A stretch of DNA of 64,000 nucleotides from Bacteroidota bacterium (lineage in GTDB: Bacteria > Bacteroidota > Bacteroidia > Bacteroidales > JAAUTT01), in the NCBI GenBank assembly GCA_030706405.1, contig JAUZOO010000010.1, positions 1 through 64,000 of the forward strand. Reading direction: 5' to 3'. The notes beneath the pieces were generated by a model. That model did not search any database, was not told the DNA's origin, and saw only the letters and a program-made list of their open reading frames with translations. The translations under genes and the position numbers were made by a program. Position 1 is the stretch's first letter. Every line of letters begins with the position of its first letter. Below, one piece after another: positions 1 through 64,000 of the stretch.

Positions 1-99
1 CAGCCATCGTCGAAAACTTGTTTCGTACTTCGAATAATCAACTTTTTCTTGTTTAAATCCTTCCATATTTTCGGAAAGGTTCGGTGTTTGCTTTTCCAT
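1..99 (-). CDS. N-terminal fragment of an unidentified protein (cut by window start)
   Basis: The minus strand is open from an ATG at 97-99 to the window edge, giving 33 residues (begins MEKQTPNLSENMEG, charged, no signal peptide). I do not recognise the family. The ATG is preceded by an inverted repeat, CTTGAC-N7-GTCAAG, at 103-121. The gene would be divergent from the patatin-like gene at 312. With only 33 codons this could be a chance open frame. Confidence 0.4.
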   Translation of the reverse strand, partial: MEKQTPNLSENMEGFKQEKVDYSKYETSFRRWL

Positions 100-274
100 T
101 TTCTTGACTTTTTATGTCAAGCTAGATTAGGAGAAGACAGTTGTTTTTGAGCTCAACACGGCATTTATTTTTATTTTTTGTTTAAAAGATTGTCAATAAG
201 GAAATATTTTTAATCTTTGTTTAAGGTTAGCATAAAGAGAAGATTTAAATAGTAAACAAGCTTAGCGAAAAAAC

Positions 275-301
275 TATAAACCCTATAAACCCTATAAACC
301 C
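275..301. repeat. Three perfect tandem copies of TATAAACCC
   Basis: TATAAACCC occurs at 275-283, 284-292 and 293-301 with no gap, ending 10 nt before the ATG of the patatin-like gene. A 9-nt unit array here can gain or lose units by slippage and would change the 5' leader length, not the reading frame. Confidence 0.85.
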
Positions 302-311
302 CCAAACAATC

Positions 312-2273
312 ATGAACAAGCTAATGACAAAGCAGGCGAGAGCCGTACACATGTCCCTTCAGGATTTTTTTCTTATCATTTCTAAATGTTGGTTAGGTAT
401 AATAATGCTGCTGTTTGGTATTTATGCATTTTTAATAAACGACCAGGGCCGGGATATTATGACTGCCTTTAATGAATACAGACATTGGGGTTTGGCTATT
501 GGCGCGGCATCAAGTTTATTTTTCTGGTCGGTTGAGAGTTGGTTTGGAGCCCGTATCGTTTTGAACTTATCGGATGTAACGAAGCTGAACAAATCGGAAG
601 GAAATACATTGCAAAAGCTTTTGCCAAGAATACTTGGACTACTGTCCATAACTGTATTTTATACTTCGTACCTATGTTGCAAAACCCAATATTGGTGGGG
701 TGATTTGGTGATTCTTTTTGTCCCTTTTATTCTCTTTTGGATTTTTATAATAAAACGCAGGGCATTGGTTAAAAGGCTTAATGAATACCCATTATTCCGC
801 AAGTTTCAAATGCATATCGATATTATAGCGTTAACAAATGAAGCGATAAAATATTCGCATTTGAATAAGTCCGGGAAACGTTTTTTACTGTTTCCTGTGT
901 TTCTATTTCCATTGTTAGTGTTGATGATTTGTTTGTTTCCAATAGCTTTTCCTTCGCAGTGTACGCCGTCGATAATTATATTGCTGGGTATGGCCGTTTG
1001 GACTGGGCTGGCCAGTGCATTCGGTGTACTCGAAAAGGTTTTAAAAGTCCCGGTGGTCATTATCACAGCGGCTTTTATCCTTGTCTTTAGCATTATAAAC
1101 AACAACCATACAGTTAGACTAAAAACACCGGAAAGTCTGGTTAACCCTGCTCCGATAACCAGCAATCTTGATAAATGGGTAACTGATGATACTTTAAAAC
1201 AACAAGTTTTATACATTGCCTGCGGCGAAGGTGGCGGAATTAGAGCAGCCTACTGGACAGCATCAATACTTGCCTCGTTAACCGATTCGATGAAAACATT
1301 TCCACAGCATCTGTATGCTATCAGCACGGTTTCGGGCAGTAGTCTGGGGGCTGGTTTATATAACTCGTTGTTATACGCCCAAAGCAAAGGCAAATTAGAA
1401 GGTGATAGCCTGTGTAAAAGTGTCCGAAAATTTATGAGTGTCGATTACCTTTCGCCGGTTGCGGCAGCTTTTCTCTTTCCGGACGCATTGCAACGGTTCC
1501 TGTTTTTCCCTGTTGGGCATTTCGACAGGGCCCGGTATTTGGAATGGTCGTGGGAAAAAGGTTGGAAGAAAAGCCTGACGGAAGATCTGAATCCTTTTTC
1601 TGATGGAACGTTTCAACTTTGGAGCAGCGGAGATAAAATACCCAATCTTTTTCTTAACGCCACGCATACCGAGAATGGACGAAGGGTAATTGCTTCCAAT
1701 TTATCGTGGGATGAAAATGCCTGGCAAGCCAAAAATATATCGTCGGTGGTAGGAAACGATATGCCTTTAAGTACATCGGCATTGCTGAGTGCCCGGTTTC
1801 CGGTAATAACGCCCGGAGCAAAGATTAAAGACCCAAAAAACAAGTATTGGGGAACGGTTGTAGATGGTGGTTATTATGATAATTACGGAGTGATAACTGC
1901 AATGGATGTTTATAGGGAAATCCGAAAAAAATATTCACCCAAAAAGGTTAAGGTGGTTGTATTATGCATCAGAAATGGAAACTCTGTACCCGAAAATCCG
2001 AAACCCATCGGTATCGCTTACGAGTTACGTACTGTTCCAGCCACATTTTTAAAAGCTTGGTCAGTACGTCCCGAGAAATCGTTGAAATCGCTTACCGATG
2101 TACTTGTTGCCAATGGCGATATTGTATATACTATCGATTTAGACAGGAATAAAACAGAAAACCTTCCGCTGGGATGGTTCTTGTCCCAAAAAGCCATCAG
2201 AATTATGGACTGTCAGTTGAAAAGCAATAAATGGAAAAAACAGAAAAAGGAAATCCTGAGCCTGATGAAGTAA
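312..2273 (+). CDS. Membrane-anchored patatin-like phospholipase
   Basis: A 653-residue protein with hydrophobic segments in the first 265 residues (about 27-43, 60-75, 107-122, 131-147, 192-213, 220-238, 247-262), followed by a soluble patatin-like domain. The glycine-rich oxyanion motif GEGGGIRAA is at 305-313, the nucleophile elbow GSSLG puts the catalytic serine at about 344, and the DGG motif (VVDGGYYDN) puts the catalytic aspartate at about 518. Patatin-family enzymes are Ser-Asp dyad lipid acyl hydrolases. The membrane part suggests action on membrane lipids. The ATG at 312 is the only sensible start. It stands alone, convergent with the DUF6629 gene 25 nt downstream. Substrate unknown. 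Confidence 0.8.
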   Translation: MNKLMTKQARAVHMSLQDFFLIISKCWLGIIMLLFGIYAFLINDQGRDIMTAFNEYRHWGLAIGAASSLFFWSVESWFGARIVLNLSDVTKLNKSEGNTLQKLLPRILGLLSITVFYTSYLCCKTQYWWGDLVILFVPFILFWIFIIKRRALVKRLNEYPLFRKFQMHIDIIALTNEAIKYSHLNKSGKRFLLFPVFLFPLLVLMICLFPIAFPSQCTPSIIILLGMAVWTGLASAFGVLEKVLKVPVVIITAAFILVFSIINNNHTVRLKTPESLVNPAPITSNLDKWVTDDTLKQQVLYIACGEGGGIRAAYWTASILASLTDSMKTFPQHLYAISTVSGSSLGAGLYNSLLYAQSKGKLEGDSLCKSVRKFMSVDYLSPVAAAFLFPDALQRFLFFPVGHFDRARYLEWSWEKGWKKSLTEDLNPFSDGTFQLWSSGDKIPNLFLNATHTENGRRVIASNLSWDENAWQAKNISSVVGNDMPLSTSALLSARFPVITPGAKIKDPKNKYWGTVVDGGYYDNYGVITAMDVYREIRKKYSPKKVKVVVLCIRNGNSVPENPKPIGIAYELRTVPATFLKAWSVRPEKSLKSLTDVLVANGDIVYTIDLDRNKTENLPLGWFLSQKAIRIMDCQLKSNKWKKQKKEILSLMK

Positions 2274-2298
2274 GTGGAGTATCATAAAAAAGTTGAAA

Positions 2299-2985
2299 TT
2301 ACTTTTTTAAGGGGTTCTGTAATAATTTCAATTTATCAAAATTGAATTCTATTTTCGAGTCTCTGAGTATCCAGAAGATAACCCCACTTATTAAGGCTGC
2401 AAAAAAGCACCACACCGAAGTGAGGTATTGGGTAAAAAATATTGCCGTAACTAAGCATGACATAAACATTAATGTACCTAAAAGATATGTTTGTTTAACA
2501 CTCGAAATAAAAAGAGGTGTGATGGTTACAAGTAAATAAACGATAAAAGCCGGCAGGGCAAAGGAATCTGGGAAATCAGTATTATATTGAATATGATAGC
2601 CTTTGATTTGTGGAGAGATATTGAAAAAGACTAAGCAAAAGCCATAGTAAGTGGATAATGATAATCCTAAAGCCTGAAAAATTTTCAATGTTCTTTTTCT
2701 TTTAATATTTTCTTCCATAAACAGTACTGAAAGAGGAATCATCGAAGGCCAAATGACTTCTGCCATTATTAAAAAGAAGTAAGTACTGAATTTCCGGACA
2801 CTTTCAGATTCCGGAAGGGGTAGCGTTAGCCACAGCAGTCCTTCGGCAAATTGCTGAATTCCAAAAAACAACGGGATGCTCGCAAATATTATCTGGGAGG
2901 GTTTGTGAACTTTTGTAACAGTAGCCACTCCAATGGAAGAAATGATAATACCCCCTGCAAAACTTGCCTCCGGTGAAAAACACAT
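2299..2985 (-). CDS. DUF6629-type integral membrane protein
   Basis: A 228-residue, very hydrophobic protein with about seven membrane segments. The N-terminus MCFSPEASFAGG resembles the conserved MCFS-EASF start of the DUF6629 family, which has no known function. The ATG at 2983-2985 is the start. It ends 25 nt from the convergent patatin-like gene. The family call rests on the N-terminal motif and the topology only. Confidence 0.6.
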   Translation of the reverse strand: MCFSPEASFAGGIIISSIGVATVTKVHKPSQIIFASIPLFFGIQQFAEGLLWLTLPLPESESVRKFSTYFFLIMAEVIWPSMIPLSVLFMEENIKRKRTLKIFQALGLSLSTYYGFCLVFFNISPQIKGYHIQYNTDFPDSFALPAFIVYLLVTITPLFISSVKQTYLLGTLMFMSCLVTAIFFTQYLTSVWCFFAALISGVIFWILRDSKIEFNFDKLKLLQNPLKK

Positions 2986-3106
2986 ATCATTTTCCCTTCT
3001 ATTGGTTAGTGCTTAAACTGTCCTAATATCAAGTAAGGTACAATTATTAAATGGATATTGGCAGTTGTTTATGGGAAAGTATGGCAAGATTATCGGATTG
3101 ATTTCA

Positions 3107-4549
3107 CTACAAAATATGCATCCCCTTAAGGTATTCGTAAAATTTGGTTTCAAAGTCCTCGCCGGGCGTGGGGGCGGGAGACATGATAAGGCGGCCTTCT
3201 CTGTCGATAAGATAATAGGTAGGGAAGGTACGGACGTCGTAATCCTTTAAAATTGAGGGCTGGTTGCTGTAATGAAGAAAAGCAAAATCATAACCTGATT
3301 TTTTGGCATAATTGCGCATTACACTCAAATTGTCGTCGACGGAAATGGCTACAATTTTAAGCAATTTGGAATGTTTTTTCTGAAGAGTTTTCAACATCTC
3401 AAAGTCCTTCATGCTGGCATAACTCTGGGTCGTGCAGAAAACAAGGTAAACGAATTTCCCTTTAAAGTTATTGAGTGAAACCAACACACTATCCTGGTTG
3501 AAGAGCGAAAAAGCCGGAGGAGCATATCCCGGAAGAAGCCGGGTTACCTTTTCGCGAATATCTGCAGCAATAGCCCTGTGGGTTGGTACGTTTGTGCTCA
3601 GGGCCAATGAATCGAGTATCCTGAGCATGGCTGAACGCGAGAACTCCATCTCGTAAAAACCGTCGTGCAGGTTTTTCAGAATAACCATTTCTTTCAGGGT
3701 ATCGTTGTTCAAAACTTTATCGTGGGAAAGGGTGGCTTTTAACCGACTGAAACTCTTTGCAACATTAATATCATCGTAAATAACCTTACCTTCATCGGTT
3801 CTTCCGAAATACGAAAAGTACTTATCGTAAACCTGGTTAAAAAGCTCCATGTAGGCAGGGTTTGCGTACAAAACCGGTTTATTTAGAAAGTAGTTATCAG
3901 AAACATGCCGCGACTTAAATTTGGTGGCCATCATCTTTATTAATCCCATCCGGTATGTGTAATAATCCTTAAAATAGGGGTGGGCAATACCCGAAAATTT
4001 ATTTTCGAGCGAAAGCAATGTAGAATCTATATTTTTGGGAGAGAAACGGGCAATCACCTTCACTGCCACTTTGCTGTAAAGCGGATCGTAAACATCATCA
4101 AACGTACGGATAAGGTAGTTTATCTCGGTTTTAGGGTCGTCAACAGCGGATTGTCCCTGAGTCTGTGATGAATTCACAACCAAATGTAATCTGATTTCTT
4201 CAAAATAAGGGTTAAGTTTATCTGCGGGGTTTTTCTCCGTTCTGGGAGGAAGTTTGAGCGTATATTCTTTACCGGGTTCGGCAAAAAAATACAGAAAAAA
4301 TATGCCTGTGCGACAAAAAATATATTCAGTACGTGAAACTTCAAACTTGGCTTCAAAATCACCGTTGGGCTGCACTTTAACATTGGCTATGGGCCGTTCC
4401 TTTTCGGATATCTGATTTTCATAAAGCGAAAATGCCAGCGTTAAGCCAGCATAATCGGGACTGTTTCCGCGAATAACCACCGTTGCAGCTTTAAGCGGAG
4501 ATATCATTAAAGAAATAAAAAAGAGAAGAAAGCAGGTTAAGCGGCACAT
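3107..4549 (-). CDS. TlpA/redoxin-like protein lacking the CxxC motif
   Basis: 480 residues with an N-terminal signal sequence (about 1-21), a Bacteroidetes-type N-terminal region of the kind seen in extracytoplasmic thioredoxin-like proteins, a helical middle and a C-terminal thioredoxin fold from about 340. The cis-proline loop (TFPTYY, P443) is present, but where TlpA proteins have WCxxC this one reads QSYAS (375-379), so both redox cysteines are missing; a single Cys lies at 372. It is therefore probably a non-redox member, perhaps a binding or chaperone protein at the envelope. It follows coaD with a 3-nt gap, as the last gene of lon-coaD-this gene. Confidence 0.75.
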   Translation of the reverse strand: MCRLTCFLLFFISLMISPLKAATVVIRGNSPDYAGLTLAFSLYENQISEKERPIANVKVQPNGDFEAKFEVSRTEYIFCRTGIFFLYFFAEPGKEYTLKLPPRTEKNPADKLNPYFEEIRLHLVVNSSQTQGQSAVDDPKTEINYLIRTFDDVYDPLYSKVAVKVIARFSPKNIDSTLLSLENKFSGIAHPYFKDYYTYRMGLIKMMATKFKSRHVSDNYFLNKPVLYANPAYMELFNQVYDKYFSYFGRTDEGKVIYDDINVAKSFSRLKATLSHDKVLNNDTLKEMVILKNLHDGFYEMEFSRSAMLRILDSLALSTNVPTHRAIAADIREKVTRLLPGYAPPAFSLFNQDSVLVSLNNFKGKFVYLVFCTTQSYASMKDFEMLKTLQKKHSKLLKIVAISVDDNLSVMRNYAKKSGYDFAFLHYSNQPSILKDYDVRTFPTYYLIDREGRLIMSPAPTPGEDFETKFYEYLKGMHIL

Positions 4550-4552
4550 ATT

Positions 4553-5023
4553 TTAAAGATATTTTTTTAAATCGACCGAATGTGGCAGAAACCGCGAAAC
4601 GTCGCCTCCGTGTTTTAGGACTTCACGAACAATGCTCGAATTGATAGAGGTATGTTCGGGTAATGTCAGAATAAATACAGACTCCACTTCGTTATACATC
4701 ATCTTGTTAACCTGTGCAATGGCCCGTTCGTATTCAAAATCGGCCGAAGTGCGCAACCCTCGAAGGATATACTTGGCGTTAACCCTTTTGCAAAAGGCTA
4801 CGGTCAAATCGTCGTAGAAACTAACTTCAATTTTAGGATTTCCGGCAAACACTTCGCGAATCATTGCCATACGCGCTTGCAACGGGAAAAAGCACTTTTT
4901 ATTTTCGTTGTTCCCCACCGCAATAACAATCTTATCAAAAAGTTCCAGCGAACGGGTTACTATCGATTCGTGCCCTATGGTAAACGGGTCGAACGAACCC
5001 GGGAATACGGCAATTTTCTCCAT
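4553..5023 (-). CDS. coaD: Phosphopantetheine adenylyltransferase
   Basis: 156 residues, the usual length. CoaD transfers AMP from ATP to 4'-phosphopantetheine in coenzyme A synthesis. The N-terminal nucleotidyltransferase motif GSFDPFTIGH is intact, as are the ILRGLRTSADFEYE segment and the C-terminal TSINSSIVRE motif that contributes to ATP binding. The frame is open 21 codons further upstream, but the family starts right before the IAVFPGSFDP strand, so ATG 5021-5023 is chosen; it lies 25 nt after the lon stop. Probably co-transcribed with lon. Confidence 0.93.
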   Translation of the reverse strand: MEKIAVFPGSFDPFTIGHESIVTRSLELFDKIVIAVGNNENKKCFFPLQARMAMIREVFAGNPKIEVSFYDDLTVAFCKRVNAKYILRGLRTSADFEYERAIAQVNKMMYNEVESVFILTLPEHTSINSSIVREVLKHGGDVSRFLPHSVDLKKYL

Positions 5024-5048
5024 GCGGAAATGATTTTTAGATTCGGGG

Positions 5049-7502
5049 TTACGATATATCGAGTGGGTTTGCAACTTTTTCGTCAAGTAAAGCGAAATCC
5101 AATACTTCTTGGATATTTCCTACATAGTGAAATGTCACCCCAGTAAGGTAATATTCCGGTATTTCTTCAATATCCTTACGGTTTTCCTGGCAAAGAATAA
5201 TATCGGTAATACCTGCCCTTTTGGCAGCAAGTATTTTTTCTTTAATCCCGCCTACAGGCAACACACGGCCACGAAGCGTAATTTCGCCTGTCATGGCAAG
5301 ATTGCTGCGGACTTTACGTTGTGTAAATGCCGAACCCAACGAGGTTATCATAGTTACCCCCGCCGAAGGTCCGTCTTTTGGAATAGCACCTTCGGGAACA
5401 TGTACATGGATGTTCCATTTCTCAAACACATCGGGCGAAAGGCCAAGCTGCCCGGCATGCGACTTGATATATTCAAGAGCAATCACGGCAGATTCCTTCA
5501 TCACATCACCCAAGTTACCGGTAAGTGTAAGCGCACCTTTACCTTTGCTAAGACTGGTTTCCACAAAAAGGATGTCGCCTCCGGCAGCAGTCCATGCCAA
5601 ACCGGTTACTACGCCGGCATAATCGTTGCCCTGATATTTATCCTTGGTATATTTGGGTGCGCCTAGTATTTTCTGAATATCATCCTTGCCAAGTTTTCTG
5701 TTATAAAGCTCCTCAAAAGCTATTTTTTTGGCAACATTACGGATGAGCGAAGCAATGGTTTTATCGAGTTGGCGAACCCCCGATTCGTGACTGTAATTCT
5801 CGATGGCATATTCGAGCACATCCTTGGTCATTGAGAATTGTGTTTTCTTTAAGCCATGTTCCTTAAGCTGTTTGGGCAGAAGGTGACGAGCAGCAATCTC
5901 AATTTTCTCCTCAATGGTATAGCCGTTTACTTCGATGATTTCCATGCGGTCGCGTAAGGCGGGATGGATAGTGCCGAGCGTATTGGCCGTGGCAATAAAC
6001 ATAACCTTGGAGAGGTCGAATTCGAGTTCGAGGAAGTTATCGTTAAACGTACTGTTTTGTTCGGGATCGAGAACTTCGAGCAGGGCCGAAGCCGGGTCGC
6101 CATGATAATCCTGCCCCACCTTGTCCAGCTCGTCGAGCATAAACACAGGGTTCGCTGATTTCACCTTTTTTAGGTTCTGGATAATACGCCCAGGCATAGC
6201 GCCGATGTAGGTTTTACGATGTCCGCGAATTTCAGCTTCGTCGTGCAAACCACCGAGCGACATGCGGCAATATTTCCGGTCGAGGGCTTTAGCAATGGAT
6301 TTTCCGAGCGATGTTTTACCAACCCCCGGAGGGCCAACGAGGCAAAGAATCGGCGCCTTCATGTTGCCTTTGAGTTTTAATACTGCCAAATGTTCGAGAA
6401 TCCGGTCTTTCACCTTTTCAAGGCCGAAATGTTCTTTATCGAGAATATCTTTAGCGCGATTAAGGTCAAAATTATCTTTGGTATACTCGTTCCAGGGCAG
6501 TTCGAGCATGGTATGCAAGTAATTCAGCTGCACCGAATATTCTCCGGCTGCAGGATTTAGTCTTTCGAGCTTGCCAAGTTCCTTTTCAAAAACAGCGGCA
6601 ACTTCCTTGTTCCATTTCTTCTTTTTGGCCTTTTTTTCAAGTTCTTGAACTTCCTGATCCACAGGATTTCCGCCAAGTTCATCCTGAATAGTCTTCATTT
6701 GTTGATGAAGCAGGTATTCGCGCTGTTGCTGATCGAGGTCGGTTTTTACCTTGGATTGAATATCGCGTTTTAACTCAAGAAGCTGAAGCTCACGAGTTAG
6801 ATATTCGAGCAATAACAAACCGCGTTTATGAACATCGTTTATTTCCAGAAGCTTTTGTTTTTCTTCGGTTTTAATATCGCTGTTCGACGATGCGAAGTTG
6901 ATCAGGAACGACGGGCTTTCGATGTTACGGATGGCAAAAGCAGCTTCGGGCGGAACATTGTTATTTAACTGAATAATCCGCAGGGAAATATCTTTTAAAG
7001 AGCTTATTATCGCCTCAAACTCTTTATTTTTTTTAGAAGGCTGATCTTCCGGCAAAACGTTGATGTGTGCCTGTATATAAGGCTCATCGTTTGTGATGTT
7101 GTCGATTTCAAAACGTTTCCGGCCCTGAATAATCACCGAAGTGGAATTATCGGGCATGTCGAGAATTTTCAATATCTGGGCAACCGTACCCACCTTAAAA
7201 AGATCCTTTTCGGCTGGGTCGTTTATGTTGGGGTTGCGTTGGGCAACCGTACCAATAATCTTATCCTTTTTAAAAGCCTCGCGAATCAGCTTAATCGACT
7301 TGTCGCGGCCTACAGTAATAGGGATGACAATTCCCGGGAAAAGCACCGTATTGCGCAATGGCAGTATCGGCAACGTTTCCGGAACTACCAACTCCTCGCC
7401 CGAATCATCTTCTTCGCTGATAATGGGGATAAAGTCGGCATCGTCGTTTAAGTTGTTGGTAAGAAAATAATCAGAAACTGCTATGTTGTTTTTTTTACTC
7501 AT
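5049..7502 (-). CDS. lon: ATP-dependent protease La (Lon)
   Basis: 817 residues from ATG 7500-7502 (an extra 9 codons upstream are unlikely to be used). LonA layout: N-terminal LON substrate-binding domain, coiled region with QQQREYLLHQQMKTI, AAA+ domain with Walker A GPPGVGKTS and Walker B VFMLDELDKV, and a C-terminal Ser-Lys protease domain (PKDGPSAG, Ser about 713; GGIKEKI, Lys about 754). It degrades misfolded and regulatory proteins in the cytosol. First gene of a leftward run with coaD and the thioredoxin-like gene. No heat-shock type promoter could be recognised upstream. Confidence 0.97.
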   Translation of the reverse strand: MSKKNNIAVSDYFLTNNLNDDADFIPIISEEDDSGEELVVPETLPILPLRNTVLFPGIVIPITVGRDKSIKLIREAFKKDKIIGTVAQRNPNINDPAEKDLFKVGTVAQILKILDMPDNSTSVIIQGRKRFEIDNITNDEPYIQAHINVLPEDQPSKKNKEFEAIISSLKDISLRIIQLNNNVPPEAAFAIRNIESPSFLINFASSNSDIKTEEKQKLLEINDVHKRGLLLLEYLTRELQLLELKRDIQSKVKTDLDQQQREYLLHQQMKTIQDELGGNPVDQEVQELEKKAKKKKWNKEVAAVFEKELGKLERLNPAAGEYSVQLNYLHTMLELPWNEYTKDNFDLNRAKDILDKEHFGLEKVKDRILEHLAVLKLKGNMKAPILCLVGPPGVGKTSLGKSIAKALDRKYCRMSLGGLHDEAEIRGHRKTYIGAMPGRIIQNLKKVKSANPVFMLDELDKVGQDYHGDPASALLEVLDPEQNSTFNDNFLELEFDLSKVMFIATANTLGTIHPALRDRMEIIEVNGYTIEEKIEIAARHLLPKQLKEHGLKKTQFSMTKDVLEYAIENYSHESGVRQLDKTIASLIRNVAKKIAFEELYNRKLGKDDIQKILGAPKYTKDKYQGNDYAGVVTGLAWTAAGGDILFVETSLSKGKGALTLTGNLGDVMKESAVIALEYIKSHAGQLGLSPDVFEKWNIHVHVPEGAIPKDGPSAGVTMITSLGSAFTQRKVRSNLAMTGEITLRGRVLPVGGIKEKILAAKRAGITDIILCQENRKDIEEIPEYYLTGVTFHYVGNIQEVLDFALLDEKVANPLDIS

Positions 7503-7600
7503 ACAAAATTTATTATGCCAAAATGACACTCGTCAATCCGAAATGTTCATTATAAAATATATTTCCGGATATGTTCAAATGATATGCCAGAACCGAAAGT

Positions 7601-8788
7601 CTAGAATTTTCGGTACTTTTCAGTCATTTCAAACACCTTTGTAAGGATTGTTTTGTCACAGTCCGAGAGCTCAATGCCCCTGCGTTTCATAACCAGAGCG
7701 GCAGTTTCGAAGGCTTTATTAAGGGTATAAACGATACAGCCCTGAGGGCCGCCCCATGAAAACGAAGGAATGAGGTTACGCGGGAAACCGGCGCCAAAGA
7801 TGTTGGCACTCACGCCCACAACCGTGCCGGTATTAAACATGGTATTGATGCCCGCCTTGGAATGGTCGCCCATAATGAGCCCGCAAAACTGTGTGCCGGT
7901 ACTGACAAAACGTTCCTGCGCGTAGTTCCAGATACGAACTTCGGCATAGTTGTTTTTAAGGTTGGAATTGTTAGTATCTGCTCCCAGGTTACACCATTCT
8001 CCAAGAACGGCATTGCCCAGAAAGCCATCGTGAGCTTTGTTCGAATAACCAAAGATGACCGAATTACTGACCTCTCCGCCTACTTTCGAATTTGGGCCGA
8101 TGGTGGTTGCGCCATAAATTTTGGCACCCATTTTTAATGCCGAATGTTCACATAAGGCCAAGGGACCACGAACAATAGCGCCTTCCATAATTTCGGCATC
8201 CTTACCAACGTAAATTGGACCGGTTTGTGCATTTAGGATAGCAAACTCAACACTTGCTCCTTCTTCGATAAAAATATTCTCAGCACCTAACACCCGGTTG
8301 GTACTGCTGATGGGCGCTGATTGACGCCCTTTGGTAAGCAATTTAAAATCGTCGATAAGCGCGGCTTCGTTGAAGGAGAAGATATGCCAGGGGAAGTCAA
8401 TCTTGGTAAGAGAAACCGTCGTTTGACAGGCTTCAAACTTTTCAAGTTGGTTGGCTTTGAATTCGTCGATATGGTCTGCATTGAGCCTGGCGGCCACTAT
8501 CACGTTATCTTTTTTGAGAGTCTGTCCAACCTTTAAATTTTGTATCTCGCGAACGAGTTCAGCGGTTGGTAAAACCGACCCGTTTATCAGGATGTTGTCG
8601 GACGAAACTGAGAGCATATATTTGCAGGAAAGGTATTCCTGTGTAAGGTATGATGGTTTTGAACCCAGAAATTTCTCCCATTTTTCGGATATTGTAAGGA
8701 TACCAATTCTTACCTCGCCTACCGGACGGGTAAAGGTTAACGGAAGAAGGTTTTCCCAGCTATTGTCGTCAAAAAGTATATAGTTCAT
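7601..8788 (-). CDS. GlmU-like sugar-1-phosphate nucleotidyltransferase (alternative bacterial GlmU type)
   Basis: 395 residues. The N-terminal third begins MNYILFDDN, not with the normal GxGTRM pyrophosphorylase signature, and the C-terminal half (about 165-340) is a left-handed beta-helix of hexapeptide repeats (for example KMGAKIYGATTIGPNSKVGG). This matches the Bacteroidetes family annotated as a putative GlmU replacement that would acetylate glucosamine-1-phosphate and make UDP-GlcNAc. The exact reaction is inferred. Its own promoter is likely: TATATTTG on the minus strand at 8832-8839, 44 nt before the ATG. Confidence 0.78.
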   Translation of the reverse strand: MNYILFDDNSWENLLPLTFTRPVGEVRIGILTISEKWEKFLGSKPSYLTQEYLSCKYMLSVSSDNILINGSVLPTAELVREIQNLKVGQTLKKDNVIVAARLNADHIDEFKANQLEKFEACQTTVSLTKIDFPWHIFSFNEAALIDDFKLLTKGRQSAPISSTNRVLGAENIFIEEGASVEFAILNAQTGPIYVGKDAEIMEGAIVRGPLALCEHSALKMGAKIYGATTIGPNSKVGGEVSNSVIFGYSNKAHDGFLGNAVLGEWCNLGADTNNSNLKNNYAEVRIWNYAQERFVSTGTQFCGLIMGDHSKAGINTMFNTGTVVGVSANIFGAGFPRNLIPSFSWGGPQGCIVYTLNKAFETAALVMKRRGIELSDCDKTILTKVFEMTEKYRKF

Positions 8789-8831
8789 TGTTATAACGTT
8801 ATATAAATTATTGAGTTAAACACAAATATCC

Positions 8832-8839
8832 CAAATATA
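8832..8839 (-). promoter_or_regulatory. -7 promoter element (TATATTTG) for the GlmU-like gene
   Basis: CAAATATA on the plus strand reads TATATTTG on the minus strand and fits the Bacteroidetes TAnnTTTG consensus, 44 nt upstream of the ATG at 8788. It lies just past the rpmE2 terminator. Confidence 0.5.
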
Positions 8840-8841
8840 AA

Positions 8842-8878
8842 CAAAAAAAGCCCCGAGATTTTAAAAATCCGGAGCTTT
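8842..8878 (-). terminator. Intrinsic terminator of rpmE2
   Basis: On the minus strand AAAGCTCCGGATTTT pairs with AAAATCTCGGGGCTTT with a few mismatches and a minimal loop, followed by a run of seven T (8842-8848). It lies 18 nt past the rpmE2 stop. Confidence 0.85.
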
Positions 8879-8896
8879 AAATTGTATGTAAGATAC

Positions 8897-9157
8897 TTAC
8901 TTTTTCTTGTTGAAGTGGTCTTTATACCTGTTCATAAACTTATCTACACGTCCGGCGGTGTCAACAAGTTTCATCTTACCGGTGTAGAAAGGGTGTGAGG
9001 TATTCGAAATTTCCAGCTTAAGCAGCGGATATTCAACACCGTCAACGGTGATGGTTTCCTTCGAAGAAGCGGCCGATTTGGTAATAAACATTTCTTCGTT
9101 CGACATGTCTTTAAATACGACCAGTCTATAAGCTTTGGGATGTATGTCCTTTTTCAT
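8897..9157 (-). CDS. rpmE2: 50S ribosomal protein L31 type B
   Basis: 86 residues, begins [13 protein letters not shown]. It has the [22 protein letters not shown] core of L31 but none of the four zinc-binding cysteines, so it is the zinc-independent type B form. It binds at the 50S central protuberance. Promoter TACCTTTG (9194-9201) and a strong terminator frame it as a single-gene unit. Confidence 0.96.
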
Positions 9158-9193
9158 GACTTTATTCTACTATTATTTCTTATCAATGGGCTG

Positions 9194-9201
9194 CAAAGGT
9201 A
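9194..9201 (-). promoter_or_regulatory. -7 promoter element (TACCTTTG) of rpmE2
   Basis: CAAAGGTA on the plus strand reads TACCTTTG on the minus strand, matching TAnnTTTG, 36 nt upstream of the rpmE2 ATG. Confidence 0.6.
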
Positions 9202-9246
9202 TATATTCAAAATTAAATAGCAAAGATTTTCTAAATAAAATTCGCT

Positions 9247-10602
9247 TTAATTCAGGATAATTATCCGACGGTCAATCAGGATAAACACAATGGCAATCAC
9301 CGTACTGTAAAATAAATACCAACGGATTGGAATGTAGGCTTTGGGCGCAATGTGCAATGCGTAATAATTATATGCGATAAGGAAGATTTTTTCGAGAACA
9401 TGGATAGTGGCCGTTCCTAATGCAATACCTACGATACCTCGATCGAGGTAAAACATAAATATCAAACTGGCTATAATGTTAAGTACAATCTCAAGCAGCG
9501 AAGCCCAAAATACAACGCGGGTACGTTTTAGCCCGATAAGGATTGTCTGCGGGAAAAGGATGCGGCTTACAATCATCAACAGATATACCATAAATACGTC
9601 GGCACTCCGGTGAAATTCAACATTAAAGAGGTGGGTGTAAATCCATTTGCTTGAAAGCATCATCACAATTGACAATGGAAACAGGTAATGCATCAATTTG
9701 AGCGACTTTGTTTTAATTTCATACATCGCCCGACGCATTCGTTCCGGGGTTGAAAATTCGGTAAGCAATCCATTTCCTAGTCCGTTGGCCATTGAACTGA
9801 CAAAAGGCATCTCCTTAGCTCCGTACCGGAAAAGGGCAAATTTTGCCGGATCAGCCGTCCACGAAGCAATAAACCCGTCGATATATTGAGATGACCCACT
9901 TAATAAGCAGCTCATCACCAATGGCATACCAAGATGCAAATGTGTCTTTATATATTGAAAAGAGAATTTAAACTCGGCATATCGTTCCAAAAGTACCAGT
10001 AACCAAATGAATTTAACTGCAGTGACAGCGATAAGGCTCCAGATGGCTATTTCGATGCCAAACCCCAGTATTACTGAGCCACACACCAGCACTACCTGGG
10101 CAGCCGACATCCAGAATACATAATTGATGATTTGGTAAGGACGGTTACGCACATAATAGATGTATTCCACCAATGGCGTGGTATTACTCAAAATAAAATA
10201 AACTACCAATGGAATGGCATGAGGTACAACCCTCAGATCTCTGTAAACATATATGTTATTGCGAAACAATAAGATAAGTAGCCCAAACCCACAACTAAAG
10301 AAAGCCAGAAGGAGAAACGTGTTAAATATTTCAGGCGATTTTTTCCTGAAATCGTCGCGTTTGGCAAAAATATGATTGTTGTTGTAAAGCGGAAGGAATG
10401 ACTGAATGATACCAGTTACCCAAAAATAGCTCAGTGCGCTGGCCAAGAGCATCATTAACTCAAAATCTCCAATCTCGGCCTTTGTAAGATGGGTAAGATG
10501 CTGCTTGGTAAAAACGGCACTAATAATAAGGAAAGTGATAAAACGGCTGACCTGAGAAAACTGAAGCCCGAAGATGATATTAAATTTGCTTTTAAGGTTC
10601 AA
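9247..10602 (-). CDS. Polysaccharide/lipid-linked oligosaccharide flippase family membrane protein
   Basis: 451 residues with about 12-14 hydrophobic segments throughout and the N-terminal pattern of Wzx/MOP-superfamily polysaccharide transport proteins (short cytosolic start, Q-SR-ITFL first helix). Such proteins move lipid-linked glycans across the inner membrane. No glycosyltransferase genes lie next to it, so the substrate cannot be inferred. A TATTTTTG element on the minus strand at 10653-10660 is a candidate promoter. The ATG at 10600-10602 is the start. Confidence 0.78.
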   Translation of the reverse strand: MNLKSKFNIIFGLQFSQVSRFITFLIISAVFTKQHLTHLTKAEIGDFELMMLLASALSYFWVTGIIQSFLPLYNNNHIFAKRDDFRKKSPEIFNTFLLLAFFSCGFGLLILLFRNNIYVYRDLRVVPHAIPLVVYFILSNTTPLVEYIYYVRNRPYQIINYVFWMSAAQVVLVCGSVILGFGIEIAIWSLIAVTAVKFIWLLVLLERYAEFKFSFQYIKTHLHLGMPLVMSCLLSGSSQYIDGFIASWTADPAKFALFRYGAKEMPFVSSMANGLGNGLLTEFSTPERMRRAMYEIKTKSLKLMHYLFPLSIVMMLSSKWIYTHLFNVEFHRSADVFMVYLLMIVSRILFPQTILIGLKRTRVVFWASLLEIVLNIIASLIFMFYLDRGIVGIALGTATIHVLEKIFLIAYNYYALHIAPKAYIPIRWYLFYSTVIAIVFILIDRRIIILN

Positions 10603-10681
10603 CGCCGTTGATTATTGGGGTTTCTAATAGGAATCTCAAATTACTGACACAACAAAAATAATTAAAAATTTAACTAACCGC

Positions 10682-10713
10682 TTGGAGAATTCTAAATAAT
10701 ATATTTATCTTTG
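10682..10713 (+). promoter_or_regulatory. Promoter of tRNA-His
   Basis: TATCTTTG at 10706-10713 matches TAnnTTTG and a TTG lies 21 nt upstream at 10682-10684. The -7 box ends 14 nt before the tRNA. Confidence 0.7.
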
Positions 10714-10727
10714 CGCACCGAAAAAAT

Positions 10728-10805
10728 GGTGGATGTAGCTCAGTCGGTTAGAGTAGTGGATTGTGGTTCCATTGGTCGTGGGTTCGAATCCCATCTTCCA
10801 CCCCA
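10728..10805 (+). tRNA. tRNA-His (anticodon GTG)
   Basis: A full cloverleaf: acceptor GTGGATG/CTTCCAC, D arm GCTC/GAGT, anticodon arm GTGGA-TTGTGGT-TCCAT with GTG at positions 34-36, and T arm GTGGG-TTCGAAT-CCCAT. The histidine hallmarks are present: extra G at -1 (10728) opposite discriminator C73 (10802). CCA is encoded (10803-10805). The acceptor stem has one T-T mismatch at 6:67. Confidence 0.96.
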
Positions 10806-10810
10806 AAAAT

Positions 10811-10847
10811 AAAAAGCGATAATTCTGTGAGAGTTATCGCTTTTTTT
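10811..10847. terminator. Bidirectional terminator between tRNA-His and aroK
   Basis: AAAAAGCGATAA (10811-10822) pairs perfectly with TTATCGCTTTTT (10834-10845) around an 11-nt loop. T runs flank both sides, so it can end the tRNA-His transcript on the plus strand and the parE-parC-aroK transcript on the minus strand. Confidence 0.9.
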
Positions 10848-10862
10848 ATGATTTATTTGCTG

Positions 10863-11363
10863 TTACTCATTTCGCAACAATGGCAAAATATCCTCAACCT
10901 TCAGGTTTGCGGCCTCAACATAGTATTGAGCTCGATTATAGAACGGTTCTCGTTCGGTCAACTTTTCGGCAATAAATTGCAATAGTTCTTCACCCGATTT
11001 TCCAGCCAAAATGGGTCTTGTCCCCGTTGAATATTTTAACCGGTGAGCCAGCACCGACGGGGAAGCTTTTAGATAAACGGTCCTTCCTGAGCGGTTCATT
11101 ATATCGATATTATCGAAAAAACAAGGAGCTCCGCCCCCGGTTGAAATCACCAGATTGTCTTCGGAAAGATTCTTCAGAAAACGGTTTTCGGCTTCGCGAA
11201 AAGTATTCTCTCCTAAGTTTGTAAAGATTTCGGAGACTTTCATCCCATATTCTTCTTCGATAACATGGTCCTGATCGACAAATCGGTACCCGAGTCGGGA
11301 AGCAAGCTGCTTTCCGATAGTGGTTTTGCCGCTTCCCATGTAACCAATTAAAAAAATACGCAT
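10863..11363 (-). CDS. aroK: Shikimate kinase
   Basis: 166 residues. It phosphorylates shikimate with ATP in the chorismate pathway. Walker A GYMGSGKTT at 8-16, the shikimate-binding FVDQD segment near 33-37, the GENTFREAE segment and the TGGGAP motif (75-80) are all present, as is the lid RPILAG. It is the last gene after parE and parC on the same strand. The 53-nt gap to parC holds a 10-bp hairpin. Confidence 0.95.
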   Translation of the reverse strand: MRIFLIGYMGSGKTTIGKQLASRLGYRFVDQDHVIEEEYGMKVSEIFTNLGENTFREAENRFLKNLSEDNLVISTGGGAPCFFDNIDIMNRSGRTVYLKASPSVLAHRLKYSTGTRPILAGKSGEELLQFIAEKLTEREPFYNRAQYYVEAANLKVEDILPLLRNE

Positions 11364-11378
11364 ATCTGTAAATAAGAA

Positions 11379-11403
11379 GTACTGAGTATTTTGTACTCAG
11401 TAC
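11379..11403 (-). promoter_or_regulatory. Hairpin in the parC-aroK gap
   Basis: GTACTGAGTA (11379-11388) and TACTCAGTAC (11394-11403) are perfect inverted arms with a 5-nt loop, 13 nt after the parC stop and 15 nt before the aroK ATG. There is no T run, so it looks more like an mRNA processing or stability hairpin than a terminator. Confidence 0.55.
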
Positions 11404-11416
11404 CGGGTAAATAAAC

Positions 11417-14056
11417 TTAAAGTTCCAACGACATTTGTGGAGGTTCGTTATCATCCTCCACATCGAAATTTACCGGCGAAGTATCGCCCCCGTCTTCCTG
11501 TTCCGGATCGGCAAAGGTTTCTTCTTCGTCTTCAATAAGTGGATCTATCTCGTAAATATCGGCAACCACAAAGGTCGAGAGCCGTTTTCCTTTAGCTTTT
11601 ACGCCCTTTACGGCAATGAAACTTTCGGCATCGACAACTTCCACCGGACGGGTTTTGTGCGCACCTCCAAATTTCATTTGGAAGCGCGGATGCTGGCGGC
11701 CGCTAATGCATATTAGCTTAGAGCCTTCTTCCTCAGCCGTAAAATTGGTAAGGTTAGAGGTTGCTTCAAAAACAAAGCGTTTCAGATAATAACTTTTCTG
11801 TTCGCCATCGTAATAAACGGCGGAATAAACCTTGTTGGACTTAAATTTTTCGACCAACAGAACATCGTCTTCAAAGTGGGTAGTCAAATCGGAAGAAGTA
11901 AGCCGGTAAGTTCCTGATTTAGTAACCTCGAGGAGCCTGTCGCCATCGGCAAACTCGCCCAGCAACGTACCTTTACCATCCATGTTAAGGCGGTTAACGG
12001 TTTCGTCGTACCAAATTTTAGGTCCGCCAATCGTTGATGTACCTTTTTGTTTCAGCACAATTTTATGAATGGCGTAACGGGTAAGGATATTTCCCTGTGC
12101 ATCGCGACCTTTAATAGCTAACTGGCCAAAATCGACATCGATGATAAGGCTTTTAAGACGCGGACGCGGACGAAGCGTTACCCGTACAATTTCGGCCTCG
12201 CCGTTAGGGTTGGCCGTGAAATAGAGAACCTGCGAATCGGCAGCCCCTTTGGTAAAGGTATATTCCTTATCGCGCGTAATTCCGGTGATGGCACAACGCT
12301 TCATCATTATCGGGCCATTTTTGCCATCGCGGTAAATTACGTTGTAAATGGTACGCGTGTCATTTTTGCGGAAAATATTGACATAGATGAGGTTCTTACC
12401 CAAAAAGGCCTTGTCCTGTACCTTGCTTATGGTATAGGTTCCGTCCTTGCGGATGGCGAGTACATCGTCGATGTCTGAGCAATCGCACAGGTACTCGTCT
12501 TTTTTTAACCCATAACCGGCAAAACCTTCTTCCCAGTTCACATAAAGTTTTTCGTTGGCAATAACCACCTGGGTTGCCTGGATATTATCGAAGTTGCGGA
12601 GTTCGGTTTTACGTTCGCGACCTTTGCCGTATTTCTTTTTGATATTCAGGAAGTAATCGATGGTGTAACGAACAATATTCTCGATGTTCGATTTTACATG
12701 TTCCATCTCTTCTTCAATACCTCTTATTAGCTCATCAATTTTTTTGATGTCGGTATTGTGGATTTTCCGGACAGGCTTTTCGGTAAGTTTAAGAATGTCT
12801 TCGCGGGTTATTTCGCGACGGAAAAGCTTACGGAACGGATCGAAGCCGCGTTCGATATTTACGAGTGCCAGCTCCCAGGTATCGGTCTTCTTCTCCAGTT
12901 CCTGATAGATTTTTTCTTCGAAGAAGATTTTTTCGAGCGACGACATGTGCCATTCTTCGAGAAGTTCGGCAAGCCGGATTTCGAGTTCGGTTCTTAAAAG
13001 GCGCAGCGTGTTATCGGTTGAGATACGAAGCATCTCAGTAACGCCCACAAATCGGGGTTTATCGTTTTCGATAACGCACGAGTTGGGCGAAATCGGAATC
13101 TCACAATCGGTAAAAGCATACAGGGCATCAATAGTCTTGTCGGGCTCGACACCGGCGGCCAGGTGAATGGCAATTTCAACGTTTGCGGCTGTATTGTCGT
13201 CAACTTTACGGATTTTGATTTTGCCTTTTTCGTTGGCTTTCAAAATACTTTCGATGAGCGACGTAGTGGTTCTTCCGAAAGGTATTTCGTTAATTATCAG
13301 TGTTTTTTTATCCAGTTTCGAGATGCGAGCGCGTACCCTGATGGAGCCTCCGCGTAAACCGTCGTTATAGCGCGAAGCATCGAGCATTCCACCGGTAGGG
13401 AAGTCGGGATAAAGCTCGAACGGCTGGCCTTTAAGATAGGCAACCGAAGCGTCGATAAGCTCAATGAAGTTGTGCGGCAGGATTTTCGATGCCAAACCTA
13501 CGGCAATACCTTCCACGCCCTGGGTGAGGAGCAACGGGAACTTCACGGGCAGTGTCACCGGTTCCTTGTTACGGCCGTCGTAGCTGAGCATCCACTCGGT
13601 GGTTTTGGGGTTGAACACCACGTCGAGGGCAAATTTGGAAAGACGCGCCTCGATGTAACGCGGAGCTGCCGCGCTGTCGCCGGTGAGGATGTTACCCCAG
13701 TTTCCCTGGCAATCGATGAGCAAGTCTTTCTGTCCGAGTTGTACCAATGCATCGCCAATGGAAGCATCGCCATGCGGGTGAAATTGCATGGTATGTCCGA
13801 TAACGTTGGCCACCTTATTGTAGCGTCCGTCATCCATGCGGCGCATGGAGTGAAGGATACGACGTTGCACGGGTTTCAGCCCGTCGTGCAGGTGGGGTAC
13901 AGCCCGTTCAAGAATTACGTACGAGGCGTAATCGAGAAACCAATCCTTATACATCCCGGTAAGGGCCTTCACCTTTTGCAGTTCTTCGGTAGGAAGGGCT
14001 TCGTTGTCTTCCGTCAAATCGTCGTCAGCAGGTGAATTTAAAAGTTCGTCGCTCAT
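11417..14056 (-). CDS. parC: DNA topoisomerase IV subunit A
   Basis: 879 residues. It is the DNA-cleaving subunit of the type IIA topoisomerase that unlinks daughter chromosomes. The breakage-reunion domain is typical (HDGLKPVQRRIL, QFHPHGDASIG) with the catalytic tyrosine in AAAPRYIEARLS at 134. The C-terminal part carries beta-propeller-like repeats and ends in a very acidic tail (about 835-879). It sits 70 nt after parE on the same strand, the usual pairing, which separates it from gyrA. Confidence 0.93.
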   Translation of the reverse strand: MSDELLNSPADDDLTEDNEALPTEELQKVKALTGMYKDWFLDYASYVILERAVPHLHDGLKPVQRRILHSMRRMDDGRYNKVANVIGHTMQFHPHGDASIGDALVQLGQKDLLIDCQGNWGNILTGDSAAAPRYIEARLSKFALDVVFNPKTTEWMLSYDGRNKEPVTLPVKFPLLLTQGVEGIAVGLASKILPHNFIELIDASVAYLKGQPFELYPDFPTGGMLDASRYNDGLRGGSIRVRARISKLDKKTLIINEIPFGRTTTSLIESILKANEKGKIKIRKVDDNTAANVEIAIHLAAGVEPDKTIDALYAFTDCEIPISPNSCVIENDKPRFVGVTEMLRISTDNTLRLLRTELEIRLAELLEEWHMSSLEKIFFEEKIYQELEKKTDTWELALVNIERGFDPFRKLFRREITREDILKLTEKPVRKIHNTDIKKIDELIRGIEEEMEHVKSNIENIVRYTIDYFLNIKKKYGKGRERKTELRNFDNIQATQVVIANEKLYVNWEEGFAGYGLKKDEYLCDCSDIDDVLAIRKDGTYTISKVQDKAFLGKNLIYVNIFRKNDTRTIYNVIYRDGKNGPIMMKRCAITGITRDKEYTFTKGAADSQVLYFTANPNGEAEIVRVTLRPRPRLKSLIIDVDFGQLAIKGRDAQGNILTRYAIHKIVLKQKGTSTIGGPKIWYDETVNRLNMDGKGTLLGEFADGDRLLEVTKSGTYRLTSSDLTTHFEDDVLLVEKFKSNKVYSAVYYDGEQKSYYLKRFVFEATSNLTNFTAEEEGSKLICISGRQHPRFQMKFGGAHKTRPVEVVDAESFIAVKGVKAKGKRLSTFVVADIYEIDPLIEDEEETFADPEQEDGGDTSPVNFDVEDDNEPPQMSLEL

Positions 14057-14126
14057 TATATTTAATAATTCAGAAATTTAAAGATTCAGTAATTCAAGAC
14101 GTCTCAATTGGCACATTGAATAATTG

Positions 14127-15974
14127 TCACTTTTCTGCTACCACGTCTTCCTCAATCCGCAGGTTGTCGATGATGAAATCCTGACGTTCGGGGGTATTTT
14201 TGCCCATGTAGAATTCGAGCAGCTCGGCCACGTTGTCGGCTTTACGCAGGGTAACGGGTTCGAGACGGATATTGGCATTGATGAAATGCTTGAACTCATC
14301 GGGCGAAATTTCTCCTAACCCTTTAAATCGGGTGATTTCGGGATTTGGCCCTAAAGCCTTGATGGCAGCTTCGCGTTCCTGGTCGCTGTAACAATACGAG
14401 GTTTTCTTCTTGTTACGCACACGGAAAAGCGGGGTTTGAAGGATATAAAGATGTCCGTTTTTAATCAAATCGGGGAAATACTGCAAGAAGAAGGTGATGA
14501 GCAACAGGCGGATGTGCATCCCGTCCACGTCGGCATCGGTAGCGATGATGACCTGGTTGTAACGGATGTTTTCGATACCGTCTTCGATGTTCAAAGCGGC
14601 CTGAAGCAAATTGAATTCCTCGTTTTCGTAAACGATTTTTTTGGTAAGCCCGTAAGAGTTAAGCGGCTTTCCTTTGAGACTGAAAACGGCCTGGGTATTT
14701 ACATCGCGCGATTTGGTGATGGAACCGCTGGCCGAATCTCCCTCGGTGATGAAGATGCTGGTTTCGTAGCGGCGGTCATCGTCGGAGTTAAAGTGCAGAC
14801 GGCAATCGCGCAGTTTACGGTTGTGAAGGCTTACCTTTTTGGCACGTTCGCGGGCAAGGCTCTTGATACCGGCCATGGCCTTGCGTTCCTTCTCCGATTC
14901 CACAATTTTACGCAAGAGGATCTCGGCAACATCGGAATTTCGGTGAAGAAAATTATCGAGTTCTTTCTTTAAAAAGTCGGTGATGAAATTCTTTACCGAA
15001 GGTCCGTCAGGTCCAACATCTTTGGAACCGAGCTTGGTTTTGGTCTGCGATTCGAAAACCGGTTCCTGAACTTTGATACTCAGGGCGGCAATCATCGAGG
15101 TACGGATGTCCGACGGGTCAAAATCCTTCTTGTAGAACTCGCGGATAACCTTTACAATGCCTTCGCGGAAAGCCTGCAGGTGCGTTCCTCCCTGTGTGGT
15201 GTTCTGTCCGTTTACAAAGCTGTAATACTCTTCGCCATATTGATTTCCGTGGCAAAGCGCCAGCTCAATATCCTCGGCTTTGAGGTGTATGATAGGATAA
15301 AGCCCCGGACTGCTCATGTTTTCGTTAAGCAGGTCGAGCAAACCGTTGGATGAATAAAATTTAGTACCGTTAAAGTTGATGGTCAAACCACTATTGAGGT
15401 AAACGTAGTTACGGCACATGCGTTCGACATATTCGAACATAAACCGGTAATGGCCAAAAACGGTATCGTCGGCAACGAACATTACCTTGGTGCCGTTTTT
15501 CTTATCGGAAGCCTCCTCCGGACGTTCCTCTACGAGGTTTCCCCCAGAGAATTCGGCATGTTTGCAGCGGCCTTCACGGTAACTTTGAATGATAAACTGC
15601 GACGACAGGGCATTCACGGCCTTGATACCAACCCCGTTCAACCCTACCGATTTCTGGAACACCTTGCTGTCGTATTTGGCGCCGGTATTGATTTTAGAGG
15701 CTACATCAACCAGTTTCCCGAGCGGGATACCACGGCCATGGTCGCGGATGGTAACCTGACGTTCGTTGATGATGATGTCGATAACTTTACCGAAGCCCAT
15801 CATAAACTCGTCGATACAGTTATCGAGCACTTCTTTAACCAGGATGTAAATACCGTCGTCGGGCGAAGTTCCATCGCCCAATTTGCCGATATACATACCG
15901 GGGCGGCGGCGGATATGCTCGTTCCACGCAAGGGTTTTAATACTGTCTTCGGAATAATTGGCTGCAGCTGTCAT
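14127..15974 (-). CDS. parE: DNA topoisomerase IV subunit B
   Basis: 615 residues from ATG 15972-15974. It is the ATPase subunit: GHKL fold ([23 protein letters not shown]), transducer domain and C-terminal Toprim domain ([21 protein letters not shown]). An in-frame TTG seven codons upstream (15993-15995) is rejected because it is the last three bases of the -7 promoter box TATCTTTG (15993-16000), so it would not be transcribed or would be at the very 5' end. First gene of parE-parC-aroK. Confidence 0.95.
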
Positions 15975-15992
15975 GGCTTTTTGAAATTTGAG

Positions 15993-16000
15993 CAAAGATA
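15993..16000 (-). promoter_or_regulatory. -7 promoter element (TATCTTTG) of parE-parC-aroK
   Basis: CAAAGATA on the plus strand reads TATCTTTG on the minus strand, a perfect TAnnTTTG, ending 18 nt before the parE ATG. No clear -33 box is seen. Confidence 0.65.
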
Positions 16001-16129
16001 AATAAAACTAAATAGCCTCACCGGAATGAATTTTCAACAGGGGGTGTTCAAATGTGGTGAAAAGTTTTTTGGAAGGTAAATCCAAAATGTGACCTGATAA
16101 TACTCAATCCTTTGCTTAAAACGGAGCTT

Positions 16130-16426
16130 TTAAGCTATTGGTTGCCCCATAAACCAAGAGATGGCAGCGCTGTAGGCACTTTCCTTCCCGGTTTTGACGG
16201 CCAGTTGTTCGAAGCGTTTCAGTTCGTCAGGATTTTGTAAAGCCTGGCGGGCTTGAGTTACGGCGGCTGCAAAACGGAGCCGTGACTCTTCCTGCTTTGG
16301 GGTAGCTGTTTTTTTGCTTGGGGATAATACATAAGCCGTTGTTTTTCCTCTTCGTTTTCGGAACACCAACTGTCCTACTTTGCCGCTCAACCCTTCGGTT
16401 ACAATGTTGCCTTTAATCTTAGCCAT
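16130..16426 (-). CDS. Small basic protein of unknown function
   Basis: 98 residues, rich in Lys, Arg, Gln and Ala, with no signal peptide or membrane segment. The N-terminal half (KVGQLVFRKRRGKTTAYVL) looks like a beta-rich, basic surface and the second half like one or two amphipathic helices. I do not recognise the family. It stands alone between parE and the transporter genes and is preceded by five 11-bp phased repeats (16462-16512) that probably control it. A hairpin GCTTAAAA/TTTTAAGC (16114-16135) overlaps its stop codon. Confidence 0.7.
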   Translation of the reverse strand: MAKIKGNIVTEGLSGKVGQLVFRKRRGKTTAYVLSPSKKTATPKQEESRLRFAAAVTQARQALQNPDELKRFEQLAVKTGKESAYSAAISWFMGQPIA

Positions 16427-16461
16427 AGCGCTGTTTCTTTAGTGGTTGTATAGTTATAATA

Positions 16462-16512
16462 CGTTTATCCTTCGTTTATAGTCCGTTTATGATACGTTTA
16501 TCTTTCGTTTAT
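16462..16512. repeat. Five CGTTTAT direct repeats at exact 11-bp spacing
   Basis: CGTTTAT starts at 16462, 16473, 16484, 16495 and 16506. The 4-nt spacers differ (CCTT, AGTC, GATA, CTTT), so the heptamer and its phasing are what is kept. An 11-bp period puts each copy on about the same DNA face. The array ends about 36 nt upstream of the 98-residue gene on the minus strand, so it may be an operator or activator array for that gene. Confidence 0.9.
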
Positions 16513-16663
16513 TATTCGATGTGAATATAGTGTTTTTTCGCTCTGGGAGTATGGTAAGTAAGGATTTATATTATGGGGTAATTAAGCGGCAATGTTGTTG
16601 GCTTAAGATTTGAGGGTAAACGGATGTTTTAAATTTGCCCCATTAGGAATTAGGGTTTAAACT

Positions 16664-17824
16664 TTAAATAACTAGCATTTTAATAACTGCTAATCCAACC
16701 CCTCCCAAAATTATCCAGATAATATTAATATTACGTACAAGCAGTACAAACGCAGCAATAGCAACGAAGATATTTAATGGATTCCATTGAATATCCCTTC
16801 CGAAATGGTACGCAATAACCGACAGAAACCCGACAAAAGAGCAAAGTATCCCGTTAATTATTTTGTTGAATTGTTTATACCGTCGAAGCTTATCAAAAAA
16901 GGGAACAATACCCATCAAAATCAGGAATGACGGAGTGAATACACAAACCGTGGCAATAATGCTCCCGACAAGTCCAAAGTGCATATATCCCACAAAGGTG
17001 GCGGCAATAATGATGGACCCGGGGGTTATCTGCCCCAGGATAATTCCGTCGAGAAATGTTTTGTGGTCAAACCAAGCGTAAATGTCCACCAGTTCGTGAA
17101 ACATGATGGGAACAGCAGCCAGCCCGCCTCCAAACGAAAACAGGTCGATACGCAGCATGATGGTTGCCAGCGTAAAATAATCTTTATTAATAAGGAAAAG
17201 AATACCGGAAGAGACGGCTACCACTCCCAAGCCTATGAGGAAAACACGAAAGGTACGGGTACGTCCGGTACTTTGCGGAGGTCTATCCTTGTGCTGCGAG
17301 AGAAAGAGCCCGAGAATCGCCCCAATTGTCAGCACGGCAACCGGGTGTAATTTGGTGAGGAACAATCCGGCTGCAATAACGGCGATAAGCACATCGTTTA
17401 CGTTACGAAAGTTTTTGCTTCCGAAGATATAAGCGGCATTGGCTACAATGGGCACAATAACCACGCGAAGGCTTTCGAGGATGGCATCGACAAAGCTTAT
17501 ATTTTTTGCGTGTTTATAAAGAATGGAGAGCGCAAGCATAATCAGAAAAGCAGGTAGCCCGAAACCTATAAAACATACTATTGCCCCTCTGATACCCTTG
17601 AGCTTTAATCCTATATATGCGGCCAGCTGCATTACAATAGCGCCGGGAATAATCTGGCAGAGCGCAAGTCCGGTATCGAAGGTATGACCGTCCAACCATT
17701 CTTTTTTGTCTACAATGTGTTTACGGATGTGGGCAGTCATAGCCAAACCTCCAAAGGCAGTAAGGCCGATGATGAAAAATTCGAGAAATAGCTCGTAATA
17801 CGAATAGCGGATTTTGGGCTTCAT
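16664..17824 (-). CDS. chrA: Chromate transporter family (CHR), two-domain form
   Basis: 386 residues from ATG 17822-17824; an in-frame TTG two codons upstream would touch the previous stop and is not preferred. About ten to twelve membrane segments form two homologous halves, each opening with the family signature (GLTAFGG near residue 20 and LFSFGGGLAA near residue 220). CHR proteins export chromate and possibly related oxyanions such as sulfate. It follows the YeiH gene after 6 nt, so the two are co-transcribed. Whether the substrate is chromate is not shown by the sequence. Confidence 0.85.
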   Translation of the reverse strand: MKPKIRYSYYELFLEFFIIGLTAFGGLAMTAHIRKHIVDKKEWLDGHTFDTGLALCQIIPGAIVMQLAAYIGLKLKGIRGAIVCFIGFGLPAFLIMLALSILYKHAKNISFVDAILESLRVVIVPIVANAAYIFGSKNFRNVNDVLIAVIAAGLFLTKLHPVAVLTIGAILGLFLSQHKDRPPQSTGRTRTFRVFLIGLGVVAVSSGILFLINKDYFTLATIMLRIDLFSFGGGLAAVPIMFHELVDIYAWFDHKTFLDGIILGQITPGSIIIAATFVGYMHFGLVGSIIATVCVFTPSFLILMGIVPFFDKLRRYKQFNKIINGILCSFVGFLSVIAYHFGRDIQWNPLNIFVAIAAFVLLVRNINIIWIILGGVGLAVIKMLVI

Positions 17825-17830
17825 ACGCAA

Positions 17831-18754
17831 TCAGGATATGGTATGCATGATAACGAGTAACGAAGATACGGAAATAAACGCCCACAAAAGTATTCCCTGG
17901 ATGAAAGGGCGTGCGCCAACGGCTTTAAACGTTTCTTTAGTGAGCCCGGCGCCGATGAGAAATAATGTAACATTCAGCCCGGTTTTTGAAACGGCAACGA
18001 TGATCCCCGAAACCTGATGAATAGCCGGAATAACCGTATTAACCAGCATTGCCACCACAAAAAGAAAGATGAAATAAGGAATCTTTATGTTTCCGCTTTT
18101 GTTTTTGAAAAGAAAAACGGTAAGTATCGATAGCGGGATGATCCACAAAGCCCGTTCGAGCTTAATGGTCGTGGCCGTTTGCAAAGCTTCCTGTCCATAT
18201 CTGGCCGATGCACCTACAACCGAGCTTGTGTCGTGAATGGCAATGGCCGCCCAAACACCAAACTGATGTTGTGAGAGGTGCAGCATATTCCCAATGAATG
18301 GAAAAACGAATAACGCTACCGAATTAAGGATAAAAACAGCTCCTAATGCGGTCGATATTTGTTTTTGGTTCGATTTAATGATGGGAGAGATGGCAGCAAT
18401 GGCGCTTCCCCCGCAAATAGCCGTGCCCGACGAAATAAGGAATGCGGTTTTTCGTTCCACGTTAAGCCGTTTTCCGAAATACCAGCCCAACACCAACGTG
18501 CTGACGATGGAACAAATGGTAAATACCAGGCCTTGTTCTCCGGCTTTGAGGGCAGTGACGGCATTCATACCAAAGCCGAGGCCAACCACTGAGGCTTGCA
18601 ATAGATAATGGGTCATTTTTCCGGTTACCGAAGCAAAAGGATTGGCTGTAATTTGGGCAACAATCAGTCCGGCCAGAAGGGCTAGCGGGGCATCAATCCA
18701 GGGCGTAAGACAAAGCACTAAAGCCCCTGCGAAAATAAGTTTGGAAGCGTTCAT
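17831..18754 (-). CDS. YeiH family putative sulfate exporter
   Basis: 307 residues with about nine to ten membrane segments, GLGFGMN near residue 60, SSGTAICGGSAI near residue 108 and HDTSSVVGAS near residue 174, which are hallmarks of the YeiH/UPF0324 family. The family is annotated as putative sulfate exporters; in enterobacteria yeiH sits beside the LysR gene yeiE. The LysR gene here ends 71 nt upstream, which repeats that pairing. Its own promoter with a dyad inside the spacer lies at 18777-18808. Confidence 0.87.
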   Translation of the reverse strand: MNASKLIFAGALVLCLTPWIDAPLALLAGLIVAQITANPFASVTGKMTHYLLQASVVGLGFGMNAVTALKAGEQGLVFTICSIVSTLVLGWYFGKRLNVERKTAFLISSGTAICGGSAIAAISPIIKSNQKQISTALGAVFILNSVALFVFPFIGNMLHLSQHQFGVWAAIAIHDTSSVVGASARYGQEALQTATTIKLERALWIIPLSILTVFLFKNKSGNIKIPYFIFLFVVAMLVNTVIPAIHQVSGIIVAVSKTGLNVTLFLIGAGLTKETFKAVGARPFIQGILLWAFISVSSLLVIMHTIS

Positions 18755-18776
18755 TTTTGTATGATTTTAACCGGAG

Positions 18777-18808
18777 CAAACGTAGACCATTCGCGGGTTC
18801 TGGTCAAA
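18777..18808 (-). promoter_or_regulatory. Promoter of yeiH-chrA with a LysR-like dyad in the spacer
   Basis: On the minus strand, TTTG (18805-18808) and TACGTTTG (18777-18784) are separated by 20 nt, a good Bacteroidetes promoter. The spacer carries GACCA-N11-TGGTC (18785-18805), a perfect dyad with the 11-nt core typical of LysR-type boxes. It sits between the LysR gene stop and the YeiH ATG. Confidence 0.6.
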
Positions 18809-18825
18809 TCATAAAAAATTATGGA

Positions 18826-19725
18826 CTATAACGAAAGGTTATAATGCTTTTGGAGAAAGTTGAGAAATAGTTTCGCGACGCCCGAAGGTTCCGGGCCTTT
18901 AGGCGATATAAAATAGAATTGACGGTGGAACTTGAGGTTGGGCGAAGTGATTAAACGGAAGATGTTGTTCTGCAATCCTTGTTCGATGGCAAATCGCGAA
19001 ACAATGCCAACGCCCGAGCCCGATTTAATGAATAGTTTAATGGCTTCGGTACTACCCAGAAACATTAGAATATTTAACTGATTTAAATCTATTTTGTTTG
19101 TTTTCAGAAGCTTTTCGATGATTTCGAGGGTGCCGGAACCTCTCTCGCGGAGCACTAATGGCAGCTTTGTAAATTCTTTGTTGGAAACTACTTCTGGTAA
19201 TTTGGTGTTCTGCGCGGAAGTGAATACCAGAAGTTCATCGTCTAAAAACGGGACGTAGCGGATGTCTGCGTTCGAAGGTTTTCCTTCTACAATGCCGAGG
19301 TCTATTTCGTTTTGCAGGAGCTTTTGTTCGATAAACGCGGTGTTTCCATTGATTAGCGTGAGTTTTATCTCCGGATAACGTTCGTAAAATCCGGAAAGTG
19401 CTGATGGTATAACGTATTGGGCAATGGTTGTGCTTGCCCCTATGCGCAGCATTCCTTTGTTATCGCCTTTTAAGCGGCTTAGTTCGAACTTCAGGTCGTT
19501 GTGTAACGTTAAGATATTTTCGGCATAAGCCAGAAGTACTTGTCCTGCCTGTGTAAGATAAATCCGGTTTCCTTTGCGATCAAATAACTTTATTTCGAAT
19601 TCGGTTTCGAGTTCTTTAATATGTTTGGTTATGGCCGGTTGGCTGATATACAGCTCATTCGATGCTTTTGTGAAGCTGAGGTTTCTGGCAACACTTTCAA
19701 ATACTTTTATTCTGAAATCGAGCAT
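18826..19725 (-). CDS. LysR family transcriptional regulator (YeiE/CysL-like)
   Basis: 299 residues, the standard length. An N-terminal winged helix-turn-helix (FTKASNELYISQPAITKHIK, about 18-37) is followed by a periplasmic-binding-protein-like effector domain. It lies directly between the MBL hydrolase gene (9 nt upstream) and the YeiH exporter gene. In enterobacteria the neighbouring LysR of yeiH responds to sulfur status, so control of yeiH-chrA by a sulfur oxyanion is a reasonable inference. The likely operator is the GACCA-N11-TGGTC dyad at 18785-18805. Confidence 0.9.
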   Translation of the reverse strand: MLDFRIKVFESVARNLSFTKASNELYISQPAITKHIKELETEFEIKLFDRKGNRIYLTQAGQVLLAYAENILTLHNDLKFELSRLKGDNKGMLRIGASTTIAQYVIPSALSGFYERYPEIKLTLINGNTAFIEQKLLQNEIDLGIVEGKPSNADIRYVPFLDDELLVFTSAQNTKLPEVVSNKEFTKLPLVLRERGSGTLEIIEKLLKTNKIDLNQLNILMFLGSTEAIKLFIKSGSGVGIVSRFAIEQGLQNNIFRLITSPNLKFHRQFYFISPKGPEPSGVAKLFLNFLQKHYNLSL

Positions 19726-19734
19726 AGATAAGGC

Positions 19735-20544
19735 TTATAGCGTAATTACGTTCCCGGTAAAGTTATAAAATAACCGGCTGTGGCAGTCCGATTTGAGACT
19801 GGCATATTTTTCAACGCCGGTGCAATGACAAACGCCAACTTGTTCGGGAGCCGTGTGGTTCAGATAATTTATAATGGTTGTGTATTGTTCGGCTTTGCAA
19901 TCTTTAATGTGAAACCCTCCCAGTATAAGATTTACCGGCAGATTAAAGGCTTTGCGTGCCGCTTCGGTGATGTTGGAAATCCCCCGGTGCGAGCAGCTGC
20001 TGATGATGGAAAGTTTTTCGTTATGAGTAATGGCAATGAAAAGTTCGTCCGTGAAATCGTCTATCTCGATACCGTTTCCTTTATCGACCTTTAGCTTGCT
20101 TATGCTATGGTCGTCCGGAAATAGCAGGGGAATTTCGGGCATGAGGGTTATCCCCGGAAAGATTTCGGTCGGGGAACTGACATACCGGATGCGGTGGTCT
20201 AAAAGTTCCTGGTTATAAATGATGCCGGAGAATTTTTCCCGGGAGTTGTATTTTTTCAGGAAAGCATCCTTTTTGCAATAAACCGGGGCTTTGTGGTTTA
20301 TTTTCAGAAAGGGATAAACTCCGCCGGTATGGTCGTGATGACCGTGGCTAAGTACCAACGAGTCTACGTCAGTAAGGTCCACTCCAAGTTTTTCGGCATT
20401 GTGGAGTAAAGCGCCGGATTGGCCAGTGTCAAATAAAATTTTTGCCGAACCGGTGTCGATAAGAAACGACAGACCTTGTTCGGCAATTAATCCATTATCG
20501 TAAACATGATTTTCGATAAGAGTCGTAATCGTGATTTCAGACAT
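19735..20544 (-). CDS. MBL-fold metallo-hydrolase (MptA/DHPR-phosphate synthase-like)
   Basis: 269 residues. The metallo-beta-lactamase motif LSHGHHDHTGG (about 64-74) supplies the metal ligands, with further conserved SCSHRGISN and GGFH segments and a C-terminal CHCTG. It belongs to the group annotated as 7,8-dihydropterin-6-yl-methyl-aminobenzene phosphate synthase-like, often found beside NifX-like genes in anaerobes. The substrate is unknown. One nt separates it from the DUF302 stop, and the LysR gene follows after 9 nt. Confidence 0.85.
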   Translation of the reverse strand: MSEITITTLIENHVYDNGLIAEQGLSFLIDTGSAKILFDTGQSGALLHNAEKLGVDLTDVDSLVLSHGHHDHTGGVYPFLKINHKAPVYCKKDAFLKKYNSREKFSGIIYNQELLDHRIRYVSSPTEIFPGITLMPEIPLLFPDDHSISKLKVDKGNGIEIDDFTDELFIAITHNEKLSIISSCSHRGISNITEAARKAFNLPVNLILGGFHIKDCKAEQYTTIINYLNHTAPEQVGVCHCTGVEKYASLKSDCHSRLFYNFTGNVITL

Positions 20545-20545
20545 T

Positions 20546-20953
20546 TTATTGCTGCGATAAGGCGGTTTTTACAATTTCGGACGATTCGTCGGCTGCGGCT
20601 TTCATAACTTCGGCCAGGTGTTGCGGTATATTGACTGCCATGGCTGCGGTATTAAGCAGTGCTACATAGGTTTTTCCATCGTCTTTTTCATATACCGAAA
20701 TGCGGCAGGGCATCATAATTGAAATGATCCGTTCGTGGTTCAATTCGAGCATCTGTCCGGAATATTCCGGCTTGCAGATTTCGACTACTGTAACCGGCTT
20801 TACGTGTTTCCCCGATTTGGCAATCGATTGCTGAAGGTCGTGTACTGCTGGTATTTTCCAGTCTTTCTGTTCGGCTACGGCTTTTATCGATTCTACGGTT
20901 TTTTCGAAATCAAGCGGGCTTTCCTGTTCTGAGATAAATTGATTGATTTCCAT
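20546..20953 (-). CDS. DUF302 domain protein
   Basis: 135 residues with the DUF302 pattern: an N-terminal helix and strand (DFEKTVESIKAVAEQKDWKI), VVEICKPEYSGQML in the middle, and MMPCRISVYEKDDGKTYVAL with the conserved P-C-R-I. DUF302 proteins are small and of unknown function, often near sulfur or metal genes. Two cysteines remain. It is tightly coupled to the MBL gene downstream. The 81-nt gap to the DUF1847 gene upstream is the largest within the run. Confidence 0.85.
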   Translation of the reverse strand: MEINQFISEQESPLDFEKTVESIKAVAEQKDWKIPAVHDLQQSIAKSGKHVKPVTVVEICKPEYSGQMLELNHERIISIMMPCRISVYEKDDGKTYVALLNTAAMAVNIPQHLAEVMKAAADESSEIVKTALSQQ

Positions 20954-21034
20954 AGGAGATAGTTTTTTTAGGAATAACCATGAAGGCTATTCGTTTACCC
21001 AAAGATAATCAATCGATTCCTATTAACCATTGGT

Positions 21035-21511
21035 TTAGTCTTTATTTCGGAATACTTCTACCGGATTGTGTTTGAACTGGCGGTCTTTTACGATGAAGGT
21101 GGTTACCAGAGCGTGCGATTTTTGGTTAAAAACCATGTCGTGCCCAACGCAAAGACCCATTGAGATATTTAACTCGGTGTCATTTTCGGAAAGAAACTTA
21201 GCCTGTCCGGCAGGATTGCACGAGAATCCGGCTGCTTCACGCCCAAGGATTTCACTGTTGGGGATTTTTCCGCATTTACAGTCGATAGCGTGAACTTCCA
21301 AACCGGAAGAGGCCAGGAATTCTTTTAAAACATTGGCTTCTTTTTGAACAGCCACACAATGTGCTATTCCAATCCGTTTGATACCGGATACTTTGGTGTA
21401 GTTGCGAATTTCTTCCATGCGGTTTTTCCCGGGAAGGCGAGCCTCGTCGGCAAGGCGCATAACTTTGAGTGAATCGTTGTCGTATAGTTCGTTTACGATA
21501 TTATTTTCCAT
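21035..21511 (-). CDS. DUF1847 domain protein (cysteine-containing, probable metal binder)
   Basis: 158 residues with conserved cysteines in IGIAHCVAV, DCKCGKIPN, GFSCNPAGQA and GLCVGHD. This pattern fits the DUF1847 family, annotated only as a metal-binding protein. No signal peptide. It follows the first NifX-like gene after 11 nt. The function is not known; the Cys pattern could hold an iron-sulfur or other metal site. Confidence 0.8.
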   Translation of the reverse strand: MENNIVNELYDNDSLKVMRLADEARLPGKNRMEEIRNYTKVSGIKRIGIAHCVAVQKEANVLKEFLASSGLEVHAIDCKCGKIPNSEILGREAAGFSCNPAGQAKFLSENDTELNISMGLCVGHDMVFNQKSHALVTTFIVKDRQFKHNPVEVFRNKD

Positions 21512-21522
21512 AAGATTGAAAT

Positions 21523-21891
21523 TTAATGATTACATACGTGGCCGTCTTCGTGATGGTTGCAGGTCTGTCCGGAGTCCTCTACGTTTCCGGCAATAAAGTT
21601 TTCTACCAGTTGTTTCACGTCGCCCGAATTACCACGAAAAACTTCGATGCCATGACTTTGAAGCACATTAACCGCACCGCCGCCCATGTTTCCGGCAAGC
21701 ATAATCGTTACGCCCAAATCTTTTAAGGTACCGGCAATGTTCGATTTGCAACCGCATCCTTGCGGTGAGTCGAGGATTTCGGTATTCATAATGGTTTTGT
21801 CTGCGCCAATGGTGAATACGCTGTAAAATTCGCAATGTCCAAAGTGTGCATCCACCTGTTTACTTTGCGTTGTAGGAACTGCAATTTTCAT
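21523..21891 (-). CDS. NifX/NifB-C-terminal-like cofactor-binding protein with His/Cys tail
   Basis: 122 residues of the dinitrogenase iron-molybdenum cofactor family: IAVPTTQSKQVDAHFGHCEFY at the start and an RNase H-like fold with LAGNMGGGAVNVL. Members bind metal-sulfur clusters; outside nitrogen fixers they are mostly orphan. The last 16 residues are rich in His and Cys (CNHHEDGHVCNH), which suggests extra metal binding or delivery. No nif genes are present in the window. It forms a pair with the next NifX-like gene 12 nt upstream. Confidence 0.88.
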   Translation of the reverse strand: MKIAVPTTQSKQVDAHFGHCEFYSVFTIGADKTIMNTEILDSPQGCGCKSNIAGTLKDLGVTIMLAGNMGGGAVNVLQSHGIEVFRGNSGDVKQLVENFIAGNVEDSGQTCNHHEDGHVCNH

Positions 21892-21903
21892 AGCTATTAT
21901 TAT

Positions 21904-22218
21904 TTAATGGTTTATCAGTTTTAATAAGGAGTCCCATTTTTTGTTTTTTTCGGGAATAATCATCTGTACGTTATTTTTTTTGAAGAATTCGGCAACTTTT
22001 GCGCCGAACCTTCCGGCTATGGCAATATCGATGTGATAATCCATCAACATTTGGGCGGAACTGCAACCTGCACCTTCGTCAACGTAACGGTTGGGATTCT
22101 CAACATAATGGATTTCGCGGGTTTCGGTATCATAAATACCGTACCAGTCACAACGTCCAAAATGTTCATCGATAACTGATTTTGGGTGATTTTCGGTGAG
22201 AGCTGCGGCTATTTTCAT
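21904..22218 (-). CDS. NifX/NifB-C-terminal-like cofactor-binding protein
   Basis: 104 residues of the same family as its neighbour: DEHFGRCDWYGIYD near the start and AIAGRFGAKVAEF. It lacks the His/Cys tail and has only two cysteines, Cys28 in FGRC and one in GAGCSSAQ. Two divergent members side by side may form a heterodimer around a metal-sulfur cluster; this is inference. It starts 3 nt after the DUF134 gene. Confidence 0.87.
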   Translation of the reverse strand: MKIAAALTENHPKSVIDEHFGRCDWYGIYDTETREIHYVENPNRYVDEGAGCSSAQMLMDYHIDIAIAGRFGAKVAEFFKKNNVQMIIPEKNKKWDSLLKLINH

Positions 22219-22221
22219 GGC

Positions 22222-22620
22222 TTAATTGTTTTTTTGAATATCAGCGGACTTGCAGAACGGGCATATTTGTGGATTATCAGCACCTAACGAAAATGTTATT
22301 TTGCATGCCGGGCACGAGAACCAAGGACTTTCGAGTACCGCATTTCCTCCCTCAAAACAGATAATGGAGGTTTCGACAAAAGCTTTGGCAATTTTACGGC
22401 GGGCACTTTCGTAAACGCGGGTGAAGGTTGGCCGCGAAATATTCATCATAGCAGCAGCTTCGGCGTGGGTAAGTAATTCGTAATCGCATAGTTTTATGGC
22501 TTCGTATTCCTCATAGTTTATCGATACTTCGCATGAAGCAGGTTTTTGTACTCCAAAAGGTTTAAACCCGCTGAATTCCGGAGCTTTTTGAATAACCCTG
22601 TGCTTTGTTGTCCGTGCCAT
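22222..22620 (-). CDS. DUF134 family helix-turn-helix protein with C-terminal zinc ribbon
   Basis: 132 residues from ATG 22618-22620; the family starts with MARxxK, and the in-frame TTG at 22639-22641 is inside the promoter. It has a sigma-like HTH (THAEAAAMMNISRPTFTRVY, about 51-70) and a zinc-ribbon-like tail FSCPACK...CPFCKS. DUF134 proteins are DNA binders found beside NifX-like genes. As the first gene behind a palindromic promoter it is the likely autoregulator of the run 22620-19735. Confidence 0.88.
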   Translation of the reverse strand: MARTTKHRVIQKAPEFSGFKPFGVQKPASCEVSINYEEYEAIKLCDYELLTHAEAAAMMNISRPTFTRVYESARRKIAKAFVETSIICFEGGNAVLESPWFSCPACKITFSLGADNPQICPFCKSADIQKNN

Positions 22621-22638
22621 ATAATTTTGATTTGGATG

Positions 22639-22699
22639 CAAAAATAATGAACATTAGTTCATAAAACAAATGTAATTTTGAGCCAATGTTCATTATTTT
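22639..22699 (-). promoter_or_regulatory. Promoter and palindromic operator of the DUF134-NifX run
   Basis: On the minus strand a TTTG box (22667-22670) and TATTTTTG (22639-22646) are 20 nt apart. The spacer contains ATGAAC-ATTA-GTTCAT (22647-22662), a perfect 6-bp dyad. The 15-mer AAAATAATGAACATT (22641-22655), which covers most of the -7 box, is repeated inverted without a mismatch at 22685-22699. This gives three GTTCAT half-sites, a strong repressor-type layout. Confidence 0.75.
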
Positions 22700-22738
22700 G
22701 TCGTTAGCGTGCTTAGTGGTAGTTATTCAGTTAAATTT

Positions 22739-22746
22739 TATCTTTG
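22739..22746 (+). promoter_or_regulatory. -7 promoter element (TATCTTTG) of fni
   Basis: A perfect TAnnTTTG, 18 nt before the fni ATG. Its last three bases are the TTG that could be mistaken for a start codon. Confidence 0.6.
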
Positions 22747-22764
22747 TCCTTCTTCACAGATATT

Positions 22765-23760
22765 ATGAGCAACCGTAAGAACGACCATATTGAGTTGGCT
22801 TTTCAATCGCAAACGTCGAGAGATACACTCGATAACCGCTTTTATTATGAGCCGCTGCTTTCGGGGCATCCCACCGAAGGTTTAAACCCTTTGACTTTTC
22901 TGGGAAAGACGTTTCGAGCTCCGTTGTGGGTTTCGAGTATGACAGGCGGAACAGATTCGGCTCTGAAGATTAACCAAAATCTAGCGCGGGCCTGTAACGA
23001 GTTTGGGTTTGGAATGGGGCTTGGCTCATGTCGCAGCATTCTTAGTGATAATGAGCATTTTGCCGATTTTGATATGCGCAACATAATCGGTGATGACCTC
23101 CCGTTGTTTGCTAATTTGGGAATCAGTCAGATCGAACAGTTGGTTGGAAATAATAAGACTACAGAAATTGAGGAACTGGTAAAACGGTTACGCGCCGACG
23201 GACTTATTGTTCACGTAAATCCGTTGCAGGAATGGTTTCAGCCCGAAGGAGATATTATTAAACATCCGCCCATTAATACCATAAAGCGACTTTTGGACAA
23301 GGTCCATTTTCCTGTCATTGTAAAGGAAGTAGGGCAGGGGATGGGGCCTGCCTCTTTGCGGGAATTGCTTAAACTGCCACTGGAAGCTGTCGAATTTGCG
23401 GCGTTTGGAGGAACAAACTTTGCCGCTATCGAGCGGTTGCGTGACCAAAAGTCCGATATTCATCTATTGGAACCGTTTTCAAAAATAGGAATGGACGCCT
23501 ATGAAATGTTGGAATTTGTGAACCAAATTGTTGATAGGGAATGTGAAATTCAATGCAAACAGTTGATTATTAGTGGCGGCATAAATTCGTACCTCGATGG
23601 CTACTACCTGCTTCAAAAAAGTCAGTTACATGCAATTTACGGACAGGCATGGGCTTTTCTTAAATATGCCCGCGAAGATTATGAGCAATTGCGTCAGTAC
23701 GTAGCCGCTCAGGTTAAGGGATTGGCAATGGCATATGCTTACCTTCGGATTAAGAGTTAG
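22765..23760 (+). CDS. fni: Isopentenyl-diphosphate delta-isomerase, type II
   Basis: 331 residues from ATG 22765. The FMN- and Mg-dependent type II enzyme interconverts IPP and DMAPP. Family motifs: RKNDHIELAF at the N-terminus, SSMTGGT (FMN/substrate loop), NLGISQ, VKEVGQGMG, FAAFGGTNFA and ISGGINSYLDGYY. A TTG seven codons upstream lies inside the -7 box and is rejected. Divergent from the DUF134 gene across a 144-nt regulatory region. ispH, the other isoprenoid gene here, is two genes away. Confidence 0.93.
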   Translation: MSNRKNDHIELAFQSQTSRDTLDNRFYYEPLLSGHPTEGLNPLTFLGKTFRAPLWVSSMTGGTDSALKINQNLARACNEFGFGMGLGSCRSILSDNEHFADFDMRNIIGDDLPLFANLGISQIEQLVGNNKTTEIEELVKRLRADGLIVHVNPLQEWFQPEGDIIKHPPINTIKRLLDKVHFPVIVKEVGQGMGPASLRELLKLPLEAVEFAAFGGTNFAAIERLRDQKSDIHLLEPFSKIGMDAYEMLEFVNQIVDRECEIQCKQLIISGGINSYLDGYYLLQKSQLHAIYGQAWAFLKYAREDYEQLRQYVAAQVKGLAMAYAYLRIKS

Positions 23761-23898
23761 TTATCTTGTAAACTATTTAGGAAAACAGCATATTAAATAA
23801 AGGTAAATTTAGCCTTAAGGTAAAGTCTTTACATTCAGTTCAGTTTTATTTTTCTGTGAAATTTTTCACAATCTAGTCCGAAACTTGTCTCCCGAAAC

Positions 23899-23928
23899 TT
23901 GTTCCTTGAAACATATATCCTAACTTTG
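23899..23928 (+). promoter_or_regulatory. Promoter of cmk
   Basis: TTG at 23899-23901 and TAACTTTG at 23921-23928 are 19 nt apart, the Bacteroidetes -33/-7 layout, ending 20 nt before the cmk ATG. Confidence 0.65.
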
Positions 23929-23948
23929 CCGTTCTTTTTTATTGCAAC

Positions 23949-24647
23949 ATGATTCAACTTAAACAACCATTAGTAATTGCGCTCGATGGACATTCCTCGT
24001 GCGGAAAGAGCAGTTTTGCCAAAGCTATTGCCAGCGAATTAGGTTATTTGTATATCGACAGCGGGGCCATGTACCGCGCAGTAACTTGGTATGCTATGCA
24101 AAACGGATTGATTACCAACGGAAAAGTTGACGTTTCTTCCCTTATAACAAAACTTTCTTCCATCGACATTGATTTTCGGCTGAACTCCGAATCGTTGAAG
24201 TATGAAACCTTTCTGAACGAGGAAAATATTGAAGGTCCAATCCGCTCGCTCGAAGTTTCCCGTAACGTAAGCGAAATCAGTACGATAAAAGAAGTGAGGG
24301 AGCGTTTGGTCGCTTTGCAGCAGAAAATGGGTGAAAAGAAGAATATCGTCATGGATGGACGCGATATTGGTACCGTGGTTTTCCCGAAGGCAGACATCAA
24401 GATTTTTATGACTGCAAGCCTTGAAGTTCGTACACAGCGCCGTTTTGACGAATTAAAAGCAAAGGGTATTGCAGCTTCTGCTAAAGAGGTTTGTGAAAAT
24501 CTGGCTCGTCGCGATTATATTGATCAAAACAGAGAGGAGAGTCCCCTCGCCAAAGCTGACGATGCCATAATTTTAGACAATAGTGATATGACCCCCCATC
24601 AACAGATGGAGTGGTTCTTTAAAATTATAGAAAAATACCAAAGTTAG
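23949..24647 (+). CDS. cmk: Cytidylate kinase
   Basis: 232 residues. It phosphorylates CMP and dCMP with ATP. P-loop GHSSCGKSS at about 14-22, DSGAMYRAVTW in the CMP-binding region, MDGRDIGTVVFP and the lid (RRDYIDQNREESPL) are intact. Own promoter upstream. ispH follows after 31 nt and pfkA after that, so the three may be partly co-transcribed. Confidence 0.95.
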   Translation: MIQLKQPLVIALDGHSSCGKSSFAKAIASELGYLYIDSGAMYRAVTWYAMQNGLITNGKVDVSSLITKLSSIDIDFRLNSESLKYETFLNEENIEGPIRSLEVSRNVSEISTIKEVRERLVALQQKMGEKKNIVMDGRDIGTVVFPKADIKIFMTASLEVRTQRRFDELKAKGIAASAKEVCENLARRDYIDQNREESPLAKADDAIILDNSDMTPHQQMEWFFKIIEKYQS

Positions 24648-24678
24648 GTATTAAGTACAATTTTTGTATTTTTGTGAA

Positions 24679-25575
24679 ATGCGGATTGAGATTGACAGTA
24701 ATTCAGGGTTTTGCTACGGAGTTGTTAAGACGATAGAACTTGCCGAAAAGGCGCTTGACAATGGCTCTCCCGTATATTGTCTGGGCGAAATAGTCCACAA
24801 CGAAGAAGAAGTGGAACGCCTGAAATCTAAAGGCCTCATTATTATTGAAAATATTGATTTAGATAAGATTCATGGATCAACGGTTTTAATCCGGGCCCAT
24901 GGCGAGCCGCCGGCAACGTATCGCGAAATTGCAAGTCTGGCTAATACCTTAAAAGAAGGAACCTGCCCTATCGTTCTTAATTTACAGAAAAAGATACGTT
25001 TGGCTTGGGAAAAGATAAAAGATGCCAACGGTCAGATTGTCATCTATGGGAAAAAAGATCATGCCGAAGTAATCGGGTTGGCAGGCCAGGCCGCAGACCG
25101 TTGTATTGTCATCAGCAACATTGCAGAACTGGATAAGATTGATTACTCAAAACCGGTAGCTTTGTTTTCGCAGACCACGCAATCGCCTACTGGATATCGG
25201 GAACTCGAAAATGCAATCCGGCAACGTATGGAATCATTTTTTCCTTCCGGAAATATTCCGCTGGAAACTACGAATTCTATTTGTGGCCATGTTTCAAAAC
25301 GTGGAGAGAACCTGAAAGAATTTGCGCTTCAACACGATGTAATTGTGTTTGTAAGCGGAACCAATAGTTCAAACGGTAAGGTTCTGTTCGAAATCTGTCG
25401 CGGAAGCAATACCAAATCGTATTGGGTTCCCAATGCCGACGAGGTTAAACCCGAATGGTTTACAGGAGCGGAAACGGTAGGTATTTGCGGAGCTACATCC
25501 ACCCCGCGGTGGCTAATGGAAAAGGTAGCCGATAAAATTGAAGTAATGACTACTAACGAAGAGAAGATAATTTAA
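24679..25575 (+). CDS. ispH: 4-hydroxy-3-methylbut-2-enyl diphosphate reductase
   Basis: 298 residues from ATG 24679. The last step of the MEP pathway gives IPP and DMAPP with a [4Fe-4S] cluster. The three cluster cysteines are in SGFCYGV (about 12), GTCPIV (about 96) and SICGHV (about 195); GEIVHN and IRAHGEPP supply substrate-binding histidines. A TTG at 24664 would add five residues absent from the family and precedes a TATTTTTG box at 24667-24674 that ends only 4 nt before the ATG. If that box works, the mRNA is leaderless or nearly so. Confidence 0.94.
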   Translation: MRIEIDSNSGFCYGVVKTIELAEKALDNGSPVYCLGEIVHNEEEVERLKSKGLIIIENIDLDKIHGSTVLIRAHGEPPATYREIASLANTLKEGTCPIVLNLQKKIRLAWEKIKDANGQIVIYGKKDHAEVIGLAGQAADRCIVISNIAELDKIDYSKPVALFSQTTQSPTGYRELENAIRQRMESFFPSGNIPLETTNSICGHVSKRGENLKEFALQHDVIVFVSGTNSSNGKVLFEICRGSNTKSYWVPNADEVKPEWFTGAETVGICGATSTPRWLMEKVADKIEVMTTNEEKII

Positions 25576-25585
25576 CTTTAAGTAT

Positions 25586-26563
25586 ATGGCAAAAATAAAC
25601 AGAATAGGGGTTTTAACATCAGGAGGAGATGCCCCGGGAATGAATGCCGCAATCCGTGCGGTAACACGTACTGCAATCTATAATAATATTGAAGTTTACG
25701 GAATTAACAGAGGTTATGAAGGAATGATCGAAGGCGACTTCGTAAAGCTTCAGTCAAAAGATGTGAGCGGTATCATCCAAAAGGGAGGCACCATCCTTAA
25801 AACTGCCCGTTCGGCTCGCTTCCGTACGCCCGAAGGTCGTCAGGAAGCTTATGAAAATCTTACGAAATTTGAGCTCGATGGTATTGTAGTAATTGGTGGT
25901 GATGGTTCTTTTACAGGAGCCAGCATCCTTTCGCAGGAATTCGGAATCCCTGTAGTTGGTATTCCCGGAACTATTGACAATGACCTCTATGGAACCGATT
26001 ATACCATTGGCTACGATACCTGTTTAAATACCGTGGTTGATGCTGTGGATAAAATTCGCGACACAGCAAGCTCGCATAACCGTATCTTCTTTGTTGAAGT
26101 GATGGGCCGCGATGCAGGTTTTGTTGCTCTTGAAGGTGGTATTGCTACCGGTGCAGAGGTTATTATGATTCCTGAAGTGAAAAACCAGATGGTTGAATTG
26201 CGTCAGTTTCTTTCTGAACGTGCAAAATCGAACCGTTCCAGTATCATCGTAGTTGCCGAAGGTGACGACGAAGGTAGTGCAATTGAGATTGCCGCAAGGG
26301 TTCAACCTGAATTTCCTCAGTTCGACATTCGTGTAACCATCCTTGGACACATTCAACGTGGAGGTTCACCATCCTGCTACGACCGTGTGTCGGCCAGCCG
26401 TCTTGGTGTTGCAGCTGTTGAAGCTCTGCTCGATGATCAGAAGAGCATTATGGTTGGTATTGTTCACGGACAGGTTGTTCATGTTCCGCTGAGTAAAACT
26501 GTTAAAACCCATAAGGGTGTTCCAAAGAATCTGCTCGACGTAGCTCACGTACTGGCTATCTAA
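25586..26563 (+). CDS. pfkA: ATP-dependent 6-phosphofructokinase
   Basis: 325 residues, the standard bacterial length. It commits fructose-6-phosphate to glycolysis. GGDAPGMNAAIR (ATP site), VIGGDGSF, PGTIDNDLYGTDYTIGYDT with the catalytic Asp of TIDND, and EVMGRDAGF are all present. The glycine in GGDG (position equivalent to 104) marks an ATP- rather than PPi-dependent enzyme. It follows ispH by 10 nt and ends in a clear terminator. Confidence 0.95.
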   Translation: MAKINRIGVLTSGGDAPGMNAAIRAVTRTAIYNNIEVYGINRGYEGMIEGDFVKLQSKDVSGIIQKGGTILKTARSARFRTPEGRQEAYENLTKFELDGIVVIGGDGSFTGASILSQEFGIPVVGIPGTIDNDLYGTDYTIGYDTCLNTVVDAVDKIRDTASSHNRIFFVEVMGRDAGFVALEGGIATGAEVIMIPEVKNQMVELRQFLSERAKSNRSSIIVVAEGDDEGSAIEIAARVQPEFPQFDIRVTILGHIQRGGSPSCYDRVSASRLGVAAVEALLDDQKSIMVGIVHGQVVHVPLSKTVKTHKGVPKNLLDVAHVLAI

Positions 26564-26589
26564 GAAGTATCATTATTTCGGCATATATT

Positions 26590-26636
26590 TGCACTATCGG
26601 ATTGACGTTGTTTCAGTCCGGTAGTGCATTTTTTTT
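26590..26636 (+). terminator. Intrinsic terminator of pfkA
   Basis: TGCACTATCGGA (26590-26601) pairs with TCCGGTAGTGCA (26617-26628) with one G-T, followed by eight T. A GTG at 26624 inside the stem could be taken as a priA start and is rejected for that reason. Confidence 0.9.
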
Positions 26637-26647
26637 ATTCTAACCTC

Positions 26648-29125
26648 ATGGACATTGAATCGCCCGTTGTTTTTGCCAATGTGATTTTGCCGATTCCCCT
26701 GCCACGGCTTTTTACTTATCGGGTGCCCGAAAGTCTGGTTACCGACATTGCTCCGGGCCAACGGGCTATTGTGCAGTTTGGCGCCAGGCGGTTTTATTCG
26801 GCCATCGTCCATGATATTCACTCCGTTAAACCCGAAGGCTACGAGGTTAAAGAAATTATCTCCCTGCTTGATGATAAACCGGTGGTAAATTCCATTCAAC
26901 TTAAGTTTTGGAAATGGATTGCCGATTATTACATCTGTTCTGTAGGCGAAGTGATGAAGGCTGCCCTGCCTTCAGGCTTGAAGCTCGAAAGTGAAACACG
27001 GGTCTTCTTCAATGCCGATTTTGAAACCAGCGAACCGCTTTCCGATTCGGAAGAGTTGATACTCAATCTTCTGTCGGAACGGAATATGCTTTCGGTACAG
27101 GATATTGCCAAAATCTATAAAAAACGGGATCTGCTTAAAGTTATCAAGAAGCTTGTGGATGCCGGAGCATTGATGATCGAAGAGTCGTTGCGTGACCGTC
27201 ATCGGGTGAAATCCGAAACTTATGTGGAGTTGCTTCCACATCTTTGTTACGAAACTGAGTTAAAGTTGCTTTTCGATACTTTGGGGAAGGCTCCGAAGCA
27301 ACTTCAGTTTTTAACGAGGTTTGTGGAATTATCGGGCATCTTTACACCAAGCATTGCAGAGGTGAGCCGGAAATTGCTGATCTCCGATATCAAGGGTGGC
27401 TCGGTCGTTCTCAAAACACTGATAAAGAAGAATGTTTTTCGGACTTACGAGAAGAATATTGCTCAGGCAGCGCCCGAAAGTTCCGAACACTCATTAAAAC
27501 CGCTTTCAGAAGCTCAGCAGGAAGCTTTAACTCAGGTGAAAGAACAGTTTGTCGACAAGCCGGTGGTTCTTTTACATGGTTATACGGCCAGCGGGAAAAC
27601 GGAGCTTTATATCCATCTGATTGATGAACAAATAAAAGCCGGAAAACAAGTCTTATATCTTCTTCCGGAGATTGCGCTTACAACGCAGATTATAAACAGG
27701 TTAGCCAATGCCTTTGGCGATAAGGTCGGGATTTATCATTCTAAATTTTCCGATAGCGACCGGGTGAAGGTTTGGAAAGGGCTTGTTGATGAGCAGATGC
27801 AGCAACGTTACCAGGTGATTTTGGGCGTTCGGTCGTCGGTATTTTTGCCGTTTGAGAACCTGGGGCTTATTATTGTGGACGAAGAACACGAAAATACCTA
27901 TAAGCAGTTCGATCCGGCTCCGCGTTATCATGCCCGCGACGTGGCAATCGTGTTGGCGGGTATGCATGGAGCGAAAACCTTGCTGGGAACTGCAACGCCA
28001 TCTATCGAAACATATTTCAATTCAAAAAGCGGCAAATACGGGTTGGTTGAGCTTTTTCGTCGGTATAGCGACGTGGAACTTCCGGAAATAAGTCTTGCAA
28101 ACATCGAATATGCCCGGATGCGTAAACAAATGAAATCTCATTTTCATCCTATTCTTCTTGAGTCGATAAAAACAGCATTGGATCAAGGCGAGCAGGTTAT
28201 TCTTTTTCAGAATAAACGAGGTTTTTCGCCCTATTTTCAATGCGCCGATTGTCAGGCTATTCCTAGATGTAAGAATTGCGACGTAAGCCTTACTTATCAT
28301 AAAAATCTGAACCAGCTGGTTTGTCATTATTGCGGGTATAGTACTTCAAAGATTGCACACTGTTCGGCCTGTGGCTCAACATCGATGGTAATGCGCGGGT
28401 TTGGAACCGAAAAAATTGAAGACGAGCTTTCGTTGTTTTTCCCCGGCCGGTCCGTTGCCCGTATGGATTTGGACACTACTCGTTCGCGCAGAGCTTACGA
28501 GGAAATGATTGCCGATTTTGAAAGCCATGATTTGGATATTCTTGTCGGGACTCAAATGGTTACCAAAGGATTGGATTTCGATAATGTCAGTCTTGTAGGG
28601 GTTTTGGATGCAGACCATTTATTGAATTTTCCCGATTTCAGGGCGTATGAGCGTAGTTTCCAGTTAATGTCGCAGGTGAGTGGTCGTGCCGGGCGGAAGA
28701 ATAAGCGCGGCAAAGTGATTATTCAAACTACTGATCCACAAAACTATGTACTTCAGGATGTTATTAAGAATGATTTTCAACATCTCTATCAATCACAACT
28801 AGCCGACCGACAGGGATTTGGTTATCCGCCATTTACGCGGCTAATTCAACTAACACTAAAACATAAGAATCAGGCAGTGCTCGATCCTGCGGCCGATTAT
28901 CTGGCCTCGTCACTCCGTAAAATATTCGGCAAACGGGTTTATGGGCCCGAATATCCTTTGGTTAGTCGTATCAGCAATTGGTATCAGAAAAATATCATGA
29001 TAAAGATAGAACGGCAAGCCTCTGTGATACGGGCTAAAGAACTGATAACAGAAGCGATTAATGACCTTCATGCTTATCAGCAGTTTCAGTCAGTGACCAT
29101 CCAGCCCGACGTTGATCCGATGTAA
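26648..29125 (+). CDS. priA: Primosomal replication restart helicase PriA
   Basis: 825 residues from ATG 26648. It reloads the replisome at stalled forks. An N-terminal 3'-end-binding domain (VILPIPLPRLFTYRVP) is followed by a helicase core with Walker A GYTASGKTELY, DEEHENTYKQ and the final GRAGR. Two Cys4 zinc sites lie in the CADCQ...CKNCD and CHYCGY...CSACGS stretch near residues 535-580. All motifs are intact. The upstream GTG is inside the pfkA terminator. Confidence 0.95.
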   Translation: MDIESPVVFANVILPIPLPRLFTYRVPESLVTDIAPGQRAIVQFGARRFYSAIVHDIHSVKPEGYEVKEIISLLDDKPVVNSIQLKFWKWIADYYICSVGEVMKAALPSGLKLESETRVFFNADFETSEPLSDSEELILNLLSERNMLSVQDIAKIYKKRDLLKVIKKLVDAGALMIEESLRDRHRVKSETYVELLPHLCYETELKLLFDTLGKAPKQLQFLTRFVELSGIFTPSIAEVSRKLLISDIKGGSVVLKTLIKKNVFRTYEKNIAQAAPESSEHSLKPLSEAQQEALTQVKEQFVDKPVVLLHGYTASGKTELYIHLIDEQIKAGKQVLYLLPEIALTTQIINRLANAFGDKVGIYHSKFSDSDRVKVWKGLVDEQMQQRYQVILGVRSSVFLPFENLGLIIVDEEHENTYKQFDPAPRYHARDVAIVLAGMHGAKTLLGTATPSIETYFNSKSGKYGLVELFRRYSDVELPEISLANIEYARMRKQMKSHFHPILLESIKTALDQGEQVILFQNKRGFSPYFQCADCQAIPRCKNCDVSLTYHKNLNQLVCHYCGYSTSKIAHCSACGSTSMVMRGFGTEKIEDELSLFFPGRSVARMDLDTTRSRRAYEEMIADFESHDLDILVGTQMVTKGLDFDNVSLVGVLDADHLLNFPDFRAYERSFQLMSQVSGRAGRKNKRGKVIIQTTDPQNYVLQDVIKNDFQHLYQSQLADRQGFGYPPFTRLIQLTLKHKNQAVLDPAADYLASSLRKIFGKRVYGPEYPLVSRISNWYQKNIMIKIERQASVIRAKELITEAINDLHAYQQFQSVTIQPDVDPM

Positions 29126-29144
29126 CAATTCTGTAAAAATCGTT

Positions 29145-29152
29145 TATCTTTG
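29145..29152 (+). promoter_or_regulatory. -7 promoter element (TATCTTTG) of rfaE1
   Basis: Perfect TAnnTTTG, 25 nt before the chosen TTG start and 19 nt after the priA stop. Confidence 0.6.
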
Positions 29153-29177
29153 CGCATCATTTTAAAAACGAACAGCT

Positions 29178-30170
29178 TTGAAAACTGATCTGGCTTCTGT
29201 TATCGATGGATTTTCAAAATACCAGGTAATGATTATTGGCGACGTGATGATCGACTCGTACCTGTGGGGAAAAGTGGAACGCATCTCGCCAGAAGCTCCG
29301 GTACCCGTGATAACCGGAACCAAAGAAGAAAATCGCTTAGGTGGAGCCGCCAATGTTGCGCTTAATATTCAGTCGCTAGGTGCAACGCCGGTTCTCTGTG
29401 CGGTAGTAGGCAGTGACTTGCGTGCCCAGACTTTTTACGATTTATTAGAAACCCAGGGCATCACTTCCAAAGGCATCGTCGAAGATCCTTCGCGGATGAC
29501 GACCGTTAAAACACGTGTTATAAGCCAACATCAGCATCTACTTCGCGTTGACCGTGAGATTGATAGTCCTCTCACATCGGAGGTAGAAAGTCGTTTCATC
29601 GACCATATTTTTTCGGTTCTTGACGAAGACAACATCAGCGCTATTATTTTTGAAGATTACGACAAAGGTTGCATTACTCCTAATGTGATTCGTGCCGTAG
29701 TTGAAGAAGCCAATAAGCGGAATATCCCGACATTGGTCGATCCTAAAAAGCGAAATTTTGCGGCTTATGGGGATACCACCTTATTTAAACCAAATTTCAA
29801 GGAACTTACCGAAGGCCTTAAGGTTGAAGCGAGTAAAACCAATCCCGACAGTTTGTTTGAAGCTGCAAAGGTGCTTCATAATGAGCAAAATATAAGTTTA
29901 GTGATGATTACCCTTTCCGAAGCTGGAGTGTTTATCAGTAACCGGGAGCGGTATTATGTAATTCCTGCGCATATACGTGACATTTCAGATGTTTCCGGCG
30001 CTGGAGATACCGTAATTAGTGTGGCCAGTTTGTGCTTGGCTTCGGGACTTGACCCGTTTACCACGGCTGCTGTGGCTAATACTGCCGGAGGGCTTGTATG
30101 CGAGAAGATTGGCGTAGTGCCCATTGAAAAAGATAAACTGAAGGACGAAGTAATCCGCCTTCAACTCTGA
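29178..30170 (+). CDS. rfaE1: D-glycero-beta-D-manno-heptose-7-phosphate kinase (HldE/RfaE1 domain)
   Basis: 330 residues of the PfkB carbohydrate kinase family. It makes the heptose bisphosphate used for the ADP-heptose of lipopolysaccharide inner core. IGDVMIDSYLWGKVERISPEAP-type start, GGAANVALNIQSLG and the C-terminal anion hole DVSGAGDT are diagnostic. It starts with TTG: no ATG fits, the residues after it match the family N-terminus, and the TTG is 25 nt downstream of the -7 box, unlike the false TTG cases. The adenylyltransferase half is not fused here. Confidence 0.9.
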   Translation: MKTDLASVIDGFSKYQVMIIGDVMIDSYLWGKVERISPEAPVPVITGTKEENRLGGAANVALNIQSLGATPVLCAVVGSDLRAQTFYDLLETQGITSKGIVEDPSRMTTVKTRVISQHQHLLRVDREIDSPLTSEVESRFIDHIFSVLDEDNISAIIFEDYDKGCITPNVIRAVVEEANKRNIPTLVDPKKRNFAAYGDTTLFKPNFKELTEGLKVEASKTNPDSLFEAAKVLHNEQNISLVMITLSEAGVFISNRERYYVIPAHIRDISDVSGAGDTVISVASLCLASGLDPFTTAAVANTAGGLVCEKIGVVPIEKDKLKDEVIRLQL

Positions 30171-30240
30171 AAAATTGAAGCGCAACCGTAGGCGATAATG
30201 ATAATTTTTATAACTTGCGGCGCAATTTTGGGAAACCATT

Positions 30241-30313
30241 CGGGGTATAGCGCAGTTGGTAGCGCGCTACGTTCGGGACGTAGAGGCCGGGCGTTCGAGT
30301 CGCCCTACCCCGA
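30241..30313 (+). tRNA. tRNA-Pro (anticodon CGG)
   Basis: Cloverleaf with acceptor CGGGGTA/TACCCCG, anticodon arm CTACG-TTCGGGA-CGTAG (CGG at 34-36), T arm GGGCG-TTCGAGT-CGCCC and discriminator A at 30313. CCA is not encoded. All stems pair. Confidence 0.96.
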
Positions 30314-30334
30314 CAAAACGGATTAATTCAGACT

Positions 30335-30370
30335 AAAAGCTTGTAAATTATTATATTTACAAGCTTTTAT
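30335..30370. terminator. Hairpin terminator after tRNA-Pro
   Basis: AAAAGCTTGTAAA (30335-30347) and TTTACAAGCTTTT (30356-30368) are perfect 13-bp arms with an 8-nt loop, with A and T at the ends. The T run is short, so its strength is uncertain. Confidence 0.65.
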
Positions 30371-30426
30371 AGTTTAATGCCGTTTATTGCGGTACAACTT
30401 CTTCACAATATTTTTGAGAACGAATA

Positions 30427-32343
30427 ATGCAAATGCTTAAGATAAAACGAATTATAATTGGTTTTCTTCTTTCGGCTACAGTCGTTTTTTCGGCATTCGC
30501 ACAAACCCCGGTTTCGATCGGTGATATACAAACGCAACATATCTTCGGGTTTAAGGAGATCGAATATCTGGAAGATCCTAAAGGCATCTATACTTTTGAT
30601 GAGGTTAAACTTAAGTTGAGCCATAAGTTTCGGGCAAGTGAGATTAGCACCCCTCGTAATGATCATTTATCGTCTTATTATTGGTATCGTATTGCCATTG
30701 ACCAAACTCCGCGTACAGGGAAAAATTGGATTTTGGAATTTTATGACCAGACGATCGATGATATTGTAGTTTATCGGCCGGATCAACAGAATAATTATTC
30801 AACAATACTTCTTGGCGATAAATATAGGTTTGGAAATAGGGTTTATCTCCATAAGAATTTCATTATTGATCTTGATAATAATGTTACTGGAATAAAAGTT
30901 TATTATATCCGGCTTAAGTCTCACCAATCGGCCAATGTGATTCTGGTGTTGCGTTCGATAAACTGGTTTATCCATTATGCGCTCGACGAGTATTTCTTTT
31001 TTGGGCTTTTTTATGGTATGGTACTAGTGTTCAGTTTCTATAATTTTATAATGTACCTTGCTGTGCGGCAACGGCAGTACCTATATTATATATTGTATAA
31101 TCTGAGCATAGGCCTGTATGAAATGTGCACCGACGGTATTGCATTTCATTATTTGTGGCCCAATTGGACATGGTTTAATCAGTTTGCATTTGGGGTAGCA
31201 CTTTATCTGGCCAGTATTTTTGCCATATTTTTCACTCTGGACTTTTTACATGTTAAGGCCAAATATCGAACCATGAATCGGGTTATATATTGGTGGCTTA
31301 TCCTGCGATCGGTTTATTTTGCTTATTGTCTTTTTGTTGATGTTGAGTACTTTAATTATAAATTTATCGATTTAGCAACAGCAATCCTTGCATTTTATAC
31401 AGGAGTAAGGATTCTTCAGAAGGGCTATCGACCTGCTCGTTTCTTTGTAATTGGCTATGGTTTTCTGGTGTTTGGCATTATCCTGAAGATTCTTATTGTT
31501 TTTAATGTTCCGGGGTTACCTTACGGACCAGTCACTCATTACAGTCTTAGTTTTTGTTTTGTGTTAGAAATGATTTTGGTTTCATTCGCTATAGGCGAGA
31601 AGGTACGTATTTTGAAAATGCAAAGAGAGTTTGTGCAAAAGCGAACCATTAACGAAATGCGAGAAAATGCTCATTTAAAGGATGTTCTTAATCGGGAGCT
31701 CGAATCGCAAGTACAGGAACGCACCAAGGAAATAGTTGAAAAATCCGAAATTATTGAAATTCAGAATAAAGAATTGTTGTCGGTAAACTCAATTCTTAAG
31801 GACCAGGCCGAGGAAATTATACAGATAAATGAGCTTCTTAAGCTCCATAATATTGAATTACAGTCGAATGTAGATTCGGTGACACGAGCTAGGGTAATGT
31901 CGGCAGAGGTTAATTTTGAAGAATTTAGTAAGATTTATCCCGACGATAATTCTTGTTTTAAATTTTTATCAGAGTTGAAATGGGAAAAAGGCTATACCTG
32001 TCGCAAATGCAACAACAGTAATTATTTTCAGGGACACTTGCCTTATAGCCGACGTTGTACCAAATGTGGCTATGAAGAGTCTGTTATTGCCAATACCATC
32101 TTTCAAAATACCCGAATTCCCATTAACAAAGCGTTTTACCTGATATTTTTAGTATATTCCTCCAAGGGGAAAATCTCATCGCATAAGTTATCTGAAATTT
32201 TAGGAATACGGCAAAGTACCTGTTGGACCTACGCGTCTAAAATCAAAAAAGTGATGGACGAACGAAAAAATCTTCTGAAGAATGCGGGTGACAAAGGGTG
32301 GAGCAAGCTGGTATTAGGCGACTTCTCCGGCGATAAGAAGTAA
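30427..32343 (+). CDS. 7TMR-DISM membrane sensor fused to IS1595-transposase-like zinc ribbon and HTH
   Basis: 638 residues. Signal peptide 1-25; extracytoplasmic 7TMR-DISMED2-like beta domain about 35-175; seven membrane segments about 186-390; a long coiled coil about 395-490; then a cytosolic tail from about 495 that I recognise as the front of IS1595-family transposases: a zinc ribbon with C525/C528 and C544/C547, the NTIFQNTRIPINKAFYLIF segment, and an HTH (KLSEILGIRQSTCWTYASKI, about 587-606). The DDE catalytic domain is absent; the protein ends 30 residues later. No frameshift is needed, so this is one gene. It probably senses a ligand outside and binds DNA from the membrane. Own transcription unit after the tRNA-Pro hairpin. 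Confidence 0.82.
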   Translation: MQMLKIKRIIIGFLLSATVVFSAFAQTPVSIGDIQTQHIFGFKEIEYLEDPKGIYTFDEVKLKLSHKFRASEISTPRNDHLSSYYWYRIAIDQTPRTGKNWILEFYDQTIDDIVVYRPDQQNNYSTILLGDKYRFGNRVYLHKNFIIDLDNNVTGIKVYYIRLKSHQSANVILVLRSINWFIHYALDEYFFFGLFYGMVLVFSFYNFIMYLAVRQRQYLYYILYNLSIGLYEMCTDGIAFHYLWPNWTWFNQFAFGVALYLASIFAIFFTLDFLHVKAKYRTMNRVIYWWLILRSVYFAYCLFVDVEYFNYKFIDLATAILAFYTGVRILQKGYRPARFFVIGYGFLVFGIILKILIVFNVPGLPYGPVTHYSLSFCFVLEMILVSFAIGEKVRILKMQREFVQKRTINEMRENAHLKDVLNRELESQVQERTKEIVEKSEIIEIQNKELLSVNSILKDQAEEIIQINELLKLHNIELQSNVDSVTRARVMSAEVNFEEFSKIYPDDNSCFKFLSELKWEKGYTCRKCNNSNYFQGHLPYSRRCTKCGYEESVIANTIFQNTRIPINKAFYLIFLVYSSKGKISSHKLSEILGIRQSTCWTYASKIKKVMDERKNLLKNAGDKGWSKLVLGDFSGDKK

Positions 32344-32801
32344 TTTTCAGACAGATACGTCTGATTTGGCCAGTTATAGTTTAGTGGGATTTCAGTCTAC
32401 ATGTAATGGCATGATTGGTAGTTGTTTAAATGTTTTATAGATTTCCTTTTATTGAGGTAATCGAGTTAGGAAAAATATTTTCGTCAAAAAAAATAAAAAT
32501 TTTGAATGAGATTTAATCGTATCAATCGGGAGCTGTAGCTACCTCGTTAAATGAAATAATTTTTAAGATAATCAATGGATTAACGAAATGAATCAGAATG
32601 TTGTTAAAGCGTATCGTTTTTAGTGTAACTGTATTAATTTCAGTTAGTTACAAGTGATAAGTGTTTGTTTTTTCATTTGTAGCATATATTTTTGTGTTGT
32701 GAATAAATCGCACTTACTACCAAGTTGAATAAAAAAGTAATCGAACACAACCGGTTGTTTTTTAAAGTGCAGGATTTAGAAACAATAACATAATATAATA
32801 T
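32344..32801. other. AT-rich intergenic region
   Basis: No gene is seen in this 458-nt stretch. It holds a TATTTTTG-like box near 32688 that could serve the GH88 gene with a leader of about 100 nt, and a 12-bp perfect palindrome ACAACCGGTTGT at 32747-32758 followed by seven T, 44 nt before the GH88 ATG, which could be an operator. No terminator for the sensor gene is evident. Confidence 0.5.
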
Positions 32802-34013
32802 ATGCGCATTCTTCTGGCTTTTATAGTAGTGTTCGTCTGTGGTTTTAGTTCTTTGGTTGAGGCTCAGAATTTTACTTCTGTTATCGTCGATGCCGAAAAA
32901 CAAACCCATGTGATGCTAAACGAAATAGCAGCTATTGGTTCGCAGGCGGAAGTGAATACCAAAGGAGGTAAAAAGCAAAATTTGGTTTCGCCCCGTTCTA
33001 TTGATGCTAAAGGTAGTTTGGTAATGGTTAAACCTCAGGACTGGACCAGCGGCTTTTTCCCGGGGGTATTATGGTTTTTATTTGATTTTACCCATAAAAA
33101 TGAGTGGAAAGAACAGGCTCAGATTTTTACCTCAAAGCTTGAAAACGAAAAGTGGGATACCGGCACACACGATCTTGGATTTATGCTTTATTGCAGTTAT
33201 GGTTCAGGTTATCGGGTAACGTCGGATACGGCCTATCGCAGTGTGATTCTTCAGGGGGCAAGGTCGCTTTCAAAACGGTTTAACCCTAAAATAGGATGCA
33301 TCAAATCGTGGGATTTTGGTAAAGATAAATGGCAATATCCTGTGATTATTGATAACATGATGAACTTGGAGATGCTTTTTGCAGCAACCCGGTTATCAGG
33401 CGATTCTTCTTTCTATAAGATTGCAGTAAGTCATGCCAATAATACGATGAGAAATCATTTCAGGTCCGACTTCAGTTCGTACCACGTGGTTGATTATGAC
33501 ACTGTTTCGGGAAAAGAGCGCAAGCAGATGACTTTTCAGGGATATAGTGATGCCTCAGCGTGGGCACGCGGACAAGGTTGGGCATTATATGGTTTTACCA
33601 TGTGCTACCGCGAAACACATAACCCACTTTATTTAAAGCATGCTGAAAATATTGCAGCTTTTATTTTGAAGAATCCAACCATGCCAGCTGATAAGGTACC
33701 TTACTGGGACTTTAATGCTCCCGGCATCCCTTCCGAACCTCGTGATGTCTCTGCGGCAGCGGTTATTGCTTCGGCATTGTACGAATTGGGTTCCTATAGT
33801 AAGAATGGTAAATGGTATTATAAAACTGCCGATAAAATTGTTGAAAGTCTTACCCGTAAATACCGGTCGGTTATCGGCGAAAACAAAGGTTTTATTTTGA
33901 CACATAGTACCGGGTTTAAGCCAGCTAAAAGCGAGATTGATGTTCCGCTAAGCTATGCTGATTATTATTATCTGGAAGCAATATACAGGAAACTTCACCT
34001 GAAGAAAAAATAA
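32802..34013 (+). CDS. Glycoside hydrolase family 88 (unsaturated uronyl hydrolase)
   Basis: 403 residues with a signal peptide (cleavage near VEAQ, residue 21), so exported. GH88 enzymes hydrate and release the unsaturated uronic acid left by polysaccharide lyases. The (alpha/alpha)6 barrel signature is present: WTSGFFPGVLWFL, THDLGFML with the first conserved Asp, IDNMMNLEML with the second, and WARGQGWALYGF. There is no lyase or SusC/D pair next to it, so the polymer is unknown. A terminator follows at 34061. Confidence 0.92.
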   Translation: MRILLAFIVVFVCGFSSLVEAQNFTSVIVDAEKQTHVMLNEIAAIGSQAEVNTKGGKKQNLVSPRSIDAKGSLVMVKPQDWTSGFFPGVLWFLFDFTHKNEWKEQAQIFTSKLENEKWDTGTHDLGFMLYCSYGSGYRVTSDTAYRSVILQGARSLSKRFNPKIGCIKSWDFGKDKWQYPVIIDNMMNLEMLFAATRLSGDSSFYKIAVSHANNTMRNHFRSDFSSYHVVDYDTVSGKERKQMTFQGYSDASAWARGQGWALYGFTMCYRETHNPLYLKHAENIAAFILKNPTMPADKVPYWDFNAPGIPSEPRDVSAAAVIASALYELGSYSKNGKWYYKTADKIVESLTRKYRSVIGENKGFILTHSTGFKPAKSEIDVPLSYADYYYLEAIYRKLHLKKK

Positions 34014-34060
34014 GAGTTGAAAATACTCAATAGTTAATTAGTAGTTAGTGATAGAAGTTG

Positions 34061-34101
34061 AGGCAAGCTTTATCCGTGACGGAAATGGCTTGCCTATTTT
34101 T
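34061..34101 (+). terminator. Intrinsic terminator of the GH88 gene
   Basis: AGGCAAGC (34061-34068) pairs with GCTTGCCT (34088-34095), followed by ATTTTTT, 47 nt after the stop. Confidence 0.8.
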
Positions 34102-34481
34102 TGAGTTATTGGGAAGAATTACGAATTGTAAACGATATGCTTATAAAATTTATCGAGAAAATGTTAACTTTTCTTCTTTTGGCGAATATTATTGCTATAA
34201 TTCTCCTCTTAAAGACGATTATTAGCCTGTTTTGAGCCATTATTCGTCCGTTTTTATAAAGCTTTCGTCAAAAAAATTTAAAAAAATGCGAAAGGCTGTT
34301 AACCAAATACTTGTATGTAAATAGCTTTTAATCAACAATTTGTGTTCTAGATAAGTGCTTTGTGTTTGTATAAAGCGGGAAATATCAAGGGTTTTAGTGA
34401 AAAAATCAGCAAAAAGTGGAATAACATAAACATAGATTCATTATTTTAGGTGAAAATTTTAAACCTTTTAACAAAAAACTT
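34102..34481. other. Intergenic region upstream of HU
   Basis: Contains one small open frame, ATG 34137 to TGA 34235 (32 codons, 16 of them Leu or Ile, one predicted hydrophobic helix). It has no visible attenuator or homologous context and may be chance. The rest is AT-rich and probably carries the HU promoter and leader. Confidence 0.4.
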
Positions 34482-34754
34482 ATGAATAAAGCAGAATTAA
34501 TTGACGCAATTGCTCAGGAAAGCGGATTGACCAAAGCAGATTCTAAAAAAGCTCTCGATGCTCTTATCAGCACAGCTTCTGCAACCCTTAAAAAAGGAGA
34601 AAGCATTACCCTTGTTGGTTTTGGTTCTTTTTCGGTAGCTCAACGTGAAGCTAAAACCGGTCGTAACCCACAAACTGGTAAACCCCTTGAAATTCCAGCT
34701 AAAAAAGTGGTTAAATTTAAACCCGGTTCTGAACTTAGTGCAAGTGTTCAATAA
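34482..34754 (+). CDS. hup: HU family DNA-binding protein
   Basis: 90 residues, the full HU length. It bends DNA as a dimer and compacts the nucleoid. MNKAELIDAIAQESGLTKAD at the N-terminus, GFGSFSV and the DNA arm GRNPQTGKPLEIPA are all standard. A single-gene unit closed by a terminator 9 nt after the stop. Confidence 0.97.
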   Translation: MNKAELIDAIAQESGLTKADSKKALDALISTASATLKKGESITLVGFGSFSVAQREAKTGRNPQTGKPLEIPAKKVVKFKPGSELSASVQ

Positions 34755-34762
34755 AAAAATAG

Positions 34763-34789
34763 CAAGGGAGCCTAAAGCTCCCTTGTTTG
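34763..34789 (+). terminator. Intrinsic terminator of HU
   Basis: CAAGGGAGC (34763-34771) pairs with GCTCCCTTG (34777-34785) with a CTAAA loop, followed by TTTGTT. Confidence 0.88.
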
Positions 34790-35459
34790 TTATAGGAAAT
34801 AGGTAGTCTGCCGGTCTGGCTCATCTCTCTTCGTGGCTTTTTTTATTCAAAAAACGACTTGTAAAATTTAAGAAGTAAAGTAGTTCTGCCGATTTGTGGG
34901 TGGTGGGGGACATTATTAGTTAGTTTATCATTGTAGTAGCAGAATAGGTAGTAGTTTAGCCAGTATTCGTCAGGACAAAAATTCTATTGGCTATAAGATA
35001 TACTGATAAATCCCGGAATTTTGGGTAATGTAACCAGAGCCAAAGCCAATAAATTTTCTCATTACAGGGTGTAATATTATGTATTAATAAAGTATTACGA
35101 CGATTTTTTTGAATAGTTTATCCTATTTAATATACCAACAATGACGAAAGTTAGGCATTAAGGAGTTAAGTTGTTTATATATAATATAGTATAAAATAAA
35201 GTAAGAACTTTGTTAAATCCACATTTCGGACGATAGGGCTGAAATGTGGATTTTTAATTTACGTTCGTATATTTTTATTAATTTAACATTAGGGATTGTT
35301 TTTAGCAGCTTAATGATAAATTAACGTTTAGTAAGCTTGAATCGCCTAATTTATTTGATATTTTGTTTGGGAATTTTATTAATTATTTTATATCTTACAA
35401 TATCAAAGTTTGCCAGTACAGGGTTTATTTGTTTAATAATCTAATACGTTAATTAATCA
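34790..35459. other. Long AT-rich intergenic region with a terminator-like hairpin
   Basis: No protein gene is seen in 670 nt. At 35215-35227 AAATCCACATTTC pairs perfectly with GAAATGTGGATTT at 35241-35253, followed by T residues, which has the form of a plus-strand terminator 200 nt before the glycogen operon. It could end a small RNA transcribed from upstream or act as an attenuator, since neither neighbour needs a terminator there. Confidence 0.5.
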
Positions 35460-37415
35460 ATGGCTTATCTTAAATTCGATAGTTCTCAGCTGATAAATTT
35501 GGAATACTCTCTCAATAGGGAAATTCTTCGCTCAAATCGTGGAGGATCGTATTCAAGTACTACCATTATTGGATGTAATACCCGCAAGTATCACGGGGTC
35601 TTAGTTTGTCCGGTCGAAAAATTCGACGGAGAACGGTATGTATTTTTGTCCAATCTGGACGAAACAGTGATTCAGCATGATACTGAATTTAATCTGGGCA
35701 TTCATAAATTCTCGGGCGAAAAGTATTATCCTAAAGGGCATAAATACGTTCAGGATTTTGAAGCTGAGGTTGTTGCTGCTGTTACTTACCGCGTGGGTGG
35801 AGTGGTATTAAAAAAGGAGAGCCTTTTGGTTGACCAGGAAGAACAAATTTTGATAAAATATACCCTTGAAGAGGCTCATTCTCCTACCAAACTCAGGTTT
35901 CGTCCATTTTTGGCATTTCGTAATATCCATGAGCTTACTCATGCAAATATGGATGCTAATACCCGGATAACGAGAGTTGTTAATGGGATTAAATCAAAAT
36001 TGTACCCCGGATTTCCAAGTCTTTTTATGCAGTTTTCTAAGGAGCCCGAATTTGTTCAGGTGCCGGATTGGTATTATAATATTGAATATAGCAAGGAGCA
36101 GGAACGTGGTTACGATTTTAAAGAAGATCTCTTTGTACCAGGCTATTTTGAAATCGATATAAAAAAAGGCGAAAGCGTTGTATTCTCCGCTTCGTTAAAA
36201 GAAGACAATCCTGATTCGTTTAAACAAAAATTTATAGACGAGTTCTCTAAACGTACGCCTCGTAACAGCTATAAAAATTGTCTGATTACAGCTGCTGAAC
36301 AGTTTATTGTTCGTAACGGAAATAAAACGGAAATACTGGCAGGATATCATTGGTTTGGCTCTTGGGGGCGCGATACGTTTATAGCTTTACCTGGATTGAC
36401 CTTGGCTATTGGCGATGTGAAAACGTTTCTTGAGGTTGTAGACACAATGGTAGGTCGGTTAAAGGGAGGCCTTTTCCCTAACATGGGGAGTGAGAATAAT
36501 CCTGCTTTTAATTCGGTAGATGCTCCTTTATGGTTTTTCCACGCCATGCAGCAATATGCCCAATACACAGGTAAAGATGCTGAAATATGGGAGAAGTACG
36601 GTAAGCCGATGAAGGCTATTTTGAAAGGTTATGTGGATGGACAGGCATTTAATATCCAGATGCATGACAATGGGCTTATTTATGCCGGAGCTCCGGGAAA
36701 AGCTCTGACATGGATGGATGCAGTGGTTTACGGAGAACCCGTCACTCCTCGTACAGGTTATCAGGTAGAAATAAATGCTTTATGGTATAATGCTATTATG
36801 TTTTCGTTAGCACTTGCCGAAAATGCTGGAGATAAAAAATTTATCAAGGAATGGTCTTATCTCCCCGAAAAGGTTCATAGTTCATACATTGAGACATTCT
36901 GTAACTGTGAACGAGGCTATCTTGCCGATTATGTTAATGGAGATTTTAAGGATTGGTCGGTACGGCCTAACATGGTTATTGCTGCATCGCTCGATTACAG
37001 CCCGTTAACCAACGAAATGAAAAAGGCTGTTATTGATTTGGCAGAGAAGGAGTTGCTTACCCCGCGAGGTTTACGTACGCTTTCTCCTCAAAATCCTAAT
37101 TATAGAGGAATTTATGAAGGTTCTCAGGAAAATCGTGACAGGGCCTATCATCAGGGAACTGTATGGCCATGGTTACTTGAACCATATTGCAGAGCTTACC
37201 TTAAATTACATAAAAAGACAGGAGTTTCGCATGTGAAAAAATTATTGGATGGGTTTGAAGAAGATTTACACATCCATGGAATTGGAACTATTGCCGAGGT
37301 ATATAACGGCGACCCTCCTCATCTGGCTAAAGGTACCATCTCCCAAGCTTGGAGCGTAGCAGCTTTATTACAGATGTTTGCGATGTTAGACCAACTAAAC
37401 CCTATACAATCATGA
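35460..37415 (+). CDS. Glycogen debranching enzyme (amylo-alpha-1,6-glucosidase type)
   Basis: 651 residues. It removes alpha-1,6 branch points of glycogen. An N-terminal GDE_N beta domain (SNRGGSYSSTTIIGCNTRKYHG) is followed by the (alpha/alpha)6 glucosidase domain with HWFGSWGRDTFIALPGL and YHQGTVWPWLLEPY. First gene of a four-gene plus-strand glycogen operon; its TGA stop overlaps the ATG of the next gene (ATGA at 37412-37415), which indicates translational coupling. Confidence 0.93.
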   Translation: MAYLKFDSSQLINLEYSLNREILRSNRGGSYSSTTIIGCNTRKYHGVLVCPVEKFDGERYVFLSNLDETVIQHDTEFNLGIHKFSGEKYYPKGHKYVQDFEAEVVAAVTYRVGGVVLKKESLLVDQEEQILIKYTLEEAHSPTKLRFRPFLAFRNIHELTHANMDANTRITRVVNGIKSKLYPGFPSLFMQFSKEPEFVQVPDWYYNIEYSKEQERGYDFKEDLFVPGYFEIDIKKGESVVFSASLKEDNPDSFKQKFIDEFSKRTPRNSYKNCLITAAEQFIVRNGNKTEILAGYHWFGSWGRDTFIALPGLTLAIGDVKTFLEVVDTMVGRLKGGLFPNMGSENNPAFNSVDAPLWFFHAMQQYAQYTGKDAEIWEKYGKPMKAILKGYVDGQAFNIQMHDNGLIYAGAPGKALTWMDAVVYGEPVTPRTGYQVEINALWYNAIMFSLALAENAGDKKFIKEWSYLPEKVHSSYIETFCNCERGYLADYVNGDFKDWSVRPNMVIAASLDYSPLTNEMKKAVIDLAEKELLTPRGLRTLSPQNPNYRGIYEGSQENRDRAYHQGTVWPWLLEPYCRAYLKLHKKTGVSHVKKLLDGFEEDLHIHGIGTIAEVYNGDPPHLAKGTISQAWSVAALLQMFAMLDQLNPIQS

Positions 37416-38698
37416 AAGTTTTAATGTTCGGGTGGGAGTTCCCCCCCCATATTTCAGGAGGACTAGGAACCGCCTGTTATGGCCTTACAAAAGGATTATC
37501 CAAGATACCAGAACTTGATGTGCTTTTCGTTGTTCCAAAAGCTTTTGGCGATGAACCGGGGGAAGCTGTACGTCTCATAGGTGCTAATCAGGTTCCTGTA
37601 ATGCAGAAAAAAATAAAAGTTCAAGGCTTTGTGCATTCAATGAATGTAATGGAAGTTGGTGTAAACATCGTGCCATATCTCTCTCACGAAGAATATGAGA
37701 AATCATATGAAGTAAATGTCGGAGGTTCCAATCGTTATGTAACTACCGACGATAAAGGCTTATTGCCTTTCACTGGGACTTATGGTCCTAATCTTTATCA
37801 GGAAATAGCCAATTATTCAGTTGTTGCATCGGTTTTGGGGAGTGAACAAGAATTTGACCTTATTCATGCACATGACTGGCTTACTTATCCGGCGGGTATA
37901 GCTGCCAAGGAAGCATCAGGGAAACCTTTGGTCGTCCATGTTCATGCTACCGACTTCGACCGTAGTGGCGGAAATGTTAATCCCGCTGTTTATGAGATTG
38001 AAAAACAAGGAATGATGGCGGCCGATAGGGTTATTACAGTAAGTAACCTTACTCGTAATATTGTTATCGAAAAGTATGGCATTGATCCGTCTAAAGTTTT
38101 TACGGTTTACAATGCTGTCGAACCAATTGCGGTGAAAGAGCATCTGAAAATGGACAAAGGTTTTGACGAGAAAATTGTCACATTTCTTGGCCGCGTTACC
38201 ATGCAGAAGGGGCCCGAATATTTTATTGAAGTGGCCAATAAAGTGCTTAAACGGATGAAAAACGTCCGGTTTGTAATGGCAGGAAGTGGCGATATGCTTA
38301 ACAAGATGATAGCACGTGCGGCTAAACTCAAGATAATGGATAAGTTTCATTTTACAGGGTTTTTAACCGGCGACGATGTTTATCGTATGTATTATATGAG
38401 TGATGTTTATGTTATGCCTTCTGTATCAGAGCCCTTTGGTATATCACCGCTAGAGGCGATGCAATCTAATGTTCCGGTGATTATATCTAATCAGTCGGGA
38501 GTGGCCGAAGTGCTTAATCATGCCGTGAAGGTCGATTTCTGGGATGTTGATGCCATGGCCGATGCTATTTATGGAATATTAAACTACCCGGCATTATACC
38601 AGACTTTTTCAAATTTTGGGAAAAATGAAGTGGAAGGATTGAAATGGGAAAACTCTGCAATAAGGGTTAAGGAAGTGTACGATTCAATTTTCGCATAA
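37412..38698 (+). CDS. Glycosyltransferase family 4 (glycogen synthase-like)
   Basis: 428 residues from ATG 37412. GT-B fold: SGGLGTACYGLTKGL at the N-terminus, HAHDWLTYPAG, GRVTMQKGPEYFIE, and the donor-site EPFGISPLEAM. It resembles the glycogen/starch synthase-like GT4 proteins of Bacteroidetes glycogen operons and likely builds alpha-glucan from a nucleotide-glucose. The start shares 4 nt with the debranching gene stop; an upstream in-frame start inside that gene is not favoured. Confidence 0.88.
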   Translation: MKVLMFGWEFPPHISGGLGTACYGLTKGLSKIPELDVLFVVPKAFGDEPGEAVRLIGANQVPVMQKKIKVQGFVHSMNVMEVGVNIVPYLSHEEYEKSYEVNVGGSNRYVTTDDKGLLPFTGTYGPNLYQEIANYSVVASVLGSEQEFDLIHAHDWLTYPAGIAAKEASGKPLVVHVHATDFDRSGGNVNPAVYEIEKQGMMAADRVITVSNLTRNIVIEKYGIDPSKVFTVYNAVEPIAVKEHLKMDKGFDEKIVTFLGRVTMQKGPEYFIEVANKVLKRMKNVRFVMAGSGDMLNKMIARAAKLKIMDKFHFTGFLTGDDVYRMYYMSDVYVMPSVSEPFGISPLEAMQSNVPVIISNQSGVAEVLNHAVKVDFWDVDAMADAIYGILNYPALYQTFSNFGKNEVEGLKWENSAIRVKEVYDSIFA

Positions 38699-38722
38699 AA
38701 GGTAAATTAAAATTTGTTGATA

Positions 38723-40111
38723 ATGAGGACGATTTGTTTGTTTTTTCAGATTCACCAACCCTTTCGGTTGAGACGTTACCGTTTTTTCGATATAGGAACT
38801 GAACATTATTATTATGACGATTATTCCAATGAGTCTACGTTACATCGCGCAGCCGAAAAATCATATATCCATGCAAATAAAATTTTGCTTGAGACCATAA
38901 ATAAACACAAGGATAAGTTTAAAGTAGCATTTTCCATTTCCGGAACCGCCCTCGATCAATTTGAGCTATATGCACCTGAGGTTCTGGAGAGTTTTCAAAA
39001 ATTGGCAGCTACAGGTCAGGTGGAGTTTCTTTGCGAAACCGATTCCCACTCTCTGGTATCGTTGTCTAATCCAGAGGAGTTTGAAAAACAGGTAAATGCC
39101 CATCGATTCAAAATAAATAAGGTTTTTGGTCAGAATCCGGTTGTTTTTAGTAATACAGAACTTATCTATTCAGATCAGATAGGCGCTCAGATTGCCGATA
39201 TGGGTTTTGAAGGAATGGTAACCGAGGGTGCAAAGCAAATTTTAGGATGGAAAAGTCCTAATTATTTGTATTGTAGTGCAATAAATCCAAAATTGAAATT
39301 ACTGTTACGTAACTTTAAGCTTAGTGATGATATTTCATTTCGATTTTCGAATCAAAATTGGAGTGAATATCCTTTAACCACCGAGAAGTTTGCATCGTGG
39401 CTTAATACCATCGACAAAAAGGAAGAAACCATCAATATTTTTATTAATTACGAGTCGTTTGGAGGATACCAGACGCGACAATCAGGCATATTTGAATTTT
39501 TTAAATACCTTCCTGAAACAATTTTTAAACTTACGAATTACACCTTTAGTACACCCACCGAAATTATTCGTCAGCAACAACCCATTGCCGCTGTTAGTAT
39601 TCCTTCTCCTATCTCCTGGGTTGATGAGGAACGCGACATTACTGCGTGGTTGGGCAACGATCTGCAAAAGGAAGCTTTTACTAAATTGTATAGGCTTTTA
39701 GATTATATAAAAGAGTGTAACGATCCTAAATTGTTGGTTGATTGGAAGTATTTGCAGTCGTCAGATCATTTTTATTACATGAGTACTAAATTTTTCTCCG
39801 ACAGGCCGGCACATTCTTATGCAAATCCCTATGGGTCGCCATACGATGCTTTTATTAACTATATGAACGTGCTGAACGATTTTTCGATGCGGGTAAAAAA
39901 AGCTACGATTTCAAATGGAGAAGATAGTGTCCCAATCGTTGAAGATTTGTTGCGGCTATTAGATGAAAAGGATAGTCTTCTGGCTCAATATCAAACTCAG
40001 GTTTCAAAGGAATCTCTGAATGTAGAAAAGAAGCCTTCGGCTAAATCTAAAAAGGAAACCGACAAAAAACTTCAACCGGTTTTAGTTACTAAAAACAACA
40101 AGAAAAAATAG
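38723..40111 (+). CDS. Glycoside hydrolase family 57 alpha-amylase-like enzyme
   Basis: 462 residues from ATG 38723 (MRTICLFFQIHQPFRLRR matches the family start; the TTG at 38714 is rejected). GH57 signature FQIHQPFR, ETDSHSL, and the nucleophile Glu in SNTELIYSD are seen. No signal peptide, so it acts in the cytosol on stored glucan. The last 40 residues are a Lys-rich tail. It sits 24 nt after the GT4 gene in the glycogen operon. Confidence 0.9.
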   Translation: MRTICLFFQIHQPFRLRRYRFFDIGTEHYYYDDYSNESTLHRAAEKSYIHANKILLETINKHKDKFKVAFSISGTALDQFELYAPEVLESFQKLAATGQVEFLCETDSHSLVSLSNPEEFEKQVNAHRFKINKVFGQNPVVFSNTELIYSDQIGAQIADMGFEGMVTEGAKQILGWKSPNYLYCSAINPKLKLLLRNFKLSDDISFRFSNQNWSEYPLTTEKFASWLNTIDKKEETINIFINYESFGGYQTRQSGIFEFFKYLPETIFKLTNYTFSTPTEIIRQQQPIAAVSIPSPISWVDEERDITAWLGNDLQKEAFTKLYRLLDYIKECNDPKLLVDWKYLQSSDHFYYMSTKFFSDRPAHSYANPYGSPYDAFINYMNVLNDFSMRVKKATISNGEDSVPIVEDLLRLLDEKDSLLAQYQTQVSKESLNVEKKPSAKSKKETDKKLQPVLVTKNNKKK

Positions 40112-40171
40112 CGAATATTGTTTTTTGTTTAACTAAATAGTTGACGATTATAAACTAGAATATTAAGCATT

Positions 40172-43100
40172 ATGAACGGAGATATTGAAAGCCCTGATTA
40201 TGTATTTGAGACAAGCTGGGAAGTTTGTAATAAAGTAGGGGGTATACATACAGTAATATCTACTAAGGCTCTTACCTTGGTCGAAAAGTTAAAGAGTAAT
40301 TATATTTTGATAGGTCCTGATGTCTGGCGTGATACTTGCCAAAATCCCGAATTTCAGGAAGATAGTTTGTTGTTTAAATCTTGGAGGGCTCGGGCAGCTG
40401 AAGAAGGATTGGGCCTGAAAATTGGACGATGGAATATTGCCGGAAGTCCCATTGTGATCATTGTCGATTTCATGACGTTTGTTCCGCAAAAAGACAGCAT
40501 TTTTCAAAAGTTTTGGGAACTTTATAAACTCGATTCTATTTCCGGACAATGGGATTATATTGAACCCGCACTTTTTGGGTATGCAGCCGCAAAGGTAATC
40601 GAAAGCTTTACTCATTTTCATCTGAGTATTCGCGATAGAGTAGTGGCTCAGTTTCACGAATGGATGACCGGTATAGGTATCCTATATTTGAAAAATTATA
40701 TGCCACAGGTAGCAACTGTATTTACCACACACGCTACGGTAGTGGGGCGTTCAGTCGCTGGCAATCAATTGCCGTTATACAGTAAACTAGCTCAATATAA
40801 TGGAGATACTGTTGCTACAGAATTTAATGTGTTAGCCAAACAGTCCCTTGAAAAACTTTCGGCTCAATATGCAGACTGCTTTACGACGGTTAGCGACATT
40901 ACTGCTCGCGAATGTGCACAATTTCTCGAAAAAAAGGTCGATTTGGTAACTCCCAACGGATTTGAGGCATCCTTTGTTCCTGAAATGGAGGATTTTATTG
41001 ATTGGCGCAGTGAATCTCGGGAAAAATTGATTAATGTGGCAGGAAAACTAACCAATCAATCATATACTGATGATACTTTTATAATTGGTATTAGTGGACG
41101 TTATGAGTTTAAGAATAAAGGTCTTGATTTGTTTATTGAAGCTATGGGAATGCTCAATAAATCAGAATCACTCGATCGTCCTCTTCTTGCTTATATTTTT
41201 ATTCCGGCTAATCATTATGGACCACGTAAGGATCTGTTAAATATGCTTACCCAAACCGATTTGGTTAACCAGGATGGTAAGATATTAACGCACAATCTTC
41301 ATGATGTTGATTATGATCCTATTATAAAACGAATAACGGCAGTTGGACTGACAAATGAACCGGATCAGAAGGTAAAGATATTCTTTGTACCTTGTTATCT
41401 TAACGGAACGGATGGAATTTTTAATATTCCTTATTACCAAGTTCTTTCGGGACTCGATTTGGGAATATTTCCTTCATATTACGAGCCATGGGGGTATACC
41501 CCTCTTGAAAGCGTGGCATTTGGGGTACCAACAATAACAACTTCGCTGGCAGGATTTGGGCTATGGGTGCAAAATGAAAGCAAAGTATCAAAAGATGCGA
41601 TTACTGTCATTGATCGTAATGATGATAATGATACATACGTTGTTATACAGACAGTTGCACGAGTGCTGGAGTTGTCGAAGATGAGTTCTGAACATGCATT
41701 ATATCTGAAAAACAAGGCTTCGGAACTTTCTCATATTGCATTATGGAAAAATTTCATTTCGTTTTACCTGAAAGCTTATCGTATTGCCACAGATAAGGCT
41801 AAACTGAGGGCAGGCAAGATGGTAGAGAAGGAGGTTGCTGAACAAATTCCTCATGTAGAGAAATACCAATTAGTATCGCCTCCAAAATGGAAGCGGATGT
41901 TGGTTGAAAAAAATATTCCCGAACGATTAGCCGCACTTGAAGAATTGTCACAAAATCTTTGGTGGAGCTGGAACTATGAGGCTGAAGAACTTTTTGAATC
42001 AATAGATCCGGCATTATGGGCGGAGAGTGAGAAAAATCCCATAGTCTTTCTTGAGTTGATTGCTTATAATAAGCTATTAAAACTCGAATCGGACAAAACT
42101 TTTCTTGAGCAATTAAATATTGTACATCAGAAGTATAAATATTACATGTCCGAAAAGCAGAGCAGAAAAGCTCCTCAGATTGCTTATTTCAGCATGGAGT
42201 TTGGGTTACACACATCTCTGAAGATATATTCGGGAGGTTTAGGAATCCTGGCAGGAGACTATCTTAAAGAAGCGTCAGATTCTAACGCTAATATGGTGGG
42301 GATAGGCCTTCTTTACCGATACGGTTATTTCAAACAGGTAATCTCGGTTAATGGCGACCAGATGGCACTTTCAGAACCCCAACATTTTTCGAAGACCCCA
42401 ACAATCCCTTTGCGCGATGATGACGGAAACTGGAAAACTGTTTCAGTTGTTCTTCCTGGAAGAACATTGATGGCACGTATTTGGAAAGTTCAGGTTGGTC
42501 GTGTTGATTTATATTTGCTGGATACTGATTTTGAAGATAATACACCGCAAGATAGGAGCATCACCCACCATCTTTATGGAGGAGATTGGGAAAATAGATT
42601 TAAACAGGAATTATTACTCGGCATTGGAGGTATCCGTGCTCTGAGGGAATTAGGGATAGATGCCGATTTGTTTCATTGTAACGAAGGGCATGCCGCATTT
42701 ATCGGGTTGGAAAGATTACATTATTATATTAATGAAAAAAACCTAACTTTTTCTGAAGCTCTTGAAATAGTGCGTTCGTCCACTCTTTTTACGACACATA
42801 CGCCTGTTCCTGCCGGTCACGATTCCTTTGAAGAAAACCTGCTTCGTATGTACATGGCACATTATCCCTCGCGGTTAAATATTACCTGGGAGCAGTTTAT
42901 GGGACTTGGCAAAATTAATGCCCACGACCCTAACGAACGATTCTCGATGAGTTACCTTGCCGCCAATCTTTCGCAGGAAGTTAACGGAGTTAGCCGTATC
43001 CATGGCAAGGTCAGCAAGGAGATCTTTAGTAAATTATGGCCGGGTTACATAACTGAAGAGCTATCCATTGGCTATGTTACTAACGGTGTCCATTATCCTA

Positions 43101-44422
43101 CGTGGACAGCTAAAGAGTGGAGGGAACTTTACGAGACAAAACTTGACAAAGATTTTCTGAATAAACAGTTAGATAAAAGTATCTGGAATAGAATTTATGA
43201 CGTTCCTGATAAAGAAATCTGGCGCATTCGCAATAACCAGCGCAGAAAATTGATAGATTATCTTAAAGACAGGATGAGGGAATCGTCTGACAAGCGTTAC
43301 GAAAATCCTAAAAACATTGTTGAGATTACTGAAAAAATTAACAAGTTTACACTTACCATAGGGTTTGCCCGCAGGTTTGCCACGTATAAAAGGGCTCATC
43401 TGTTATTTAAAGATTTAGAAAGGTTATCGCGTATTGTAAATAATCCGGGGATGCCCATACAGTTCCTTTTTGCAGGGAAAGCGCATCCAGCAGATAAAGC
43501 AGGACAGGACCTCATAAAGATGATTACCGAAGTTTCGCATCGTCCGGAGTTTATTGGGAAAATATTATTTATACAAAATTACGACATGGAGCTTGCACAT
43601 CATCTGGTGCAGGGGGTTGATGTTTGGTTAAATACACCTACCCGTCCATTGGAAGCTTCGGGAACCAGCGGCGAAAAGGCCGTGATGAACGGGGTACTGC
43701 ATTTTAGCGTACTCGATGGTTGGTGGGCTGAAGGTTACACAAAGGATGCAGGTTGGGCATTGCCAGAGGAGAGCACTTACGATAACAACGACTTTCAGGA
43801 CGAATTGGATGCTGAAATGATTTATAGTCTTATTGAGAATGAGTTAGCACCGCTGTTTTATTTCCGCGATGAGGACGATATTCCGGCGGGATGGGTGAGG
43901 TATATTAAAAATTCGATTGCTAAGGTGGCTTCAAATTTTACCACTACACGTATGCTCCGCGATTATCAGGTTCAGTTTTACGATAAACTTTATAAACGTT
44001 CGGTTCGTATGAAAGAAAACGAATTTGAACTTGCTAAAGAGCTTTCGTCGTGGAAAAAACGGGTATTTCGTGGATGGGAAAGCATTGAGGTTATATCAGT
44101 TAAACTGCCCGATATTTCTAAAGAACCTATTGTTATTGGAAAGAAATATCTTGGAGTCGTAATTTTGGATCTTAATGAGTTATCACCTGAAGATGTTGGA
44201 GTTGAATTTATTATTGCAGAAATGGTAACATCTTCCGAAGATCAGATTAAACTTGTACATCAACAGGATTTAAAATTGATAGATTTGAAAAGTAAACTGG
44301 CAACTTACACGGCCGATATTATTCCTTTTAAGACAGGGGCTTATGATATAGGAATCAGGATTTATCCTAAGAATGCAGAATTACCTCACAGGCAAGATTT
44401 TAATTTTATAAAGTGGATTTAG
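40172..44422 (+). CDS. Fused glycogen synthase (GT3) and alpha-glucan phosphorylase (GT35)
   Basis: 1416 residues. Residues 1 to about 555 are a GT3-type glycogen synthase, the eukaryote-like family, with SWEVCNKVGGIHTVISTKA, QFHEWMTG and SYYEPWGYTPLESVAFG. From about 580 it is an alpha-glucan phosphorylase: a DUF3417 start (ALEELSQNLWWSWN), AYFSMEFGLH, IYSGGLGILAGDYLK and the PLP lysine in SGTSGEKAVMNG at 1169. Both halves look complete and active, so one chain carries opposing synthetic and degradative activities. The fusion is known in Bacteroidetes. Last gene of the operon. Confidence 0.92.
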   Translation: MNGDIESPDYVFETSWEVCNKVGGIHTVISTKALTLVEKLKSNYILIGPDVWRDTCQNPEFQEDSLLFKSWRARAAEEGLGLKIGRWNIAGSPIVIIVDFMTFVPQKDSIFQKFWELYKLDSISGQWDYIEPALFGYAAAKVIESFTHFHLSIRDRVVAQFHEWMTGIGILYLKNYMPQVATVFTTHATVVGRSVAGNQLPLYSKLAQYNGDTVATEFNVLAKQSLEKLSAQYADCFTTVSDITARECAQFLEKKVDLVTPNGFEASFVPEMEDFIDWRSESREKLINVAGKLTNQSYTDDTFIIGISGRYEFKNKGLDLFIEAMGMLNKSESLDRPLLAYIFIPANHYGPRKDLLNMLTQTDLVNQDGKILTHNLHDVDYDPIIKRITAVGLTNEPDQKVKIFFVPCYLNGTDGIFNIPYYQVLSGLDLGIFPSYYEPWGYTPLESVAFGVPTITTSLAGFGLWVQNESKVSKDAITVIDRNDDNDTYVVIQTVARVLELSKMSSEHALYLKNKASELSHIALWKNFISFYLKAYRIATDKAKLRAGKMVEKEVAEQIPHVEKYQLVSPPKWKRMLVEKNIPERLAALEELSQNLWWSWNYEAEELFESIDPALWAESEKNPIVFLELIAYNKLLKLESDKTFLEQLNIVHQKYKYYMSEKQSRKAPQIAYFSMEFGLHTSLKIYSGGLGILAGDYLKEASDSNANMVGIGLLYRYGYFKQVISVNGDQMALSEPQHFSKTPTIPLRDDDGNWKTVSVVLPGRTLMARIWKVQVGRVDLYLLDTDFEDNTPQDRSITHHLYGGDWENRFKQELLLGIGGIRALRELGIDADLFHCNEGHAAFIGLERLHYYINEKNLTFSEALEIVRSSTLFTTHTPVPAGHDSFEENLLRMYMAHYPSRLNITWEQFMGLGKINAHDPNERFSMSYLAANLSQEVNGVSRIHGKVSKEIFSKLWPGYITEELSIGYVTNGVHYPTWTAKEWRELYETKLDKDFLNKQLDKSIWNRIYDVPDKEIWRIRNNQRRKLIDYLKDRMRESSDKRYENPKNIVEITEKINKFTLTIGFARRFATYKRAHLLFKDLERLSRIVNNPGMPIQFLFAGKAHPADKAGQDLIKMITEVSHRPEFIGKILFIQNYDMELAHHLVQGVDVWLNTPTRPLEASGTSGEKAVMNGVLHFSVLDGWWAEGYTKDAGWALPEESTYDNNDFQDELDAEMIYSLIENELAPLFYFRDEDDIPAGWVRYIKNSIAKVASNFTTTRMLRDYQVQFYDKLYKRSVRMKENEFELAKELSSWKKRVFRGWESIEVISVKLPDISKEPIVIGKKYLGVVILDLNELSPEDVGVEFIIAEMVTSSEDQIKLVHQQDLKLIDLKSKLATYTADIIPFKTGAYDIGIRIYPKNAELPHRQDFNFIKWI

Positions 44423-44444
44423 GGTTAATATAGGGATTCTAGAG

Positions 44445-44477
44445 ATGCCCATTCTTAGCAATAAGATGGGCATTTTT
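44445..44477 (+). terminator. Intrinsic terminator of the glycogen operon
   Basis: ATGCCCATTCTT (44445-44456) pairs with AAGATGGGCAT (44463-44473), followed by five T, 23 nt after the stop. Confidence 0.88.
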
Positions 44478-44520
44478 ACTGCTCCCCCGATTTATAATTA
44501 ATGTTTTATAACGAATAGTA

Positions 44521-44964
44521 ATGCAATTGTTTTCGAACGATTATTTTATGAATGAGGCGCTAAAAGAAGCGCAAAAGGCTTTTAATAAGGACGAGGTACC
44601 TATTGGTGCAGTTGTGGTCTGCCAAAACCAGATTATTGCAAGGGCGCACAACCTTACCGAAACGCTTAACGATGTAACTGCTCATGCCGAAATGCAGGCA
44701 ATTACGGCTGCAGCCTGGCATCTTGGCGGAAAGTATCTTGACCAGTGTAAGTTATTTGTCACCGTAGAGCCGTGTCCTATGTGCGCCGGAGCACTATATT
44801 GGGCCCAGCTAGGGGCGTTATATTATGGAGCTCCAGATGAAAAACGAGGCTATACTACTTTAGGGGTAAAAATGCTTCATCCTAAAACCAAAGTAGAGTC
44901 AGGAATTTTGCAAAATGAATCAGTTCAGCTGATTAAAGACTTTTTTGCACAAAAAAGAAAATAA
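44521..44964 (+). CDS. tadA: Nucleoside deaminase, tRNA adenosine(34) deaminase type
   Basis: 147 residues. The zinc deaminase motifs are intact: TAHAEMQAI (His ligand and catalytic Glu) and EPCPMCAGA (two Cys ligands). Length and the FMNEALKEAQKAF and EVPIGAVVV start match TadA, which turns A34 of tRNA-Arg into inosine. A guanine deaminase-like relative cannot be fully excluded. Independent unit after the glycogen terminator. Confidence 0.9.
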   Translation: MQLFSNDYFMNEALKEAQKAFNKDEVPIGAVVVCQNQIIARAHNLTETLNDVTAHAEMQAITAAAWHLGGKYLDQCKLFVTVEPCPMCAGALYWAQLGALYYGAPDEKRGYTTLGVKMLHPKTKVESGILQNESVQLIKDFFAQKRK

Positions 44965-45040
44965 ATAATGCAAGTAGCTATTTAACAATCAACGGAATAC
45001 TTAAATTTGAATTTTACACCCAATAATAAGAACCTCGTTT

Positions 45041-46336
45041 ATGTTTTCTGAGTTTTTAATTATTTTGAGCCTTATCTTTTTAAACGGTATTCTTGCCATG
45101 GCCGAAATTGCCATGGTTTCTGTCCGCAAAAGCAAGCTTGAGCATGATGCGGCCAATGGCGATAAAAAGTCTTCCACAGCCCTTGAAATGCTTGATAAGC
45201 CGGGTAAATTTTTGTCAACTATTCAGGTAGGAATGACATTAATTAACATATTTACCGGGGTTTATTCTGGCGCCGCCATTGCCGATAAAGTGGCCGGGTA
45301 TCTCAACAATTTTAGCTGGCTGCTACCTTATAGTTACTCCGTAGCTATAACGCTTGTGGTTATTGTTGTTACTTTCATTAGTCTTATTATAGGTGAGATA
45401 GTTCCTAAACAGGTTGGGCTTATTCGAGCCGAATCCATAGCACGTAATGCAGCTTTTCCTATGAAAATGTTTGCATCAATGTTGTACCCACTGATATGGC
45501 TGCTTTCCAGGCCTGGCGATTGGGTTATCCATCTGTTTAACATCAAACCAACCGAAGAATCGAAAGTTACTGAGGAAGAAATTAAAGCAATTATTAAAGA
45601 AGGAACAGAAGGTGGAGAAATACAGGAAATTGAACAGGATATTGTAGAACGCGTATTTCATCTTGGAGACCGAAAGGCAGCATCGCTGATGACCCATCGT
45701 ACCGAAGTTACCTGGTTAAATATCAACGATACAGAGGAAGATATTAAGGCGGAGATTCTTGCAAACTTATTCAATGTATATCCTGTTTGTAGTGATGAGA
45801 TCGATGAAATTGTTGGTATTGTATATCTGAAGGATCTTTTTACCGATATTTTGGAAGATAATCGTCTTGACATCCGGAAAAATTTAAAAGAATCATTATT
45901 CATTCTCGAAACCAATACTGCTTATGAGGTTTTGGAAAAATTTCGGGAGTCGAAACGACATTTTGGCTTAGTGGTAGATGAATACGGTTCTCTGGCCGGA
46001 TTAGTAACGCTAAATGATATTCTGCTGGCCCTTGTGGGCGAAATTCCAACCAGCGACCAAACTGATTTTGAGATTGTTCAGCGCGAAGATGGCAGTTGGT
46101 TGGTTGACGGACAGTTGCCTTTTTATGAGTTTGTTCAGGAGTTTGACATTGAATATTTCGACAAGAGCAAGATTCGGTTTAATACTCTTGGAGGATTTGC
46201 CCTTTCGCATTTGAGGCGCATTCCTCAAACCGGTGAAAAGTTCACTTGGCAGGATTATGAATTTGAAATTGTAGATATGGATGGCAACCGCATCGACAAG
46301 ATATTGGTAACAAAGATTAATCCTGAGCAATTGTAA
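45041..46336 (+). CDS. Hemolysin-family CNNM/CBS/CorC-HlyC membrane protein
   Basis: 431 residues: CNNM (DUF21) membrane domain with four hydrophobic segments in the first 160 residues, a CBS pair about 205-335 (TEVTWLNINDTEEDI; FGLVVDEYGSLAGLVTLNDIL) and a C-terminal CorC/HlyC domain. Such proteins are linked to magnesium or cobalt efflux and ion homeostasis. The hemolysin name is historical. Its last 20 nt overlap the end of the convergent aroA. Confidence 0.92.
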   Translation: MFSEFLIILSLIFLNGILAMAEIAMVSVRKSKLEHDAANGDKKSSTALEMLDKPGKFLSTIQVGMTLINIFTGVYSGAAIADKVAGYLNNFSWLLPYSYSVAITLVVIVVTFISLIIGEIVPKQVGLIRAESIARNAAFPMKMFASMLYPLIWLLSRPGDWVIHLFNIKPTEESKVTEEEIKAIIKEGTEGGEIQEIEQDIVERVFHLGDRKAASLMTHRTEVTWLNINDTEEDIKAEILANLFNVYPVCSDEIDEIVGIVYLKDLFTDILEDNRLDIRKNLKESLFILETNTAYEVLEKFRESKRHFGLVVDEYGSLAGLVTLNDILLALVGEIPTSDQTDFEIVQREDGSWLVDGQLPFYEFVQEFDIEYFDKSKIRFNTLGGFALSHLRRIPQTGEKFTWQDYEFEIVDMDGNRIDKILVTKINPEQL

Positions 46337-47543
46337 AACCTGCCGATTTTAAATCTTCCCAATAGCGTGGGTACGATTTGGTAACTACCATAGCATCATT
46401 TATAACGATTTTAGGAAATTTAAGTGCAGCCGGTGCAAATGCCAGCGCCATGCGGTGATCTTTATATGTGTCAATGGCTATAGATGGAGCCGGATCATTT
46501 TGTTTTCCATTCCATTCCAGCACTCCGGTTGAGGTTTCGAGGATTGTAAAACCGAGTTTTGCCATTTCGTTCTGAAGTGCCGCAATACGGTCGGTTTCTT
46601 TAATTCGTAAGGTATCTGCTCCCGAAATTTTAAATGGAATACCCATCAGGCAAAGGGTAACCACAAATGTTTGAACCAGATCGGGGTTATTGATAAAGTC
46701 GGCTTCGAAGAATTTCAGGCTGCAAGTTTCTTTGGTAATGTGTACCGCGTTTGCAGAAAAGAAGCTTTTTATTCCTAAACGATCAAAAAGGGAAGCTACA
46801 GCAGCATCGCCCTGGCAACTGTTATCCCGGAGTCCGTGAACGGTAAAGTCGGCTTCATCCGCCAGCGCTGCAATCTGGTACCAGTACGAAGCCCCGCTCC
46901 AGTCGGCTTCTACCGTAGAGTCTTCACCATGATAAGGTTGCGGAACAATGGCAATTGTATTTTCCTTCCAATCGGCTTCTACGCCGTATTCTTTCATCAG
47001 CAGAAGTGTCATTTTAACATACGATTCGGAGATTAGCTTTCCTGAGATATAAATGGTTAAACCGTTAGGTAAAGATGGGGCTACCAGAAGCAGTGCGGTA
47101 ATATACTGACTGCTGATACTTCCATTAATGGATATTTCGTTTCCTTGTAGCGGTTTACCCGAAGTTTGAATAGGAGGGAAGCCTTCTTTTTCAAGGTATG
47201 TTATTTCTGCCCCTAATTGATTAAGACTATCAACGAGTTCACGGATAGGGCGTTCTTTCATTCGTTGACTGCCGGTCATGATTTTTTGTTGAGCCGTAGC
47301 CGCAAAATAAGCCGTCAAAAAACGCATTGAAGTACCTGCATGTCCGATGTTTACTGTGTTACCTTCGTTGTTGAAAGCATCGAGCATTACGCGTGTATCG
47401 TCGCTGTCCGAGAGGTTGTGAATGGTAAAGCTGTGATGGGCGAGTGCCTTGATAATCAATAACCGGTTACTGATGCTTTTTGATGTGGGAAGGGTAATTT
47501 CTCCATTAATGCGTTTATCGGGGCAGGTTATGGTGTAATTCAT
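46317..47543 (-). CDS. aroA: 3-phosphoshikimate 1-carboxyvinyltransferase
   Basis: 408 residues. EPSP synthase joins PEP to shikimate-3-phosphate. TSKSISNR, GHAGTSMRFLTAYFA, the KETDRIAAL motif and DHRMALAFA are present. It is shorter than the E. coli enzyme but normal for Bacteroidetes. aroK is elsewhere in the window (10863). Tail-to-tail overlap of 20 nt with the CNNM gene, and no terminator in between. Confidence 0.95.
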   Translation of the reverse strand: MNYTITCPDKRINGEITLPTSKSISNRLLIIKALAHHSFTIHNLSDSDDTRVMLDAFNNEGNTVNIGHAGTSMRFLTAYFAATAQQKIMTGSQRMKERPIRELVDSLNQLGAEITYLEKEGFPPIQTSGKPLQGNEISINGSISSQYITALLLVAPSLPNGLTIYISGKLISESYVKMTLLLMKEYGVEADWKENTIAIVPQPYHGEDSTVEADWSGASYWYQIAALADEADFTVHGLRDNSCQGDAAVASLFDRLGIKSFFSANAVHITKETCSLKFFEADFINNPDLVQTFVVTLCLMGIPFKISGADTLRIKETDRIAALQNEMAKLGFTILETSTGVLEWNGKQNDPAPSIAIDTYKDHRMALAFAPAALKFPKIVINDAMVVTKSYPRYWEDLKSAGFTIAQD

Positions 47544-47628
47544 TGTAATCTTTGTTTCGGGATAAAATTAATAATTTCTTTCGCATTCATCCATTTTTCT
47601 TTACTTTAGTACTTTAACTCTTATAATT

Positions 47629-48123
47629 ATGATAATTGATAATAAAGATAAACTTGTTGCTGAAAAATTTGCTAATTTATTGTTTTTAGGCATTTTGGCT
47701 ATTGTTGTTGTTACGCTGTTCATTTTTGATTTATATAAAGATCCTGTATGGGGACGCACCGGCATTGTGGCTGTAATTGTAGTGAGTGCAGTATATCTGA
47801 GCCATGTTTTATGGGGAATAATACGAAATTATCATTATTTCTATTTTTCTGACGAGAGTGCTGTTAAGTTGGTTTTTCGTTATTATTCTTTAACACCATT
47901 CTTTAAGCAATTGAGGACCATTGAAATAAAAAAAGAGGATTTTTATAATTCAAAAGTTCAGACTAAGGCTTCCGGATTGCAGGAATATCTTATTTTATTT
48001 CAGAAGACACCTAAAGGAATAGCCAAATATCCGGGTATAAGCATCAGTTTGTTAAGTAAGAAGAACAAAGAAAGTTTGCTTTTTGCGCTTGGCAAATATC
48101 AAAAGCAGGTAAATCTTAATTAG
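47629..48123 (+). CDS. Small membrane protein of unknown function
   Basis: 164 residues with two membrane segments (about 16-33 and 43-64) followed by a 95-residue soluble domain of mixed strands and helices, a layout like bacterial PH-like membrane proteins. I do not recognise the family. It is divergent from aroA and lies 17 nt upstream of dprA, probably in the same transcript. Confidence 0.75.
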   Translation: MIIDNKDKLVAEKFANLLFLGILAIVVVTLFIFDLYKDPVWGRTGIVAVIVVSAVYLSHVLWGIIRNYHYFYFSDESAVKLVFRYYSLTPFFKQLRTIEIKKEDFYNSKVQTKASGLQEYLILFQKTPKGIAKYPGISISLLSKKNKESLLFALGKYQKQVNLN

Positions 48124-48140
48124 AAAATTAAAATTATGTT

Positions 48141-49253
48141 ATGCGCGACAAATTACTGAAATATAAAATTGGCATAACCCTTATTCCTGGTATCGGAAGT
48201 ATTAATGCCAAGAAATTGATAGCCTATACTGGCAATATTGAAGCCGTTTTTAGCGAAAAGAAGAAAAATCTGTTGAAAATTCCCGGCATTGGCGATTCGT
48301 TGGCGGCAAACATCATTAACCATTCAATTCTGGAACGTGCCGAAAAGGAGATCGAATTCATTGAAAGATATGGTATAAAATATTCCTATTATCTTGATAA
48401 AGACTATCCCTCGCGCCTAAAGAATTGTGAAGATTCGCCGGTAATTCTTTTTTATAAAGGCGATGTCGAATTTAATCAAACCAAAGTGTTGAGTATTGTG
48501 GGCACACGCAATGCCACCGATTATGGTAAGGAGTGTTGCAACAAACTTTTGAGCGATCTTCAGTCGCGCCGACACGACGTTTTGATTGTGAGCGGACTGG
48601 CTTATGGCATTGACATTTGTGCACATCGGGCAGCACTTAAAAATGGATTCGACACCGTGGCTGTTCTCGGGCATGGACTAGGCACACTTTATCCGGCAGT
48701 ACATAAGGCTACGGCAAAGGATATTACTAAACAGGGTGCGTTGGTCACCGATTTTGTCAGCGATACAAAACTCGATCGCAATAACTTTGTAAAGCGCAAC
48801 CGCATTATAGCTGGGCTGGCCGATGCCACCTTAGTGGTCGAATCAGCTATTAAAGGCGGTGCATTAATTACAGCCGACATTGCCCAGTCGTATAACAGGG
48901 ATGTACTGGCTTTCCCGGGACGTGTGGGCGACCAGTATTCGCGCGGTTGTAACTGGCTTGTTAAAACCAATAAAGCAGCACTTATCGAATCTGTAGAAGA
49001 TTTGGAGTACCAGCTTGGCTGGGAATCGCCGTTAAATGCAAGCGCACCCAAACAAACCGAGCTGTTTGTTGAAATCTCAGAAGACGAACAACGTATTGTC
49101 CAAACCCTTCGCGAAAGCGGAGAACTGCCTATCGACCTTATCTGTATACATGTTGATATGCCTGTCAGCAAAGTATCTGCATTACTCCTCAATCTCGAAT
49201 TTGCAGGAATGGTGCGCAGCCTTCCTGGAAAGGTCTATCGGTTGACGAGATAG
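48141..49253 (+). CDS. dprA: DNA processing protein DprA
   Basis: 370 residues. It binds incoming single-stranded DNA and loads RecA in natural transformation. N-terminal helix-hairpin-helix region (IPGIGSINAKKLIAYTG), Rossmann domain with SIVGTRNATDYG, SGLAYGIDICAHRAAL and GGALITADIA, and a C-terminal winged-helix DML1-like domain (PIDLICIHVDMPVSKVSALL). Complete. No other competence genes are nearby. Confidence 0.95.
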   Translation: MRDKLLKYKIGITLIPGIGSINAKKLIAYTGNIEAVFSEKKKNLLKIPGIGDSLAANIINHSILERAEKEIEFIERYGIKYSYYLDKDYPSRLKNCEDSPVILFYKGDVEFNQTKVLSIVGTRNATDYGKECCNKLLSDLQSRRHDVLIVSGLAYGIDICAHRAALKNGFDTVAVLGHGLGTLYPAVHKATAKDITKQGALVTDFVSDTKLDRNNFVKRNRIIAGLADATLVVESAIKGGALITADIAQSYNRDVLAFPGRVGDQYSRGCNWLVKTNKAALIESVEDLEYQLGWESPLNASAPKQTELFVEISEDEQRIVQTLRESGELPIDLICIHVDMPVSKVSALLLNLEFAGMVRSLPGKVYRLTR

Positions 49254-49822
49254 CTGCTCATAGGTTTTCATATTTAGATCATATAAATTTCTTTAAAAAA
49301 GTTACGGTCCATTTTAAAAGTTGAATTTCTTCTAAAACTCTTTAGATCAATATGAAACTAAATAGCTAGAAGAACAACAAAAAAGCCGTACATCTCATTC
49401 TAAAAAGATGTACGACTTTTTTGAATTCCCTTCTTGCGGCTTTTAGCTTTGTATCTTTTCGAAAGAGATATTACTTACCGCTTTGACTAATTGCTTTAAG
49501 GTAAATTCCCCGGTTGATATCACTGTAGAATAAAATTTGGGAGTTGAATCCGGTTGTAGAGGTTTTTTTGGGGAGGTTGATTTAAATTGTATATATATGA
49601 TATTTATTATCATAAATTTATAGGATGTAAGCTAAAAAATTGCAATAAATCAAAAAATAATAAAAGAACTTCTTTAAGTTATTAAAGATTTTATTCACTT
49701 TTAGCGACCTATTATGAGTAAAAAAAAGAGATATAAAATAAATAAGCATACATTACGTTTAAAAATAATCTGACTCTCCAATTTATAGGATATTTAAACG
49801 TCTTTAATAAACACTTAAATTT
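49254..49822. other. AT-rich intergenic region with a terminator
   Basis: No gene is seen in 569 nt. A hairpin at 49381-49420 (see separate entry) ends transcription in both directions. The part after 49590 is markedly AT-rich and merges with the low-GC lipoprotein gene that follows. Confidence 0.5.
49381..49422. terminator. Terminator hairpin downstream of dprA
   Basis: AAAAGCCGTACATCT (49381-49395) pairs with AGATGTACGACTTTT (49406-49420) with one mismatch, with A and T runs on both flanks, 127 nt after the dprA stop. Confidence 0.8.
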
Positions 49823-50644
49823 ATGAAAATTAAAACATTAAAAGTTTCGTTCATTGTTTTTAGTTTGGGGATGATACTGATTTTTAGTTGTAAAAAAGGA
49901 ACTGAAGATTCTTCGGTTATTGCTTCATTTGATTTTTCGGATACAATAATTGCTGGAAAGTCTGTTATATTTGAGAATATTTCAAAGAATGCTAGTCAAT
50001 ATTTGTGGAATTTTGGAGATGGGACAACATCAACAGTAAAAAATCCTTCGCATACGTTTACATCAAATGGTATTTATACTGTAAGTTTGGTTTCTAGTGG
50101 TACGAATGGGGTAGATACGGCTTCTGTTGATGTTGTGGTTGGAACGGCTTTTATTTTTCCAGGGAAAGGTATCCCAGATGCAGTAATAGGTAATTCATGG
50201 GCTACCATAAAAGGAACTTATGGAGTACAAGATACTTCAAATTATATAAGTTATAATTCAGATTATGGATATTATTTTCACGGCATTGTTTATAAAAATC
50301 AGAATATAGTTTTTTATTTTGGATCCAGTAGTTATTCAATTAGTGATGATGATGTTTTAATCGAAATATCAATAATATCATCTAATACGGGGATGACATC
50401 GAAAGGAATTAAGATAGGCAGTAGTATTTCAAAAGTTAAAAAAAGCTATGGCACTCCTTTAGTTATTACTAATAGTTCTTCGACTAGCTATTGCTATGAC
50501 TTAAGAGGAATTAGTTTTGTAGCCTCATCATCTTCTCCAAATGTTGTTAAACAGATAGAGATATATCCAGCCTCATCATCTTCCCAAAAAAATATTTCAA
50601 TAGGTCGTCTCTGGAAATTGAGGAATTATATTTTCTTTAAATAA
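49823..50644 (+). CDS. PKD-domain lipoprotein, otherwise unknown
   Basis: 273 residues. A lipobox LIFSC puts the lipidated Cys at about 23. A PKD domain follows at about 34-108 (YLWNFGDGTTSTVKNPSHTF), then a 165-residue region of unknown type, very rich in Ser, Tyr, Ile and Asn, with the KGIKIGSSISKVKKSYGTP segment seen in Bacteroidetes surface proteins. It is clearly more AT-rich than the neighbours and has no partner genes, so it may be recently acquired. Surface or periplasmic binding role inferred only. Confidence 0.75.
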   Translation: MKIKTLKVSFIVFSLGMILIFSCKKGTEDSSVIASFDFSDTIIAGKSVIFENISKNASQYLWNFGDGTTSTVKNPSHTFTSNGIYTVSLVSSGTNGVDTASVDVVVGTAFIFPGKGIPDAVIGNSWATIKGTYGVQDTSNYISYNSDYGYYFHGIVYKNQNIVFYFGSSSYSISDDDVLIEISIISSNTGMTSKGIKIGSSISKVKKSYGTPLVITNSSSTSYCYDLRGISFVASSSSPNVVKQIEIYPASSSSQKNISIGRLWKLRNYIFFK

Positions 50645-50650
50645 AGATTT

Positions 50651-50685
50651 AAACCCATAAACTATTTAATAATTTATGGGTTTAT
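50651..50685 (+). terminator. Terminator of the PKD lipoprotein gene
   Basis: AAACCCATAAA (50651-50661) pairs perfectly with TTTATGGGTTT (50673-50683), 6 nt after the stop. Confidence 0.75.
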
Positions 50686-50794
50686 TATTGCCATATTTTC
50701 CAACTCAAGAAACATTGTTCTTAATGAAAGAGCAAAAATGAAATACGATAGTATTTAGTGGTTGCCCTTATTTGAAAACAAAGCCAGATGTATT

Positions 50795-50846
50795 ACAAAT
50801 AGCAATAGGGAGACTCAAACTTTTGAGCCTCCCTATTGCTATTTGT
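50795..50846 (-). terminator. Long hairpin at the end of the leu operon
   Basis: ACAAATAGCAATAGGGAG (50795-50812) is the exact inverse of 50829-50846, and the loop holds a further CTCAA/TTGAG dyad. It lies 24 nt past the leuB stop. The T run is weak, so it may act as a 3' stabilising structure as much as a terminator. Confidence 0.75.
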
Positions 50847-50869
50847 TAAAAACCGATATTTTAAAGAGC

Positions 50870-51937
50870 TTATTTTTTAGCAACATAGTCGGCAATCCAG
50901 TCGCCAACTTCGCTGGTCGAATAAGCTTTGTTATCACCGGCAATATCAATGGTAACAACACCGGCTTCGATAGATTTTTCTACAGCTTCGCGGATAAGTG
51001 CGCCAGCTTCGGGCATTCCGAGCGAGTATTCGAACATTAAAGCAGCCGAAAGAATAGTTGCAACTGGGTTGGCAATGTTTTTACCGGCAGCCTGAGGATA
51101 AGAACCGTGGATAGGTTCGAATACCGATGTATGGATACCTACCGAAGCAGAAGGCAAAAGACCCATAGAACCGGTAATAACGCTGGCTTCGTCGGTAAGG
51201 ATGTCGCCAAACATATTTTCGGTAACAATGACGTCGAATTTCTTAGGCCAAGTAACCAATTGCATCGCGGCGTTATCAACAAACATGAATTCGAGTTCGA
51301 TATCGCTGTATTCTTTGTGCAATTCCTGAATAGTTTCTCTCCAAAGGCGTGAGCTTTCCAATACGTTGGCTTTATCAACGGCACAAACTCTCTTGTTGCG
51401 TTTGCGGGCATATTCGAAAGCAAGTTTGGTGATACGGATGATTTCGTCCTTGGTATAAATGCAGGTATCCCAAGCAGTGTTACGATCTTCCGAACGACCT
51501 TTGTCGCCAAAATACATACCGCCGGTAAGTTCGCGGATTACGATAAAGTCAGCTCCATCAACCAATTCAGGTTTTAACGGAGATTTATGGAGAAGCGACT
51601 TGGTTGGAGTGATAGGACGGATGTTGGCATATAAACCAAGTTGTTTACGCATGCGCAGTAATCCTTGTTCGGGACGAACAGGGGCTTTGGGATCATTGTC
51701 GAACCTGGGGTCGCCGATAGCTCCAAAAAGAACGGCATCCGATTTCATGCAAATATCATGAGTTTCTGCCGGATACGGGTCGCCGGTTTTGTCAATAGCG
51801 ATAGCCCCAACTAATGCAGGAGTATAAGTAAATTCGTGGTTGAATTTCTTTTCGATAGTTTTAACCACCTTTAATGCCTGATCAACAACCTCAGGCCCGA
51901 TGCCGTCGCCGGCCAATACTGCGATATTCTTTTTCAT
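50870..51937 (-). CDS. leuB: 3-isopropylmalate dehydrogenase
   Basis: 355 residues. NAD-dependent oxidative decarboxylation of 3-isopropylmalate; it can also act on 3-methylmalate in the citramalate route to 2-oxobutyrate. [13 protein letters not shown], the [10 protein letters not shown] segment and DNAAMQLV plus [10 protein letters not shown] fit LeuB rather than isocitrate dehydrogenase. Last gene of the leftward operon, 265 nt after cimA. Confidence 0.95.
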
Positions 51938-52099
51938 TTGGTTTTGTTATATAGTCCATAGCAATCAGTCGATATCTTAGATGATGTCATCGATAGTGCG
52001 CTATAGCCGTTTCACATAATTTATTTTAATGTTTTGCGTAGCGATTAAATCATTTTAATTTCTTCAGCGGCAAAATTATATACAATAGAGTTTATATGA

Positions 52100-52171
52100 G
52101 TTTAAAAGTTCAAAGGTTGGGGAAAAACCTTCAATATGAAAATTAAACGTTGAACTATTGAACTTTTAAAC
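52100..52171. repeat. 14-bp inverted repeat in the cimA-leuB gap
   Basis: GTTTAAAAGTTCAA (52100-52113) and TTGAACTTTTAAAC (52158-52171) are perfect inverse copies 44 nt apart. With the pairs inside it could fold into a long stem, a possible mRNA processing site or the remains of a small repeat element. Confidence 0.65.
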
Positions 52172-52202
52172 CTTCTAACTTATATAATGACTAATGTCGA
52201 AA

Positions 52203-53717
52203 TTATTTTTCATTTTCTATAATATTCAACATCTTAATAGTAGCCTTAATGGCTGCCACGGTTTGGTCGGAATCCAATCCTCGGGTTTTGAATTCGCGTT
52301 TGTAATTCCAGGTAATGATGGTTTCAACCAATGCATCGGTTTTACCTCCCGGAGGAATGGTCACCACATAATCTGTGAGTTTTGGGAGTTTCTTCCCAAG
52401 GGTTTTATATATTTTTTGGAGCGCTTTCATGAAAGCATCATACTGGCCATCGCCGGCAGAGGTTTCCTGGTATATCTTTTTATTAATCTCCATACTGATT
52501 GACGCTACGGGTTTTAAGGCATCTACCAGTGTGAGAGAATAATTTTTTATTTTAATTTTTTGTTCGAGGACATCGCTATTGAGAATGTCCGAAATAATGT
52601 AAGGAAGGTCGTCGGCAGTAACATTTTCCTTGCGGTCGCCAAGTTCCACCACCCGCTTAGTGACTTTTTTCATGGCTTCCGGATCGAGGTCAATACCAAG
52701 TTCCTTAAGGTTTTGAAGAATGTTTGATTTCCCTGCTGTTTTTCCGAGAGCATACTTGCGAACACGTCCAAAACGTTCGGGAAGAAGATCGTTAAAATAG
52801 AGTTTGTCTTTGCTGTCGCCATCGGCATGAACACCGCTGGTCTGGGTAAAGACGTTTTCGCCGATAATCGGTTTGTTGGAAGGAATGCGGATGCCGGAGA
52901 ACGATTCTACAATACGGCTAACCGCAGTAATTTTTTGTTCGTTAACGTTAAGCTCAATTTTGGCATGATCCTTTAATACTGCCAGAATACTCGAAAGAGG
53001 AGCATTACCAGCACGTTCGCCCAACCCGTTAATAGTCGAGTGGATGCCTTTTATTCCGGTTTTAACCGCAGCAAGAACATTTGCCGTGCCAAGGTCGTAA
53101 TCGTTATGGGCATGAAAATCGAAATGTTTTTCCGGATAACGATCAACTACCATTTTGCAGAACTGATAGGTTTCATCGGGATTTAGGATGCCGAGGGTAT
53201 CGGGCAACATAAACCGTTTGAAAGAGAGCTGGGTAAGATGGTCGAGGAGGTAGAAAACATAATCCACAGAATGGCGCATACCGTTGCTCCAGTCTTCGAG
53301 ATAAATGTTTGCTTCCAGTCCCTGGCTATGGGCATAATCGAGGGCAGCCTTGATGTCGGCAATGTGTTCGTCGGGCGTTTTGCGCAATTGTCCCTTAAGA
53401 TGTTTGAGCGAACCTTTGCAAAGCATGTTGATGACTTTTCCGCCGGCACTTGCAATCCAGTCGATACTCTGGGTACCATCGATAAAGCCAAGCACCTCGA
53501 TACGGTCGAGATAGTTGTTTTTCGAAGCCCACTCGGTAATTCGTTTTACAGCTTTAAACTCGCCTTCACTCACCCTTGCAGAAGCAACTTCAACGCGGTC
53601 AATGCGTGCTTCTTCCAAGAGCATTTTAGTCATGTTCAGCTTTTCGGCTGCCGTAAACGAAACCCCCGACGTTTGTTCTCCGTCGCGGAGCGTGGTATCC
53701 ATTATTTCGATTTTCAT
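52203..53717 (-). CDS. cimA: (R)-citramalate synthase (LeuA paralogue)
   Basis: 504 residues of the DRE-TIM family: TLRDGEQTSGVSF, HAHNDYDLG metal site, TSGVHADGDSKD, and a C-terminal LeuA-type allosteric domain (about 385-504). It differs strongly from the LeuA in the same operon and agrees with the Leptospira-type citramalate synthase: SARVSEGEF, LGFIDGTQSIDWI and NIYLEDWSNG where LeuA has [10 protein letters not shown]. It would join acetyl-CoA and pyruvate, giving 2-oxobutyrate for isoleucine through LeuCD and LeuB. Automatic annotation may call it 2-isopropylmalate synthase. The palindromic element 53719-53854 lies 1 nt upstream of its ATG. Confidence 0.82.
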   Translation of the reverse strand: MKIEIMDTTLRDGEQTSGVSFTAAEKLNMTKMLLEEARIDRVEVASARVSEGEFKAVKRITEWASKNNYLDRIEVLGFIDGTQSIDWIASAGGKVINMLCKGSLKHLKGQLRKTPDEHIADIKAALDYAHSQGLEANIYLEDWSNGMRHSVDYVFYLLDHLTQLSFKRFMLPDTLGILNPDETYQFCKMVVDRYPEKHFDFHAHNDYDLGTANVLAAVKTGIKGIHSTINGLGERAGNAPLSSILAVLKDHAKIELNVNEQKITAVSRIVESFSGIRIPSNKPIIGENVFTQTSGVHADGDSKDKLYFNDLLPERFGRVRKYALGKTAGKSNILQNLKELGIDLDPEAMKKVTKRVVELGDRKENVTADDLPYIISDILNSDVLEQKIKIKNYSLTLVDALKPVASISMEINKKIYQETSAGDGQYDAFMKALQKIYKTLGKKLPKLTDYVVTIPPGGKTDALVETIITWNYKREFKTRGLDSDQTVAAIKATIKMLNIIENEK

Positions 53718-53718
53718 A

Positions 53719-53854
53719 AAGCCCCCTTAATCCCCCCAAGAGGGGAAATAAAAGACCTTTTATTTCTAAAAGGCCTTAATATTATTGATAATGCATTGAT
53801 TTATAAAACCGCCAAACTCCTTCCCCTTTCGGGGGAAGGTTGGGATGGGGGCTT
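53719..53854. repeat. GC-rich palindromic intergenic element (REP/MITE-like)
   Basis: The element begins AAGCCCCC and ends GGGGGCTT, with secondary C-rich and G-rich arms (CCCCCCAAGAGGGG; CCCCTTTCGGGGG) and a central AAAAGACCTTTTA/TAAAAGGCCTT stem. I recognise this kind of GCCCCC...GGGGGC element from Bacteroidetes intergenic regions. It spans the leuD-cimA gap except for 3 nt. Confidence 0.75.
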
Positions 53855-53856
53855 AA

Positions 53857-54447
53857 TTATCTTGCTTGTTCGAATGCTTCGATTTTATCCTTGATGCTCA
53901 AAAGGAAATCGATGTCGTCGTAACCGTTTGTCAAACAGGTTTTCTTGTATGGGTTGATGTCGAATTTTTCAGAATCACCAGTGGCAAGAAGGGTGATGGT
54001 TTGGTTTTCTAGATCAACTTTAAGATTGGTTTTGTTGTCTTTTTCGATGGCTGCAAAAATTTTAGCCAGGAAATCTTCCGAAACCTGAACCGGTAAAAGG
54101 CCATTGTTCAGCGCATTGTTTTTGAAGATGTCGGCAAAGAAGCTCGAAACCACAACTTTGAAGCCGAAATCGTAAATAGCCCAGGCAGCATGTTCGCGGC
54201 TTGATCCACTACCGAAGTTTCTTCCTCCAACGAGGATTTTTCCGGAGTAATTAGGGTTATTTAAGATGAAGCTTTCGATTTTATTGTTGGTTTTATCGTA
54301 CCGCCAGTCACGGAAAAGGTTGTCTCCAAAGCCATCGCGGGTAGTTGCTTTCAGGAAGCGTGCCGGAATGATCTGGTCGGTATCCACGTTCTCAATAGGA
54401 AGCGGGATAGCCGGTGATTCTAAAGTGGTGAATTTATCTATAGCCAT
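53857..54447 (-). CDS. leuD: 3-isopropylmalate dehydratase small subunit
   Basis: 196 residues. With LeuC it isomerises 2- to 3-isopropylmalate (and citramalate to 3-methylmalate). [13 protein letters not shown] and [17 protein letters not shown] are the family hallmarks. Length is normal. It follows leuC by 93 nt. Confidence 0.96.
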
Positions 54448-54540
54448 TTCTTAGATTTTAAAGTGATTAAGATATTAAGCGATTAGGTCGTATCAGGTAT
54501 TTCTTAATTACCTAATTACGTAGTCACCTAACCCCTTTAA

Positions 54541-55941
54541 TTACATAAGATCCCTTGGATCAGTGATTACACCGGTTATCGCAGCGGCAGCAGCAGTAAG
54601 CGGGCTGGCGAGGAAAGTACGCGAACCGGGTCCCTGACGGCCTTCGAAGTTACGGTTCGAAGTTGCAACGGCATATTTGCCTTCGGGCACTTTATCGTCG
54701 TTCATAGCCAAACATGCAGAACATCCGGGTTGACGGAGTTCAAAACCTGCTTCAACAAGAGCTTTGTCAATGCCTTCTTCGATACATTGTTTTTCAACTT
54801 GTTTTGAACCGGGAACCAGCCATGCAATTACATTGTCGGCTTTCTTCTTTCCTTTTACAAATGCGGCAAAAGCACGGAAGTCTTCGATGCGGCCATTGGT
54901 ACAGCTACCAAGGAATACATAGTCAACACGACGGCCAATCATCTTGGAACCTGGTTCGATATCCATGTATTTCAAAGCCTTCAGGAAGGTGTTTTTATTG
55001 TTGTCCGACAAACCTTCACCTGTTGGAATGGTGTCGTTGATCTTCATGCCCATACCCGGATTGGTACCGTAAGTAATCATTGGGGTAATGTCGGCAGCAT
55101 CGTATTTATACACCAAGTCGAATTCAGCGCCTTCGTCAGTTTTGAGCGTCTTCCAGTAAGCAAGAGCTTTATCCCAAGCTTCACCTTTAGGAGCGAACTC
55201 ACGACCTTTCACGTAGTTGAAGGTGGTTTCGTCGGGAGCAATTAAACCTCCGCGTGCACCACTTTCGATACTCAGGTTACACAAGGTCATACGGCCTTCC
55301 ATGGTCAGACTGGTGATTGCCGAACCGGCATATTCGATAAAGTGACCGGTACCACCTGCTGTAGTAATCTTAGAGATGATATAAAGTGCAATATCTTTTG
55401 CAGTTACGCCCTTGCTCAAAGTTCCGTTAACTTCGATGAGCATTTTCTTGGGTTTAGGCTGCATGATGCATTGGGTAGATAATACCATCTCAACTTCGCT
55501 GGTACCAACGCCGAAAGCAACGGCACCAAAAGCTCCGTGAGTAGAAGTGTGGCTGTCGCCGCAAACCATGGTCGATCCGGGAAGGGTGATACCTAATTCC
55601 GGTCCAACAACGTGAACAACACCTTGCCAGGGATGACCCAACCCAAAAAGGTTAACGCCGTGGTTGTTACAGTTGCGGGTAAGGGTTTCAACCTGCGAAC
55701 GCGAAAGTTCGTCTTTAATAGTAAGGTGCTGGTCCTTAGTAGGAACATTATGGTCAGGGGTAGCAAACGTCTGTTTGGGACGTGCCACTTTGATTCCGCG
55801 TTTGTCCAAACCGGCAAAAGCCTGCGGGCTGGTTACTTCGTGTACAAGGTGCCGGTCGATATATAGCACCGATGGGCCGCCTTCGATCTCTTGAACTACA
55901 TGGCTGTCCCAAATCTTGTCAAATAAAGTTGTTTTGCTCAT
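54541..55941 (-). CDS. leuC: 3-isopropylmalate dehydratase large subunit
   Basis: 466 residues. Aconitase-type [4Fe-4S] enzyme: [15 protein letters not shown], the cluster cysteines in FLGSCTNGR and PGCSACLAM, and [12 protein letters not shown]. Complete. Lies 64 nt after leuA in the same operon. Confidence 0.96.
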
Positions 55942-56005
55942 TGTGTTTTAATTTGGACGATAGACTGTAGCTTTTGGGCTGATCTGTCGTCTATTAACTA
56001 TGGAC

Positions 56006-57502
56006 TTAATTTATTTTTGAAATAGCATCAATTAAAGCTTCAACCGAAGCGGTAACAATATCGGTGTTGGCCGAGAATCCGTAATAGATATTGCCTTTGT
56101 TCTCAACCTGAATATGAACTTTGCCAACATCGTCGCTACCACGGGTTACGGCTTGTACCAGAAACTCTTCGAGCGTAAGCTTTTTCTGAACTAACTGGCA
56201 TACAGCATTGAATCCGGCATTGATAGGGCCTGCTCCTGATGCGGTTGCAGTACAAACTTCGCCGTCGATAATCAGCTGTACAGTTGCCATTGGAATTGCC
56301 GACTTTCCACAAACTACATTGAGGTATTTCAATTTAATTTTACGCTTTTGTTCGGCTTTACCAACGCCAACAATAACATAAAGGTCGTCATCGTTGATAT
56401 CTTTTTTGCGGTCGGCCAACAACAGGAATTTGTTATAGGCATCGTCGAGTTCGTCGGGTGTTAAGTTGAAGCCCAGGCGTTGCAGGTGGTGGTTGAGGGC
56501 TGCACGACCGCTACGAGCGGTAAGTACAATGGCCGATTCGTTGATACCAACATCCTGTGGATCGATGATTTCGTAACTCTCGCGGTTTTTCAACACGCCA
56601 TCCTGATGGATTCCTGATGAATGGGCAAAGGCATTACGTCCTACAATAGCCTTGTTGGGCTGGATAGGCATGCGCATGAGCGTCGAAACCAAGCGGCTGG
56701 TTTTAAAGATATTTTTGGTGTTAATATCTGTATAAACCGGAATGTCTTTATGACTTTTAATAGCCATAACTACTTCTTCGAGGGCGGTGTTTCCTGCACG
56801 TTCGCCAATACCGTTCAGCGTTACTTCTACCTGGCGGGCTCCGTTAATAATCCCGGCAACGGTATTTGCCGTAGCCATACCGAGGTCGTTGTGGCAATGG
56901 GTCGAAAGAATGGCTTTGTCGATATTTTTTACATTTTCCCTCAGAAATTTTATTTTTTCGCCATACTCGTAGGGTGTACAATAACCGGTGGTGTCTGGAA
57001 TATTACATACGGTAGCCCCGGCACCGATAACAGCCTCAATAACACGGGCGAGGTACTCGTTTTCGGTACGTCCGGCATCTTCGGCATAAAACTCTACATC
57101 TTCAACGTATCTTTTAGCATACTTTACTGCAGCTATGGCGCGTTCAATGATTTCTTCGGGGTTCGATTTTAGCTTATAATTGATATGGTAGAACGAAGTT
57201 CCAATACCGGTGTGGATGCGTTTGTGTTTGGCAAACTTTAGGGCATCGGCAGCAACGTCAATATCTTTTTGAACTGCGCGGGTAAGGCCGCAGATGATAG
57301 GACGGGTTACGGCTTTCGAAATCTCAACAATCGAGTTGAAATCGCCCGGGCTGGAAATGGGGAACCCTGCTTCGATGATGTCAACTCCGAGTTCTTCGAG
57401 GGCACGGGCTACTTCAATTTTTTCAACCGTGTTAAGCTGGCAGCCCGGAACTTGTTCGCCGTCCCTGAGCGTTGTGTCGAAAATGTACAGTTTTTCTTCC
57501 AT
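56006..57502 (-). CDS. leuA: 2-isopropylmalate synthase
   Basis: 498 residues. First step of leucine synthesis from 2-oxoisovalerate and acetyl-CoA. [38 protein letters not shown] metal site, HSSGIHQDG and a C-terminal LeuA dimer domain (about 370-498) for leucine feedback. First structural gene of the operon, behind the attenuator at 57551-57676; the leader between the attenuator stem and the ATG is 48 nt. Confidence 0.95.
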
Positions 57503-57550
57503 GACAAATTAGTTAAATGATCCAGTGAATCTACTTGCGCTTAGAAATGG

Positions 57551-57619
57551 AAAAAGCCATCCTGATTGAGAATGGCTTTTAATATATTTTTCTATATAAC
57601 ACACCATTCTCTCTCAATC
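57551..57619 (-). promoter_or_regulatory. Transcription attenuator of the leu operon (terminator and antiterminator)
   Basis: On the minus strand AAAAGCCATTCT pairs with AGGATGGCTTTT (57552-57580, one G-U) and is followed by T, an intrinsic terminator 48 nt before leuA. Its first arm, as CCATTCTCAATC (57564-57575), can instead pair with the upstream segment 57604-57619 (GATTGAGAGAGAATGG), which overlaps the leader peptide stop codon. This is the classic mutually exclusive layout. Confidence 0.82.
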
Positions 57620-57676
57620 CCTTAGAATAATAAGAGTTGCAATAATTAGAGCAAAAATGGCGAATAGGTTACGCAT
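57614..57676 (-). CDS. Leu/Ile-rich leader peptide of the leu operon
   Basis: 20 codons and TGA, starting MRNLFAIF and containing LIIATLIIL. Four Leu and five Ile codons make up nearly half. It begins about 21 nt after the -7 box TATATTTG (57697-57704). The stop codon lies inside the antiterminator segment, so a ribosome that finishes the peptide would block antitermination, while one stalled for charged Leu- or Ile-tRNA would allow it. Too short for normal gene callers. Confidence 0.8.
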   Translation of the reverse strand: MRNLFAIFALIIATLIILRD

Positions 57677-57696
57677 GGTTTATATCACTTTGAGCG

Positions 57697-57704
57697 CAAA
57701 TATA
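57697..57704 (-). promoter_or_regulatory. -7 promoter element (TATATTTG) of the leu operon
   Basis: CAAATATA on the plus strand reads TATATTTG on the minus strand, a TAnnTTTG match just upstream of the leader peptide ATG. No convincing -33 box. Confidence 0.65.
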
Positions 57705-57834
57705 TCGAATATGATTTGATTTAAAAAATCTTCTTTATAAGAATTTTTACAATTAATGAAAAATTAATTTTTATGTTAAAGGACATTATTGGGCTAAAAG
57801 TATTGTAAAACATAATTTTAGATGATAAATGTCA

Positions 57835-58719
57835 TTAATCTACGGTTGGTACGGTATCTTTTACTGTAGTCACATTTCGTGTTATGGAATATGCTACAAA
57901 AAAACCTATTGCCCGTTTTTTATCCGAGAGGTTGGTGGAAACATTGGCAGGTTGCCCGCCAAAGGGGTCGGCTCCGTGAGAAGCTAATTCGATATCGTTT
58001 AAATAGGTGGCATAATCCTTGGTTATTCCACAGGATTCCAGTGTTATTACGTCGTTTAATTTAAGACGTTCATCGGTTTTGGTTGGAACGATATGGTAAA
58101 CATTTTGGTCGGTTACATAGCTGCCGTTAAAGAACTCATCGTTTGTAAAGGTGACTTCCGAGAGCGTATCGGTGAGTAAGATATTGTTACGTTTTACTTT
58201 AAAAGCGTAATAATTAGTTATATCGGCGGGGTCCTGTGTCCATATCCGTACTTCATAGCGGTACTTATAGAATTTTTTCACCACTTTAACGGCTATGGAA
58301 TCAATTTTAGATATGGGATAAAGTTTACTGCTTGCTGAGTATTCTTCGGTCTGTCCGTTCTTGTCGACATCGACGTTTTTGATGGTTAGCGTATAGGTAC
58401 GCCCGGGTACTCCGTAAACATTGGGTTGAGTTAGGTAATCACCAGGATTTAAAGGGTCTTCGGTAAGGTTAAACACATTGGTACCATCACTAATGCTTAC
58501 GTCGGCCTTTGTAACCGGCTCAAGCGGCTTGTTATAGAAATAACCCGAAGACAACGCCAGATGCACTCTGTGGGCCATGGTGTCGGTGGAAATGGAACCA
58601 TCTACCACCAATCGCTGGTATGAGGTTGCGAGTTCACTGCTAATGGTACTGGTGATGTCTTCTGTACAGCCGGTAGCAGCAATTATCGGCAATAAGAACA
58701 GGCATATTATCTTTTTCAT
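57835..58719 (-). CDS. DUF4249 outer-membrane-associated lipoprotein
   Basis: 294 residues. Lipoprotein signal with lipobox IAATGC, lipidated Cys at about 18. DUF4249 features follow: QRLVVDGSISTD near the mature N-terminus, ADVSISDG, YTLTIK and a C-terminal GFFVAYS. DUF4249 genes usually sit beside a TonB-dependent receptor, as here (5-nt gap). It is probably the surface partner of that receptor; the ligand is unknown. Confidence 0.88.
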   Translation of the reverse strand: MKKIICLFLLPIIAATGCTEDITSTISSELATSYQRLVVDGSISTDTMAHRVHLALSSGYFYNKPLEPVTKADVSISDGTNVFNLTEDPLNPGDYLTQPNVYGVPGRTYTLTIKNVDVDKNGQTEEYSASSKLYPISKIDSIAVKVVKKFYKYRYEVRIWTQDPADITNYYAFKVKRNNILLTDTLSEVTFTNDEFFNGSYVTDQNVYHIVPTKTDERLKLNDVITLESCGITKDYATYLNDIELASHGADPFGGQPANVSTNLSDKKRAIGFFVAYSITRNVTTVKDTVPTVD

Positions 58720-58724
58720 GTTTC

Positions 58725-61070
58725 TTAGAATTTGAAATTATAGGTGATGGAAGGAATAAAGGGAAAGAGATAGATGTTTTCGGCTTTGGTGTTCCCTGGT
58801 TTGTCCTTATCGTCAATAAATTTGATGGCCCAGGTATTATGGCGCGAGTAAACGTTATAAACGGAGAAATTCCATTCGCCCTGCCACCAACGGCCAGGAT
58901 GTTCCTTGCCTTTGAGGGTAAGAGCCACATCGAGGCGGTGATAATCGGGCAGCCGATATGTATTCCTGTCGGTATAAATAGGGATGGTTGTATTACCAAC
59001 AATGGCCTTTCCGGTAGGGAAAGTGGTTGGTGCCCCGGTGGCATAAATCCAAGTGGTACCTACTGATACCCGTTTGCTGAGCGAATAATTTAATACCAGG
59101 TTAATGTAATGCGGTTTATCTTGTGGCGACAGATATAGCTTCCCATCGTTTATCGAATTGATAGTCCGATTTGAGCGAGACCAGGTATAGCTAACCCAAC
59201 CATTGAGCCTGGTATCTGGAAATTGAATCATAAACTCAGCTCCATACGCTTTGCCCTTCCCGAAACGCAGTTCGGCTTCGAGCTTCCTGTTCAGGAAAAG
59301 TTGTGCATTGTCCTTAAAATCAATTACATTTTGCATTTCTTTATAATACACTTCCACCGAAGTTTGAAGTTTATGGTCGAATATATCGTGGAAAATGCCC
59401 AAGGCAACCTGATCGGCAATCTGTGGTTTTACATTTGGACTGGAAGAAAACCACAAATCCATCGGAGTACCGGCAGAGCCGTTCGATGCCATTTGGATAT
59501 ACTGTCTTGTACGCGAGTAACTAGTTTTAACGGAAGTGTTGTTATCTATTTCGTATTTTAAACCAAGACGAGGTTCAAATCCTCCATAAGTCTTAAAGAA
59601 TTTTCCGCTTCCGTATACCGTTGAATCGATTACATTATAGTTTCCGTCGAGGTTATAAACGGTGCCTTTTCCGATGTTATTGAACCACGAATAACGGAGA
59701 CCGTATTTGAGTGTTAATTTTGAGTTTATTTCGTGCTCGTTGGAAACAAACAAGGCATTTTCTAAACCATAATTATTGGCCAGTTTGTAGGTTGGATAAG
59801 CTCCCTCTGAATCGACTGTACCCGGGCTAAGGATGTGATACACGGATTGAAACCCGAATTTAGTGGTTATCTGCGGAATCGGGTAATAGGTGAAATCGCC
59901 CTTTAATCCAAGTTCCGACATGTTATATTTCCAGATGAACTTAGAGGTTTCGTTGTTTTGCATGGTCAGTTCATAATCGTACTGACTGTAAACAAACGTT
60001 AGATTGCTAAATAATTGTTGGGAATATAAATGGTTCCAGCGGGTGGTGAACGTTTTGTTTCCGAAATCCATTCCGGCATACGAGTTTTTAAAGACGTCGC
60101 GTCCTAAATAGGCAGACACGAACAAACGGTTATTATCGTTGAACTGATGGTTAAGTTTAAGGTTTAAGTCGTAGAAATACAGTTTATTATCTTTAAGGTT
60201 TTCTGACCCTGATAGTGGAAAGAACATATCAATATAAGTACGTCGTCCTGAAGCAATAAACGAGGTGCGGTCTTTCTGAATTGGGCCTTCGAGGGTAAGC
60301 CGACTGGAAATTACACCAACACCTCCCGAGCCATTAAATTTTTTGTTATTCCCATCCTTCATACGAACATCGAGCAACGATGAAAGTCGTCCTCCGTAAC
60401 TGGCAGGAATATCGCCTTTATAAAGTTTAAGGTCTTTAATAGCATCGTTATTAAAAACGGAGAAGAAACCCATGAGGTGCGAAGCATTGTAAACCGTAGC
60501 TTCGTCAAGTACAATAAGGTTTTGGTCGGCACTTCCGCCACGTACGTTGAAGGCCGACGACCCTTCGGCCGCAGCCTGAACACCGGGTAATAATTGAATT
60601 GCTTTCAAAAGATCCACTTCGCCCATAAGTGCCGGTATCTGGCGGATTGTTTTCATATCCAACCTATTAACGCTCATTTCCGGTTGGCGAATATTTACGT
60701 CTGGTCGTTGCGAGGAAACAACAACTTCCTTGAGGGTTTGTTTAAATGGAAGTAAATCAATATTTAATGTAACATTAGATTTTAGGTCTACTTCTTTTTC
60801 GAGGGTTGTATAGCCAATAAAGCTGTAAGATATTTTGTATTTTCCGGGCTGCAGGCTTAAGGAATAAAAACCATAAAGATTGGTAGATGCTCCGGTTTTC
60901 TGTTCTTTCAGGTAAACGGTTACGCCTATGAGGGCTTCACCATTTTCGGCATCTTTAACATAACCGCTCAGTGTTACACGGGTTGAATTGTTTGTAGGCA
61001 CAGCCTTCCCGGGAGGAATGGCAAAAAATAGCAAGATTAAAATACTTACGGATAATAACTGTTTTGTCAT
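58725..61070 (-). CDS. TonB-dependent receptor with N-terminal carboxypeptidase-like domain
   Basis: 781 residues with a signal peptide (about 1-23), a CarboxypepD_reg-like domain (about 32-112, TLSGYVKDAENGEALIGVTVYL), a plug (VNRLDMKTIRQIPALMGEVDLLKAIQLLPGV region, about 125-235) and a beta barrel that ends in an aromatic residue (YNFKF). It imports a substrate through the outer membrane. It differs from SusC in size and lacks a SusD partner; the partner is the DUF4249 lipoprotein. Complete. Confidence 0.93.
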   Translation of the reverse strand: MTKQLLSVSILILLFFAIPPGKAVPTNNSTRVTLSGYVKDAENGEALIGVTVYLKEQKTGASTNLYGFYSLSLQPGKYKISYSFIGYTTLEKEVDLKSNVTLNIDLLPFKQTLKEVVVSSQRPDVNIRQPEMSVNRLDMKTIRQIPALMGEVDLLKAIQLLPGVQAAAEGSSAFNVRGGSADQNLIVLDEATVYNASHLMGFFSVFNNDAIKDLKLYKGDIPASYGGRLSSLLDVRMKDGNNKKFNGSGGVGVISSRLTLEGPIQKDRTSFIASGRRTYIDMFFPLSGSENLKDNKLYFYDLNLKLNHQFNDNNRLFVSAYLGRDVFKNSYAGMDFGNKTFTTRWNHLYSQQLFSNLTFVYSQYDYELTMQNNETSKFIWKYNMSELGLKGDFTYYPIPQITTKFGFQSVYHILSPGTVDSEGAYPTYKLANNYGLENALFVSNEHEINSKLTLKYGLRYSWFNNIGKGTVYNLDGNYNVIDSTVYGSGKFFKTYGGFEPRLGLKYEIDNNTSVKTSYSRTRQYIQMASNGSAGTPMDLWFSSSPNVKPQIADQVALGIFHDIFDHKLQTSVEVYYKEMQNVIDFKDNAQLFLNRKLEAELRFGKGKAYGAEFMIQFPDTRLNGWVSYTWSRSNRTINSINDGKLYLSPQDKPHYINLVLNYSLSKRVSVGTTWIYATGAPTTFPTGKAIVGNTTIPIYTDRNTYRLPDYHRLDVALTLKGKEHPGRWWQGEWNFSVYNVYSRHNTWAIKFIDDKDKPGNTKAENIYLFPFIPSITYNFKF

Positions 61071-61217
61071 AATTCTTAAATAAAATGGGTTACAAAAAAC
61101 GTTGCCAAAATAGGGCTGATTTAGTTTATTAACGAAAAAAATTCGATGGATGGTAGAATTTTATCGGTAGAATGACTGTTGAGGGGGATTGAGCCAAAAT
61201 ATCCCCAAAATAAAGCA

Positions 61218-61249
61218 GAAAGGAGCTTGGCTATAAGCCAGCTCCTTTC
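61218..61249 (-). terminator. Intrinsic terminator of trpB2
   Basis: On the minus strand GAAAGGAGCTGGCT and AGCCAAGCTCCTTTC pair with a single-base bulge around a TATA loop, followed by a T-rich tail (TGCTTTATTTT), 26 nt after the stop. Confidence 0.82.
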
Positions 61250-61275
61250 CAAACAAAAAGATAGTATTGTATTTT

Positions 61276-62637
61276 TTACAAAATCTTATCCAGTTGAGAC
61301 AGGCTTTCTTTTATTTCGGCATCGGTAACCTCATGATCCTGAAGGTTTCCGGAGAAATATTGATCGTACGCTGCCATATCAATAAATCCGTGTCCCGAGA
61401 GATTAAAGAGGATATTTTTTGAACTGCCTTCTTCCTTGGCCTTCAGGGCTTCGCGAATAGCAACGGCGATAGCGTGAGTGGATTCGGGTGCAGGAATGAT
61501 GCCTTCCGTACGGGCAAACAACACCCCGGCCTCGAAAGTTTCGAGCTGTTTCACGGATTGAGCTTCAATAAGGTTGTCTTTAAGTAATTGACTAACAATT
61601 GAACCTGCGCCGTGATAACGTAATCCTCCAGCGTGAATATTATCAGGAACAAAATTATGACCTAAGGTATACATCGGTAATAAAGGTGTAAAGCCTTCGG
61701 TATCACCAAAGTCGTACTGAAATTGACCACGGGTAAGTTTGGGGCACGAGGCTGGTTCAGCCGCAATTACCCTTGTTTGTTTGCCTTCGGTGAAATTTCC
61801 TTTCAGGAAGGGGAACGAGATACCTGCAAAGTTGGAACCTCCACCAAAACAACCAATTACAATATCAGGGTAATCGCCCGCAATTTCCAGCTGTTTGAGC
61901 GATTCGAGCCCAATAACAGTCTGGTGCAGAAGAACGTGATTAAGAACACTTCCCAGTGCATATTTGGTATTGTCGTCTTTCATGGCCATTTCAACAGCTT
62001 CGGAGATGGCCATCCCAAGGCTTCCCGGAGAATCGGGATGTTCGGCCAGAATTTTACGTCCAGCTTCGGTGAGGTGGCTAGGAGAAGCAATGACATCGGC
62101 CCCCCAGGTATTCATCAGCATTTTGCGATAAGGTTTTTGAAAATAGCTAACCTTTACCATAAACACTTTAAGGTCGATTCCGAAATGATTGCAAGCATAG
62201 CTCAGTGCGCTACCCCATTGACCGGCACCGGTTTCGGTGGTAATATGTTTGGTACCTTCTTTGTAATTGTAATAAGCCTGCGGGATTGCTGTGTTAGGTT
62301 TATGCGAACCAGCGTAACTTACACTTTCGTTTTTGTAATAAATTTTAGCTGTGGTTCCTAATGCTTTTTCGAGGTTATAAGCACGATGAAGCGGGGTAGG
62401 ACGCCATATTTTATAAAGATCCTGAACTTCTTCAGGAATGTCAATCCAGCGATCGGATGATACTTCCTGTTTAATAAGTTCCATGGGAAAAAGTGGTGCA
62501 AGAGCATCGGCAGTAACGGGCTGTTTGGTAACAGGATGGAGCGGAGGCAATGGCTTGTTGGGCATATCGGCAACGATATTGTACCATTGGGTAGGCATGT
62601 CTTTTTCACTCAGATAAATTTTTTTCTCTTTACTCAT
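61276..62637 (-). CDS. TrpB2-type tryptophan synthase beta-like PLP enzyme
   Basis: 453 residues, longer than TrpB1 (about 400). PLP lysine in AGSHKPNTA, the [13 protein letters not shown] motif, and [11 protein letters not shown] phosphate loop. N-terminal extension and internal insertions place it in the TrpB2 family, which acts without TrpA and is thought to salvage indole or condense indole with serine. No trp genes are nearby. Candidate -7 box at 62690-62697. Confidence 0.92.
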
Positions 62638-62689
62638 AATATGTTGTGTTAATAAGTTGTCTGCAATTCAGAAGTGATTTTGAGTACCA

Positions 62690-62697
62690 CAAAAATA
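62690..62697 (-). promoter_or_regulatory. -7 promoter element (TATTTTTG) of trpB2
   Basis: CAAAAATA on the plus strand reads TATTTTTG on the minus strand, a TAnnTTTG match 52 nt before the ATG. The rest of the 259-nt gap up to 62896 shows nothing I can name. Confidence 0.5.
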
Positions 62698-62896
62698 AAA
62701 ATTATCGTATCGCAAACAATTAAAACCAAATAATTTGCAACGGGTTACATTTTTATGAAGCTCATAACCAGTTGAAATAGTGTTTGAGAAATACGATTAG
62801 CTATTAATCCGAGGCAGGTTCTTGCTTTAACATCGCATAAGAATTAGAACAGGAAGAATATTGATAGCACTTGCCTAACGGGAATTTAAAGATTTA

Positions 62897-64000
62897 TTAT
62901 TCAGTGTAAAGGGCGTCTATTTTTTCGAGCAGTTCTTCTTTTTTGATGGGTTTGGAAATATAGTCGTCGAATCCACTATAAAGAAATTTTTGTTTTTCGT
63001 GTTCGAGGGCGTATGCTGTTTGTGCAATTATTGGCAGGTGCGGACGGAATATTTTGATTTCTTTCATAGCCGTAAGTCCATCCATTTCGGGCATTTTTAT
63101 ATCCATTAAAACCAGATTAATTTTAGGATTTTGTCGACATATTTCTATGGCCTCCCTTCCGTTATGAGCAAAAAGTAGTGTGCTGTTCGAATTTGCAAGA
63201 AACTCTTTAATTAACAAATAGTTGAAAGTTTCGTCTTCGGCTATGAGTATGGTTTTGGGGATTCTATAAATTGTAGGTTTGGGTATAATTGGCTGAAATT
63301 CAGGTTCGTTAGTTAGTTTAATGGGCAAGGTAAGGAAAAAAGTAGATCCCTGACCTGGCGTAGACGTTAAGCACAAAGAGCCGCCCTGTATCTCGGCATA
63401 TCCCTTGGAAATAGATAAGCCCAGTCCGGTTCCTCCGTATTGCAGAGGTATTGATGAGTTTGCTTGGGCAAATCGTTCAAAAATTACTTCCTGAACCTCA
63501 GGGGCAATACCAATTCCGGTATCCTTCACAAAAAACTCAATAAAGTCTGTTTTTAAAGTATATCCAAATTCAATGCTGCCGTTATGCGTGAATTTAAACG
63601 CATTATTAAGCAAATTGGTGATAATTTGAGTAAGTTTAGTACTGTCGGTAACGATAGTAAAATGAGAGGTTTCGATTTGTTTATGAAGGATGAGGTCAAT
63701 TCCTTTATCGGTGGCTTGTGGTTTAAAAATAGTGTACAGGTTATTAAGAATTTCGTTTACCCGTGTAGGTGTTGACGTTACAATTTCGTGGCCGGTTTGG
63801 ATACGGGCAACGGTAAGTACATCGTCGATAATGGAAAGCAGTTGGTTACTGCTGTTTATAATTATTTCAACGAATTCTTTCTGATTTTCGTGTGAAATAT
63901 CGGACTGATCCAGTAGGTTGGCAAACCCTACAATGGCGTTTAGTGGAGTCCGTATTTCGTGCGACATATTTTGCAGGAAGGCGGTTTTGAGTTTGTCCGA
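62897..64000 (-). CDS. Hybrid sensor histidine kinase, C-terminal part (cut by window end)
   Basis: At least 367 residues; the frame stays open to base 64000, so the sensor region is outside the window. Visible in order: HisKA dimerisation helix with NMSHEIRTPLNAIVGF (phospho-His), HATPase with TNLLNNAFKF and GTGLGLSISKG, and a receiver domain with LVLMDIKMPEMDG (phospho-Asp) in the last 130 residues. A hybrid kinase passing phosphate to its own receiver. The Met in MSHEIR is internal, not a start. Confidence 0.93.
   Translation of the reverse strand, partial: SDKLKTAFLQNMSHEIRTPLNAIVGFANLLDQSDISHENQKEFVEIIINSSNQLLSIIDDVLTVARIQTGHEIVTSTPTRVNEILNNLYTIFKPQATDKGIDLILHKQIETSHFTIVTDSTKLTQIITNLLNNAFKFTHNGSIEFGYTLKTDFIEFFVKDTGIGIAPEVQEVIFERFAQANSSIPLQYGGTGLGLSISKGYAEIQGGSLCLTSTPGQGSTFFLTLPIKLTNEPEFQPIIPKPTIYRIPKTILIAEDETFNYLLIKEFLANSNSTLLFAHNGREAIEICRQNPKINLVLMDIKMPEMDGLTAMKEIKIFRPHLPIIAQTAYALEHEKQKFLYSGFDDYISKPIKKEELLEKIDALYTE

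What the first reader, a model, noticed from the sequence alone, without database searches (positions are those of the whole stretch)
30427..32343. Membrane sensor carrying the DNA-binding front of an IS1595-type transposase
The sequence shows a signal peptide, a 7TMR-DISM-type sensor, a coiled coil, then a C2-C2 zinc ribbon (C525, C528, C544, C547) and an HTH of the kind that opens IS1595-family transposases, with no DDE domain after it. The whole is one open frame. This suggests a domesticated transposase domain used as a membrane-tethered transcription factor. It could be a new one-component signalling type.
Basis: partly seen in the sequence, partly recalled or inferred. Interest (0 to 1): 0.85.

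Follow-up and report, generated by a model that had tools for sequence, protein, structure and literature searches.

The report
Sugar-gene switch borrowing a transposase part
A bacterial membrane sensor carries the DNA-gripping part of a jumping-gene enzyme and very probably uses it to switch on nearby genes for digesting complex sugars, a kind of regulator we could not find described.

Summary
The reading holds and the family is larger than supposed. ORF 30427-32343 is one frame: signal peptide, 7TMR-DISMED2, 7TM, coiled coil, then the zinc ribbon and HTH of an IS1595 transposase without its DDE domain. The fusion occurs in 13 other named genome records and, judged by tail score, in 166 of 399 sampled genomes of one family; its tails form one group (24 rows). 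In 20 of 25 loci a SusC gene lies just downstream, i.e. a polysaccharide utilization locus. Two directly repeated AANCGTATYR boxes, 76-93 bp apart, precede the next gene in 8 of 8 loci of the window's clade and, out of sample, in 24 of 41 loci (24 of 32 with a co-oriented next gene, 0 of 9 otherwise; shuffles predict 0.02). A TAnnTTTG promoter element lies 77-78 bp past box 2 in 15 of 32, the window included. In the window the boxes (32518-32524, 32610-32616) precede a GH88 glycan hydrolase gene. Best explanation: a membrane-tethered one-component activator of glycan genes, working like SusR but with a captured IS1595 DNA-binding domain. DNA binding, ligand and activation are inferred.

The parts
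30427..32343 (+). fusion regulator, 638 aa, one open frame
30427..30504 (+). signal peptide, residues 1-26 (approximate)
   Evidence: sequence by eye; predicted helix 2-23
30556..30954 (+). periplasmic sensor 7TMR-DISMED2, residues 44-176
   Evidence: Pfam 1.7e-27; Foldseek best PDB match of the full model is the RetS periplasmic domain 3jyb, E 6e-4
30988..31599 (+). 7TMR-DISM_7TM membrane domain, residues 188-391
   Evidence: Pfam 2.8e-42; the only PF07695 match in this genome
31600..31899 (+). coiled coil, residues about 392-491
   Evidence: predicted helices 373-451 and 454-492; 454-472 mostly pLDDT under 50
31909..32082 (+). IS1595-type zinc ribbon, residues about 495-552; C525, C528, C544, C547
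   Evidence: PF12760 505-549; Cys invariant in 14 of 14; tail model pLDDT 88.1
32083..32271 (+). IS1595-type helix-turn-helix, residues about 553-615, recognition helix RQSTCW
   Evidence: NF033547 positions 1-55; helices at tail residues 77-89, 96-103, 107-123
32518..32524 (+). box 1, CGTATCA (extended AATCGTATCA from 32515)
32610..32616 (+). box 2, CGTATCG (extended AAGCGTATCG from 32607), 92 bp after box 1
32664..32694 (+). putative Bacteroidota-type promoter: TTTG, 19 bp, TATTTTTG (-7 element 32687-32694, 77 bp after the start of box 2)
   Evidence: promoter consensus recalled
32802..34013 (+). predicted target: GH88 unsaturated glucuronyl hydrolase, 403 aa
   Evidence: PDB match 3wiw E 1.4e-112; no Pfam match at 1e-5

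Best explanation
The protein is a membrane-tethered one-component transcription activator of glycan-utilization genes. A periplasmic DISMED2 domain senses a glycan fragment (inferred); the 7TM domain and coiled coil pass the signal to a dimeric cytoplasmic tail (inferred); the tail, a zinc ribbon plus HTH from an IS1595-family transposase without its DDE nuclease (shown by homology), binds two directly repeated AANCGTATYR boxes about 7-9 helical turns apart (repeat shown, binding inferred) and activates a promoter whose -7 element lies 77-78 bp after the start of the second box (position shown, activation inferred). In the window the predicted target is the GH88 gene just downstream; in most relatives examined it is a SusC or glycoside hydrolase gene.
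For: Domains and missing DDE. Fusion in 13 other named records, 10 more of 395 genomes across the phylum, 13 of 394 and 166 of 399 in two families. 24 fusion tails on one side of a branch, SH-aLRT 98 (quick tree). SusC near downstream in 20 of 25 loci, SusD in 19 of 25 (two loci are the same gene); 9 of the 10 G-genome ones are in the listed part of the TIGR04056 scan. Some partners are not orthologous: L014/L015 fusions 73.6%, SusC 28.7% identical. Box pair in 8 of 8 clade-A loci; in 300 shuffles no 5-mer pair reached more than 3 of 8. Out of sample 24 of 41 loci, 24 of 32 with the next gene co-oriented, 0 of 9 opposed; expectation 0.02; after grouping near-copies 20 of 37. The two bases before the wobble base, outside the searched pattern, are AA in 64 of 66 boxes. 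-7 element at 77/78 bp in 15 of 32 distinct loci, 1.1 expected in the whole 60-110 bp range. Of 24 bare pairs in the window's genome only the window's and one poor-scoring pair (9.4 against 34.0) are not inside an ORF. Window tail is 68-78% identical to its clade, the ectodomain 31-47%. DISMED2 of NicD is reported to bind carbohydrates (PMC8544897, passages).
Against: No biochemical or expression data. The bare pattern is not clearly enriched genome-wide over its reversed control in any of 9 genomes. With its own boxes left out of the matrix the window pair scores 27.7, hardly above the best pair inside an ORF (27.3). 17 of 41 new loci lack the pair next to the fusion, 8 of them with a co-oriented next gene. 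Clade B shows only a weak, different repeat and clade C none, although clade C's helices are RQGTCW/RQATSW, close to clade A's, so helix and box do not co-vary cleanly. The window has GH88 but no SusC/SusD. No PDB fold match for the tail below E 0.87; PF12760 is under its cut-off. Some SusC pairs are orthologous (L017/L021 81.9%), so part of the linkage is inherited. Many loci are relatives, so counts are not independent.
Confidence: 0.82

Rival explanations
1. The tail binds the boxes but represses the neighbouring glycan genes, and the ligand releases it.
For: There are no expression data; two boxes 76-93 bp apart could also serve looping.
Against: The boxes lie upstream of the putative promoter at a fixed distance, and SusR, the closest functional parallel with long-spaced direct repeats, activates (PMC3878776, passages).
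Confidence: 0.1
2. The boxes belong to another regulator of glycan loci, and the tail does something else (protein contact, zinc sensing).
For: Binding is not shown; clade C has a similar helix but no box pair.
Against: The box pair recurs beside fusion genes in 32 distinct loci, and 19 of 23 solo relatives, whose helices are mostly RQMTCW, have an upstream site with the same TATCA core.
Confidence: 0.07
3. A decaying fusion left by an IS1595 insertion into a sensor gene, without function.
For: IS1595-like frames occur in the same genome, one with an internal stop.
Against: One fusion clade conserved across families, invariant cysteines, tail more conserved than the ectodomain.
Confidence: 0.01

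Closest known systems
SusR-like regulators of polysaccharide utilization loci (B. thetaiotaomicron)
   [quoted passage not shown]).
   Different: Here the output is an IS1595 zinc ribbon plus HTH and the sensor a 7TMR-DISM. Homology of the two DNA-binding domains was not tested.
Hybrid two-component systems (HTCS) of Bacteroides
   Same: Membrane-anchored glycan sensors controlling SusC/D loci; direct-repeat motifs with long spacers.
   Different: No histidine kinase, receiver or AraC domain matched in the window protein.
IS1595-family transposases
   Same: Zinc ribbon and HTH of the N-terminal part.
   Different: No DDE domain; attached to a membrane sensor; one stable clade.
7TMR-DISM proteins with a ChiS-family DNA-binding domain
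   Same: 7TMR-DISM joined to a DNA-binding output (PMC8092284, Fig. 5 legend).
   Different: Another DNA-binding domain, reported among proteobacterial genomes; only that legend and one passage were read.

Membership tests
7TMR-DISM receptors | 7TMR-DISM_7TM and DISMED ectodomain | tested here: met
   Pfam 2.8e-42 and 1.7e-27, both over cut-off
IS1595 transposase | N-terminal zinc ribbon PF12760 | tested here: met
   14 of 14 fusions at E up to 1; the window protein is under the cut-off, over it
IS1595 transposase | DDE catalytic domain | tested here: not met
   NF033547 matched at positions 1-55 of 215 only; no DDE family among Pfam matches to E 10
IS1595 transposase | terminal inverted repeats round the gene | not tested
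   not searched at the window gene
SusR-like PUL regulator | linkage to susC/susD or glycan genes | tested here: met
   SusC 20 of 25, SusD 19 of 25 loci; window: GH88 instead
SusR-like PUL regulator | direct-repeat operator with long spacer | tested here: met
   8 of 8 and 24 of 41 loci; binding itself untested
SusR-like PUL regulator | sequence homology to SusR | not tested
   no SusR sequence was fetched
HTCS | histidine kinase, receiver and AraC domains | tested here: not met
   absent from the Pfam matches to E 10

The most novel reading that the evidence does not exclude
A transposase's end-recognition domain was domesticated in Bacteroidota into host regulators: the membrane glycan sensors here, and solo ~140-aa proteins beside thioredoxin and other redox- or sulfur-type genes with the site AAATCGCWTTARTATCACT. 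Their operators descend from the transposon's terminal repeats, so that transposon-end recognition became promoter recognition.
Probability: 0.35. Interest if true: 0.9.

Novelty: new variant of a known kind. Interest (0 to 1): 0.82.

Why it matters
It adds a regulator class, with a testable operator, to the control of polysaccharide utilization in environmental Bacteroidota; by tail score it occurs in 166 of 399 sampled genomes of one family. It is also a bacterial case of a transposase DNA-binding domain turned into a signalling output, with source family, operator and promoter geometry readable from sequence. The boxes allow targets to be predicted at the fusion loci and could serve glycan-inducible expression tools.

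Tried and rejected
Bare pattern CGTATYR-N66-90-CGTATYR as a genome-wide regulon finder: no clear excess over the reversed pattern in 9 genomes. In the window's genome it was narrowed by ORF position and a matrix built from boxes that include the window's own.

Direct repeats in clade B (9 loci): CGATTTT with one mismatch in 7 of 9 against at most 4 in 30 shuffles, 62-79 bp apart; suggestive only. An exact-word test in clade B gave 3 of 9, reached by 16 of 300 shuffles. Clade C (3 loci, 4): nothing.

Terminal repeats of related IS1595 elements against both operators: 14 comparisons, best L028 against the solo site, 4 of 1000 shuffles as good; not convincing after 14 tests, kept as a lead. Repeats were detected in only part of the 24 loci scanned.

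PDB by sequence for the tail: nothing below E 0.086. By fold: nothing below 0.87. PADLOC: none.

The eight co-oriented new loci without a pair: in L172 the next gene is SusC-like, so it is a true miss of the exact pattern; several others have a next gene that looks unrelated to glycans. In L010 the fusion ends a long co-oriented cluster, and a one-mismatch pair (87 bp) stands before its SusC-like gene; 58 of 2000 shuffles do as well. The rest were not followed.

Correction made on checking: L187 proved to be the same locus as L011, so the out-of-sample count (25 of 42) is given as 24 of 41.

Full report
OBSERVATION. ORF 30427-32343 is one 638-aa frame. Pfam gives 7TMR-DISMED2 at 44-176, 7TMR-DISM_7TM at 188-391 and the IS1595 zinc ribbon at 505-549, the last just under its cut-off here and over it in the in-genome scan. 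NCBIfam's IS1595 model matches 561-614 at positions 1-55 of 215: the HTH is there, the catalytic part is not. An AlphaFold model of the whole protein (pLDDT 79.7, pTM 0.57) has RetS's periplasmic domain as its only PDB match below 0.001 (E 6e-4). The tail alone models well (pLDDT 88.1, pTM 0.81) but has no PDB match below E 0.87; the weak list mixes zinc ribbons and HTH proteins.

FAMILY. A scan of genome contigs returned 13 relatives, in Mucilaginibacter, Pararcticibacter, Pedobacter, Rhodonellum, Algoriphagus and two Cytophagaceae MAGs. The four cysteines are invariant in 14 of 14. Ten further fused frames of 620-718 aa were found in 395 genomes of the phylum. In the window's order (295 genomes) the listed matches hold one other long frame, G243, 599 aa. 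Tail matches at E up to 1e-50, a level that the solo proteins and transposases listed did not reach, occur in 13 of 394 and 166 of 399 genomes of two families; every listed frame is at least 615 aa, but not all matches are listed. A quick tree of 66 tails puts the 24 fusions on one side of a branch (SH-aLRT 98), 24 of 26 solo proteins together (94) and the full-length transposases outside. Dropped before the tree: two fragments, two duplicate fusions and one disrupted transposase.

HORIZONTAL TRANSFER. The window's row lies inside a 9-row clade (99) otherwise made of Sphingobacteriaceae and families f121/f122, which share G000's class but not its order. Of 5 genomes of its family only G000 has the fusion; two have a 146-aa solo protein. 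PF07695 occurs once in G000. Transfer is the simplest reading; it was not tested further.

NEIGHBOURHOOD. Among 25 fusion loci (L018 and L084 are the same gene) a SusC-like receptor lies near and downstream in 20 and SusD in 19. Without SusC: the window, L010, L019, L020 (contig ends) and L092. Nine of the ten G-genome SusC genes appear in the listed part of a TIGR04056 scan, and Pfam confirms the receptor for L011 and L083 and SusD for L011. In L010 the fusion ends a long co-oriented cluster that starts with SusC- and SusD-like genes (by eye) and includes GH30, GH3 and GH5 genes. Other neighbours scanned: GH2, GH13, GH16, GH3, a chondroitinase-B-like lyase and a glucoamylase-like protein. The SusC partners can be unrelated between close fusions (L014/L015: 73.6% against 28.7%) or orthologous (L017/L021: 66.6% against 81.9%), so the association was partly inherited and partly made anew. 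Each of ten genomes has at least 34-37 SusC genes (the scan scored about 35 candidates each out of 50-146), a few percent of genes at most, so chance adjacency in most loci is unlikely; no formal test was run. The window's next gene is GH88 (3wiw, E 1.4e-112).

BOXES. Between the fusion and the next gene, all 8 clade-A loci whose next gene is co-oriented have exactly two CGTATYR boxes in the same direction, 76, 78, 79, 79, 79, 90, 90 and 92 bp apart; none of 25 upstream regions has such a pair. An exact CGTAT pair 60-100 bp apart occurs in 8 of 8; in 300 shuffled sets no 5-mer (two or more G/C) reached more than 3. The motif was first seen by eye, so it was tested on 42 further loci: the 12 new ones and the 30 best-scoring. 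Of these, 25 have the pair, 86-93 bp apart: 25 of 33 with a co-oriented next gene, 0 of 9 otherwise; shuffles predict 0.02. One, L187, is the same locus as L011, leaving 24 of 41 (24 of 32); grouped at 80% identity, 20 of 37 groups have it. The two bases before the wobble base, outside the searched pattern, are AA in 64 of 66 boxes. Next genes in the new set: SusC-like in 10 of 42 loci; of seven others scanned, GH30 in three, GH2 in two, no Pfam match in two.

PROMOTER. TAnnTTTG, the -7 element of Bacteroidota promoters (recalled), lies 77 or 78 bp after the start of box 2 in 15 of 33 loci, against 1.1 expected in the whole 60-110 bp range; that is 15 of 32 distinct loci and 12 of 28 groups. 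With one mismatch allowed at 75-79 bp it is 26 of 33, three of the others lacking sequence; other offsets tested give 1-11 of 24-33, the 11 at 78-82 bp, which overlaps, except 18 of 32 at 48-52 bp, where the -33 region lies. In the window the pair is TTTG-19-TATTTTTG at 32664-32694.

SPECIFICITY IN THIS GENOME. The bare pair occurs 24 times in 4.93 Mb against 16 for the reversed control and once in the window, where 0.16 is expected. All 24 were looked at: apart from the window's, one is not inside an ORF and scores 9.4. The window pair scores 34.0 with a matrix that includes its own boxes and 27.7 without them; the best pair inside an ORF scores 27.3. So the case rests on position more than on score.

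SOLO RELATIVES. The order scan also showed many ~135-170 aa proteins of ribbon and HTH only, beside thioredoxins and other redox- or sulfur-type genes. In 23 loci each has a gene on the opposite strand upstream: 15 thioredoxins by similarity, 4 and 2 of two kinds named by recall, 2 others (genes in between were not excluded). The consensus AAATCGCWTTARTATCACT, drawn from these loci, occurs upstream with at most 3 mismatches in 19 of 23, which none of 200 shuffles per locus reached. It shares TATCA with the fusion box, and the recognition helices are alike (mostly RQMTCW; RQSTCW in clade A). Clade B, with RINAIS- or RKNTVG-type helices, lacks the box; but clade C, with RQGTCW or RQATSW, lacks it too, so a helix-to-box code is only a lead.

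LITERATURE. SusR-like regulators and HTCS are membrane-linked and are predicted to use direct repeats with long spacers, 67 or 77 bp for SusR (PMC3878776, passages). [quoted passage not shown] DISMED2 of NicD is said to bind carbohydrates (PMC8544897, passages). Searches showed no paper on this fusion, judged by titles and abstract starts; 12, 38 and 80 list only part of their hits, and most subscription papers are not held.

VERDICT. A membrane-tethered, probably glycan-sensing activator whose output is a captured IS1595 DNA-binding domain. Shown: architecture, family, linkage, boxes, promoter geometry. Inferred: DNA binding by the tail, ligand, dimerization, activation.

Noticed in passing
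L026-L052 (G genomes of the window's order), about 1.5 kb either side of the solo gene: Stand-alone ~140-aa IS1595 ribbon-HTH proteins, mostly divergent from thioredoxin or other redox/sulfur-type genes, with a 19-bp site AAATCGCWTTARTATCACT upstream, in some loci twice in tandem. Probably a separate family of regulators.
   Followed up: partly
G000:C15:604-996 (L002): IS1595 transposase-like frame with an internal TGA in the window's own genome.
   Followed up: no
L028, inverted repeats 85 bp before and 30 bp after the transposase gene: Terminal repeat of a near IS1595 element resembles the solo site (4 of 1000 shuffles as good, one of 14 comparisons).
   Followed up: partly
L013, L015, L085, L087, regions downstream of the fusion: GCAAACGTTT-like sequences, resembling LacI-type operators (recalled).
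   Followed up: no
window 35460-44422: Glycogen metabolism genes: debranching enzyme, glycosyltransferase, GH57, and a 1416-aa protein with glycogen synthase and phosphorylase domains.
   Followed up: no
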